Source: Tricholoma matsutake (taxonomy: Eukaryota > Basidiomycota > Agaricomycetes > Agaricales > Tricholomataceae). From it: a stretch of 64,000 nt of DNA. The stretch lies in contig AP026550.1 of the NCBI GenBank assembly GCA_026075535.2, forward strand, positions 1,550,001-1,614,000, in the 5' to 3' direction. The stretch's first letter is position 1. Every line of letters starts with the position of its first letter. Shown here piece by piece: positions 1 to 64,000 of this stretch. Position numbers and translations under genes: made by a program. The notes beneath the pieces are model-generated. The model was not told the DNA's origin and searched no databases. It was given only the letters and a program-made list of their open reading frames with translations.

Positions 1-720
1 CATGTGGTGTTCCTCAGGCACCGATTAATCATACAGTTTAATTACTCTCTGCTTGCCACCTGTATTCTTCTATAAATGATCTCCGCATACACATCGCTCA
101 GTCGTCTACGGATTCTCAGGCTCCTCTCTTTCACCGCAGCAATATCATCTCTTATTTTAATAGAAGAGGGTATCAGTCTCTGTTCAATCATAAATCTACA
201 CGAACAAATCAGGGTCGTTATCGAGGATGAAAATTTACTACGCAGTTGGGCCCCTATCGCGTGCCGAGGCTGGCCAGAGACATCAGTCGGCCAACCCATC
301 ATCAAGGAAACGCACGGTTCAAGACCGTAGTAAGTTGTCCTGTGCGCTCCGCATTTGTGTAGCGCTTATCCCACAACCTCCAAAACAGACATCCGATGGC
401 ATCCATCACCGTGACTAAGGAAAGAAGGCTTCGCGAATGAAGAAATCTATTACACCTCAAAGTTGTCCCAGTTCCACAACCAATAGCGGAGATGTTGGCC
501 TGGAACTTGAAGCCTCTGACGATGGAGGGGGAATAGCTGAGCTAGAAGCGAGAGTGCGGGAACCCCCTCGAATATATATAAATTCCATCCAAAATCCACT
601 ACCAACGTACAAAATCCGTAACGAATAATAATTTAGTGATCCCTTCATCCACTACAAACGAAACAGAACGAATACAACAATTCCACAACACAAACCACAC
701 CAAAAAATTCTCCTACCCTC
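1..720. other. Left-edge stretch without a recognised gene
   Basis: I find no family resemblance or splice-consistent reading frame here. Base composition is that of host intergenic DNA, not of the CpG-poor transposon block. A TATA-like run lies near 570-584, but no recognisable gene follows it on the plus strand. The last part probably holds the 3' UTR of the minus-strand F-box/WD40 gene. Confidence 0.4.
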
Positions 721-3158
721 TCACCCCTCTCTAGGCCTAAAGCTCCAAATCTCCATAACCGTCTTCCCGGCCCTCTTCCCCATAACAGCACACGTCCCAT
801 CTTTCGTATACCCCACCTTCCACACGCACTCCCCCTCCTCACTCAACTCCCTCACATACCTCCCACTCCCCGTCTCAAATAACCTAACACGCCCATCGTT
901 TCCCCCCGTCACCAAAAACCGCCCATCAAATTGCAACGCAGTCACACTCGAATCGTGCGCTGCCAGTCGGTGTAGTGGGAGGTAGGTCGATAGTGAGAAT
1001 GTGATCACGCGTCCGTCAGACCCCCCGGTGGCGAGTAGTGAGTGTGAGGGGGAGAGTTGGAGTTGGCAGACGAGGGCGGTGTGGCCTTGCAGGAGGGCGG
1101 TGCATTGTCTGGATGGAAGGAAGGTTAGTGTGCTTTGGTAGGTGGGAGGAGATAGATAATTTACCCAGTCTCGGCGTCCCAGATGCGGACGGTAGTATCG
1201 AGACCTCCGGAAGCGACACGTACACCATCAAATGCGACAGAGTATATCTGCGAAAAATGGCCTCGCAGGTCGTGTAAACACTCTCCCGTATCAATGTTCC
1301 ACAACTAGAATCAACAAACATCAGCTTCACCGTCCACCAAAAGGATGAAAAACTCACCCGACAAGTCATATCATAGCTCCCGCTAACAGCTCTCTTCCCA
1401 TTCACATCCAAACACCTAACACTCCCCCCATGGCCCCTCAAACACCTCACCGCCCTACCCCTCTGCACGTCCCACACTCTCACCGTCCCGTCCCTCGATC
1501 CCGTCACCGCGATCGGCCGTCCATGCAACACACGCATGCACCGGATCGTCGAGGTGTGCCCCGGAAGCGTGTATATACAGTACCTGCATGTACGTGGTGA
1601 GCAAGATATCAATCATAGGAAGACGAAGACGACAACGGCGTACCCAGATTTAACATCCCATACCCTGACGACTTTGTCGCAACCCCCACTAACGACGAGT
1701 GCGTTTGGTTGTCCCCACCCTTCCGAGGCGAAGCAAGGATCACTCTGTCGGTCTGGGACGTACGCAGGCGTAGCAGGACAAGGGCCTACATCGACGAACA
1801 TTAAAACGAGAGAACCAGAAAAAAAGCAAATAACAAAAAAGCAAACCTGCTTCGTCCTCTGCATCCTCATCAACTACACCTCTTCCCCCTACTCCTTGTT
1901 GTTCTCGTTCTCGTCCTTCTTCTACCGCACCATCTCCCTCTCCTTTGCCCTCCGGACCCAACCCAAGCGCGATCCGCAAATTCGGGGACACAAGATAATC
2001 AAGCGAGTCACCACCATCTGCCTGACCCACAATACCAACGCCAGGATCTTGCTCAGGTACAGACACAGAAACCCTCCCCTTGCCGTTTCCTTTCGATTTA
2101 CGTCCCTTTTTCGGCGTCACGGTAGTAAACCCATCAGCCGAAACACTCGGTTTAGAATCCGATCGGCCCGCACGGGAGTGATCATGATCTGAATTCAGAT
2201 CTAGGGCGTCAAAGGCATCTTCGAACTTTTCCCTTGTCTTTCCTTTTTCTTTTCCTTTTTCTTTTTCTTTTTCTTTTCCTTTGGGACCTCCACCACGACT
2301 GACTAAACAGACGCCCCATACACCTGCTTCGTGCCCTACAAGGGTACGTGCCAACACGCCAGTGTGAGCACTGAAGACGTGTATCCGTGAGCCTGCTAGA
2401 CCGACGACGACCCAATCAGAGTCGAGCGCGAGGGAGGTGACGACGCCTGTTTCGGCTGCTTGTGAGATGGTGGTATTGGGGGTTTGGTTGGAGAGGTGGG
2501 GATGTAGATGGGGATGTGGGAAGGAAGGTAGGAGGGGTATAGTCGGTTGATGAGAATGGAGAGTGTGATGGAGGGAGGCTGGTTCGGTGGAGAGAGATGG
2601 GAGACGGTGGGAACGTAAGAGATGGCCGCCATGTCGCCAATTCATCACTGGTAAAAGACCCCAAGTTAGAGAGTTTGTGATAGATAAGATGTAAGACTTG
2701 CTAGTAATGTAAGCGTCTTTGAAATAGTCTTTATAGGAGAGTCGTTGTAGAGATTGCTCTGCGGAATCTTCTGCGACGAATGCCCAGACTTTACATAGGC
2801 GCTTCCAGATAGATTCATCGGTTACTAGGGAACGCCAAGCATGGCTGACCATACTAGAGCGTATGATAGAGCGAGGTTCATGTAAAAAAGAAAGAATGTG
2901 CAAAGCGAGTTCGGTGGGGAGAGCAGCGAGAAAGTCACGTTTGAGAAGGGGGGCGATAGTAGTGGAGATGTAGAGAAGCTCTGCTGGAGTACAAGCTTGT
3001 AAGAGAGCAGAAAGATAATGTCGTCTTACAGAAGAAGTTGGAGATGATAATGAGGAAAGGGAGTTTGAGGACGTTGGGAACGACGGGGAGGAGGGAGTTG
3101 GAGTTGGACAAGGAGTTGGAGGAGAAGCGAATGGAATGTAAATCGTCGTGGTATGCAT
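721..3158 (-). CDS. CDC4: Cdc4/Pop1-like F-box and WD40 protein, SCF substrate receptor
   Basis: Exons are complement(721..1108, 1165..1304, 1358..1583, 1644..1785, 1847..3158), 735 residues, in phase throughout. An F-box lies at about residues 77-122 (LPTELALHILSFL, then VSHAWRSL and WKRLC). WD40 blades run from about residue 255 to the end, with Cdc4-type blade ends such as VVRVWDVKSG, TVRVWDVQRG and TVRIWDAETG, and the C-terminus TVMEIWSFRP. In this family the F-box docks on Skp1 and the propeller binds phosphodegrons on cell-cycle or metabolic regulators; that role is inferred here. A low-complexity insert rich in Lys/Glu/Gly, then acidic, interrupts the propeller between the second and third blades (around 1850-2290). 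I chose the Met at 3158 because it precedes the F-box and no later Met keeps it. It lies 34 bp after the stop of the upstream same-strand DnaJ gene. Confidence 0.88.
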
Positions 3159-3192
3159 TAGAGGGATGAACCAAACAGATGTATACAAATAT

Positions 3193-5162
3193 CTAGAAAT
3201 GACCTCGAGGGAATCCAAATCCTCCTCCTCCTCCTCCTCCTCCGTTAAAATGTGACAACAGTTCTGCCAAATCTGCATGGCTCATATGCATTCCACCTCC
3301 TCCCATTCCCCCACTTTCATTCATTCCATCCTCATCTTCACCCATATCATACCGCTCACGTCGAGCTGCATCTGATAGTACCGCATTCGCTTCCACTACA
3401 AGTTTGAATTTCTCTTCATCTCCACCCTATTTCATCACATTCAACAACGAAATCATATATTATTCAACACATAAACTCACCTTATCCGGATGATGTTTCA
3501 AACTCTCCCTTCTATACGCCTTTTTAATATCCGCCTCATTACAATCTCGTGCCACTCCCAAGATCTTGTAATAATCCTTCGTCTTACTTCTCTTCAGCGC
3601 AGCTTCTGCCTTTTTCAACTCTGATCTAAGCGCACGCACGTCCGCGTCGTTACCCTCTATTCCTGCTTGTTGAGTTGCAGACTTGAAATCCGCGATCGCT
3701 CTATCGTATTTCTCCATATGCAGGTTTATACGTGCACGCGTCCGTAGCGCTTTGAAGGAAGACGATACCAGCGCAAGGGAGGCTTCCGTGTCCGCAAGTG
3801 CATCATCGTACAACTCGAGCTACAACAACAAACTCGACAGCATTCTCTGAGAGATAATAACGCGCAATATACCTTGAGTAGCGTGGTGGCACGATTAGAC
3901 AGCAGCGTAGCACGAATCTGGCCTCCCTTTCCTTCCTCATCCGACTCTCCAATAATCTATCAAGTAATAAACATCAGCAACAACAACTCCCGCCCCCAAA
4001 AAATAAAGGTAGGCAACAAACATCGAGTGCTTGGCTGTAACTCTCCAACGCTTTATGCAACTTTCCAATCTTAAACACTGCATTACCTTCCTCCTTTAAC
4101 CGGTCGACATCTTTGACGCGTACACGCAACCGACGAGCATTCTCGTGATCTGGGTCAAGCCGAAGTGCAGACGCCAGGTGCTGCAATGCTTGAGGCAGCC
4201 TCCCACCAAGGAACAACACCAGTCCACGAATCGCAAGTACATCAGGCGAATTGGGGTTCATACGCATAGCATCACTACCCAAAAAAGAAATAAGATATTT
4301 CACGAAAGAAAAACCCCCCAAAACTTACCTTGCAGCAATACTAGCAGCCTGCCAATTCCCCCTCGCCAACTCCAATTCAACCCTCAACAACCTCCACTCC
4401 GTCGGGATCTCCTCCCCCTCCCCCTCAATCGCCTGCAAACACCTATCCAGCGCCAACCTCGCATGTCCCCAATCCCTTTTTTTCCGCGCCTTGTCCAAGT
4501 TCCTCACATGGGATTCTAGGAGCTGGATCTTATCCCGAAGCTGGATCGCAAGCGCGTTCTTGGGCTCAATGGCCAGCACGGCGCGGACAGTGGAGAGTGC
4601 GGCTGCTGATGATCCCAGCGCTAATTGACATCGGCCTAGTCGAAGGAGAGTTTTAAGCGAGGGAGAGGAAGATTGTAGTGTGGCTGCTTGTTGGCAATCT
4701 TCTAGTGCTGGTCGGAATCGCTTCAGAGCTATATACGACGCTGCTCGGTTCGTCAGATACGAAGGCTCTGTTGGGTTTAATGCTACACGTGGTTTCGTGA
4801 GCGTGACGATACTTTTACTTAGTTTCTCTACAAGTCTATCACCCACCGATAGCTTTGGTATAATACTCTATTGCATCCGAGTATTTCCCAGCTTTGAAAG
4901 CGACGTTTCCTAGTTCCTTCACTTTCTCTGCGAGAGTCACATTTACGTCTTCTTCAGGTTCCGGAGACGATTTTGAAGAGTCGCCAAGATCGGGTGTAAG
5001 TGGTGGAGGGGTGCTTGATCCTGCAACAGGACTAGTTCGTATTCGTCACGTCAATTTTTTTTTTTTTGGGTGGACCTGGAATGGGTACCATACTTACCCC
5101 GCGTGGCCATTCGACATGTCGGCTGTAGCTTTCTTTTTAAGTTTGGATTTCTTGTTTACCAT
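3193..5162 (-). CDS. DNAJC7: TPR-repeat J-domain co-chaperone (DNAJC7/Tpr2 type)
   Basis: Exons are complement(3193..3426, 3481..3819, 3873..3956, 4022..4274, 4329..4782, 4847..5013, 5098..5162), 531 residues. Several TPR helices are visible (for example [20 protein letters not shown], then [17 protein letters not shown], then [20 protein letters not shown]). A C-terminal J domain begins with KDYYKILGV, has its HPD at about 451-453, and ends in a Met/Gly-rich tail. This TPR-then-J order is that of DNAJC7/Tpr2, which moves clients between Hsp90 and Hsp70 in the cytosol. The N-terminal exon is short and basic. The 84-nt first intron uses the acceptor that keeps frame (ending at 5014), not the nearer pyrimidine-rich one, so the first residues are slightly uncertain. 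Confidence 0.9.
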
Positions 5163-6397
5163 GCTTATCGACCAGACGTATTTTGGAGGGAATGAGGTCG
5201 AGCAGAAGCTGGCGTGTGCACACTGCAGACTTGCAGGCACATTGCGTTACGTCAGCTATTGTTTATAATTTGATCTGTCATCCTTGTCTCTTCCGACTCT
5301 TTTCATATTTCCTGTCGGTACTACATATGTTCTGACCGAGAGTGTACGTGGAAGGAAGGAAACATATATATGGAACAGCTAACCAACGAAAAAGCACGGA
5401 AGCAAGGCATATGTAGTACGTCCGGGCATTTGGACAAAGTAGAAATTATTTTTTTGAACTTCATTGTGAACTTTTGTCGATAATCAGTAATTTTTAATTG
5501 CAAGCGATTTGTAGTCTGTATCTCACAAATTTGATATGCTCTATTGATGGTATTTGATGCTGCAGGAGAAGTTGGGTGTCAAGTATCCATCTGGGAGATG
5601 CTGAGTGGTTGAGGGAGCTTTGCACACCACCATTCCTCATTTTGCTCATTCAGCACAATGTTGATTACAGTGAACCCCACACCAAATGCTCAACAAGGTA
5701 CACTCTCAGCCACAAACTAACCTCCCTAGGACCCTAGCTCATCAGTGAATTTAATGAGCCACTCCACATCTCCCATGCCTTCATAGTAGGGCACCCCACT
5801 GGCAAGTCATCTCCCCACTCACCAAATGGCACTACTCATACTGGGTCTGTGTAAGCACTGAGAAGGCTTTATGTTCAGGAAGGAGTTCTGCAATGCATAT
5901 ATGATCATTTGAGCAGTAGGCAAGGTTTGGAGTAAGTTTGTTTGCTTTGTTGAATTATATATATATGTGGTATTGATGATTGTTTTTGGTTGCTTGGGTG
6001 AAACAGAAGGAACAGGGAGATGACAAGGTGCAGAATATTGATGAGACTTATTGATGTGCATAAGGTAACCTTATGATCAATGCCAATGGCACAATACTTG
6101 CAAGGGGGATCCAAATTTAGTATTCATCAGAAAAAAAGCAGGAGGCTACATTGCAATATGTTGCACATATGGTGCTCATAACCCTAACACTAACCCAAAG
6201 TAAGTACCTAGAATAAATGTAACATACTACTATGATTGAGTAAAGGAGTAATGTGAAGGGGGGACTTAGTGGTGGTAAAGCACTGGTGGCAAGATACAGA
6301 GAGCCAGTCTACATAGTCTGTGTGTCTGTAAATAGAATGCTGTAGATGGCTGTCTCAGGTAAATATAAATAAGGAAATAGGGTATGCACATGAGCAT
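5163..6397. other. Intergenic DNA grading into decayed repeat
   Basis: The first few hundred bases would hold the promoter of the minus-strand DnaJ gene. From about 5560 the composition shifts to the CpG-poor, TG/CA-rich style of the transposon block. I recognise no gene, LTR or TIR until the 5-bp target duplication at 6398. Confidence 0.35.
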
Positions 6398-6402
6398 GAC
6401 AC

Positions 6403-6832
6403 TGTAAGGGGACTAGGGGGTGCCCTGTGTGTTTCTCCTATTTTTTATGTTTGTCCTATATTTTTCCTCACTTCATTTCCTCCTATTCCTCACCCCCCAT
6501 GATTTTTCCTTATTTTATAACTAATTTCCCTTTCTATCACATCTGTGCATGTTGACAGTTTATATTTAGAGGCAGAGTACCCTTTCCGACATCTAGTGAT
6601 GTCATTCAGCAGCCTTAATCTGCCTATCTCCACCTTTTCTATTTTTAGGCTATTATTTGATTTTTGCAATTTTCACATATACTGGGCATTGGCAAAGGGG
6701 TCCTTAGAGTTTTCTCTTCAGATTTCCCTTTGCTATGTGCACCTCCACTCCCTGTAATATGTACCATAATTTTAACTTCAGATTTCCCTTTGCTAGTCCA
6801 CTAATTAAGTGGCTTCTAAGGTTGCCCTTATA
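6403..6832 (+). repeat. 5' LTR of chromovirus A
   Basis: 430 bp, begins TGTAAGGGG and ends CTTATA, aligned along its length with the LTRs of copies B and C. The target duplication gacac directly precedes it. Confidence 0.92.
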
Positions 6833-6996
6833 GTAGAAAACTTTCTCCTAAGGCTCAGAATTGCAAATCCGCTGCCAAAATAGGCAGGTACAGAGTAGAC
6901 AATGCCTCCCAGAGCTCAAACGACTCCCTACACACTGTTCCAGACTCCCCCACCTTAAGTAATCACTCATTTTCACCTAACACACCACCTAGCACC

Positions 6997-8386
6997 ATGG
7001 ATGCATCAGAGCACCTCAATGTGCTTGAAATTGATGTTACTGGAATACATGCGCAAATCGATTCACTTAAATCTGTTAGGAAACCACCCCATTACCTAAT
7101 AAAATTTCATTTTTATTTTATTATGTCAAATTATGCTACATTACACCAAATGACACTACATATTGATGCGTGAGAATTTTATTTTGCACACATCAATATG
7201 TACATGCATGTATGAGTGCATTGGTAACAACAATGTACAATATATGTAACATAGTATATAAACCCTAAATATACACCTAGGGGACCCCAGTTGTGTTCTC
7301 TTAGGTATTCCACCTACACTTTTGGTGTGAAAGGCCTTTGTCAACAAACTCATCTATTAATAACCCCTCACATCAAAACCATCAATCCCCCCATCATGCG
7401 CATGGATCCCGCCCCCTTCTTGTAGAGAGAACCTGCATGGTCTTAGCTAGCAGATAGTGGGTGTTGCCCTAACAAACTCTATGATCAAAAACTTCATCAG
7501 AACCCTTCAGACATGGTGTGCATTCCTTGATTCCTGTGAGTTGTACATCAGTCTCCAGTTGCATCAATTCATTGACAATGCTGCAAAAAGTTATTGGGCC
7601 TTCACATACATGAAATCTGAATGCAGCTATCTCTATGTGGACTGTATTCTGCACCAAACTAAAGAGCTTGGTTCTCTACCTTTCTCCACTTGGGGTGACT
7701 TTTGAGCAGAGTTTGTATGCCACTTTTGTCCTGTCAATGAGTGCCACCGAGCAGTGACATGGCTTGAGACATTCTCTTACCATCAGGCACATCAATCTGT
7801 GGACAATTATATTGACAAGTTTAAGGACTTGGTGGATATGGCAGGATATGGGAGTGGGCTACCAGTGGTGGTGAAGTTCCGATGGGGCCTCAATCGAGAG
7901 ATTCAGGACCAGATTGCACAGATGTTGGAAGGGTGCCTGGCAGACAATGATATCTATGCTTGGTATAAAGCTGCTTCACTCTGTGATGAGAACTGACTCA
8001 CAAATGCAGTGTTTAATGCTGCATTCCATGCTCCAACTACTACTCATGCGCCCTACACCTTCAATCAAACCCTCCCCCACCCCAACCCCATTCCTTGTCT
8101 GTCAGACTCCTGCACCAGCCATCAGTGCCCCCATACCAATGGATGTTGATGCAGCCCATAGTTGCATGCATAGGTTGGATCTCTGCTACCACTGTGGGGA
8201 AACTGGGCACATGGCCAGAGCATGCCCCCATTGTCAGGATATCTGCATGTTCACCCCTGAGGGGCAAGATGAACTCCTTCAAGACCTGTTGGCACTTGTA
8301 GATGTTGAGGAGGCAAAGGAGAAAGAGAGTGAGGAGATTAAATCTGAGGCCATAGAGGAGCAGGATTTTTCCACTTACAATGAGTG
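6997..8386 (+). pseudogene. gag pseudogene of copy A
   Basis: Starts at the ATG equivalent to that of copy C. It is interrupted by the solo LTR at 7074-7474, and resumes at 7475 with recognisable capsid sequence (for example LPFSTWGDF and DLVDMAGYGSGLPVVVKF). It ends with a zinc knuckle CYHCGETGHMARAC followed by an acidic tail. Stops within the capsid region relative to copy C show it is dead. The protease-pol frame begins overlapping the last codon. Confidence 0.85.
7074..7474 (+). mobile_element. Solo LTR of a second LTR-retrotransposon family
   Basis: 401 bp starting TGTTAGG and ending CCTAACA, inserted in the gag of copy A. The flanks aaatc (7069-7073) and aactc (7475-7479) look like a 5-bp target duplication with one mismatch. 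Removing the insert restores alignment with gag of copy C. The same sequence recurs in inverse orientation around copy B (16376-21880) and again near 37219-37787. Confidence 0.85.
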
Positions 8387-11300
8387 AACCATACACCCTC
8401 ATTGCCTGTCCATAACCACTTCAAAGTTCTACCTGTTGAATCGCTAGAGGATGAATCTAATTCCATGACTATTCCTCCCTTGAACTCTCTTAGGTTGGCT
8501 AAAGATGTACCTGCTACCCCTACTCATCCCTCTACCCATCACACCAAACTTAAATCATGGGAGCATAAACTACCATGCAAGTATATAGTGGCATCCACCC
8601 CTTCCCAACACTCCTTAGCATTGAAAGTTGAATTGCAGACTACAGACACCGGGCAAGTACTTGGCATCTCCACTCTTCTGGACTCAGGTGCCACTGGTCT
8701 ATTCATTGACACTCGGCTAGTGCAACAAAGACATCTGAACACTTGCTCCCTTTCTTGTCCAATACCCATTTATAATGTGGATGGGTCCCCAAACAAAGCT
8801 GGTGCCATTTGGGAGGTTATAGATCTGGTTCTCTGTTACAAGAATCATAGTGAATGAGCCCTGTTTGCTGTCACACAATTAGGGAAACAGGAGGTGGTCC
8901 TGGGCTATCCATGGCTTCGGGACCACAACCCAGAAGTCAACTTGAAAACTGGGGAAGTTACTATGAGTCAGTGCCCCTCCCATTGCTGCACATGCTTCAC
9001 TGAAGCCATACAAGTGTGCCATGGACAAAGGGCCTTGATACAATGCATGCAGAAGTGTCATGCTGGGCCAATGCCTGTGCCTGATGTGGAGTTGGAGGAT
9101 GTCCCTGACCTCTCACCAGATCCTGATGAGGAGGAGGATGAACCAGAGGAGATTGAAGAAGGTGATTGGATTTTTTACACTGCAATCAGTCCATCACATG
9201 AGGTGTGTGCTACATCAAACATCTCCCAGCATCTTGCAGAGGCATTGCACAAAAACAACAACTGCTAAGTCCTTTGCTGATTCTGTACTCCCTCATCTTC
9301 ATGATTTTGAGGATGTATTTTCCAAGGAGTCTTTTGACTCTCTGCCAGGATGCAAACCTTGGGATTATGCAATTGAGTTCATTCTGGGTGCAACACTTTC
9401 CTCCTGCAAGGTCTATCCTCTGTCCTCTGAAGAGCAACAACAACTTGATAAATTCCTTGATGAGCACTTGGCTTCAGGCTGTATCTGACCATACAAGTCA
9501 CCCATGGCCTCCCCCTTTTTCTTTGTCAAGAAGAAGGATGGCTCACTCAGATCCGTTCAAGATTATTGAAGGCTCAATGAGCTCACAGTCAAGAATTAGT
9601 ACCCATTTCATTTCCGAACTTGTGAATCAGCTTCATGGGGCATGATACTTCACCAAGCTTGATGTCTGCTGGGGTTACAATAATGTGTGGATAAGGGAAG
9701 GAGATGAGTGGAAGGCAGCCTTTCATACCAACCATGGTCTTTTTGAACCACTTGTCATGTTCTTTGGTCTCACTAATAGTCCTGCAACCTTTCAGACCAT
9801 GATGAATGACATCTTCCATGACCTTATACTCAAAGGCATTGTCTGTGTCTATCTCGACAACATTCTCATCTTCACATGCAACATCAATGAACACCATCAA
9901 ATCATGCGCCTCATCCTTGAAAGGCTTTGACAGCACAAACTCTACCTCTGACATGACAAGTGTGAGTTTGAGAAGACTAAAATTGAGTACTTGGGTCTGA
10001 TCATATTGGAGGGCCATGTGGAGATGGATCCTGTTAAGGTAAATGGGGTCATGGGTTGGCCTACACCCATGAACAAGAAGGAGGTACAGTCCTTTTTGGG
10101 CTTTATCAACTTTTATCAGTGTTTTATCAAGGACTTCTCTCACCATGCATGACCACTGTTTGATCTCACAGGCAAGGGGATATGGAGGTGGGACAATGCA
10201 CAACAGGAGGCATTTGAGAGACTTAAAGAGATGGTCACATCTGCTCCCATCCTTACCTTTGCTGATGACTTGCGCCCTTTTTGTGTAGAAGCCAACAGTT
10301 CTGACTTTGCGACAGGCACTGTATTGTCCCAGCAGTCTCTGGAGGACCAGAAGTAGCATCCTGTTGTGTTCTACTCAAAAAGCCTTAGTGCTGTGGAGTG
10401 GAACTATAAGATCCATGACAAGGAGATGTTGGTGATAATGTGTGCACTTGAGGAATGGTGCCACTTCGAGGGTGCCCAACACAAGGTCAAGATTTGGATG
10501 GACCACAAGAATCTTGAGTACTTCATGACAGCCAAGAAATTGAGCTGTCATCAGGCTTGCTGGTCCTTGTATTTGTCCAGGTTCAATTTTTTCTTGCACC
10601 ATCCAGGTTGCAGCATAGGGAAAACTGATGCCCTCTCTTGGTGTGCAGATCATGGGGATGGGAGTGACAACAATCAAGGCATTGTGCTGTTGCAACCAGA
10701 CCTGTTTACTGTCCATGCATTGGAAGGCATTGTTCCCCAGGGTGAGGAGCAGGACATCCTACATGACATTTATTGTGCAAACCATAGCAGTTTACATGAG
10801 GATGTTGTCACCTCAGCTGTCAAGGAACTGAGGAAGGGGTCAGCCCTTCACTACATGCTGCAGAGTGGGTTGAGAAGGAGGATCTGCTGTACTTCCAAGA
10901 TCACATCTATGTTCCCAATGACCTGCACCTTCAACAACAGATCATATCTCAACACCATGACTCACAGATTGCAGGGTACCCTGGATGCTGGAAGACATTG
11001 GAGCTTGTTTCACAGAATTATTGGTGGCCACAGATGTCACAACTTATTGGTCAGTATTGCTATACTTGTGACCTTTGCTTATGCACTAAGGTTCCTCGAT
11101 GCAAGCCCATTGGTGAGTTACACCCTCTTCCTGTTCCAGAAAATTGTTGGGATATTGTGAGTGTAGACTTCATGGTGGAATTACCAGAGTCGAATGGGTT
11201 TGATGTGGTAATGTGCACAGTCGACTCAGCAGGAAAATGAGCTCACTTTATTCTGACTCACACTACCATTATAGCATTGGGTGCAGCCTGACTCTACCTT

Positions 11301-11922
11301 CACCATGTGTGGAAGCTACATGGACTTCCTGGTGCCTTCCTTTGATTGAGGACCTCAATTTGTTGCAGAGTTCACCTGAGAGCTGTACTGTCTCCTAGGA
11401 ATTAAACTCCTTGCTTCTACCGCCTATCACCCACAGATTGATGGATGGACCAAACAGGTCTAGGCACAGCATGGGTAACCCTCGGGTATATTTTCTTATA
11501 CCCATACCCATGGTTATTCGTGGGTATTGACATGAATATGTATTTTAATAATAGAATTACACTAAATTAATATATAGAAAGTGAAAACCCCCTCTTGCAT
11601 TTGGAGCAAGGGAGGGGGGTGGTGCCTGTAGTTGCCAAGAATGGAATGAGAAACCCCCCCACTCACATTTGCAGTGAGAGAGGGGGGGGGTGCTGCCTGT
11701 AGTCACCAAGAACATCTTATATACTACTGCATATGGACATTTTCGGCATTCTTCCTTTTTCCCCACTACTCGCTTCCCATATACTACTCTGCTTTTGTAT
11801 TATAACTTCTAATTACACGTCATCATCCTGTTATTTTGCGTGATTAGTAGTGAGTTCTCCTTCTCCTATCTTTTTCCTTTTCTATCCCTAGTGTTGCCTG
11901 TCCCCATAAGGGATAGGCTTTC

Positions 11923-12047
11923 AGTCTCCTCGCTAGACATGGAATGCAGTCATGTAGTGATAGGATGACTCTCTATGTACAGGTGATCAGCTACTGACTA
12001 TGTGGTCACATGACTACCTGGAGTAGGTGCCCAGACACCCTACTCCA
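11923..12047 (+). repeat. Left copy of a 125-bp direct repeat
   Basis: Nearly identical to 14639-14763; both end with CACCCTACTCCA. The pair brackets about 2.6 kb and could be the short LTRs of a non-autonomous (TRIM-like) retroelement, but no matching target duplication is seen. Confidence 0.6.
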
Positions 12048-12183
12048 TCTGCCCACCTCCAAAAAAGGCAATGTCCTCATTGCCACAGAAAGAAAAACAA
12101 ACAAACAAACAATAGGTAGAAATAATAATAGCATCACCAGAAAAATTCTATGGTTGATAAAAAAAAATAAAGTGAGGGAAAAC

Positions 12184-14458
12184 TCAACAAGGAAGTACCC
12201 ATCCCAAAGCACGGAGAGCTCGACTCAAGTCAGCAAGGTGGGGGTCACGATCCCAGTCAAGCTTTGGGGCAGTTGTGGGTGTGGGTACTACACCAACAGG
12301 AATGGTAATGATTGGTTTATCTGGTCCTATACCAGAAGGGTGCCATGAAGTAATAAAATGTTGAGGTTGATGAAAGGGTGGTAGAACTGTATACAAAAAT
12401 TTTTGAGACTGAAAAAAATTGTGGTGGAGCTCATCATTGCCTCGTCTGTCATTGCAGGGTCCCAAACAGCTGTTGGCAGCCTGATCTTAAACTAGACAGG
12501 TCTCATGTGCATGAGCTAGGCATGATAGGTATCGACACAGCATCTTTGGCCCAGTCAAAATGTGCAGGTATCGAGGTCAAATGTGGGGCTACAGAGCTCA
12601 CAGGGGGTGAGGCAGGAGATGGGGGCCATGAAATGGTGGCTGTTGGGGTTGGAGATCCATCATCAGCTGTTAACAATGTGAGGAGGGGCAAGACGGCTTG
12701 TTTGTGGCTGAGCTGGGGAGAGACAGGCATGGTTCATTTTTGGGGCTGGGTAGGGAAACGAGGGGGTCTAGAGGGTGGTGCCATCATCGCTGTGCTGTTT
12801 TTTTGTAGCCACTGATATCCATTGTTGAGGACTGCCATAGGTACCAAAATGGCATATTGACATGCATACTGGGGTTGGCTTGTGTGTATGGGTGGCAATG
12901 AGGGTTTAGGTGGTAGATGGGGGGTGTTGTCAGGTGCCGATGGCATCATTAATGACAAGGCAGGGATGTAGGACATAAGCGGGGGCAAAACAGCTTGTTT
13001 AGGGGGTAGTTGGGGTGAGCTGGGGAGTGAACTGGGTACAGTGTGTGTGAGAGGCTTCATGGACTGTTGTTTGGAGTTCCAGGGGGAGCAGGGTCATGTA
13101 GGATGTCTCCTGGATCGTTGTTTGGGATGGTGGGGCCTGCAGGGTTTATTTATCGAGCAGATGCTGCGACTTGATGAGCACACCTGCTTGTCATCATGCA
13201 ACTCAGTCTGGGGGGCTGTGGAGCCTCCTTGTACATTGTTTGGGGCCTGGTAATTCAGCTTAGGGGTGGTAACCATCATCTGAGAGGTAGCCATCGCCCT
13301 AGTGGTCGTTCCAGAGGTGGTTGCAGTAGTTTTCATTGCCATTGTTGGCTGTGCCATGGTAGTGGTAGTAGGTGGTTCTGGACAAGAGACAAGGGGTTGT
13401 AGAGTCTGCAGGGAGGCTGTAGGTCAACTTGGCAGTGTGTGCCATTGTTTTCTGGCTGTTGGGAGCAGGGTTGGGGCAGGGGACAAGGGCTGGTGGTGGT
13501 TGTCGACATTGTTGTTGACATTGCTAGGGGCTGTGCAGGTGTCATTAGAGGTGATGTGGCAACATAGAGGGGAGTGCCAGGGTGCATGTCAAGGGTTTTC
13601 ATGGCCATCTCAATGGTTGTGGGGGCTATCTGGGTGCTAGCATTGCTCTGGGTGGTTGGATCTGCCTCCTTCAATGCCATGGCCTTCGTGACCTCCATTA
13701 CAAGCCTTAGGTGCCCTTCCTTGACTGATACACAGTGGCCATAGTGTGTTTCCAGTTACCTTCGTCCTTCTCCTTTGTCTGCCTGTTCCCTTCTTCAGTC
13801 CTATGTTGTATCCTTCTCTCAAACCTATCCCATAACCTTCTAGTCGGCCTTTCTTATGTGCCTCCTCTTGTCTCTGCCTGCCTATCCACCAACACATGTT
13901 GTATCCATATTTGTATCCTTCCATATGTCCTTCATTGTGTCCTTCTTCTTTTCCTTCTTCATGCCCTGCTTTCCTCCCAGTTCTTTGTCCTTCCTCAAAT
14001 CTGGCTTGCCATCCATCTAGTTTTACATCTTCTAGTAGTTGTCATACTTCTTCATGGCTGTAGGTGAATGGTGTATTTGGTGATGGTGCAGCAGTGGCTG
14101 TGTTTGCTGTATTAGTTGCTGTAGTCAGTTGTGTAGCTGTATGGAAGCTTTCTTGCATTCTTTTGTCTGTGAGTTCAGCAGTGGTAGTAACTGCACTAGG
14201 TAGCAACATTGCTAGGCTGGTCATTCTTGCATTTAGGGTGCTTGATGCAGTCATTATGGTGTTTACAGCTGCCATATTCACATTCAAATTAAACATGTTC
14301 TTGTGCCACTTCTTCTTTTGGGAATGCTTCCCTTGTCCAGGTCCTGGCATACTGAATGTGATGTAATAACTGAAAAAGACACTGATAGACTGGTTCTGGT
14401 TCTGTGACTGGTTCTGGTTCTGTGTAACTGGTTCTGGTTCTGTAGTGCTGGGTTCCAT
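12184..14458 (-). pseudogene. Decayed minus-strand reading frame inside the hAT-type element
   Basis: Pieces of open frame on the minus strand encode Pro/Thr/Ser-rich sequence. One stretch has spaced EG/G motifs (EGYGIGLREGYNIGLKKG), and the N-terminal part has Gln/Asn repeats (QNQNQSQNQNQ). The blocks LPPKQAVLPP and LSHKQAVLPL recur. I recognise no family. It may be a captured host-gene fragment or an unclassified element protein. Stops separate the pieces. Confidence 0.3.
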
Positions 14459-14638
14459 GTGACTGAGGTTCTGAGGCTATAACTGTATGCTGAGACTGGG
14501 GACTCGAGAGCTAAAATATGAGCTTAGTGCATTACAATGTGGCATGCGAGAATCAAAAGCTAGAGTGCTGAAAATAGACCAAAGCAGCTGTGAGTGCATC
14601 AAAACATGCTCTCATCACCAAGATGGAGATGCCTGAGG

Positions 14639-14763
14639 TGTCTCCTTGCTAGACACAGAATGTGATCATATAGTGATAGGATGACTCTCTATGTACAGGT
14701 GATCAGCTACTGACTACATGGTCACATGACTACCTGAAGTAGGTGCCCAGACACCCTACTCCA
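14639..14763 (+). repeat. Right copy of the 125-bp direct repeat
   Basis: Pairs with 11923-12047; a few differences are transitions at former CpG sites. Confidence 0.6.
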
Positions 14764-15717
14764 CCATAACACCATGGAAAAGGGTACAGTGTTGCCTGGG
14801 CATGGCAATCACATACCCATACCCATACCTGTGCATACCCCTGACTGGAAACACATGGTGTTACCCATACCCATGCCATGCCCTGAACAGGTCAATGAGA
14901 AGCTGGAGCAGTACATCTGCATCTTCATCAATGAGTGCCAGAATGACTGGGAGGATCTTCTCCCCATGGCCAAGTTTGGATACAGTAATCACATCCATGC
15001 ATCCACTCAGTAAACTCCCTTCCTCCTGGACACTGGATGACACCCACACATGGGCTTTGAACCTCGCCAAGTGCCATCACAGCTCAAGACAGTGAATGAA
15101 TTTATGGAGCAGATGAAGAATAGCTTGGAAGAGGCAAAGGCAGCCCTAGTTAAGGCAAAGGATGACATGGCACACTTTTACAACCAATGCCACTTGCCAA
15201 CACCCAAGTATAAGGTTGGTGACCAAGTTTACCTTGACTCCAGCGACATCTCTACCACCCATCCATCCAAGAAACTTGCACACTATTTCCTTGGACCATT
15301 CCCCATTGTCAAGTGTGTTGGAACACATGCCTACCACCTATGCCTACTAGCATCCATGTCCAGACTCCACCCTGTCTTCCACATCATCAAACTACTGCCA
15401 GCACCAGCAGATCCATTCCCAGGATGTTGCTCATGCCTACCACCACCACCTACAGTGATTGAAGGGGAACCACAGTACAAGGTCGAGTCCATCCTGGATA
15501 GCAGGTTGCACTGAGGGAAGCTCCAATATCTGGTACATTGGAAGGGCTATGGGTATGAGGAGAACTCATGGGTTGAGGAATCCAATGTAAACACCCCATG
15601 ACTAGTCAAAGAATTCCACCAACAACACACTTCTGCACCATGCCATATTCAGGTTATGGACTTTGACTGGTTGCAATTTCAAATGCATTGGGGCAATTCA
15701 TCTTAGAGAGGGGGTGA

Positions 15718-16148
15718 TGTAAGGGGACTAGGGCCCTGTGTGTTTCTCCTATTTTTTATGTTCATCCTATATTTTTCCTCACTTCATTTCCTCCTATTCT
15801 TCATTTTCTATGATTTTTCCTTATTTTATTACTAATTCCCCTTTCTATCACATTTGTGCATGTTGACAATTTTATATTTAGAGGCAGAGTACCATTTCTG
15901 ACATCTACCCTTTGGTGTGATGTCATTCGGTGGCCTTGATCTGCCTATCTCCTCCTTTTCTATGTTTATGCTATTATTTGATTTTTGCAATCTTCACATA
16001 TACTGGGAATTGGCAAAGGGGTCCTTAGAAATTTTTTGGATTTCCCTTTGCTAGGTGTGCCTCCACTCCCTGTAATATGTACCATAATTTTAACTTCAGA
16101 TCCCTTTGCTAGTCCACTAATTAGGTGGCTTCTAAGGTTGTTCTTATA
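15718..16148 (+). repeat. 3' LTR of chromovirus A
   Basis: Same family as 6403-6832 with small indels, followed by the target duplication gacac at 16149-16153. Confidence 0.92.
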
Positions 16149-16163
16149 GACACTCCCCCTTGA

Positions 16164-16375
16164 TAGTGTTTTAAGGTCCTGTCTATAGGACTAAAAAAGA
16201 CCATAACCAGACTGGTGGTTACTGTTAAGGTGTGGTCTTTTGTGGTTAAGGTTATGGGCTTTCAGATTTGAAAATATAGAAGACTGCAAAAAGACCAGTT
16301 AATTGGTCACATGTGTTACATGATTCATCAAAAATGGTTAAGAACTAAGAAAGATATCAACCACTATGTTGTCAT
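16164..16375 (+). mobile_element. Fragment of a non-autonomous element of the 34926-36323 family
   Basis: Begins TAGTGTTTTAAGGTCC, like the terminal repeat of the element at 34926, followed by the same style of repeated pairs of gaccagt-type words. It is cut at 16376 by the second-family LTR, so only one end is present. Confidence 0.45.
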
Positions 16376-16484
16376 TGCTAGAGCAACACCCACTAATCTA
16401 CTAGCTTTGACCATGCAGGTTCTCTCCACAAGAAGGGGGTGGGCTTCAAGTGCATGATGGGGGAATTGATGGTCTTGATGTGAG

Positions 16485-16903
16485 TATAAGGGCAACCTAA
16501 GCCTCTAGCAAAGGGAAATCCGAAGTTAAAATTATACTACATAATACAGGCATTGGTGACACACCTAGCAAAGGGAAATCCGAAGAGAAAACTCTAAGGA
16601 TCCCCTTGCTGATGCCCAGTATATGTGAAGATGACAAAAATCAAATATAACCTAAAAATAGAAAAAGGCGGAGATAGGTGGATCAAGGCCGCCAAATGAC
16701 ATCATACCAAGGGGTATGTGTCGGAAGGGGTACTCCGCCTCTAAATATAAAAGTGTCAACATGTACAAACATGATAGCAAGGGAAAATTAGTAATAAAAT
16801 CCGGAAAAATCATAGAAAATGAAGAATAGAAGGAAATGAGGTGGGGAAAAATATAGGATGAACATAAAAAATAGGAAAAACACACAGGGCACCCCCCTTT
16901 ACA
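16485..16903 (-). repeat. 3' LTR of chromovirus B
   Basis: About 419 bp. Compared with the partner LTR it lacks a few bases near its outer TGTAAGGGG terminus, so the two LTRs are no longer equal in length. Confidence 0.9.
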
Positions 16904-16907
16904 TCAC

Positions 16908-19900
16908 CCCCTCTCTAAGATGGATCGCCCCGATGCATTCAAAATCGCATACGAAGGCTGCCCTTGCCTCCTCCAAGCTATCCCTCATGCGTTCTGTGAA
17001 CTCATTCACCGTCTCGATGTGTGAGGGAGTTTGGCGAGGTTCAAATCTCATGTGTGGATGTTGTCCAGTGTCTAAGAGGAAAGGGGTCTGTTGAGTGGAA
17101 GCATGGACATGGTTGTTGTATCTGAACTCGGCCAAAGGAAGGAGATCATCCCAATCGTCCTGGCGTTCATTGACAAAGAGGCGGATGTACTGCTCCAGTT
17201 CCTGGTTGACTCGCTCCGTCTGGCCATCAGTTTGTGGGTGATAAGTGGTTGAAGCGAGGAGTTTGATCCCCAGGAGTCAGTACAGCTCACGAGTGAACTC
17301 TGCCATGAACTGAGGGCCACGATCTGAGAGGAAGGCACCAGGAAGTCCATGTAATTCTCACATGTGGTGGAGGTAGAGTTGAGTGGCACCTAGGGCACTG
17401 ACAGTGGTATGAGTGGGAATGAAGTGAGCATGTTTTCCCACTGAGTCAACTGTGCACATCACCGCATCAAACCCATTTGACTCTGGCAATTCCACCACAA
17501 AGTCGACACTGACGACATCCCAACGACTCTCTGGAACAGGAAGAGGGTGTAGCTCACCAATAGGCTTGCGACGAGGAACCTTGGTGCATAAGCAAAGGTC
17601 ACAAGTGCAACAATACTGACCAATGAGCCGCGACATTTGTGGCCACCAATAGTTCCGTGAGGTGAGCTCCAAGGTCTTCCAGTGTCCAGGGTGGCCAGCA
17701 ATCTGTGAGTCATGGTGTTGGGATATGATGCGCCGGCGAAGGTCTGGGTCATTGGGAACATAGATGCGATCCCTGAAATACAACAGGTCCTCCTTTTCAG
17801 CCCACTCTGCCGCACGTAAGGAAAGGGTCGATCCCTTCCTCAGTTCTTTAACAGCTCGGGCGACAACATCCTCATGTAAACCGCTACAGTTTGCGCGACG
17901 AATGTCACGTAGGATGTCCCACTCCTCGCCCTGGGGTGCGATGCCTTCCAGTGCCCAAATGGTGAACAGGTCTGGCTGCAACAGCACAATGTTTTGGTTG
18001 TCACCACTGCCATCCCCATGGTCTGCACGTCGGGATAGGGCATCGGTCTTCCCCATGCTGCAACCCGGATGGTGGTGCAAGGAGAAGTCAAATCTAGATA
18101 GATACAGGGACCAACGAGCTTGACGATGGTTCAATTTCTTGGCCGTCATGAAGTACTCGAGGTTCTTGTGATCCGTCCAAATTTCCACCTTGTGTTGGGC
18201 ACCCTCGAGGAAGTGTCGCCACTCCTCAAGCGCATGCATTATTGCCAACATCTCCTTGTCATGGATCTCGTAGTTTCGCTCTACAGCACTAAGGCTTTTG
18301 GAGTAGAACGCAACAGGATGCCACTTCTGGTCCTCCGGAGACTGCTGAGACAACACGGCGCCTGTCGCAAAGTCAGAACTGTCGGCTTCTACACAAAAAG
18401 GACGCGAATCATCAGCAAAGGTAAGGATCGGAGCAGAAGTGACCATCTCCTTAAGCTTTTCAAATGCCTCCTGTTGTGCATTATCCCACCTCCATGCCTC
18501 CTTTCCTGTCAAGTCGAACAGTGGTCGTGCATGATGTGAGAAATCCTTGATAAAACACTGATAGAAATTGATGAAGCCCAGGAAAGACTGCACCTCCTTC
18601 TTGTTTGTGGGCGTCGGCCAAGCTGTGACCCCGTTTACCTTGATAGGATCCATCTCCACTTGACCCTCTGAGATAATCAGGCTGAGGTACTCGATCTTGG
18701 TCCTTTCGAATTCGCATTTGTCCTGACAAAGGTAGAGTTTGTACCGTCAAAGTCGCTCTAGGACGAGGCGCGTGATGCAATGATGCTCTTCAACCATGCG
18801 AGTGAAGATGAGGATGTCATCGAGATAGATGCAGACAATGCCTTCAAGGATGAGGTCATGGAAGATGTCGTTCATCATGGTCTGAAAGGTGGCAGGGCTA
18901 TTAGTAAGGCCAAAGAACATGACAAGTGGTTCAAAAAGACCACGGTTGGTACGAAAGGCTGCCTTCCACTCATCTCCCTCCTTTATCCTCACATTATTAT
19001 AGCCCCAACAGACATCGAGCTTGGTGAAGTATCGGGCTCCATGGAGCTGGTTTATGAGTTTGGAGATGAGGGGTAGTGGGTAGCGATTTTTGACCGTGAT
19101 GTTGTTGAGCCTTCTGTAGTCTTGAACTGGTCGAAGTGAGCCATCCTTCTTCTTGACAAAGAAAAAGGGAGAGGCCATGGGTGACTTCGATGGTCGAATA
19201 CATCCAGAGGCCAGGTGCTCGTCAATGAACTGGTCAAGCTGCCGTTGTTCTTCCGGAGAGAGAGGATAGACCTTGCAGGATGAAGGGGTTGCGCCGGGGG
19301 TGAGTTCAATCGCGTGATCCCATGGCTTGCGTGCAGGAAGAGAGTCGAATGACTCCTTGGAGAACACGTCTTCAAACTCATGGAGATGAGGGAGTAAGGA
19401 GTTAGTAGAGGATTTAGCAGCGTTGTTTTTGTGGAAGGCCTCGGCGAGGCGTTGGGATATGTTCGATGTGGCACACACCTCATGCGATGAACGAATCGCA
19501 GTGTAGAAGATCTGATCACCCTCCTCCACTTCCTCTGGGTCCTCATCATCATCATCTGAGTCTGGCATTAGATCAGGAACCCCTTCCAATTCCACTTCAG
19601 GTATAGGCAGGGGTCCAGCACAACACTTCTGAGTTCGTTGTATTGCCGCCTTCTGTCCATGACGTTCTTGCCTGGCTTCTGTGAAACACGTCCAACAGCG
19701 GGATGGACATCGGCTCATGGTAACCTCCCCGGTATGCCAGTCGACCTCTGGGTTATGGTCTCGAAGCCATGGATATCCCAAAATCACCTTTTGCTTTCCT
19801 AATTGAGTGACAGCAAAAAGGGCATGCTCACTATGATCTTTGTAACGGAGAACCAGGTCTGCAACCTCTCAGATGGCACCAGCTTCATTTGGGGATCCAT

Positions 19901-20297
19901 CCACGTTATATACAGGTATCGGACATGAGAGTGAGCAGGTATTTAGGTGATGTTGTTGTACCAGATGGGAATCGATGAAGAGACCAGTCGCACCAGAGTC
20001 CAGGAGCGCAGAGACACCGAGTATCTGTCCAGTGTCGGTCGTCTGCAGTTCGATGGCTAGGTTTAAGGAATGTGCAGAGGGAGTGGATGCCACAATATAC
20101 TTGCGTGGTAGTTTATGCTCCCATGATTTAATTTTGGGATGTGGAGTAGAAGGAGAGATGGGGAGAGCAGGTACGTCTTTAGCCAACTTCGAAGGGTCAG
20201 GGAGGGGAGCAGTCACAGAAATGGATTCATTCTCCGGGGATTCAACTGACAAGACTTCAAAGCAGTTATGGACAGGCAGTGAGGGCATACGATTCAC
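16908..20297 (-). pseudogene. pol of copy B, chromodomain deleted
   Basis: Two long open stretches dominate. One covers protease to RT (18747-19787, with YLDDIL and the primer-grip region intact); the other covers RNase H to integrase (17358-18659, with the HHCC-type zinc finger and integrase core start). A TGA after the protease (near 19870) is shared with copy C. Another TGA lies in the RT thumb, and the C-terminal chromodomain is missing. Confidence 0.88.
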
Positions 20298-21014
20298 TCG
20301 CTGCGAATAGGAAAATCCTGCTCCTCTACAACTTCCAACTTAATCTCCTCTGCAACTTGATCCTTCGCTTCCTCAACATCTACAAGCGCCAACAAATCTT
20401 GCAGGAGTTCATCTCGTCCCTTGGGGGTGAGCATGCGGATATCCTGACGATGGGGACACGCTCCAGCCCTGTGTCCAGGTTCCCCACAATGGTAGCAGAG
20501 ATCCAACTTACGTGCACGGCTGCGGGCTGCATCAACATCCATTGGTACTGGGACATTGACGGCTGGTGTGGGAGTTTGACGAGCAGGAATGGGGTTAGGG
20601 TGGGGGAGGCTTCGATTGAAGGTGTAGGGTGTATGAGTGGTAGTTGGAGCACGGAATGCAGCATTAAACGCCGCATTTGTGAGTCGGTTCTCATCACAGA
20701 GTGAAGCAGCTTCATACCAAGCAAGGATATCATCATCCACTGGGCGCCCTTCCAACATCTGTGCAATCTTGTGCACGTGCACCATTAAATTCGGCGGGGG
20801 GGGACGGTTTGATCTGGGCACGTTCCTTAGTGGACGCGTTTGGCAAAACATCGTTGTTGGGTGCGCTTGGAGTCGTAAAGGGGGAACTATTGGTTGTAGG
20901 GTTAGCCTGGAGGGTCCTAACAAAGTTTTCAATCGTAGATTTAAGTGAGTCAATTTGCGCACGCATTCCAGAAACATCGCTTTCAAGTGCGTCAAAGCGT
21001 TCTGATGCGTCCAT
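20294..21014 (-). pseudogene. gag of copy B with central deletion
   Basis: N-terminus matches copy C (starts MDASERFDALESDV). The deletion joins residues just after FNGA to the segment IAQMLEG and changes the frame, so an intact Gag cannot be made. The downstream zinc knuckle CYHCGEPGHRAGAC and the acidic tail are intact. Confidence 0.85.
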
Positions 21015-21180
21015 GTCGCTAGGGAGCGCGTTTGGCGAAAATGGCGGCGTAATAAAGGCGAGAGTATCTGGAACGGTGTGTAGGGACTCTGTGGAGCTTT
21101 GGGAAGCATTGTCCAGTCCGTACCTGCCTATCTTGGGCAGTGCGTTTGCAATTTTCGGGCCTTAGGGGAGAGTTTTCTAC

Positions 21181-21606
21181 TATAAGGGCAACCTAAGCCT
21201 CTAGCAAAGGGAAATCCGAAGTTAAAATTATACTACATAATACAGGCATTGGGGACACACCTAGCAAAGGGAAATCCGAAGAGAAAACTCTAAGGATCCC
21301 CTTGCTGATGCCCAGTATATGTGAAGACGACAAAAATCAAATATAACCTAAAAATAGAAAAAGGCGGAGATAGGCGGATCAAGGCCGCCAAATGACATCA
21401 TACCAAGGGGTATGTGTCGGAAGGGGTACTCCGCCTCTAAATATAAAAGGGTCAACATGTACAAACATGATAGCAAGGGAAAATTAGTAATAAAATCCGG
21501 AAAAATCATAGAAAATGAAGAATAGAAGGAAATGAGGTGGGGAAAAATATAGGATGAACATAAAAAATAGGAAAAACACACAGGGCACCCCCCTAGTCCC
21601 CTTACA
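21181..21606 (-). repeat. 5' LTR of chromovirus B
   Basis: 426 bp, the same length as both LTRs of copy C; abuts the target duplication gtgag at 21607-21611. Confidence 0.92.
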
Positions 21607-22074
21607 GTGAGGGGTTATTAACAGGTTAGTTGGTTGAGAAAGGCATTTCACACCACAGCTATGGGTGGAATACCTAAGAGAACACAGCTGGGGGTCCCCT
21701 AGGTGTGTATTGCATTTATATACTATGTTACATATATTGTACATTGTTGCTATCAATGCACATACATATTGACATGTGCAAAATAAAATTCTCATGCCTT
21801 ATGCATGCATGTAAGGTACCATAATTCAACATAATAAAATAGAATGAAGATTCATTATGTAATGTTACTGTTTCCTAACATTACCCCCCTTTTATGCCTT
21901 GACTTCCAGGTGAGGAAATATTGTATTTGTCCACTCCATGAAGGTTTGGTAAGGCCAGAATTTCATCCCCTCATACACCATTCACACAATGTGATGCAGA
22001 GCATTTGGATTGCATTTAAAGAATTGGGTGATGTAAGTCCACCTCCTATGGACTCACTACATCTGATATATACA

Positions 22075-24265
22075 TAGGCAATGGCATGGGTACTCCCATG
22101 GCTACCAGAGATGCAACCCATATCCATACCTGCACAGGCTATAACCCATATACCCATGGATAATAGGTATATGGGTAGCACAGGTTTTCATGGGTAATGG
22201 GAACCTGCATGGGACTATAACATTGCGAGCTGACACTGTAGACTCATAGTACCAAACTTGTTAAGCTTAAGCATGTCAGCCAATCTTTTCAATTCAATCT
22301 GTCCTTCAATCCTTCAATCTCATCCATCACAGCAACAGCATTGACATCCTCATCTCCCACCAAGCCCATCAGACTCCAAGACCCCAGGCATAACAAGGCA
22401 CAAGTTGAAGCAACCAAAAGGTGGCTGCAAGTGTGAGACAACACAAGGTGACCACAACTAAACAGTTGCTTGACATCAATGGATGTTGCTGTTGAAAGTA
22501 TCTCATTAGCTAGAGCCTAAATTATCTTGAGATGTAATGGTGATGGACCAGGAATAGACAAATAATCAAGGGCCATATGAGACAGTCAGGGGTATGTCAT
22601 CTGTTTCTTTGACTACCAGCAGAGTGGATCAGCCACATTCTCAACAGCACCAGCAAGGTAGAGCTGTAATACATCATGGACAGCTGAGGGCCTGGGTGCA
22701 GCCAGGGCAGGGAGATTGTCAAATATGTTTTTGGACATTTTTGATGCCTACCATTGCATCAGCTACATTACAGAAAAAATCTGCTTGATAACTTACCTCA
22801 TCACTTGGCAATACTACCACTGCTTCCTTGACCTCACACCCAGCATAGGTTTCCTCAAATTGGGTCCAGACAAGCTCTCTTGCTGTGTTGATCCACTGAT
22901 CTTCCCATACAGCCATCCTGAAATACTCAAGCTTGTGTCAAAGGTGCAATACTGCAATAAAAAGGTTGTGAATACCATTTAGGAGTCAAAATATTGACTC
23001 ACCCATAACAATTTGGTAGACCTCAGAAGAATCTGTGAGTAGTAGCAGTTCAGAGTTTTCTTAGCCAAACCAACAGCTACATGGATTGCCACTGATTTTG
23101 ACCAACCAAGTGCTGTGTTGGTGAAGTATGTGTCGATATGGTCCATAGCCAGAATCAGAGTAGCAAGATTAGGAGTCCCTCACAAGAAGAAGGTTGTTGC
23201 ATCCTTGAGAATTTACAAGACAACAATGAGGCATGTCACAGCCACCTTACCAGCTCACTCACTCACAAAGTGTCTTGCAGCTCCTGTGCAATGTTCCATT
23301 CCTCCTTGGTTAGTTCATACAATCTAAGGTTATTCCTATGATCTGATGTAATTTTCTCCACAGCCTTTTGATACCTAATAGCATATCAAATGTCAAATTC
23401 CAGCGCATATGAGCATCCCATGACATGATTTGAATTGGAAGCTGTAAATCTTCAAGGCATTGTTTCCACACTGGAAGAAGGATGGTAGTTGGATAAGTTT
23501 GAAAGAGAGTTTATGAAGCTATGCAAAGGTGTCAAGTAAGCAAATAATATCATCATGATTACACTCACCTTTACTAACACAACACAAACAGGTTTTTACA
23601 CTGTCATCCAAGTTTTCCTTCTCAGCATATGTGAGCTCCTCGATTTCATCAACCCAGCCATCTATGTCATCATCATCTGCAGTATCACCATCTCCTGTGT
23701 CGCTCTCCATGATGAAAATCTGTTCCTCTTCTTTGATATTCCCAGCAAGCTTGACCAACTTGCATTCATCATCTGTTAAGTCTTTCTCATCCTTCTCCTT
23801 CAAGTCAAATTGTTTGAGCAAGGATTTAGCAATAAGATTAATGATGTGTGTGAAACAATGAGTGTGGTTGACCTCTGAAAATGCAGTGAGCATTTTTGCC
23901 ATTTCCTCAACCATAGTATCATTGTTTGATGCATTATGACAGGTTATGCTCAGGATCTTGTGCTCAATCTTGAATTCTTTCAGGATGTTGACAAACACTA
24001 GGGCTAGGTTCAGACCAGAGTGTGACTGATTCCTCATCAGTGGTGATTCATCAAGATCATACTGTCAACCTACCTTTCTACCTCAATGACATCCAACACA
24101 ATCAAAATGGGCTCACCTTTTACTTCAAGATGTGCAGTAATGGCTACATATGCATAATGATTAGGAGAGGTCCAAGCATCCATGGTGAAGTTAATTTTCC
24201 CATCATACTCCTGTGTGTATTGTCATCCCTACTCTGTAATATTGTGAAGTTGTTGGTTACTTAGT
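22075..24265 (-). pseudogene. hAT transposase pseudogene, catalytic and C-terminal part
   Basis: The left terminus TAGGCAATGGCATGGGTA resembles the hAT-type end at 11461. Minus-strand coding remnants include a catalytic-domain start (YDGKINFTMDAWTSPN), then ILSITCHNASNNDTM and CFTHIINLIAKSLLKQFD. Further on come WDAHMRWNLTFDML, GLAKKTLNCYYS and a C-terminal dimerisation region with CALLCLGSWSLMGLV. Stops and shifts are frequent. The open piece at 23519-24037 is the best preserved part. Chromovirus C split the gene; its N-terminal part continues at 30318-30783. Confidence 0.85.
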
Positions 24266-24270
24266 GATAC

Positions 24271-24696
24271 TGTAAGGGGACTAGGGAGGTGCCCTGTGTG
24301 TTTTTCCTATTTTTTATGTTCGTCCTATATTTTTCCCCACCTCATTTCCTTCTGTTCTTCATTTTCTATGATTTTTCCGGATTTTATTACTAATTTTCCC
24401 TTGCTATCATGTTTGTACATGTTGACACTTTTATATTTAGAGGCGGAGTACCCCTTCCGACACATACCCCTTGGTATGATGTCATTCGGCGGCCTTGATC
24501 TGCCTATCTCCACCTTTTTCTATTTTTAGGTTATATTTGATTTTTGTCGTCTTCACATATACTGGGCATCAGCAAGGGGATCCTTAGAGTTTTCTCTTCG
24601 GATTTCCCTTTGCTAGGTGTGCCCCCAATCCCTGTATTATGTAGCATAATTTTAACTTTGGATTTCCCTTTGCTAGAGGCTGAGGTTGCCCTTATA
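24271..24696 (+). repeat. 5' LTR of chromovirus C
   Basis: 426 bp, TGTAAGGGG to CTTATA. The internal region starts with gtagaaaactctcccct at 24697; I could not match this to a known tRNA primer site. Confidence 0.95.
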
Positions 24697-24862
24697 GTAG
24701 AAAACTCTCCCCTAAGGCCCGAAAATCGCGAACACGCTGCCCAAAATAGGCAGGTACGGACTGGACGACGCTTCCCAAAGCTCCACAGAGTCCCTACACA
24801 CCGTTCCAGATACTCTCACCTTTATTACGCTGCCATTTTCGCCAAACGCACTCCCTAGCGAC

Positions 24863-25981
24863 ATGGACACATCAGAACACTTTGATGCGCTTGAAAGCGA
24901 CGTTTCCGGAATGCACGCGCAAATCGACTCACTTAAATCTACGATTGAAAACTTTGTTAGGACCCTCCAGGCTAACCCTACGACTAATAGTTCCCCCTTC
25001 ATGACTCCAAGCGCACCCAACAACGATGTTTTGCCAAACGCGTCCACTAAGGAATGTGCCCAGATCAAACTGTCCCCCCCCGCCGAATTTAATGGTGCAC
25101 ATGCGCAGGGATGTGCATTCCTTAATTCCTGTGAGTTATACATTAGTCTCCAGTTGCATCAATTCATCGATGAGGCTGCAAAAATTTATTGGGCCTTCAC
25201 ATACATGAAATCTGAACGTGCCTATCTCTATGTGGACCATATCCTACGTCAAACTAAAGAACTCGGTTCTCTACCTTTCTCCACTTGGGGTGACTTTCGA
25301 GCTGAGTTCGTACGCCACTTCTGCCCCCTCAATGAACGCCACCGAGCAGTGACACGACTTGAGTCATCCACTTACCACCAGGGACGTCGATCCGTGGACG
25401 ACTATATTGATGAGTTCAAGGATTTGGTGGACATGGCAGGATATGGGAGTGGGTTACCAGTGGTGGTGAAGTTCCGACGGGGGCTCCACCAAGAAATTCA
25501 GGACCAGATTGCACAGATGTTGGAAGGGCGCCCAGCAGACAATGATATCCTTGCTTGATATGAAGCTGCTTCACTCTGTGATGAGAACCGACTCACAAAT
25601 GCGGCGTTTAATGCTGCATTCCGTGCTCCAACTACCACTCATACACCCTACACCTTCAATCGAAGCCTCCCCCGCCCTAACCCCATTCCTGCTCGTCAAA
25701 CTCCCACACCAGCCGTCAATGTCCCAGTACCAATGGATGTTGATGCAGCCCGCAGCCGTGCACGTAAGTTGGATCTCTGCTACCATTGTGGGGAACCTGG
25801 ACACAGGGCTGGAGCGTGTCCCCATCGTCAGGATATCCGCATGCTCACCCCCAAGGGACGAGATGAACTCCTGCAAGATTTGTTGGCGCTTGTAGATGTT
25901 GAGGAAGCGAAGGATCAAGTTGCAGAGGAGATTAAGTTGGAAGTTGTAGAGGAGCAGGATTTTCCTATTCGCAGCGAGTGA
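24863..25981 (+). pseudogene. gag of copy C
   Basis: Predicted capsid protein of about 372 codons. It has an N-terminal coiled-coil-like start, a capsid core (LPFSTWGDFRAEFVRHF, DYIDEFKDLVDMAGYGSG), a CCHC zinc knuckle CYHCGEPGHRAGAC and an acidic tail. One in-frame TGA at 25557-25559 replaces a TGG still present in copies A and B. The pol frame overlaps the end of gag by about 46 nt in the -1 frame (open from 25936), suggesting a frameshift or re-initiation; no textbook slippery heptamer is evident. Confidence 0.88.
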
Positions 25982-28900
25982 ATCGTATGCCCTCACTGCC
26001 TGTCCATAACTGCTTTGAAGTCTTGTCAGTTGAATCCCCGGAGAATGAATCCATTTCTGTGACTGCTCCCCTCTCTGACCCTTCAAAGTTGGCTAAAGAC
26101 GTACCTGCTCTCCCCATCTCTCCTTCTACTCCACATCCCAAAATTAAATCATGGGAGCATAAACTACCACGCAAGTATATTGTGGCATCCACTCCCTCTG
26201 CACATTCCTTAAACCTAGCCATCGAACTGCAGATGACCGACACTGGACAGATACTTGGTGTCTCTGCGCTCCTGGACTCTGGTGCGACTGGTCTCTTCAT
26301 CGATTCCCATCTGGTACAACAACATTGTCTAAATACTCGCTCACTCTCATGTCCGATACCTGTATATAACATGGATGGATCCCCAAATGAAGCTGGTGCC
26401 ATCTGAGAGGTTGCAGACCTGGTTCTCCGTTACAAAGATCATAGTGAGCGTGCCCTTTTTGCTGTCACTCAATTAGGAAAGCAAAAGGTGATTTTGGGAT
26501 ATCCATGGCTTCGAGACCATAACCCAGAGGTCGACTGGCGCACCGGGGAGGTTACCATGAGCCAATGTCCATCCTGCTGTCAGACATGTTTCACAGAAGC
26601 CAGGCAAGAACGTCGTGGACAGAAGGCGGCAATACAACGAACTCAGAAGTGTTGTGCTGGACCCCTGCCTATACCTGAAGTGGAATTGGAAGGGGTTCCT
26701 GATCTAATGCCGGACTCGGATGATGATGATGAGGACCCAGAGGAAGTGGAGGAGGGTGATCGGATCTTCTACACTGCGATTCGCTCATCGCATGAGGTGT
26801 GTGCCACATTGAACATATCCCAACGCCTCGCCGAGGCCTTCCACAAAAACAACGCTGCTAAATCCTCTACTAACTCCTTAATCCCTCATCTCCATGAGTT
26901 TGAAGACGTGTTCTCCAAGGAGTCATTTGACTCTCTTCCTGCGCGTAAGCCATGGGATCACGCGATTGAACTCACCCCCGGCGCAACCCCTTCATCCTGC
27001 AAGGTCTATCCTCTCTCTCCGGAAGAACAACGGCAGCTTGACCAGTTCATTGACGAGCACCTGGCCTCTGGATGTATTCGACCATCGAAGTCACCCATGG
27101 CCTCTCCCTTTTTCTTTGTCAAGAAGAAGGATGGCTCACTTCGACCAGTTCAAGACTACAGAAGGCTCAACAACATCACGGTCAAAAATCGCTACCCACT
27201 ACCCCTCATCTCTGAACTCGTAAACCAGCTCCGTGGAGCCTGATACTTCACCAAGCTCGATGTCCATTGGGGCTATAATAATGTGAGGATAAAGGAGGGA
27301 GATGAGTGGAAGGCAGCCTTTCGTACCAACCGTGGTCTTTTTGAACCGCTTGTCATGTTCTTTGGCCTTACTAATAGCCCTGCCACCTTTCAGACCATGA
27401 TGAATGACATCTTCCATGACCTCATCCTCGAAGGCATTGTCTGCATCTATCTCGACGACATTCTCATCTTCACTCGCATGGTTGAAGAGCACCGTCGCAT
27501 CACGCGCCTCGTCCTAGAGTGACTTCGACGGTACAAACTCTACCTTTGTCAGGACAAATGCGAGTTCGAAAGGACCAAGATCGAGTACCTCGGCCTGATT
27601 ATCTCGGAGGGTCAAGTGGAGATGGATCCTATCAAGGTAAACGGGGTCACAGCTTGGCCGACACCCATGAACAAGAAGGAGGTGCAGTCTTTCCTGGGCT
27701 TCATCAATTTCTATCGGCGTTTTATCAAGGATTTCTCACATCATGCATGACCACTGTTCAACTTGACAGGAAAGGAGGCATGGAGGTGGGATAATGCACA
27801 ACAGGAGGCGTTTGAAAAGCTTAAGGAGATGGTCACTTCTGCTCCGATCCTTACCTTTGCTGACGATTCGTGTCCTTTTCATGTAGAAGCTGACAGTTCT
27901 GACTTTGCGACGGGCGCCATGTTGTCTCAGCCATCTCCAGAGGACCAGAAGTGGCATCCTGTTGTGTTCTACTCCAAAAGCCTTAGTGCTGTAGAGCGAA
28001 ACTACGAGATCCATGACAAGGAGATGTTGGCAATAATGCATGCGCTTGAGGAGTGGCGACACTTCCTTGAGGGTGCCCAACACAAGGTGGAAATTTGGAC
28101 GGATCACAAGAACCTCAAGTACTTCATGACAGCCAAGAAATTGAACCGTCGTCAAGCTCGTTGGTCCCTGTATCTATCTAGATTTGACTTCTCCTTACAC
28201 CACCGTCCGGGTTGCAGCATGGGGAAGACCGATGCCCTATCCCGACATGCAGACCATGGGGATGGCGGTGGTGACAACCAAAACATTGTGCTGTTGCAGC
28301 CAGACCTGTTCACCATTTGGGCACTGGAAGGCATCGCACCCCAGGGCGAGGAGTGGGACATCCTACGTGACATTCGTCGCGCAAACCGTAGCAGTTTACA
28401 TGAGGATGTTGTCGCCCGAGCTGTTAAAGAACTGAGGAAGGGATCGACCCTTTCCTTACGTGCGGCAGAGTGGGCTGAAAAGGAGGACCTGTTGTATTTC
28501 AGGGATCGCATCTATGTTCCCAATGACCCAGACCTTTGCCGGCGCATCATATCCCAACACCATGACTCACAGATTGCTGGCCACCCCGGACACTGGAAGA
28601 CCTTGGAGCTCACCTCATGGAACTATTGGTGGCCACAAATGTCGCGGCTCATTGGTCAGTATTGTTGCACTTGTGACCTTTGCTTACGCACCAAGGTTCC
28701 TCGTCGCAAGCCTATTGGTGAGCTACACCCTCTTCCTGTTCCAGAGAGTCGTTGGGATGTCGTCAGTGTCGACTTTGTGGTGGAATTGCCAGAGTCAAAT
28801 GGGTTTGATGCGGTGATGTGCACAGTTGACTCAGTGGGAAAATGCACTCACTTCATTCCCACTCACACCACTGTCAGTGCCCTAGGTGCCGCTCGACTCT

Positions 28901-29880
28901 ACCTCCACCACGTGTGGAAATTACATGGACTTCCTGGTGCCTTCCTCTCGGATCGTGGCCCTCAGTTCATGGCAGAGTTCACTCATGAGCTGTACCAACT
29001 CCTGGGGATCAAACTCCTCGCTTCAACCGCTTATCACCCACAAACTGATGGCCAGACGGAGCGAGTCAACCAGGAACTGGAGCAGTACATCCGCCTCTTT
29101 GTCAATGAACGCCAGGACGATTGGGATGATCTCCTTCCTTTGGCCGAGTTCAGATACAACAACCATGTCCATGCTTCCACTCAACAGACCCCTTTCCTCT
29201 TAGACACTGGACAACATCCATGCATGGGATTTGAACCTCGCCAAACTCCCTCACACATCGAGACGGTGAATGAGTTCACAGAACGCATGAGGGATAGCTT
29301 GGAGGAGGCAAGGGCAGCCTTAGCAAAGGCGAAGGACGACATGGCACGATTTTACCACCAACGGCACTCCCCAACCCCTCAGTACAAGGTTGGTGATCAA
29401 GTTTATCTTGACTCCAGTGACATTTCCACTACACGTCCATCCAAGAAACTCGCTCATCGCTTCTTGGGACCTTTCCCCATTGTCAAGTGCGTTGGAACAC
29501 ATGCCTATCGTCTATGCCTCCCAGCCTCCATGTCCAGACTCCATCCCATCTTCCATGTCGTCAAATTGCTTCCAGCTCCCCTAGATCCATTCCCGGGACG
29601 CCATTCACACCCACCACCACCACCTACAGTGATCGAGGGAGAACCCCAATATGAAGTCGAGTCAATCTTGGACAGCCGTTTACGTCGAGGAAAACTCCAG
29701 TATTTGGTACATTGGAAGGGTTATGGGTATGAGGAGAACTCATGGGTTGAAGAGTCTGACATAAATGCCCCTCGGTTAATCAAGGAATTCCACCGATGGC
29801 ACACTGCTGCACCACGTTGCATTCAAGTCACGGACTTTGGTCGTATACGATTTCGAATGCATCGGGGTGATGCATCTTAG
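25936..29880 (+). pseudogene. pol of copy C (protease, RT, RNase H, integrase, chromodomain)
   Basis: Domains in order are protease (LLDSGATGLFIDS, near 26270), reverse transcriptase with YLDDIL (near 27450), RNase H from about 27870, and integrase with its zinc finger and core (HPQTDGQTERVNQELEQY near 29040). A chromodomain (YEVESILDSRLRRGKLQYLV, then WKGYGYEENSWVEESD) lies near 29650-29780. The last part, 27763-29880, is a single uninterrupted frame of 705 codons. TGA codons at about 26404, 27241, 27521 and 27748 interrupt the rest; three of the four correspond to CGA to TGA and the first to TGG to TGA. Confidence 0.9.
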
Positions 29881-29891
29881 AGAGGAGGTGA

Positions 29892-30317
29892 TGTAAGGGG
29901 ACTAGGGAGGTGCCCTGTGTGTTTTTCCTATTTTTTATGTTTGTCCTATATTTTTCCCCACCTCATTTCCTTCTGTTCTTCATTTTCTATGATTTTTCCA
30001 GATTTTATTACTAATTTTCCCTTGCTATCATGTTTGTACATGTTGACACTTTTATATTTAGAGGCGGAGTACCCCTTCTGACACATACCCCTTGGTATGA
30101 TGTCATTCGGCGGCCTTGATCCGCCTATCTCTGCCTTTTTCTATTTTTAGGTTATATTTGATTTTTGTCATCTTCACATATACTGGGCATCAGCAAGGGG
30201 ATCCTTAGAGTTTTCTCTTCGGATTTCCCTTTGCTAGGTGCGCCCCCAATCCCTGTATTATGTAGCATAATTTTAACTTCAGATTTCCCTTTGCTAGAGG
30301 CTGAGGTTGCCCTTATA
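29892..30317 (+). repeat. 3' LTR of chromovirus C
   Basis: 426 bp, nearly identical to 24271-24696; followed by the target duplication gatac. Confidence 0.95.
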
Positions 30318-30783
30318 GATACACTCACATGCTCTACCAAAGACTAGTTTAACATCATGCAAAACCATTGAAGCAGAGGGGATGTAGTATTCTGGTTGAC
30401 CCATCTTCATTGAACACTGAAATCCACAGTCCTCGACAATCTTGAAAGGTTGAACACTTTCAGACACACATCTTATGATTTCAGCTCTAGTTGAAGTTTG
30501 TTAAAAGCATGTGCACTATGAAAATTTGGAACTCAAACTTAGTCTCTGTCTTCTTATGCATATAGTGTGAGTATGTGACTTTCCTTTTACTGTTTCACTT
30601 GAATGCTGCCATAATTGATCCTGTCATTGCTATAGGCTTTGTCACACTGTCCCTCACCTCAGTTGCATTGTTACATGAGCTTGCAGCTTCCCACACAGGC
30701 TGGCCCCAACAACTTTTGACATGCTTGATCATGTTAGTAGTTGAAGATTTGTCCTTGGTGTCCAGGTAACACTGACATCCAAG
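30318..30783 (-). pseudogene. hAT transposase pseudogene, N-terminal BED zinc-finger part
   Basis: Minus-strand frame with a BED-type zinc finger (CQCYLDTKDKSSTTNMIKHV, then a Cys) followed by residues linking to the catalytic part. It is the upstream half of the gene whose remainder is at 22075-24265, separated by chromovirus C. A foldback MITE interrupts it at 30784, just before the zinc-finger cysteines. Confidence 0.75.
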
Positions 30784-31143
30784 TAGTGTTGCCATGGCTC
30801 AGCCGATGTTTTTTCAGAAAATGGCTATACTGTTCCAAATAAAATCTCTAAAATTCTGGAAATATTTGATGACATAGAGGAGTTCAAAAGCCAAGGGTCA
30901 TGTTTCAGCACTAAGAAATTGGGCCAGCCCTTTCTGTGCTATTAATGCAGCTTTAATTTCAAGCCAAGCTGCAAGCCAAATCAAAGCCACATTAATAACT
31001 TGGGAAGGGCTGGCCAATTTCTTAGAACCAAAATATGACCCCTTGGCTTTTGAGCTCTTCTATCTTCTCAAATATTCCCAGAAATTTAGAAATTTTATTT
31101 GGAACACAATAGCCATTTGTTGAAAAAATGTCGGCTTGAGCCA
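30784..31143 (+). mobile_element. Foldback MITE inside the hAT transposase gene
   Basis: About 360 bp whose two halves are imperfect inverted copies over roughly 150 bp (left arm starts TAGTGTTGCCATGGCTC, right arm ends GGCTTGAGCCA). Flanks catccaag (30776-30783) and tatccaag (31144-31151) match at 7 of 8 bases, indicating an 8-bp target duplication. The right terminus has lost about 9 bp of the TAGTGTTGCC end. Confidence 0.8.
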
Positions 31144-33669
31144 TATCCAAGGAACAGTCTGTTAAGGACTGATCCTGAAGTGCATGTCAGAATTCGGTTG
31201 GACCCTGCAGTTGTCGATAGTGGAAGGTTGTCGGGTCATAGCAGATTCTGTGGAAGGGAATAAGAAGTTGCACCCTTTACCTCATCTGGTGTCCTAATTT
31301 CAAGACAAAGGTTTGGAGGTAGAAGCGGGTAGGTGGGGGAAGTGCAGGGAAGGAGTACAGAGGGACTTGGATTAAGTTTGAATATGACCAGAACTTTGGA
31401 GGGAGAACTAGAGGTCGAGTCAAATGGAGTTCAGACTCTCAGTGGACGGAGATAGGAGTGGAACAAAATGGATTGGCAGGTTAAGTAGAATTTATGTCAA
31501 ATCTTTATCAAGTCTTTGTCAATATATGAACTGAGGAATACAAGTCAAAACTAACTAAGCTTAAATACTGGGGTACGGAATCGGAGTGGGAACATCTTGG
31601 TAACTGCAGCAGTGTCTTGACTGCATAAATAAATTACTTAGTGGGGGCCACACAGGAGTCCATAGTTGAATTTGCAAAAGAGACAGCAGTTTTGAGAAGG
31701 CGGCTATGGGTGCTGTACAAGGTGGCCTGATGCATAGCAGTGTGGGCAGTGCAAGGTGGCCGGGAACAAAAGCAGAAGGAGTCAGTGAATGTTGGGTTCA
31801 AGAGGCAGAAAAGGGTTGGATGGATGTAGGTTCTAATCGTGCAAGGAATGGTTCTTGACACAGTCCTAGTCTGTGCTGATCAAGATTTGCTTGGACTAGG
31901 ATGCTCAGAATCCATGCAGATTCAGAGCAAATAGCATGGATTATGTACAGACTGACTAGGATTCTGCATGGAATTCTGACCTTATGTTGCACAAGTAAAA
32001 TCAATGATTTGGTTGGTCACTATTCCATGTGGACTGACTCAGAATCTGCATGGAATACATGGGGGAGTGTAAAGACCTTGCTGATGGCAGGCTTGATGTA
32101 CTTAAGGCCCATGGTTTCAGTAGTAAGCAGGTTGTAGCCTTGGCTAGGGAGAATGAGGCCCATTCAGATGATTAGTTGGGAGAAGGGAGTGGAGAGTCAG
32201 TTGACACAGTCTACCACATCAAGGAGAAGAAGGGTCAATTGACAAAAGTCACTGCATTTTTTAGAATGGCTGACAAAGAGCACCAGCAGATGAACAAGGA
32301 AAAAAACTGACACTACAAGTTGGATAATATTTTGTTTTTGCTTATATTTGACTAAGCCTATTTTGCTCTAGATCACCCCGACATTGTGAAGATCCTCCCA
32401 TGCCAAACCATCTGAGCTCACAGCTCTCCCAAAGAATGTGCCAGTTGATTGGTTTGATCCAGTTTACTAGAACAATCTTACTATCCATGAGCATGCCTAG
32501 TATATGACAAAAGGTACTTATGTTGCTCTGCCACCTCCTGAGCTTTGCACCAGCTGTGCTGAGTATGAGAAATGGAGGAAGATGTCACAGAAAGAGTTTA
32601 TGGACAAGTATGGTGATGATGTGTTGTCAGAATACATCCTGCCTACTCCAGATGAGTTGGAACAAGCTGAACAGGAGGAGGGGGGGGGAGGAGGAAGTTC
32701 AGGGAGATCTCGAGTCATTGGCAGATGAAGAGGAATAAAAATATGGATATATTTTGTACATATGCTGGTTTGTACATCTGAATTTTTTGTGTATGAAATA
32801 GTGAAATATGTCATGCTCCATTCCCCTGCTATCACATATTTTTCCTGGGTCCCCTATAATGTCTGGCACCTGTCTGGCTTAGTGCTCGCAGGTCCAGTTC
32901 AGTAGGATTTTTTGACTGGTCTACTTTGGTTAATGGACCAAAAAAAGATTGGTTTGGACTGGTCTTTTGTCATAAAATTTGTCATACCAATATAACCATA
33001 TGCATCTCCACTAATATTATATTGACCTTCTAACAATCATATGGATGGATAGCCATTGTAATTCCCTGTTGCATGGTCTAACTTTTAAGAGATTATGTCA
33101 AGATTTGACCATGTTATGGCCAAAACAAATGACACTGCCTGAACTCATGCAACTCATGTCTGTAGTTTGCATTTTGTTGTAACTTGTCAGGGATGTTAAA
33201 TAAATGAAATGTACATGGTACACATAGTTAAATGTATAGTTACTATATTTAGGATGGCATCCAGTTGTACCCAACATTTTTATTGCACAAGTTATATGCA
33301 ATGTAATCAAAGGTATTCTGACCATGACAAAATACTCATGCTAAAATAATATTGGTCATATCTTGACCAATTCTTAACTATTTTCGATAATCCAGGGACA
33401 AAAATTAATGGAAATATGTGTGGGAATGTGGTCCAACATGGGTTCCCACAAAAGACCAGTTGCAACCAATTTTAACCAATTTTTCATTGGTCCTATGATA
33501 TTTTTGAAAACTGGGTAACTGGCAACTGTTCCATCAAGATATGTACAAGAGTTATTGGCACTGTCTATTTGGAGCCCAGCAGACAACCAGTATCTTCCTG
33601 CCAACTCCATATGTGCCTGCTGGTCATTGAAGAGTTGTGACATGACTAATGATATGTGCAGGCTCAATG
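31144..33669. other. Decayed repeat DNA with a broken plus-strand reading frame
   Basis: No intact gene. At about 32090-32728 the plus strand keeps scattered coding similarity with itself in one frame (for example VTAFFRMADKEHQQMN, then ALPPPELC, WRKMSQKEFMDKYGDDVL and PTPDELEQAEQEE) broken by several TAG/TGA codons. It looks like a dead transposon-borne ORF of a type I cannot name. Near 32880 a stretch TAGTGCTCGCAGGTCCAG resembles one end of the 34926 family. Confidence 0.35.
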
Positions 33670-33677
33670 ATACTGAG

Positions 33678-34018
33678 TAGTGTTGCCTTGAATGACTTCA
33701 GCATTTTTGCATTTTAAAATAACTTGACACAATGCACTCAGCCTATTGAGAGAGCCCCTATCTATTTAAATATTTTCAGAATTGTATACAATTTATTGGA
33801 ATTGCTATTGCCTTTGACTCATTTTTTGCAAGTCAACCAGCAAAAATGGGTCAAAGGCAATATCAATTCCAATAAATTGTATAACATTCAAAAATATTTA
33901 CATAGATAGGGAGCCCCAAAAGTTAATGGGTCCTCTGTCAACACTAAGCAGGCTGAGTGCATTGTGTTGAGTTATTTTAAAAATACAAAAATGCCCCAAG
34001 CTGGTCAAGGCAACACTA
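33678..34018 (+). mobile_element. MITE with long inverted repeats and perfect 8-bp duplication
   Basis: 341 bp. Left terminus TAGTGTTGCCTTGA and right terminus its complement; the inverted repeat extends for about 160 bp on each side, so the strand folds into a near-complete hairpin. Target duplication atactgag at 33670-33677 and 34019-34026 is exact. The terminus is shared with the MITE at 30784, so both were probably moved by one hAT-type transposase. Confidence 0.92.
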
Positions 34019-34026
34019 ATACTGAG

Positions 34027-34917
34027 GTGATTAGAAAGGAGTGCATCAACAATCCATATCATAAGCCCAGGATAGTGTATGAATGGTACTTGTTCCTGCT
34101 CCTGTGTGGATAGTGGTTGATGTGAGCAGACTCTTATGAAGGTGCACATTATGCCCTCTAGTAGAAGCTTCCAAATCAAGTTACTTTTGGTCATGACAAT
34201 CATGTCTACCTCCCCATGACCATACCCCACCAGTAGCCATGTCACCATCATTGTCAATGCCCACTGTCATCATCAGTATCAACATCCACTGCCATCATCA
34301 GCCCACTACCAGGCAACTCAATGTTTTCACCAATATGTAAAGTGTGCCCACCACTTGTTACTTCAAGTTGTGGTTCAGCCCCCCCCCCCCCCCCCTGTCA
34401 AATTTTTTGGAAGTATGAGAGAGGGTAAGAGTGTCTCTTACATCAGCAAGCCTTATCTATATCTGCACCCAGTATCACATGTTATTCCAGTAGTATATAG
34501 TCTACACTTTGAGTACTTGTACTGTAGCTTAGTTTCCTCCCCTCAAATATACCAAGTTCCTAACATGTTTTGGTCTCCTCAAGTGTTGGAAGCTCCAGCT
34601 TCCTTGCAACTGGCTCCAAAGGTGGCTGGTGGATTATTTCTACAATGTTGAAACATCTCATGAAGGGAGTCTTCAATGACCTGGCTTGATAAAAAGAAGT
34701 GGAGCCAGGAATCAAAGGACTGTATGGTGTACAAGCACCATGGGACCCACTTTGGCCTATTCTGAGTATTCTGAATTTTCCAGAGCTCTGTGTTGCAGGG
34801 ATGTGATCTAGGAGATACCTTCCACTAAAATTGCCAAGGAATAGGACAAGGATAAAGAGTAAAGCACTGGGAGCAACATGTTATCTGGATAATCGCTCAG
34901 GGCAGTGGAGCTGATAT
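34027..34917. other. CpG-poor repeat-like DNA, no gene recognised
   Basis: Contains a run of 17 C at 34379-34395 and several short open frames without family resemblance. Composition matches the surrounding transposon block. Confidence 0.3.
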
Positions 34918-34925
34918 GCTGTATG

Positions 34926-36323
34926 TAGTGTTTGAGGGTCCAGTCCATAAGACTGGAAAAAGACTGGACCCTTAACCGAACTTAACTGCAAGAGACCGAA
35001 CCGTCGGTCTCGGTCCATCCAAAATGGCCTGCAGTCCAGTTAGCAGTTGATACTTATTTAAAAGTCACAAAAACCGATCAAAGACCAGTCTTTTTGTACC
35101 CACAAATAACTATGTATTCATGTACCTAAATACTAAAGTTACTTATACATATACCGACAAGAGGGGGGATGCCCCAAGAATAAGTGGGGAGGTCTGGGTT
35201 TATGTATCTTTGAAGTCATTGTACATGTTTGTTTGTAATTACAAACATTCACGTGTGATGGACATCCTGTGCCGCGTCACCACCTGGTCCGCAACCATGA
35301 CCACCCAAACCAACGAATGCAAAGTGGGGGCCCAAACAACGACCTAGCGTCGTTTGGGCCCCCTATGGTATGTTTTTTATGTTTTATTTCTTCTTTCTTT
35401 TACTAACTACATGTTTTTTCTTTGTTTTTAGTTGCATTTTGATCATGAGCTCCCATACATGCAAGCCTTGCATTACCGCTGCGAGCCTCTGCTCACAGGG
35501 TGGCAACAGGCCTGTTTCTGGACGATGACGATGATGATGACGGCCAATGCCAGCCCCCTATGCTGGACAACAACCTAGGCCACCTACACCACATCACACA
35601 GCACCACCACCCCACCTGCAAGCCACTGCTCATGGGGGGGAGATGGAGGTGCTGACAACAACGAATTGCAGGGACGACAATGACAACAACAAATCAGGGG
35701 ACAACAACAAATCACAGGGATGACAAAGGTGACAAATTGTGGGGATGATGAAGGCGATGAATTAGGGGGATGACAATGATGAGTGGGGGGACAACAAACA
35801 ACAATGCGAACGAACGACAAAACACCAGGGATGACAAATAGCAGGGATGACAAATGACAAATGGCAGTGAACAGCAGGGACAATGACGACGAATCAAGGG
35901 GATGACAAATGGTGGGGATGACAAACAGCAGGGAAAGGGACAACGGGAAGCACGAACAGCAGGGACAAGACAACAACCCCCCACCCTTGCTACAAATGCG
36001 AGATGGTGGGGCCATTTCTTTTTTCTATTTCATTTTCTATTTCGTTTTTTATTTTTATTTTCATTCTCATACACCACAGCTGCAAGCAACTGCTCACAGC
36101 ATGTAAATGTAGTTAGTATATAATAGAATTAAGCTATACTCAAAAAAACACCAGTAAGACCAGTTAAAACCAGTCTTTTGGAGGCAACCGAACCAAATAG
36201 GACTGGTCCTATTTGGTTCAGTTGTGGTCTTGGTGAGCTGGGCATCGAGATGGACTGGTCTTGGTCCATGGTTGACCCCCTCAGAGGTCAAAAAACTGGA
36301 CCGAACTGGACCCTTATACACTA
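34926..36323 (+). mobile_element. Non-autonomous hAT-type element, 1.4 kb
   Basis: Exact 8-bp target duplication gctgtatg at 34918-34925 and 36324-36331. Terminal inverted repeats are TAGTGTTTGAGGGTCCAGT on the left and TAGTGTATAAGGGTCCAGT reversed from the right, followed inward by many short ggtc/gacc words. The interior holds a purine-rich tract with irregular gggatgacaaat-like repeats (about 35690-35940) and no transposase. Confidence 0.9.
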
Positions 36324-37218
36324 GCTGTATGGACACATGAGGATGCTTGATGCTTGAAAGTTTGACCATAAATCCAGATGGTGAAAGAGCAACCTCAACA
36401 ATGGAAAGAGCCACTGAAATGATGAGCTTAAGGCCTTGTAGAATTTGTTGGTGACAGAACAGCCCACACCAGCTCTGTTGTGAAGCCAGATGACAAGCAG
36501 GCATATCATCTTTGTGATAAGCACTGTAGAAATGGGGACAACTGCAAATCTGTCAGTTAGTTATAGTAATAACAGTGCAGCAACAATCTGGTACTCACCC
36601 TTAGGAACATTAGCCTGAGCAGGCCTAGAATGTTTTGGTGATGAGCTTGAGGATGATGACTGCCTTTTTTGGTGATGCAGGCTGTTTATCCTTTTTCTCA
36701 TGCTGCAAATGTGTAGAAGCATCAACATGCTGCCCTAGCTGTTGAACACCATTGATGATGGCTTTTGTGCTACAAATTGAACTGATACATATGACTGGGG
36801 GCATGGCTGAGCAGAGGGGGAAGAGTGATGAAAGACGGATTTGGAATGGCCATTTTGATAACCATTTTATGTCCAATGAGCCATCTTGGTAACTAGGTTG
36901 CTAGTGAGTTTCAGCTGATGTGAGCTCCTGTCTGACCAGAACCAGTTTCAATGATATAATTAACACTCTAGATTGAGCCCTTGTAAGGCTGCAAGTGGGA
37001 AATCTGGCTATGTATAGAGTGTGATACAATGCATACACTAAATGCTATCTAATTCATAGTGACCAAGCACACACATATTTTGATCATTTGAAATTACAAA
37101 ACTATATGTATTACATAATCACCAGGTGCATCAACATCAAATGGTGTCCAACTACAGGTTAACTGCCTCACCCACTGCCACTCCACTGCACTGTGTAGTG
37201 GTACACACATTAGCACAA

Positions 37219-37787
37219 GGCATGAGAATTTCACATATGCACATGTCAGTAACAATAATGTACAATAGGTGTAACATAGTATATAAACCAAATATACACC
37301 TGGGGGAACTCTAGTTGTGCTCTCATAGGTATTCCACCCATTATTGGAGTGTGAACTGCCTTCCTCAACCAACTGTTCTATTTTTAACCTTCTCCATTAA
37401 TTCATCACACCTTGCATCATGTGCATGCCCCTTGCACCTTCTTGTAGTGAGAACCCATGTAAGCCTGATTTCCCAGCCTTACTCACCTCAGGCTCATAGC
37501 CATCCTGGATTCCCTTACTTCATCATCCAACCTTATTCTGACTGTTTCTGTACTTATGTTCACACACACACTAAATACAGACATCCCAGATATAGGAACT
37601 GATCAGTGCCAAACATATATCAAACCTTATCAATTTTAGGTATCCTCAGACAACCTGCAACTGCCCCCTAGCTATAGCCTCATGTTCTAGAGAATATACC
37701 ATGGTCTTGTTAACCTGTGTAACCACAACCAGTGAGGCTTTCAACCCACATGGTACTGCTAGCAGCTTAGTGGGTGTTGCCCTAACA
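37219..37787 (+). repeat. Third copy of the second-family LTR, with extra insert
   Basis: Matches the 3' two thirds of the solo LTR at 7074-7474 and ends with the same GTGTTGCCCTAACA. About 200-250 bp of unrelated sequence is inserted at roughly 37465-37690. The left boundary is not clear. Confidence 0.6.
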
Positions 37788-38475
37788 ACAATGTGCAGCT
37801 GATAATAGTCATGTCAGCTGATCCATTTGGTGTGATGACTGCTGGTGACTATCTTATACCCCCAGTAACTGAGCTGCTGCAAGCAGCTACTAGTACATTC
37901 ACTGCTCACAATTCATATCACCTATCATTCTGTACAGTCTAATATCAATCTTATTCTCAGCCCACCCATTGAGTACAGCCTTTGTCTCTAACTTCAACCC
38001 ATTTGCACTTGTATAGTACAGCTTTTTTACCATGTCATATCCCTTGTTCACAACAGGGTAAATCAACTATTATGTGTGAATCATGCTATTACCTAGCACA
38101 ACACACAAGCCCTACATATTACTGGACTGATTCTCAGATCTTTTCCTGGAATAAGCATGCAATATCCAGAGCAAATGTTTCTTGGAACATTAGTTTACAG
38201 ACCTAATACAAGTACAAAACTTGGAGCAGCAAATTCAAGTTGAAAGAAGTAGAAGCACAATACAAAAAGGCCAAAAGACTGCTAGTACACACATATAGAA
38301 TTTGAAAGAAAGTATCTCATTCAGGGACATTTCATTAGCAAGGATGCCCATGTATGAAACATTAGTGAGACCCACACAAACAGAATTCAAAGAGTCGAGC
38401 AACAAACTATTGCACAATTCTGGAAATGTTGATTAGAAATCATTTAGTGAAATAAAGGAATATCATAACAATGTG
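37788..38475. other. Stretch downstream of the NLR gene, nothing recognised
   Basis: No gene, terminal repeat or target duplication could be assigned. It would include the 3' UTR of the NLR-type gene. Confidence 0.3.
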
Positions 38476-41400
38476 CTAAGTTATCAAGCCATCAATAACA
38501 TTTTGCATGATCTTGACTGGATTGGACTTGGAAGAAAATTACAGGTGAGTTTGACCAGAGCAAATAATTGGATTCTGAATTTCATACTTGGTCCTGAAGT
38601 CCCACAGATTAAAATCAATATGCAGTGGCAAAAGTACAATACACACCTTCTTTGGGATGAAAAAAAGTGATAATAATGTAGCTGCACAGAAAGATGGGAA
38701 GCTTTACTTACAAGCTGTAATCCCATGTTAGCCAAATTAATTTTGTGTCAAGAACAAGAACATACAAACTAGTAACATTGCACAAAAGTATCAGAGATCA
38801 TTTTGACCATCAGACAAGTAACATACCTGCTGAAGAGACAGCAGAGAATAAATTAGATGAGAACCCAGGATAGTCAACAGAAATATCCACATTCTGCAAA
38901 AGTGTAAAGTGAGTGCTAGCATTAACTACAAAGTGGAACATACAGACAATCTATAATGAAACATAATGTCACTTCTCAAAAGTAACATGACCAATGGCAC
39001 AGATAAAATACTTACAACCTACAGCATAGGAATATAATGGTCAAAATGGAGTATCCCTTAACAAAATACATAACACACATTCTGCAAAATTGCCAAGGGT
39101 TACAAAGCTAGAACATAGTAGATAAACCAAGGATGCACATACCTCCTAAATGGCCAGATATATGTGAGTCAATTAAAGAGTAGCCAGTTGTATGTCAAAA
39201 ATACATACCCACTAGTAAAGAAAACAAAAAAAGGAAAAAGCATAGGAAACACTAAATTAGCTGTGCACTGTGCTGAATTTCAATGCTGCTACTTACATCC
39301 TGAGGGATAACAGAGCCAGCACTGAATCAGCTGTGCGCTCAGCTGAATTTCAATGCTGCTACTTACACCCTGAGGGATAACAGGGCCAACACTGAATTAG
39401 CTGTGCATTCAGCTGAATTCCAATGCTGCTACTTACATGCTGAGGGATAACAGGGCCAACACTGAATCAGCTATGGACTGCTGAATTTCAATGCTGTTAC
39501 TTACACACTGAGGGATAACAGGGCCAACACTGGATCAGCTATGGACTGCTGAATTTCAATGCTGCTACTTACATACTGAGGAATAACAGGGCCAACACTA
39601 AATCAGCTGTGCACTCTGCTGAATTTCAATGCTGCTACTTACATCCTGAGGGATAACAAGGCCAAGACTGAATTAGCTGTGTACTGGTGAATTTCAATGC
39701 TGCTACTTACATTCTGAGGATAACAGGGCCAACACTGATTCAGCTGTGCACTCTGCTGAATTTCAATGCTGCTACTTACACACTGAGGGATCACAGGGCC
39801 AACACTAGATCAGCTGTGCACTCTGCTGAATTTCAATGCTACTACTTACATGCTGAGGGATAACAGAGCCAACACTGAATCAGTTGTGCACTCTGCTGAA
39901 TTTCAATGCTGCTACTTACATGCTGAGGGATAACAGAACCAACACTGAATCAGCTGTGCACTTTGCTGAATTTCAATGCTGCTACTTACACGCTGAGGGA
40001 TAACAGGGCCAACACTGGATCAGCTGTGCACTCTGCTGAATTTCAATGCTGCTACTTACATGCTGAGGGATAACAGGGCCAATACTAAATCAGCTGTGCA
40101 CTGTGCTAAATTTCAATGCTGCTACTTACAAGCTGACAAATAACAGAGCCAACACTGAATCAGCTGTGCACTCTGCTGAATTTCAATGCTGCTACTTACA
40201 TACTAAGGGATAACAGGGCCAACACTGAATCAGCAGTGCACTTATTCAGAGATTATACTCACCATCTGCAATTCCATGCAGATAAATCAAAACATGCTGG
40301 TCAACTTTGTTCATGATATTCTGATATGTGGACACCCACCAACTAGTCAGTTCTAGTATATTAGCACTATCCCTGATAAGGCATAAAGCATGCGCTCACA
40401 TCCTATACATAATTTCTATGGTTAGTGTTCCATGTTTATAGGAATATATTCACATACCTTCAAAGTGTTTCCCAGCCTCCTGATTGTTTTTGTCACCTTG
40501 GACAATAGCACCTCTTCTGCCTTTTTTTATCACACTAGTAGTTAGCTCTCTTTATAACAGAAATAAAATAATATAGAACTATATACCTTCAATATCTTAT
40601 ATGCTTCTTGTAATGAATCCCTAATGGCTATAACTTCCTCCTGGTGTATACCTTTAAGATTATATAGCCAATGTCTCAGCCATTGGCATGCAATCTTGCC
40701 CAAAAAGCCCTTTAATAGTTGTTTTTGTGATCTGATATTGGTTTGACCACCTGTGATAGCTAGTAAAGATGCCAGATGATAACACCAATATTGACATACA
40801 TATGCCATGGCTATTGATGGCAATCCATTAGCACCCAGATATTCCATGCAAGCTGTTACAAGTTGAATGCATTTATCCATCATGATTCCATGCTGCTCGC
40901 TAAAGGAGCTGAAGTAGCCTCCAGATCGGGTGTGGTCCTGAACAAAATCACCAAAGGATGCATGATAAGGCACAACAGCCTCAGTATCAGATGCCGGAAT
41001 ATTCAGAATTGATCTAGTTCCATGCAGAGCAACCCTGATTTGTCCTGGATCCAGCTGCAGAAACTCTCCAAGATCCACAATATTCAATGGTTTTTGAAGA
41101 AGAATGATGGCTGATATTACAAGCTGTATGTTTTTGCCTTTGGCTGATTCCAGAACTTGACGATAAATAGAATCAAGGCCAGCATGTGCCTTGAGAGCAT
41201 ACTGGAGCTTTCTATGAGGCAGCTCATCTCCTTCATCCACAAATCTGAGTAATGTTGAGATATAGATGAATATCCCCTGAGACTTCTCAACAACTTCTTC
41301 AATTTCTGCATCTGAAGGCCAGAGCTTTGGCAAATATTTCTGCCAGTCTTGTTTTTTGCTAATATGTGCAAAGCCAGAGTGGCAGAGCCTCCAAATATCA

Positions 41401-42211
41401 TGAACAGCACTGTAATCCTGCAGAGCCACTTTCTGTATAATGGCAGGAGCAGCATGGAATTCATGCTCAATTCACTCTTCAGGTCGACTTGTCACCAGAA
41501 AGCAAGCATGTGGAAAGAGTGCAGGAGCTGTTTTCACAAGTAGCTTGATCAGCTGTGTTTGGTGGGTGTCAGAATCACACTCATCAAGCCCATCAATTAT
41601 AATGGGAATCTTGGGCATTGATGGAGGACCTGCCATAACAGCCATAATAGGGTCTACAACAAGCTTGTGGAACTGAGTTTCAAAATTGGCTGCAAGAACC
41701 CTGGGGTCACTTTGGATAGCTTTGCCTATAGACTGCTGTGCAGAAGGAAGTGCCTTGTATGCAGCTAGCTGGTATGCAAGGGTGGCAAAGAGTTTGGTTA
41801 GTGCATTGCAATCAGTCCTGCCACGGGAGAAGAAGGTGAGGACAACTGATTGCTTGTCAAGGAATTCTTTGGCAATGGTGGAAGCAATGGAAGATTTCCC
41901 TGTACCAGCAGGCCCATGTAACCAGCATATAGGCTGTGCATGATCATCCATGGCCCACTCCAAGATATCTTTGATGACACGCTCACGGGTGCCTGGTTCA
42001 CAGATTGATGCATGTTGGTCTTGACGCTCCTGCGAGTTGTATTCGGCATTGAATGCAGCATGTGGCTTCAACATTTCAAGTACAGATCCTGAATATTGGC
42101 CATCATGAGTGCTCATTAATAAAGAGGACAACACTCACTATGTTTGCCACTATTATCCACAAATAGGCCTCCATTGATAGTAAAACGAGAGCTGTGGTCA
42201 AAAAGTGGCAT
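38476..42211 (-). pseudogene. NACHT NLR gene with a long chain of single-codon exons (two lesions)
   Basis: Start Met at 42211 gives MPLFDHSSRFTINGGLF. Exons are 42139-42211, 40587-42088 and 40458-40545. A NACHT domain is clear: Walker A GPAGTGKSS, Walker B IIIDGLDECD, and sensor region FLVTSRPEE, followed by a helical winged-helix-like region. Such proteins are cytosolic NTPase receptors linked to heterokaryon or pathogen recognition in fungi. Two lesions are an in-frame TGA at 41472-41474 (expected CGA) and one extra A in the run at 40522-40528; correcting the run gives the helix VLLSKVTKTIRRLGNTLK ending exactly at a GTATGT donor. From there the sequence reads as phase-0 single-codon exons at 40400, 40340 and 40263, fourteen in the tandem array, then 39209, 39143, 39079, 39016, 38948, 38891, 38830, 38766, 38712 and 38647. 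A 6-nt exon (38588-38593) and a last exon (38476-38526) reading SNPVKIMQNVIDGLIT then stop follow. The splice model is inferred. Confidence 0.6.
39253..40262 (-). repeat. Tandem array of intron-plus-one-codon units within the NLR gene
   Basis: Fourteen variable triplets begin at 39297, 39367, 39437, 39505, 39573, 39643, 39711, 39780, 39850, 39920, 39990, 40060, 40130 and 40200, with spacing of 68-70 bp. Read on the minus strand each unit is a GTAAGTAGCAG donor, a CTGAT or CTAAT branch-like motif, a CTCAG acceptor (once GTCAG, once CTTAG), then three bases, then the next GTAAGT. The intron part is nearly constant. The triplets are, 5' to 3', TAT CTT CAT CGT CAT CAT TGT, then AAT GAT TAT TGT CAT GGT GAT. 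None is a stop in phase 0. Confidence 0.85.
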
Positions 42212-42518
42212 CGTGAACAAGGATGGCTAAGTTATAGCAAGGTCGACGTCGAAGTAACGGTCAGGAAAGCAATCGATCGCTGATTATCGATATCAACAGC
42301 ACTCACGTGATGTCGTTGCACTGGAATGCATCTAGTTTGCGGTGGTCCTTTCATGGCTCGCGATGCCGCCGTTTGAAGTACAATAGACATCATTGACTAG
42401 GTTTAAAACGAATGTAGACCCAGGACTAGACTCGTATGTAAATTGAATAAGTAGCTTACTAGACTCAGTGATCCCGAAACAACCTTCCTAGTTCGTGGTT
42501 AACAACTTTTCTATAACT

Positions 42519-43951
42519 ATGTCTGGTACAGTATCCAAGTCTCCTCTTCGTTCAATTCCATACTCACTCCAGCCAGACGACCAGATATTCATCTCATCCC
42601 CGCCCTTCGACAGCATCTCATCCGTTCGGTATTCACCCACAAACCCAGATCATCTCCTCGTATCTTCATGGGACACCGTACGCCATCCCACCGCACTCTT
42701 AACCAACCAAAACTAACAACTAGCAACCCGCAGTCAGTCCGATTATACCAAATAGGTAACGAGTCCGAGCAAATAGCGAAATTCGACCACAGAGCAGCCG
42801 TCTTGGCATGTTGCTTCAACTCGAACGGTACACATGGGTATAGTGGGGGATTAGATACGACCGTCAGAGTGTTCGTTCGCCCATTTTATCTGTCTTTTAC
42901 GCGTTCTGTTAACACGGTACTTGGCATAGGCTAGACCTCGGATCGGAGAGTCCACGTCTTCTCGGATCGCATAACGATAGTATATCAAGTATGACATTTT
43001 CACAACAATCCAGTACGCGTACCCTTCCACCCACCCATCCCGTCTCTCTCATTCCACCCCATCCACAGACATCCTAATAACCGGTTCCTGGGACCGCACG
43101 CTCCGCTTCTGGGACCCACGCGCCGCCTCAGCCCAACAATCCTCGCACGATACACCGGAGCGGATATACCAGCTCGACCTAGTGAACCATACCCTCGTCG
43201 TGGCGATGGCCAGTCGTCTCTTCCATATCTACGATATACGGAAGATGGACTCCCCCACGCAGCAGCGCGAGAGTAGTCTCAAGTATATGACGCGCTCGTT
43301 GGCGTGTATGCCTGATGGCGAGGGTGGGTTTTATACTCTCTCTTTTGTTTTTTGTGCTCGTTTGGAGGTACTGATATGGTTTTTTTGTTTGTTAGGATAT
43401 GCTACGGCTTCGGTGGAGGGTAGGATAGCAGTGGAGTATTTCAACCCCTCCCCGGCTATCCAAGAGAAAAAATACGCGTTCAAGTGTCATCGACAGACTA
43501 TCGACGACGTAGACCACGTATGGCCCGTAAACGCTCTAGCTTTCCACCCACGGTAATTTTTTTTCTTTTTCTTTTCCCTCATCCCCTAGATACTGACATA
43601 AACCACCACTACTACTACCTATACCATCCAGCTACTCCACATTCGCCTCCGCAGGCTCAGACGCCACTGTCTCCATCTGGGACCACAAAGTGAAAAAACG
43701 CTTGCGGCAGTACCCGAAATACGCCGGACCCGTATCGTCTCTGGCGTTCAACTGTGATGGGACAAAGTTGGCTGTTGCGGTGAGCTATGCGTGGGATGAG
43801 GGTGAGGCTGGGCTGAAGACGGCGGAAAGACCGGCCGTGGCGATTAGGAAACTTGGGGATGAGGTCAAGGTGTGTTTGTGTTTTTTCGCTTTTTTGTTGG
43901 TACTGATGGGTTTGGGTTGGGTGTTAGCCGAAGGGATGGACGGGTGCTTGA
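42519..43951 (+). CDS. BUB3: Mitotic checkpoint WD40 protein Bub3
   Basis: Exons 42519..42677, 42734..42870, 42930..43012, 43069..43323, 43396..43552, 43632..43869, 43928..43951 give 350 residues. WD repeats follow the Bub3 pattern, including SSVRYSPTNPDHLLVSSWDT, GGLDTTVRVLDLG, ILITGSWDRTLRFWDPRA, and the family signatures QQRESSLKYMTR and GRIAVEYFNPSP plus KYAFKCHR. Bub3 binds the GLEBS motifs of Bub1 and Mad3 at kinetochores in the spindle checkpoint. Intron 2 uses a GTTCGT donor and the last exon codes only eight codons including the stop. The gene is divergent from the NLR (307 bp between starts) and convergent with the next gene (95 bp). Confidence 0.92.
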
Positions 43952-44046
43952 AACTTGGTTAACGTTGGTGATGTCGGTCAGGTGTCGGTGGTTGATAAAA
44001 ACCTATTTATGGTTGGTTGGCGGGTTACAGAGGTGGTTGCAAACTG

Positions 44047-44731
44047 CTACTCTTCGACACCTACAGCAAGCTCCCAAGGCTTTTTTCTTGGTGGTGCCGT
44101 AGACTGACTAGGAGGTGCTTCCTGTATTAAAACAAAAAAAAAACACGAAATCAACACGTTGAGAAAAATTATACACAAAATGATAGCCTTGCATTCAACG
44201 CGTCTGGGATGATCTTGTTATTCGGAATAAGATCTTCCTTTCCACTTTCAATCAGCGCCTGTAGTTCTGCGAACGTGAGAACACCGGATTCGTTTTCGTT
44301 GTCATCCTGTTTAGGGGGTGACGAGGCTGCGGGCGGTACGGAATCGTCCGTCGTCGTAGTAGGTATTACCGCATCTGCCTGGGATGATAACTCGTATTCT
44401 CGAACCTCATCCATCGATATCGAATGTCCCATTACGCTGAGCGCATAACTGTCGGTCAAACACCAATACAAAATAAAGCTGTAACTCACCGATTAAAATA
44501 AAAAACCCTTGTTCTACGCAAAATCTCATCTTTCACGTCGGGAGGGGGGTTACCGTCGCCTGCAATGAGGCTTGCGAGACCTCGCTTGCGAGAATATTAA
44601 TATCAGGTGGCTAGAATTTGGATGGAGAGATGGGGATGGTTTACTTGGTAGGTGTCGTCTTTGGCGAATGGGTAGTTGGCGTAGAGTTGTATGGGGGTGG
44701 GTGAGATTATAGGCACTGGCACAGTGGACAT
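44047..44731 (-). CDS. PEX39: KPWE-motif protein, Pex39-like
   Basis: Exons complement(44047..44121, 44193..44448, 44490..44584, 44645..44731) give 170 residues. The N-terminal part (YPFAKDDTYQRGLASLIAGD, then EILRRTRVFYFNR) is a small helical module. The C-terminal part has an acidic Ser/Thr-rich linker, the motif LTFAELQALIESGKEDLIP and the sequence APPRKKPWE. The FxxLxxLI..IP element followed by KPWE is the hallmark of the small peroxisomal import factor described as Pex39 in yeast and human; the match here is by motif only. The third intron (44122-44192) needs a GC donor (GCAAGG) to join the two halves, which restores the conserved linker. Confidence 0.7.
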
Positions 44732-46677
44732 GAGGTGACCGAGTGGGATGGAATGGCGTCGCTTTAGGCGCCGTGACGAGTCGACTTGAATCTCTTTACT
44801 GGCACCAAATAGGTTTACCTGAAGGTCAGTAGATATCTACACAAAAACATTCGAACAGATAAACCAATACGCCTTTTTCTGTAGTCATCCTCACCACTAA
44901 TCAACAAAATTTCAACCGCTAGAACTGAGCGACACATGTACATTTGGGGAAACCCGACCAAGGAGTTACTTATTACACGAAGAGCGAGAACGACGGCAAT
45001 TGGAGACGATCTTTTACAGATTTTCCTAGACCGTCAAAACGCTAGAAACACATTCAGTTTTTTATTCGCGTCCGTAGAATTCGGATGATTCAGTACATGG
45101 GGAAACCAAGGTAGACTTGAATCTTCTTCACTGGCACTCAAGGTCAGTACTCCAAAAGTAAACCTTCGCCGGCGAACTCTGTGGACTGATAAACTAATGC
45201 AACCTTTTCTGAATCGACTCCCTTACCACCAGACCCGGGCCGTGGATTTTTCTCGACATCAAACGCCTAGAAACACATTTTTTTCGCCTCCGAGGAATTC
45301 GGATGATTCAGTACACTGTGGCATGGTTGGGGATTCAACCCGACCGAGCTCCATTTATTACAAGGGCAAGCGAGAACGCGGGACAAAGACGACTAGCAAC
45401 TAGCAACTAGAGACCTCAGACGAATCTTCTACGAACCGTTAAAACTTGAGCGGAACATTGCCCCGAAATTTCGGAATCCAAAGGGATAGTGATAGGCAAG
45501 GAGCGCGGATGATAGGTTTAGCGCTGCGATATGGTGGTGATATGCCAAGTGCTGTATCATAGAATGCATCGGCCTTGGAGAGACGAAAGCCAAGTGCTAA
45601 GTATCTCATCGTTGACTCGATGGGTCTTTTCCACTGGCATCAGGGCCCACCAAACTTGAACCACCCTTGCGTTTGTATCGGAACCGCCGATCGACAACAA
45701 ACAACCGGCGTGTCCGGGTAGCTAAAAGCTGTGTCCAATGTCAGTAAGTAAGTTGCATTGAATTATTCCTGAAGCTTTGAATTGAAACTTCCCGTTCAAC
45801 GGTGGGGCTGAAAATTTCTCTTTACTTAGAGCCTGAGCACTTCAGCAGCTCAGTTTTTCTGTCAAACTTACTGAACGGATTCAGGCAAGTTCAAGCCCCA
45901 CTCACGTGAATATAGATTGGTGAGCCAACCATTGCCAGTGGACTTCAACAATAACTTGCGAAACTCATTCATCTACTTGGCCTGACTTAGTCAGAGACCG
46001 TGTAACTTGTATACTAGTACGCGGCTCGAGAGCTGAGAGAATACAGCCGATATCATTAACAGCTTTCTTGTTTGTTTGATTTCTATCAGTGATGGGACCC
46101 TTATCTCCGAGACGCGTCTAGCCAGGGCGCCCAGCCGAAAAAGCCGGTATATCAACCCCCGCCTTGGGTTTCTATCAGTGATGGAACCCATATCTCCGAG
46201 ACGCGTCTAGCCTAATGGAAACCACCGGACTTGGAGGTTCCCTCCTGGGAAGAATAAACTGATCATCGTGAACGAGTACAGAATCGGACGCGCATGGTAC
46301 TGAGCACGGATACGACGCTCCCAGTGAAGGTGAGCAAGATGGCACGTAGGGAGTACATGTCATCATCGTCCAGGACGGGGTGAAGAGTCTGACTTGGGAA
46401 TTCGAATCTCCGTTTTGCCCTAGAGCGAATGTTCAATAACGTTCAATGTTCAACTTTGGTATTTCCTGTGATCGCAGGATGCTTGACAGCTTGCTTGCCG
46501 GATGCTTGACAGCTCGCATGTCGGCTGGCTTTTTTGCTAGACTTGTTTGCTAGCTGGCTGACAGCTTGCTTGCTGCTAAGGCATCGGAATGACTTGTAAA
46601 CGTGACGGGACGCCAGCCTTAAATACCTGACTTGTAAAGCGATTACAGCCGCATCAACCAACCTCCAGGATTTTCAG
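44732..46677. other. Long intergenic region with diverged repeats
   Basis: No gene recognised. Segments near 44780-45100 and 45110-45420 share blocks (acttgaatc, actggcac, aaggtcagta; tcggatgattcagtaca; gaaacacat) in the same order, so they are an old tandem duplication. A block at about 45830-46030 recurs at 55380-55580. A 46-bp sequence at about 46078-46123 is repeated at 46169-46214 (shared words TTTCTATCAGTGATGG and GAGACGCGTCTAGCC). Confidence 0.5.
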
Positions 46678-48418
46678 ATGAACAAGGTAGCCAGGTTAGA
46701 CCTTGATGAGGTTTACAAGCAGGATCCGCCTCCCTTTGGGCATCAGATACTACAATACTTCGCCATAGATCCAGAATTTGTGAACTTGAATCATGGTACG
46801 CCTATCTTTTTGTTTTGCCATTCCGAAGCATCGTTCAAGATTGACTGCTGCAGGATCTTTCGGCGCTACCCCTTTGCCAGTTTTGATCGACGTACACAGG
46901 ATGAGCGTAGAGTTCGAGTCAAATCCGGATTTATTCCATCGCATCACGTATCTGCCTCGTCTCAACGCGGTTCGCGAACAGCTCGCAAAAATGATCGGTG
47001 CAGAGACCGACGAGTGTGTCCTCGTTACCAACGCCGCTACAGCCATCAACACCGTCTTGAGGAACTTTGATTGGAACAAAGAGGATGTCATAGTGACTTG
47101 TAAGTATCTTCGCGCATGATCACCCCGTCTGAGTCCATGCTAATTGATTCGTATCAAGTCAACACCACTTACAGGTCAATGGATAAAAGCGCCCAATACA
47201 TGTCCGATGTACATCCACGCCCAGCAAGGTCCATAATCACTCTTCTCTTTCCATGCACTCATGCGCAAATCCTCGCTGATTTCGAGAAGCACATTCGTAA
47301 GCTTCGGAAGAAGAACAAGAAAAAAATCATTGTTATCATCGACGCCATCATATCCAATCCTGGTGTTCCTTTACCTTGGAAAGAGATGGTTGCGATTTGC
47401 AAACAATATCGCGTGTGGAGCATCGTTGACGCAGCTCATTCTGTTGGGCAAGAGTCGAACATCAATCTGAGCGAAGCCAAGCCAGACTTCTGGGTCTCTG
47501 TAAGATTTAGACCTTGTTCTCGGAGGAAATAATACTGATGATGGTGTTAGAACTGTCATAAATGGCTCTACGCCCGACGTACTTGTTCCATTTTATATGT
47601 TCCCAAGCGGTCAGAATTTTGTTTCAATCAGTGAACTTGTTTCTTTTGCTGATGTTGTCCTGTACATGGCACAGTCACCTTCATATTATGAAATCGTCCC
47701 TCCCAACGTCCTCTAGATATATCTCGCCGCACGATCCTGGCAGGGATGACCTGAACTTCATTGTTCAGCATGAATGTACGAGTGCATAATTTGATTTGGA
47801 TTGTTCTGACTAGGTTTGTTGGCAGGGGTTGGAACCATTGATTTCTCTCCGTATCTTACTGTCCCCTCAGGTATCATCTCTTGTTCGTATTTGATATGCC
47901 GTTGGTCGGCTGACACGTCAGACAGCGCTTCGATTTAGAGAGTGGCTTGGTGGCGAAGAGAAGATCAATGCTTATTGCCACGATATGGCGATCCGAGGCG
48001 GTAAACGACTTGCAGAGATTTTCGGCACCCGTGTAATGGATCCGGATGGAGAGTTGACTCTCAACATGGTTCGTTTGGCGTTGCCTCCTTCCCATGCCTC
48101 GGCTTACGGTTTGTTCTGTTGATAGGTAAACGTGGAGCTGCCGATGCCTGTCACTACCCAATTCAGTAACAATTTGGACCGGAAATTGAATGAAGAGATG
48201 CTCATCAAGCACAAGGCCTATTCTGCGTTCTTCCAACATAATGGATTTTGGTGGACCCGATGCAGTGCGCAAGTCTTCACGGAGGTTTGTGCTCTGTCAC
48301 TTTGTTTCTTAGGTTGTTTGTAAGGCTGATTATTGTGTAGATCGAAGATTTCGACAGGCTCGGGCAAGCATGGATAGAAGCAATTGAAGAGGTATTGGGA
48401 GGACTCGCAGTTGGGTGA
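46678..48418 (+). CDS. PLP-dependent class V aminotransferase (isopenicillin-N-epimerase-like)
   Basis: Exons 46678..46795, 46854..47099, 47159..47499, 47551..47609, 47675..47775, 47826..47870, 47926..48068, 48126..48284, 48341..48418 give 429 residues. Fold-type I signatures are NLNHGSFGATP at the N-terminus, VLVTNAATAINTVLR, the cofactor-binding VDAAHSVGQ with a preceding Asp, and NCHKWLYARR with the predicted Schiff-base Lys at 239. A C-terminal small domain follows. This family includes isopenicillin N epimerase-like and cysteine-desulfurase-like enzymes; fungal members are mostly uncharacterised, so the substrate is unknown. One intron (48069-48125) has a GTTCGT donor. Confidence 0.87.
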
Positions 48419-48921
48419 CCTATCCATGAACAGGAAGATCGTCGGTGAAATAACCGCTTCATGCTAAGCTCTCCCTCTCGTGCCAATAAATTATCGGAAG
48501 ATTTGTCTAGTCATGCTTCGCAACTACACTTTTGTTAGGGAATCTTACACACTACTTAGTATAGATGGTTTAATATATTCTTGTGTTGGCTTTATATCTT
48601 CGATCAGCACATTTGAGGAAACACGATCATCCTAAGTATTAGACATTTTAGGAATAGGTCAACGAAACTTAACGAATAAGCACGAGCTGTGAACAATGCA
48701 GTAGAGAGAACATTCAAATAAACCAGGAGTTCGTTGAAAGTGAATGCCCGTCCATATGAACAGAGCGAAAGAATCGACAGACACAAGGCCACATAGCAAT
48801 GAGCGCTTGGAGTTAGCAGCACATTGCTGCGTATTCAATTTGCAAGCCTGATATCGACGTCAGCAAGTAGAAAAGAGTAGACTACAAGGTACGACGCACA
48901 TGCAACATACCATACGGCAGT
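48419..48921. other. Convergent intergenic spacer
   Basis: Lies between the 3' ends of the aminotransferase (plus) and the F-box gene (minus). AT-rich; nothing else recognised. Confidence 0.4.
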
Positions 48922-50589
48922 TCAGGGGTCCAAACCTTGAATGCCCAGATCTCCCCGGCGGCTTGTAGCAGACTCCAACCACTGCCAACGGGCATGGCTA
49001 TGCTTCAACTCTGCCTCCGTGAAGCCGTCCCAAAGGACCTCTAACCCATCATCATTCAACGCATGCAAACGTCGACGCGCTTCACCTCTGCGAGGCATAT
49101 ATCCAAAATCAACAGTTTCAAGACGGCGCAATGGGGTGCCACCAGTCTCGTGATCAATTCTACGCCTAGCTTCAATCATGTTCAAAAGATCGTCCTCCAA
49201 ACCATCGCGATCCCTCGCATCGCGGGTGAGTGAGATCGCAAAGGTGCTGAGGTAAGGGAGCAAAAGAGGCTGCTGGTTAGGCCCAGCCGCAAGCCAGGTA
49301 AAGAGACTTGCACCACTCGGTGTGTTGCCTTCGTATTCAAGCGAGAGCGACTTCAGTCGGGGTGTGGTCTGGAGAATGGCCGCCAAATCACGATCACGGT
49401 AGTCAGTTGAGTCGAGGCGAAGGTAAGTGAGTTCACAAGAGGATCGGCGAATCAACCCTAAAACAGGGTCCATGCTTTTCAATGAGCAATTCAACGTCAA
49501 GCTGTTGAGTACTGGCAGGAAGAGACGGTCCAAAAACGAGATGTCCCCATCCAGAATGAGAACAGCCAGTTTGGGAAGGCGTACAGTTGGGTCGTCATGA
49601 GAGACCCTCAATTCATTAGGTGCAGAATCTATACTCAGGCTGCACTCAACTAGACAGGATGCACATCGGAGATATAGCAAGTGCTGAAAAGCAAAGTAAG
49701 TTCCGCTGAACCTAGTTAGCTGAGACCATGGAAGACCAGGAAGGAGGCGGATTGGCGAAGAGCTATCTATCACTTTCACATCGCGCAGCCTGGGGCAAGA
49801 TTCGAAGACGTCTAGAATAATGGGGAAGAAATTGACCTCACGACCATGGAAGGTAACATTAAGTTTAGCTGATCTCAGGAGAGGAAGACGACCCTGGACG
49901 ACCGCAAGAAGGTTAAAGAACGTAGGCTTAGCGATGATCTCGATGTCTCTCCATCGAGGAGAATGAGGAAGCAATCTACTGAGAAGAGAGTCCCATAACT
50001 CTTCAATGGAGGAGTCGATATAGATGCTCAAAGGATAATGTGCTGATCGGAGGAGGAGAGTGTTCAAAGAGCGATCGAACTTGGTGACATCCCTCTCTTT
50101 AATGTCGGACGTCACGTTTATGAAAGACCAAAGTTTCGGAAAGTTGAGCGCAGCCGCTCTCCAGCGGTGGGATACCTGGGCGAGGACCCAAGGACCCAAG
50201 GACATGTCAAAAGTATCCACGGCTTTCTCGAACACCGTCAAAAAATTACCGGGATCTCTCCTTGGTACGCATTCAAGAAAGATCTCAGACAACACGTCTT
50301 GGGGCAATCGCTGCACAGGGGATGAAGCAACCCTATGTTGGTCAACTTCCCTGGTGGGCTGGATTCGTCTAGGAAGGCGTTCGTTCCGTTCGGAACGGAC
50401 TTGAGGAAGACTGAGGGTAGGGAGATCCAAGTCCGTATGCAACGTTGGAATTCCATCGTGCACGGGCGCTTGAATCTCAACCGAAAGGTCTGAGCAGTCA
50501 ATCGAAAGAAACGCGTCTATGTCGAAAGGTTCGGGAGATACAGAGCGTTCGGGAGAAAAGAAGTCTGTGTATGAGTATGGGAGCGACAT
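48922..50589 (-). CDS. F-box protein, Agaricomycete family type
   Basis: A single 555-codon frame without introns. An F-box lies at about residues 95-155 (RLPQDVLSEIFLECVP, then VSHRWRAAALNFPKLWS). Downstream are degenerate leucine-rich stretches (LKSLSLEYEGNTPS, LRLDSTDYRDRDLAAIL). Members of this large fungal family usually have an N-terminal F-box and a variable C-terminal repeat region and are presumed SCF adaptors; targets are unknown. The first 90 residues are Pro/Ser/Asp-rich and likely disordered. A related but broken copy lies just upstream on the same strand (51547-52825). Confidence 0.85.
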   Translation of the reverse strand: MSLPYSYTDFFSPERSVSPEPFDIDAFLSIDCSDLSVEIQAPVHDGIPTLHTDLDLPTLSLPQVRSERNERLPRRIQPTREVDQHRVASSPVQRLPQDVLSEIFLECVPRRDPGNFLTVFEKAVDTFDMSLGPWVLAQVSHRWRAAALNFPKLWSFINVTSDIKERDVTKFDRSLNTLLLRSAHYPLSIYIDSSIEELWDSLLSRLLPHSPRWRDIEIIAKPTFFNLLAVVQGRLPLLRSAKLNVTFHGREVNFFPIILDVFESCPRLRDVKVIDSSSPIRLLPGLPWSQLTRFSGTYFAFQHLLYLRCASCLVECSLSIDSAPNELRVSHDDPTVRLPKLAVLILDGDISFLDRLFLPVLNSLTLNCSLKSMDPVLGLIRRSSCELTYLRLDSTDYRDRDLAAILQTTPRLKSLSLEYEGNTPSGASLFTWLAAGPNQQPLLLPYLSTFAISLTRDARDRDGLEDDLLNMIEARRRIDHETGGTPLRRLETVDFGYMPRRGEARRRLHALNDDGLEVLWDGFTEAELKHSHARWQWLESATSRRGDLGIQGLDP

Positions 50590-51546
50590 TCCTCTGGCTT
50601 TTTTTTATCAAAGGAAATTAGACAACAAGAAGTCAGACAAAGGACATGAGTGCGGGAAGTAAGTCCTACTCTGGCGGTACTAGAGTCTTGCGGGAAACCT
50701 TCAACCCGTTTGTCGACGTGAACAAGAATCAGTGGCGTTCGCTCGATAGTTGAGTTGGCAGTTGAAAGAACAGAGAGGCTGCACCACGATCCAAGTTATA
50801 TTCATGGGCGGAGAATGAATATTCGCACATAAGAAAGTCGGCCGTGAATGCCTCGAGGACACAAAGCACCAAGCTATTACCTTGCTGGAAAGGTCTCTTG
50901 CGGGATCAAAATTCACCAACCCATAGGCAATCTCCGAAAATTCGTGTGATTGATAATCTTATCTGTTCCCTATTGTGTACTTTGAGCATTCACGATTATG
51001 GGCTTATGCTCCTAGTAAAGAAATTCAGAGTAGTCACCACTACTGTATCTGGAGAATAGTTTTTGCAGCAGACGTACGTTAGACAGCCGAACGCTTTTCG
51101 ACACATGGGCTCCTGTTCCAACGGTGACCGACATCGATCAGCCATGTCGACTTTATCCGCGAGCAGGAAGTTACATACCTCCGTAGTTGTTCGGTTGTTG
51201 ATGTAATACCGAAAGGGATCCACAGAAGATGACGATATCACAGCTAATCGGAGCATATGCTCCGGCGCTAGGAGTCCTTGCTCTTGGATTATCGGTGTGC
51301 AGTCTCAATATCCGAACTGCTAAGCTCGCTGTGGAGATACACAGTTGAAGCGCTGTACAGTAAAAGTATAGACGGTCTAAGAACCAAATTTCGCATGGCG
51401 ATCAGTCATGCCGTTTGATTTTCTCATCACGTGCCATATGTTGGGATATGCTGAGCTCTCAGCAGACTGCAGCAGACTCCTGGTTCCACAAAATCATCTA
51501 TCGATACTTCGCGTCACACAAATCTTCAAACCATTTATCGATGTCC
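50590..51546. other. Spacer between two F-box loci
   Basis: Would carry the promoter of the minus-strand F-box gene. No further gene recognised. Confidence 0.35.
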
Positions 51547-52825
51547 CTACACTGTATCTCCGCAAAAAATGAAGTGGTCCGAGTCCCGGCTAGTACCAAG
51601 TCTCCACCTCGTCTCTATCATATTCAACGCCGCGTGGACAAAAGCACACCCCTTCCCGCCAATTATTACGCTTTGTAGCATAGGAAGAAGACAAGACCCA
51701 GGATTATCATAATCTGGTGTCAGCTTGAACAGGGTCTTCAAAAACGTGTATGAACGTCTGTCAATAACAATGAATGCAGTTTCGGGGTTGTTTCGAAGAT
51801 GAGGAGTAGACCACGGAAGGTGTTGAATTTGATATTCATCACCTCTAACACGCAAGACGAACGCCGTATTAGAGACAGGAGAGCTTGCGCATCCCCTGGT
51901 ACTGCGATGAATGTGAATTCACGGAGAGCCGGGGTGGTCAAGTTGTGCAGAAATTCAATGTTTTCATGGAGTACAAGGGAAATGAGTTTTGGGAGTACGA
52001 TGGGTTCGGACAGAGATCTCAAGGCATCCTTGGCCAGTTTTCTGGGTATCCGTACGTACAGATCGCAGTGCACGAGACCGGGGGCGTTGCGTAAGATCTC
52101 AAGCTGATCATTGAGGTTACATCCTCCCTTGTAATGCGTTAACTGGGACCAAAGGAACTTACTTTGGAAGTTGGCGGCCGGATTTTACGCAGTGTAACTG
52201 AATGCGGTACAGCTTGCTACAAGAAAGGAAAGTGTCTCCGACATTGGAAAACCCTGTCTCCGAACAGACCCGTGCATGTGATATGTGCGGATTCAAGGTT
52301 TGGAAATGTTTGATAGGCTAGACGGCTGAGGAAATAAGGTAGGCCTTGTAAATCAATGTCCTGCCACTGGTTAGAATGAGTGAGGAGAGCGTCAAGGATT
52401 TCATTATGTTCTGGGCCCATAGAATGTAAACTGATGAATAATGGAGAAGTGCGAGAGCGACGAAGGAGGATGCTCAGGGTTTTGAGCTCGTGCCTTTTGA
52501 TGTCCCGATTTTTGTTTCTGTCGTTGTAGCTTGAGTGCATGACAATGGACCCCCAAAGGCTTGATGTAGCCAATGGGACAGATCTCCAACGACCGCATGT
52601 TCGAGCAAGAGACCATGGAGGGTTGTGCTGATCCAAGGTGCTGGCCAGCATGGGTTGCATGTCACTTTTTGACGAGATACATGCTCGAAATATCTTCGTC
52701 AGTATCTCTGGGGGCATGCGCCACCGTGCGGATAGAGAACGCCTGCATTCACCCAGTTGCTTCGTTAGAGTGTCTCTCTCATGGATGTCCTGAAGGGTTG
52801 AGATGTGTTCGTCGCGCTTCTTCAT
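51547..52825 (-). pseudogene. F-box protein pseudogene
   Basis: The 5' part has an F-box like that of the neighbouring gene (MPPEILTKIFRACIS, then PWSLARTCGRWRSVPLATSS). Leucine-rich remnants follow (LTTPALREFTFIAVPGDAQA, LIRRSSCVLEVMNIKF). Reading needs at least three frame changes: after FPFL near 52217, again near 52160 before FLWSQLTHYKGG, and in a T-run near 51740 before LKTLFKL. Introns cannot explain all three because the gaps are too short. It is probably a decayed tandem relative of the intact gene at 48922-50589. Confidence 0.75.
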
Positions 52826-53247
52826 TAATCCACCAGCGGTCCACGTGTTTTCTCCTCTGTCTCAGATGGTGGGCTATTCGTCGCTATCGATCCCCTATTC
52901 AGAATTGTGGGGTCTCCGGTCCGTGGGTCCCCTGTTATCGCGTTGATTTTGCCGTGTTGTGTATTCCCGTACAGCAACAACCAAGAATTTTGGGAGCTGT
53001 TAACGGAACGAATCCGGATCGCTTTCGAATAGGAGATGCTCTAAGTCAAGATAATCCGGCGCCGTACTGTGATCCCTTCGAAACCCCCAGAGGTCTGTGG
53101 AAACCCAAAAGTTTCTCAAAGGCATAGCAGAGCGGCCTTGGATGACAAATGCGTGATCGACACGTTTCATGCCACGTTCGAGTTTACAAAGTAAATAATA
53201 AGACGCGACCTCCCAATCTCTTTCATTTCAACTACCACCGGCGACCA
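52826..53247. other. Divergent intergenic region upstream of the disulfide isomerase
   Basis: Separates the F-box pseudogene (minus) from the ER disulfide isomerase (plus). No recognisable elements beyond moderate pyrimidine content near 53210-53247. Confidence 0.35.
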
Positions 53248-54474
53248 ATGCTTTCCCCAAATCTGCAACTATTAGCCCTTACGCTTGCACTGGCGCCTTC
53301 ACTGACGTCCGCAGCTATATTCCCACCAAATACACAGGTGAAGATGCTCGACGTCAAGGGATTCAAGAAAGCGATGAAGATGAATGTACGATTTCCTTCC
53401 GCTATATGTAGTCACCTTATAATGAAAGTGGGTTTGGTCAGGTAACAAGTATGGTCGCCTTTGTTGCCCCGTGGTGTGGTGTGAGTCTCACGGCTTATGT
53501 TCTGTTGTATTCCAATCTGATCTTTTCTTAAGCACTGCCAACGAATGGCACCGGAGTATAGCAAAGCCGCCAAGGGACTCCACCCACTAGTTCCATTATA
53601 TGCCGTCGACTGTGATGACGAGGGAAACAAGCGTCTCTGTGCGGACCAGGTACGGTCGAACTTAACTTATTCCAGCCTTTTCCCTGTTGCCAATTTGTTC
53701 AATCCACAAGGGTGTACAAGGATTTCCTACAGTCAAGGTATGTCCTCTACCGCTATGTTGGAAGACGAGCATTGATTGATATCACCGAACATAGCTGTTC
53801 CCTCGAGGTGGCTTAGAACGTCCGATGACATACGAGTCCGGCGAACGGACCGCCTCCGCTTTCTTCAACTGGGCGTCCAGGCGTGTACCAAATACAATCA
53901 CCAAACTGTCTGCAGTCGGGGACGTCAGTCCATGGTCGGAAAAGGTATGTCAATAGTCCTCCGCTTCCCAACAAACCCCGTCTTAACATAGCTGACACAG
54001 ACAAAATTGAAACACCGTGCCCTACTCGTGACGAAGGACAAGAAGATCCCGCTACTCTGGAAAGTTCTCGGGAACAAATATAGAGGCAAAGTAGAACTTG
54101 GTATCCATAAAGATAACGATGGGAAGGTTTACGAGGAGCTAGGGGTAGAGAACACAGCGAAGGTGCTTATTTATCCCGCTGGATCATCGAAACCCGTTAG
54201 ATATGAAGGTCAGCAATGTTTCTGGCTTTGCGTATCTTGATCTTATGTCGCTACAGGTGTCACTAAACTCGAGGCCCTATCCAAATTCTTCGACTCCGTG
54301 GTTAATGGTACAGCCTATCTCGATGTAGGAGACGCGGCCAAAGAGGAGGAATCTGTTCCGGACGAGCCAATGGTGGACCCCATCTCTCAAGGGGATCATC
54401 CACAGGTCGTTTTCGATTCTGCGAAGGAGAAGACACCTCCGTCAGAGGGTGACCATCTCAAAGATGAGCTGTGA
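53248..54474 (+). CDS. ER protein disulfide isomerase, KDEL-tailed
   Basis: Exons 53248..53385, 53442..53480, 53533..53649, 53711..53737, 53795..53944, 54001..54208, 54257..54474 give 298 residues. A hydrophobic signal peptide occupies about residues 1-22. A thioredoxin a-type domain follows with the active site CGHC at 58-61 (context VAPWCGHCQRMAPEYSKAA), then GFPTVK with the usual cis-Pro. A second thioredoxin-like part lacks a CxxC. The C-terminus is acidic and ends KDEL, the ER retrieval signal. The architecture resembles fungal Mpd1/P5-like isomerases with one active centre, which catalyse disulfide formation and exchange in secretory proteins. Confidence 0.92.
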
Positions 54475-55977
54475 CCTTGATTGATTGTCTAGTTTTTATA
54501 ATCCATCATTTGGGACATTGGATGATGTTACTGAGTGTACTGTCAAGTCTTTGTGGAGAGAAATCATGTTGGGCATCACTCTGAATCATTAATTCTGTCA
54601 CTTGTGGGCTAGTAATTGTAAAGCTGCGTTGATGCGCTGTGCTGCGGCGTGTTATGCAAGCACGGAGACATTTGTATTCCAACGCCTGACGTACGGCCAA
54701 CACCCTTTGGAAGGTTTGCTCTCATGTATATTTGAGCTTCTGATAGCCATCATGTTTCGAGTACTGATTAATTAACTCTGGCAAGAGCGCGAATTACAGA
54801 ATTAAACTCAAAGCGATAGGCCCTCCCAAAATAATTCACGGCACACCTGAATCCCAACTTACTTATTGCTTGCCGCGTTAAGTAAAGAGATTGTAATAAC
54901 AAAGTTTGTTGCGGAGCTTTCGGATTGATGATCGAAAATAGGATACACTCATCAAAAGAAACCAGGGCCTGCGTATATTTTTTCAAGAGGGGGCGGATCG
55001 ATATGAGTTTAGCTGTAGGATTGCCGTCTGTAATATGTTATATGTCAATGGAGCACTTCCAGCTATTCCAGAAATCGGAGACGTTTCTCGATCGGATCAC
55101 AATGTTGCCAAAAGTAAGTAGCTCCACTAGATAATGGGGTTCGACGTGAGAACTTGGTATCATCATGATCTACGACGGCGATCTCTGGCGCCCGACTCAA
55201 GCCCGACTGCCAGTCTACCAGAAATTTCCTGACACCCGTGGTTGTATGGGTCGAGATGCGTGCTGAATACCTGTTGGACGATCAGCAACTCGAGCTCTTT
55301 TTCGATAAACATCTCTGATTTCTGGAACAGCGCCTATGATACTTAGCTGTCAACAACGGTTCCAGTTGTTCAGTCGTTTCCTGGGAAATTTCGGTCAAAC
55401 TTACTGAATGGATTTGTGGCAAGTTGGCCTCGGCCTCACTCACGTGAAGAGAGATTTTGGTGAGCCAACCAATGTGGACTTTAACAACTTCGAAACTCAT
55501 TCATCTACTTTGGCTGACCTCGTAAAACTAACGGAGACCATGTAACCTGTGTACACGACTCAAGAAAGCAGAGAGAATAATCTATCTATTCCAAGCGACA
55601 TCAGGGACCTCAGTGACTGTGGGCGCATTACTTTTATCTGGTGCCGCCGCTGGGCCTGGCTTATCGGCATGTGGCCACATTATCAATTGAACCAGATCCA
55701 CCTCGTGAGGAAAACACGGATGGGCTATCGACGAATGGGAAAGCTCAATATAAATGTTCACGGGCAGATTTCGGTTCCACTTTGACCGTGATTGCTGAAG
55801 TGCTCTAATTCCACACTTGCGCTGAGCCGGGCTATCACTCATGATATCCGCGTATATGGTTCTTGGAGACGCCTGATCTCGTAGAGTATATAAGGTCTCT
55901 ACTGAAAAATCCATTCTCACAATCAACTTCTATTCTCAACAACTGCATTGAATAGAGCTTTTGATTCTTGAACTCAA
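54475..55977. other. Intergenic region with a dispersed repeat
   Basis: No gene recognised. About 55380-55580 repeats the block at 45830-46030 with shared words such as GTCAAACTTACTGAA, TGAGCCAACCA and GAAACTCATTCATCTACTT. The last 100 bases hold the promoter described separately. Confidence 0.45.
55887..55894 (+). promoter_or_regulatory. TATA box of the methyltransferase gene
   Basis: TATATAAG about 85-90 bp before the start codon at 55978, followed by a pyrimidine-containing stretch; fits a core promoter on the plus strand. Confidence 0.5.
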
Positions 55978-56783
55978 ATGTCGTTGGCCAAAATACCATT
56001 CCTCCTTGCAGCCATTATCGGTATGCACTACACCCTAACAGCTCCTCAGGTTCCTCCAACGCGCGAGAACGAGTTGATCGGTGTAAAAAAGGAGGGTCGT
56101 TTCCGAGTTACGCACGTTATACCTTCCATGAGGGTAATTATCGTGTAGTATTACAGAGATATCGAATGTGGGATTTACAAATGCTCTACCAACAGATTGG
56201 TTTCACGGTGCTTGGATTCATCGAAATAATCGCAATAATAATCTTCAACTTGAATTCCACCCAAGTATCTAAATCCCAGTCCATACCTTTCCTCTCAGAC
56301 CCTAATGATGCACTTTCTATCTTTTTTCTCAACTCCGCCTCTGCAGCAAGGATGCATCTTTCCCCGCTCTCAGCGATCGGCGCACTTGTAGCTTTCTTGG
56401 GCGGGCTCCTCCGGCTCTATTGCTATCGTACGCTCGGCGCCCATTTCACATATGAGATCTCCCTTCGCTCACATCACAAACTCGTTACCAATGGCCCGTA
56501 CGGGATTGTGAGGCACCCCTCGTATAGTGCTTTATACGTTTCGTTCACGGGGATATTGCTACATCACTGGGCACGAGGGTCGTGGGTGATGGAGTCGGAG
56601 GTTTGGAACTACAGTGTTGGGAAGCTCGCGATAATTAGTTTGATCGCTATGAGCGTTTTCGGACTGGAGCAGATAACAGTGAGGACAGCTATGGAGGATA
56701 AACTGATGAAGTCGCAGTTTGGAGAGGAGTGGGAAGCTTGGGCAAAGGCCGTGCCGTATGCTATTATCCCTGGTGTGTATTAG
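55978..56783 (+). CDS. STE14: Protein-S-isoprenylcysteine O-methyltransferase (Ste14/ICMT type)
   Basis: Multi-pass membrane enzyme of the ER that methylates the C-terminal prenylcysteine of CaaX proteins (Ras, Rho, mating pheromone). The conserved catalytic core is plain: HHKLVTNGPYGIVRHPSYSA, a cofactor-binding stretch, and EEWEAWAKAVPYAIIPGVY at the end, with about five hydrophobic segments. The N-terminus MSLAKIPFLLAAIIG is in a different frame from the rest. The joint that keeps a Pro-rich second segment (TAPQVPPT) removes only 23 nt (56134-56156) and gives 260 residues. A 29-nt excision (56021-56049) would also restore frame but gives a less family-like sequence. Confidence 0.85.
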
Positions 56784-57524
56784 GCCTAGCGCACTCCAGC
56801 AAACTTGGACCGGATGATGCAATTGGCTGCTCCACTCGCAGTCAATTGGAATTCTGTGGTCGAATTTATTCTAGCCTTGGCCCTTAAGTACTCACTCTGT
56901 TAACGTCATTTCTATTGGGCAGTAACTCTCAAGACCCCATGCCCGTTGAGACATCCGGAGATATGGATGCAAGAACCGTTGCAATGAGGCTGAAATCAAT
57001 CTACTAGTATTTAGAAAGTTGTAACATTGGGAGCTGAATAGATATCATCGTCAACGTGTTGTCCGCAGTCGCATCAGTGGTGTCTCAACAGAAGTTTGTC
57101 GTGTAACTCACGTTCCAGAATTAGTTTAGCGTGTGCTTTCAAGTTCTTAGGTGAATTCGCGAATGACGCGGTGGCCCGCCGGTGGGCCTGATTATATTTT
57201 AATTGACGCGTTGCACAACACGACTGAACTTACGTTCCCTTCTTCGTTGTCATTCAAGTGGCTCCTAGGATGGAACTTTTGGATTTATCATTTCTAGGAT
57301 AGGATTACCATCGCGTTCCCACTCAGGGACAGCTGGCTCCCATGCTAGCACACATGATCTCCGTGTCTTATCATTCTGATTCATGAATCAATGCTCGTGG
57401 TGGAATCAACCTACTTATCTTATATCCTATCCTTTCCTATCATGTTCCGGAAGTCCATTCGTAAGAGAGGGAAGAGTTGGTTTATAACGTTGCTTACCCA
57501 TGGGGATGAAGCTACGACTCCGAG
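56784..57524. other. Intergenic region
   Basis: Lies between the 3' end of the methyltransferase and the 5' end of dihydropyrimidinase, both plus strand. No elements recognised. Confidence 0.4.
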
Positions 57525-59255
57525 ATGGAGTTCGACTTGATAGTTCGTAATGGCATTATAGTGAGTCCGCCCCTCGATTCCGATTCTCCAATAATTACAA
57601 CGGTAAGTTACAACGTAGGTAAACGCCGTAGACTCCATCGTTGGCCAGGAAATCGGTATCAAAGATGGAGTCATCGTTTGTATCGGCAGCAACCTACAAA
57701 GCCTGAGTTCTGCAGATACACAAGTGCTTGACTGCGAAGGAGGGTTCATCACTCCCGGGGGAGTCGATACACACGTCCATTTCGAACAATGGAACATGCC
57801 TACTGACGATACTTGGGTGACTGGGACGCGTGCTGCTATTTGCGGTGGGACTACGACGGTGGTAACATTTGCAGCCCAGAACCGAGACCGCGATTCTGTT
57901 CTTCCGATTGTTGAGGAGTATGGCGCTCTCGCAGAAGGACGCTGTTATTGTGATTATTCGTACCATCTCATACTCACTAATCCTACCAAGACCATTCTGG
58001 AGGAGCTCCCGATCGTCGTCCAGAAAGGCATCACGAGCGTCAAGCTCTACATGACCTATGACCCGTGGAAGATCGGCGATCGCGAAATCCTGAAGATCAT
58101 GGCGGCGGCAAGGAAGCTGGGTATAACGACGATGGTACACGCTGAAAATGACAGCATAATTTCGTTGTATGTGTCACTGTGCTTTATCTACCAATGTAAC
58201 TAAGGTGATGTGGGCCACCAGTCTCATCGAGACCCTTCTAGAACGAGGCCAGACGGAGCCCTATTACCACGCCGTCTCTCGTCCATCGATTGCGGAAGCT
58301 GAAGCTACTGTGTGTTAATTGCCCGATATCGAGATTTCCACTGAAGCTATCTTGTAACAGAATCGTGCTATCTCGTTGGCGGAAGTCATGGACACCCCTA
58401 TTCTACTAGTTCATATCTCGTCGCAGGCCTCCGCGCGGACTATACGCGAGGCACAGACGAGACTGTTACCCATCTACGCTGAGACTTGTCCTCAATATTT
58501 GTGGTTACTATCCGAGAGTCTCAAAGGGGACAACTACGAGGGTGAGTCATGTTTGCTTCACCCCGAAACGCAACGGACTTTGACATTGCACTAGGAGCGA
58601 AGGCGGTTTGCTCGCCGCCGCCCCGGGATTCGCCTGAAGATCCAGAGGCGATCTGGCGAGGAATCGCCAACGGCACGTTCACCATCTTTTCGTCAGACCA
58701 CACAGCCACAAAGTGAGCCCTTCTTATCGTAATGCATATCCCCGAAAACCGATCTGAAAACGTAGGTTCCACGGCGGAAAGAGAGAGGGTATCGTCGACG
58801 GAAAACCCCTGTTCACCAAGATCCCGAACGGTCTGCCAGGGATAGAGACGCGGCTACCGTTGTTATACAAAGGTGTGGAGGAGGGGCGTATCAGCATCCA
58901 CGACTTCGTAAGGGTGACCAGCAGCAACCCTGCGAAACTCTATGGCCTTGGTAGCAAAGGCGCGATCCAGCCCGGCAAAGACGCGGACTTGTGTATCTGG
59001 TATCCCGCTAGCAAGATGAAGCCCATTCAGCTTGAGAATGCGATGCTGCACAATGATATTGACTATACGCCGTACGAGGGGATGATGTTCAGTAATTGGC
59101 CACGGTATACCCTGTTGAAGGGAAAGGTAGTGTGGAACCGTGAGAATGGGGGTGTGATAGGTAGAGCAGGCGATGGGCAGTTTATAAAACGGGCCACCAG
59201 TGCGCTGCCTGGGTCGCGCAATGTGTTTGTCAACGAGTGGAGGCCACCTACGTAA
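57525..59255 (+). CDS. PYD2: Dihydropyrimidinase (cyclic amidohydrolase)
   Basis: Exons 57525..57560, 57619..58166, 58222..58309, 58361..58541, 58595..58712, 58766..59255 give 486 residues. Amidohydrolase metal ligands are visible: H64 and H66 in DTHVHFE, the carboxylated Lys at 154 in SVKLYMTY, H186 in MVHAEN, His in LLVHISS, and Asp in SSDHTATK. Dihydropyrimidinase hydrolyses dihydrouracil or dihydrothymine to the N-carbamyl amino acid in the reductive pyrimidine pathway. Hydantoinase or CRMP-like relatives share the fold, but all metal ligands are kept here, so an active enzyme is likely. Confidence 0.93.
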
Positions 59256-59436
59256 CGTTTATCGAGTGAATCCAAGTAACCAACGATTGATGTATAAATC
59301 TACCAACATAAATTACATGAAACGAAGACCCCCAGACAGAATAGCGATGTACGATTCAACGAGACAACTGCTTATAGTGTTCCTATCCAACTATATGTAC
59401 ATTGTCTACAACAAGGGATACTTATTTGGTTTATCG

Positions 59437-60302
59437 TCATCGACCGCCGCCCCATCCCCCAAATACGCCCATCGAAACAGCAAGGAGCCCTATGAGCTGC
59501 AGGGCGCGCTTGAGACCCGACTCGTTCCGCACACGGTCTATAGCACGTTCTTCCTCCTCAGCCTTCCGGCGCGGAGTTCCCCGAAAATCGAGGTGTGGCG
59601 AGAACCTTTGGTTTTGCGATTGCTCCGAATGCGGGTGCTTGTGTTGTTGGGGCCCATGGTGCGGATGATTGTAGGCGGAAGATCCAGGGTTTTGTTGGGA
59701 TCTGCGAGGGTGAGAAGGATATTCCCAAGCGTAGGTTGCGCTGGAGCGCGGACCAGATCGGGTTGGTGGTGCACGTGGATGGTATGTATGGCTTGATGAT
59801 GATGTGCGCGGTGGTTGAGAAAGGAGAGTCCGGTCGTATGCACGGCTGGCGAATAAAATCTAAGTCAAAGTGCATCACAAAAAGTGTAAAATGTACCGTT
59901 CTCGATCATTACTCAGGATGGCGTACGCCTCACTCACAGCCCTGAAAATCTCCTTTGAGCGGGAATCGTCTGAGACATCGGGGTGGTGCTTTTTGCTGAG
60001 CTACTGATGCGAAAGAGATATGCTTATTGCTTGGTCGAGTATTCATAGATAGTATAGCCAGTTTAAAATACCTGATAGAAATGGGACTGTAATAATATGG
60101 AAAGTAAGACTTTGGCAAGTTCGCTTGTTTAGGATGATCGAACCTTGATTTGGGCTTTAGTAGCATTGTGCTGTACGCCGAGTGTTTTGTAGTGGTCGTC
60201 ATTGGGACAAGTGGAAGAGAATGGCCTGTTTCGCTTGGTGCAATGGGTTGGAAGGACGGAGAAGGAGAGTGACTTTAGCCTCGATGGGCAAGACGAAAGC
60301 AT
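59437..60302 (-). CDS. Mitochondrial-type J-domain protein with C-terminal hydrophobic segment
   Basis: Exons complement(59437..59845, 59897..60000, 60072..60086, 60144..60302) give 228 residues. The N-terminus is basic and Ser/Arg-rich without acidic residues for about 35 residues, fitting a mitochondrial presequence. The J domain runs from [17 protein letters not shown] to [10 protein letters not shown] with HPD at 64-66. A Gln/His/Pro-rich linker follows and then a hydrophobic helix near the end ([18 protein letters not shown]). This order recalls fungal inner-membrane J proteins such as Jid1, partners of mitochondrial Hsp70. Exon 2 is only 15 nt (SHFYQ). It converges on dihydropyrimidinase (181 bp between stops). 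Confidence 0.85.
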
Positions 60303-62025
60303 GATTCCCGCTAACTTACATAACTACCAATAGCTTCACGGGCTACATTATTATGTAATCATTGTTCCCAACTAAGTAGTAACGTCTGCGCATTCTCGTA
60401 CGTTGCTCCGAAATTCGGCTATACTTAGATGCAATATATAAAAAGTCCTATTTTTTGACCCTGGGGTTCAATCTCGTGTAATCGAACAACGAAGTGGTAC
60501 ACTCTAATTAAGCCACCATGCGGTTCGCTTCAAGTACGCGCAATCGATCACGAAGAGCCGCTCTCTTGCGCCAACTCGAACCAAAGCAGTTACTCTTTCT
60601 CACACGTAGGTACTTATAAATTGCGTATCGCTGCAATGAGGTGTCCTCGCAAAAATAGAAAACGGATGAATTCTTGCATCGCCTGACGAGTTCCTTGAAC
60701 TTTAGACTGGTCTCCAAATTTGCGAAGGATTTAGAAGACTTCGAATTGATTGGAATGTGCAATAATAGATCAATCGCAGAAATATCTGCGTGCATGTTCA
60801 GTTGGATCCATGTGGCAAGGCTCCTGTCAGGTTGATCAACGTGCACGACACCTTCGGCTAAACACAGGAAGCTAGAAGGGTATGCACAAGCCTGAGGCTG
60901 CCAAATGAAATGAATAATGTATATGTCACATCAGACTGGTGCTGGATTATCGGTCCAGATGGCAGAGCTGTTGGAGAAGTTCAGACAAGCTAGGCCTGTT
61001 CAAGCCATCCTAAGACATGTTCCTGTATTCCAGGCTGATACGACATCTGATATGCATGATGAAATGAATTCATCACCTAGCATGTGCCATCGAAAAGGGA
61101 TACAGCAAAACACGACCCCTATGAAGGAGGACATCCTGTTGGAAGTGGTCATATTGGGCGTATACAGGGTTCAGGGAAGTATACGAGGAGGGGAGTCTGA
61201 GGAGCAACATCTCACCTTTCCTTTAAGTTATATAACATGAGTTGCTCGTCTTACAGCCCTCGACTGTCGTATATTTCATTTGGGCAGATTATATACTTGC
61301 CACTCCGAGAGAGTTGAAACATGGAGGGATTTGTGAGGAATAGCTTTTCATATCATCAGTTTTCAAACCTAAAAGCTCAAGTTGTCGGTCAGCATTCAAG
61401 ATCCGCGATGAACTTCTGATACTCATGTATTATATATCGATCATGAGGTACGGATAATCACGGTTCTAGGGGACAAATCAGTCCCTCTGCACTCATCGAC
61501 GTTAGTCTAGTGATACATATCGTACACCATCTTAAGTTCCTTATGTGAATCGGTACACACCTATCCTGCAGCACATCCAGCGACAGTGAAAGCCTAGCAA
61601 ATGATTCGCCTGCAGAAACTTCTCCATCGTCACTGGTTAGGCATTCCAGTTATTCTGATATCAGGGAAAGAATATAACTTCATAAGGGCACCAGAAATGC
61701 AGGACTTGAGTGTTGTGTTGGTCAAGGACTGAAGGGGGTCTCCCTCACGAGTACGGCATGGCATGGGGATGGAAATGTGAACGGGAAGTGCATTGTGAAC
61801 GGGAAGACTCAGAAGCCACGCAGAACACCCGTTCATGTATCCATCAATCCCCTCAGACACGCTTTTTTGCACGCTTCATCCCGTAACGTCGAAAGCATTC
61901 ATCGTACACTGCATCCGATGTTGCATCAATCTTCGGTGACATCGCAGTTGGGAAATGATGAGAAAGGGTTGGTTAAATGTTCATGATCGAAAATGTTATG
62001 TAATACCTTTGAAGCTTGATATCGT
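60303..62025. other. Long intergenic region, one doubtful small ORF
   Basis: A 112-codon minus-strand frame at 60508-60846 and a 107-codon plus frame at 60917-61240 have no family resemblance; I do not call them genes. A TATA-like AATATATAAAAA near 60431 points to the plus strand, but no recognisable transcript follows it. Confidence 0.35.
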
Positions 62026-64000
62026 ATGAACATGGCGCGCGGTTCGCCAGCCTTAGTTTCTCCCTTGCCAATACCTCAATTCGAAAAGGTCGAAGATGAC
62101 AGTTCTACTCAGCCATGCGGGCTGCACGACCTTCAAGCCAGATCTTATGGATGTGAGCACCAGTCGAACCAATCAACACGTCTTTTGACCATCCTTCTAG
62201 TCAACCCTCCCAACCCGGACTTCAATCGCCCAGAAAGCTATATTCGCCACATCGGTTCGTCATTTTGACGCGTGTAGTCTTTCCTGGAAATTGATAAGGA
62301 GGATTATCTAGAGCCGCTGGAGAGCGAGCTTGCAAGGCAGGTGGAGTATGATATGGATGAGCAAGGTGCGACTGGTTTGGCCTTGAATCTATCGGTGGTT
62401 AACTCAAACAGTTTTTTTGTTTTGTTATCAGACAAAGCATGGCTCGATGCTGTGAATGCCGAACGTAAGAAGGAGCAGGTGGATGTTGTGTCGTATGAGA
62501 CATTTGAAGTCATAATGGATCGTCTGGAGAAGGAGTGGTTTGACCTTGTGTGTTATTGTCATTTCTCTTCGTGTTTATGCTGACCACCCTTCGACAGACA
62601 AAGCACATTCCAAAGTCTGACTTTGCACTGCCGTCTGAAGACTCGACGTGTGCTATTTGCGACGATCCTGAGGGCGAGAACAGCAATGCTATCGTCTTCT
62701 GTGACGGTTGCAACCTCGCTGTGCATCAAGGTTCGCATCGTCATTCTATTCTGCTCCAAAAGTATGACATTTCTGTAGATTGTTACGGTGTACCATACAT
62801 CCCTGAGGGTCAGTGGCTTTGCAGAAAGTGCACTGTATCTCCGGAGAACCCCGTCGTGCGTGCTATCCTTTGCATCAGGATATTCTTTGTCTCAAGCATT
62901 TCTTCAGGAATGCATTCTCTGCCCGAATGAGGGGGGTGCTTTCAAGCAAACCGTCCACGGGGACTGGGTTCACCTCCTTTGTGCAATCTGGGTGCCCGAG
63001 ACCAGGGTCGCTAATGATGTTTTCATGGAACCTATCACCGGGGTCGAGAAGATCTCGAAACAACGTTGGAAGCTCGTTCGTATTTTTCCTAGATGAATAT
63101 GCCTTGTTGCTTACATATCATCATACGGATAGAAATGCAGCGTGTGTGAGATACGGGAAGGCGCCTGTATCCAGTGCGCTAAGACGTCCTGTTTCCTTGC
63201 TTTCCACACCACATGCGCACGCAGGGAGAAGCTCCTGCTACCAATGAAGAGCGCGCATGGCTCTGAGCCTGTTACGCTTACGTGCTACTGCGACAAACAT
63301 CTACCTGTCAGTCTTTCTCTTTCCCTCTTGCTGACTTTGACCCTAAACATCTCCCAGAAAGAACAGCAAGACATTCGTCTTGCCGCCCTCGCTGCTGATG
63401 CTCCCGCTAGCAGTCCCTCGCGCAACGTCAATTCCAAACTTTCCAAATCTGCACGCGCCTATGCTAAAACGTACAAGCCTGGGCCGCCGCTCGTCCCACA
63501 TGTCATTGTGGAGCGGATCATGGCATATATCAAGAAGGTGATGATGCGGAAGAAAGAATTTTTCGTGCACATGTTGTGTCGATATTGGAGCCTGAAGCGG
63601 GAAGCACGAAGGGGTGCGCCGCTGCTAAAGAGGCTGCATTTAGAACCGTGGACGGCAAGTGCGGGAGGAAAGATGGTGAGTGAAGAGGAGAGAAGGATGA
63701 GACTCGAGGTCTGTCACGATTTTGGCTGTTTTCCTCTGCTGGTGCTGAAAATCACGACAGCTTCTGTACCGTCTGAGACACGATTTGGAGCGCGTTAAAG
63801 AGATTATATATGAGACTGGGAGGCGCGAAAGAAGGAAACAAATGCAAGTGAAAGTAATTCGATCCGTCCTTGCAGCAGGTTTCTTCTCCCACGAGCCACA
63901 GCTCCGGGCGGCGTTTGAGCGGATCGTCTCGTGCGTATTTCTGAAACGCAATGCGGTTCATATAGCGTTTACGATTCACAGGAAAGACAAAAATCACATT
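62026..64000 (+). CDS. NTO1: NuA3 subunit Nto1/BRPF-like, PHD-zinc knuckle-PHD protein (3' end outside)
   Basis: Exons 62026..62152, 62201..62254, 62312..62365, 62432..62547, 62598..62730, 62779..62855, 62908..63075, 63133..63306, 63358..63708, 63761..63930 and 63982..>64000. The N-terminal enhancer-of-polycomb-like segment ([20 protein letters not shown]) is followed by PHD1 ([20 protein letters not shown]), a CX2C zinc knuckle ([14 protein letters not shown]) and the extended PHD2 ([20 protein letters not shown]). The PZP module reads the H3 N-terminus and recruits a MYST acetyltransferase to chromatin. Reading continues into a helical region ([20 protein letters not shown]) before leaving the window. 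Several introns use GTTCGN donors. Confidence 0.92.

Follow-up and report, generated by a model that had tools for sequence, protein, structure and literature searches.

A predicted chain of single-codon exons behind the NACHT domain of an NLR gene family in Tricholoma matsutake

Can part of a protein be built almost residue by residue, from exons of three nucleotides each? The question is raised by an NLR gene of the basidiomycete Tricholoma matsutake, which lies in a stretch of 64,000 nt (contig AP026550.1 of assembly GCA_026075535.2, positions 1,550,001 to 1,614,000, forward strand) that we call the window. Behind the last ordinary exon of this gene the minus strand falls into short intron-like pieces separated by exactly three bases, which a first-pass annotation had read as a chain of about 27 single-codon exons. 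The predicted layout of the gene, in window coordinates and in the order of transcription, is as follows.

42139..42211, minus strand: putative first coding exon, 73 nt; the start codon, ATG at 42211, is predicted from the sequence
40587..42088, minus strand: main NLR exon with the NPHP3_N/NACHT domain (Pfam on the spliced protein)
41472..41474, minus strand: TGA, in frame, after SRPEE inside the main NACHT exon
40458..40520, minus strand: small exon 2, AEEVLLSKVTKTIRRLGNTLK, both ends in phase 0, read from the sequence
40263..40402, minus strand: three non-repetitive single-codon exons, D (40402-40400), L (40342-40340) and M (40265-40263)
39248..40242, minus strand: tandem array, period 70, 14.3 copies, each unit an intron plus a codon; codons YLHRHHCNDYCHGD
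38647..39211, minus strand: ten non-repetitive single-codon exons, W E N V I N Q F L K
38588..38593, minus strand: exon of two codons, D Q
38476..38526, minus strand: final coding exon, SNPVKIMQNVIDGLIT, and stop

By domain the window NLR is a fungal NACHT STAND protein. Its spliced product scored above the curated Pfam cut-offs for PF24883 (E 2.5e-26, 93.2 bits, cut-off 24.8) and PF05729 (E 4.2e-12, 46.7 bits, cut-off 26.7), and the same scan gave no ankyrin match. Searches for Rfam families and tRNAs gave no match, and viral contigs scanned with P0001 and with alignment A1 contained no relatives. The main NACHT exon is 54-71% identical to its nine best relatives. Its frame is interrupted once, by the TGA, in place of which Q or H was found in all seven relatives read (P0001-P0004, P0006-P0008). 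Retention of the intron after the DQ exon (donor GTATGA) would end the protein as DQV-stop. Elsewhere in the window, WD40-like beta-propeller ORFs lie at 42981-43959 on the plus strand, opposite to the NLR (Pfam hits all below curated cut-offs). Retroelement frames, which we take to be Ty3/gypsy-like, lie on opposite strands at 17361-18746 (minus) and 27751-29877 (plus); they carry RNase H-like and integrase zinc-binding domains and one chromodomain.

The chain consists of 27 consecutive AG-NNN-GT sites on the minus strand, from 40402 to 38647, with three sites before the array, 14 within it and ten after it. All 27 were found where the first-pass annotation had placed them, give or take a coordinate convention of 1-2 bases. 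The remaining details of that annotation were borne out when the sequence was read again: introns between sites of 51-85 nt, all joints in phase 0, two weak but real donors (GTCTGT and GTGGAT) and the spliced peptide DLM-YLHRHHCNDYCHGD-WENVINQFLK, followed by DQ and then SNPVKIMQNVIDGLIT. On the plus strand of the window no comparable chain exceeds four sites, and the longest loose chain in simulated 64-kb sequences (300 with the composition of the window, 300 with that of its flanks) has six. The non-repetitive part downstream of the array, taken alone, is a chain of ten against the same simulated maximum of six; with the donor rule GTNNG it shrinks to five, and simulations under the narrower rule GT[AG]NG reach at most three. 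The three sites upstream of the array, taken alone, are within chance. A branch-like motif, CTNAY, stands 8-45 nt before the AG in 22 of the 29 introns after 40458 and is absent from seven. Three things had gone unremarked in the first-pass annotation: the in-frame TGA of the main NACHT exon, the much greater variability of the array codons than of the array introns, and the many sister genes of like architecture.

The introns outside the array had been described as unrelated to each other, and this needs some qualification. Fourteen of the 16 introns compared do not match the array unit (z <= 2.5), and in 91 pairings among themselves these 14 are mostly unlike, with a few weak pairs (best z 4.1). 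The two introns that border the array, however, match its unit (z 10.5 and 11.6). They are hybrids, part unique and part array sequence: the 3' half of the unit recurs in the upstream one, and its 5' half in the downstream one. On the simplest account, one existing single-codon exon with its flanking half-introns would have been amplified by unequal exchange, and the non-repetitive one-codon exons would therefore be older than the array. A chance chain and a single long intron were both rejected in view of the simulations and the unrelated introns outside the array.

All 14 codons of the window array have the form NNT. When 13 full units are aligned and gaps ignored, codon positions 1 and 2 rank first among the 70 columns in variability; if gaps are scored as letters, both columns of a 2-base deletion outrank codon position 2. 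Parsimony assigns 6, 4 and 0 steps to codon positions 1, 2 and 3, and 34 steps in total to the 65 intron columns (joint Poisson P 1.7e-7 for codon columns 1 and 2).

The window gene is one of a family. The genome from which the window comes was surveyed (161,040,721 bases in 13 contigs) with a PF24883 profile, which gave 97 matches; 90 were examined and seven left out. Thirty places were read together with the 1.5 kb to either side, and the other 60 through 701-nt stretches at the expected start of a chain, a survey that chains displaced by inserted DNA would escape. A chain behind the NACHT exon was found at 25 of the 90 places, and at one more, L028, an array precedes that exon. Sixteen of the 25, the window gene included, are among the first 30 places, as is L028. 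The other nine (L062, L065, L067, L074, L079, L081, L085, L093 and L114) were picked by inspection out of 32 flagged places. Among the rejected places, 21 are ankyrin coding repeats (all 21 were translated; L066, L073 and L107 were also scanned against Pfam), and L083 and L088 were dropped as weak and heterogeneous. Ankyrin-bearing NACHT genes occur in this genome, and they are the ones excluded as false chain matches. L085 (G000:C6:2117493-2118193, minus) has eight one-codon sites that are non-repetitive, without an array, and is perhaps a further lineage of the family.

Chain lengths were counted with GT donors only and with stop codons excluded by rule; when GC donors were permitted, a spurious LVIERE was added to the window gene, hence the choice of GT-only lengths. 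At the TGA units of L027 and L029 the stop-excluding rule slid by four bases, so that a C read there stands for a TGA triplet. The chains number 42 sites in L016, 37 in L013, 34 in L027, 27 in the window gene and in L021, 26 in L028, 25 in L015, 21 in L038, 18 in L020 and L034, 17 in L029, 15 in L011, L023 and L024, 11 in L026, six in L033 and four in L018; a few of the terminal sites (for instance the first in L038 and the last in L028) are probably spurious. The chain of L021 rises to 49 once GC donors are admitted, and the DNA of its array is about 3.4 kb long, equivalent to some 48 units. The variable segment of the sister genes ranges from 3 to about 48 units. In the array of L021 (G000:C3:11608890-11612345) several GAT units have GC in place of GT donors, four in the unfiltered count.

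By their first codons the genes fall into a K-L-R group and a K-F-[MV] group, with the D-L-M of the window gene at the matching place. The intron unit of the KF genes was found at about 15 places (a lower bound), 13 of them within about 4 kb of a NACHT match. Two KF arrays far from any such match (G000:C12:3302731-3303726 and G000:C13:1192808-1193011) are relics or unrecognised genes. The KLR unit occurs at at least 13 places. Ten of them have a NACHT match no more than 1.4 kb away; for the other three (C13:5653010, C13:5725563 and C10:4669065) the distance is 6.4-8.0 kb. The KLR array of L020 is apparently split by about 5.7 kb of other DNA (G000:C10:4669065-4677416), and C10:4669065 may be its continuation. 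The units of L028 and of the window gene were found at one place each, again as lower bounds. Upstream of the array in L013, L016, L023 and L024, GGAATCCAAAG is followed by GTGAG, an acceptor that abuts a donor and encloses an exon of zero length; the motif is present in four of the six KF genes searched and absent, by exact match, from L027 and L029. This site is possibly a recursive splice point.

Three lines of evidence argue, from the sequence, that the triplets are exons. The first is the conservation of the one-codon exons that follow the array. The window gene has W E N V I N at this place. Its counterpart is W K N V I D in L038 and in L026, W K D V I D in L034 and W K N L I D in L015, with a separate exon for every residue; in the KF genes either E K D V N M F or Q N D V D T F stands here. 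The window introns between these codons are unalignable with those of L038, L034 and L026 (z -1.3 to 2.6 in 18 comparisons), while the introns of L038 align well with those of L026 and L034.

The second is the concentration of variability on the codons. Fourteen arrays with at least six units were tested (L018, L026 and L033 have too few units and were left out), and codon positions 1 and 2 rank at or near the top when compared with 65-69 intron columns. Codon position 1 is unmatched by any intron column in 12 of the 14, and codon position 2 in 11, the exceptions having one or two such columns. The 14 arrays are not independent, as one intron unit is common to the KF genes and another to the KLR genes; the consensus agrees to 97-100% within each of the two groups, even across chromosomes. 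Five intron units (window, KF, KLR, L011 and L028) share the codon-variable pattern, although some pairings of unit consensus reach z 3-5 (KF versus L028 4.3-5.2) and not all five need be independent.

The third is the avoidance of stops. In an unfiltered count over 16 loci, two of 267 array triplets are stops versus 21.5 expected, and none of 20,000 shuffles of positions within genes was as low; the 267 triplets took in 13 of the 14 window codons and, from L033, one site that does not count as a unit of the array. There is no TAA against 51 TAT, and with other first bases the ratio NAA:NAT is 37:46. The test presumes free assortment of the codon positions, and its significance is overstated because array units share descent, which makes P too small, and because TTA and TCA, which are sense codons, do not occur either (3.1 and 2.4 expected). 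The third base is T or A in 265 of the 267 codons, and Tyr, Arg, Gly and Asp make up 57% of them. Over the 16 loci the third base depends on the second: G at position 2 goes with A at position 3 (GGA, CGA, AGA), and T at position 2 mostly with T.

What the window copy itself produces is a separate matter. Given the TGA in its NACHT exon this copy may be dead, and because of that TGA a full protein is probably not made from it. Several sister genes are broken too, in the frame of the NACHT exon or in the array. The arrays of L027 and L029 contain one stop triplet each, L015 and L023 each have an array unit in which a splice dinucleotide is gone, and in L018, L020 and L033 the first units are followed by other DNA. 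In the paralogues L013 and L016 the main exon is open. We give about even odds to the view that the window copy is a pseudogene and its chain a relic, the family being real with no product at this locus. The TGA apart, however, the main exon is open, 27 of 27 codon exons keep their splice dinucleotides and are free of stops, and the codon-centred variability of the window array is as strong as that of the sister genes; the TGA could be a recent loss, or an intact allele may exist. The finding at the level of the family is independent of whether the window copy is dead or alive.

A tree of 30 NACHT sequences groups the 16 genes with a C-terminal chain together with L025, with support of 92/88, which is below the threshold of 95/80; the window gene, L011 and L028 are long branches. 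L025 has no chain nearby, and an array lies about 7 kb away from it. L028 (G000:C2:3200085-3201856, plus), a distant NLR placed outside this group, carries its one-codon array in front of the NACHT exon. A possible initiator ATG immediately precedes a GTGCGC donor; the 24 one-codon sites of the array and GAT come next, after which the last intron is predicted to join in frame to the NACHT exon. Because of the grouping on the tree and the position of L028 elsewhere, the C-terminal layout most likely has a single origin that predates the split of these lineages, and the N-terminal array a separate one.

Taken as a whole, we favour the reading that the chain is the C-terminal part of the NLR, a hypervariable segment spliced codon by codon from a module-amplified array with conserved flanks, and we put its probability at roughly 80%. 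The sequence itself shows the sites, the arrays, the conserved flanks, the variability centred on codons and the spread through the family; splicing, its order, alternative splicing and a role in recognition are all things that we infer. Every amino acid of the variable segment would have its own exon of 3 nt, and the spliceosome would remove each of the 51-85-nt introns by intron definition. Removal would probably be sequential, each step adding one codon to a growing exon, since an exon of 3 nt is too small to hold both neighbouring splice complexes at once. Unequal exchange between introns would amplify the intron-codon-intron module and leave near-identical introns beside strongly diversified codons, and the conserved one-codon exons on either side would frame the hypervariable segment. 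The gene would encode an NLR carrying a hypervariable stretch for recognition or signalling, 14 residues long in the window gene. Alternative splicing could multiply the variants: as all exons are 3 nt and in phase 0 and the array splice sites are nearly alike, any subset could be skipped and the frame kept.

Splicing might instead be constitutive, giving one fixed peptide per gene, with diversity coming solely from turnover of the array in DNA. We regard this as a serious alternative, a little short of an even chance. Most array donors fit the consensus, the introns are short and of near-constant length, and array length and codons do differ among the genes; yet near-identical neighbouring sites make skipping likely, and alternative splicing has been reported for the micro-exons of Tuber (PMC4986451, PMC3689799, PMC9815663, as far as the passages on Tuber in these papers go). 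More tentatively, the array might be a codon library of up to about 48 codons, placed behind the NACHT domain and in one gene in front of it. Unequal exchange between near-identical introns would reshuffle this library, selection or a targeted process would diversify its codons with the introns kept uniform, and in-frame skipping would yield many receptor variants from a single gene, which together would amount to a somatic-like diversity system for immune receptors.

We think it unlikely that mobile, introner-like introns inserted at adjacent codon boundaries and that the codon variability is a by-product. The near-identity of KF introns, and of KLR introns, between chromosomes would suit such elements, but the hybrid border introns of the window array fit tandem duplication and the other flanking introns are unrelated to its unit. 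Furthermore, the KF, KLR and L028 units occur at arrays only, among the matches listed, and the window unit at its own place only, among the matches found; conserved flanking codons around a variable core are left unexplained by insertion. That the chain is non-coding, a tandem repeat in a long intron or 3' region with units that look like introns by chance, is very improbable: the array is indeed a tandem repeat and the window copy does have a stop upstream of the chain, but the introns of the ten-site chain beyond the array show no relation to its unit, paralogues conserve one-codon exons between unalignable introns, variability is centred on the codon columns, stops are avoided and the same pattern recurs in five intron units.

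If the segment is spliced as we read it, the family would have an extreme micro-exon architecture, in a basidiomycete far from the truffle in which exons of codon size have been described. It would offer a direct genetic handle on variation in the sensing part of fungal NLRs. Because intron and codon adjoin in every repeat, the introns would serve as an internal neutral ruler, against which diversifying selection could be measured directly. Gene annotation would be challenged, as prediction of such exons is unlikely, and a question would be posed for splicing, namely how dozens of 3-nt exons would be joined in order.

Among known systems, the micro-exon genes of Schistosoma contain many short in-frame exons, the skipping of which varies the protein. 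Their micro-exons are longer, not uniformly one codon, and belong to secreted parasite proteins, not NLRs; we know of no tandem intron array in them. In genes of this type most of the protein comes from short symmetrical exons, whereas in the window NLR only the C-terminal segment would do so and the NACHT part is one long exon. Recursive splicing, in which adjacent acceptor and donor sites allow stepwise removal of an intron, bears a likeness to the zero-exon AG/GT sites of L013, L016, L023 and L024; its known cases involve a handful of sites within long introns rather than dozens of coding steps.

Some fungal NLRs carry highly similar WD40, ANK or TPR repeats (PMC4986451, PMC9815663). As described in the relevant passages of these papers, they resemble the chain genes in having near-identical tandem units that change by unequal exchange. 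Their unit, however, is a protein repeat of tens of residues, whereas the chain unit is an intron plus one codon; in the chain genes the homogenised part (the intron) and the variable part (the exon) are therefore separated.

The closest counterpart is the truffle Tuber melanosporum, NLRs of which have tens of codon-sized, 3-bp micro-exons (Iotti et al. 2012, Fungal Biology 116:261, via PMC4986451, PMC3689799, PMC10197012 and PMC9815663). The first-pass annotation had called a micro-exon segment on an NLR very unusual. The segment itself is supported, at the sequence level, by the paralogues, the variability and the stops; its singularity is not, since according to the passages in the citing papers this type of codon-exon architecture is already known from this ascomycete. 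Open-licence PMC text yielded no description of exons of codon size in an NLR from a basidiomycete, and Tuber is absent from the names among the 120 of 784 relatives listed, many of which are nameless. Going by the citing passages, the nank family of T. melanosporum (NACHT-ANK in three of the four papers) is, like the matsutake chain genes, a fungal NACHT family with dozens of 3-bp exons; by sequence there are 27 in the window gene and 42 in L016. The citing authors describe the micro-exons as a source of diversity in the C-terminal recognition domain (PMC4986451, PMC3689799, PMC10197012, PMC9815663). Both fungi are ectomycorrhizal, Tuber as an ascomycete and matsutake as a basidiomycete. Near-identical introns with hypervariable codons, and an array before the NACHT domain, go unmentioned in the passages on Tuber. 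As these passages have it, nank bears ankyrin repeats, whereas the product of the window gene has no ankyrin match; for this reason we do not file the window NLR as a nank gene, though it may work in the same way.
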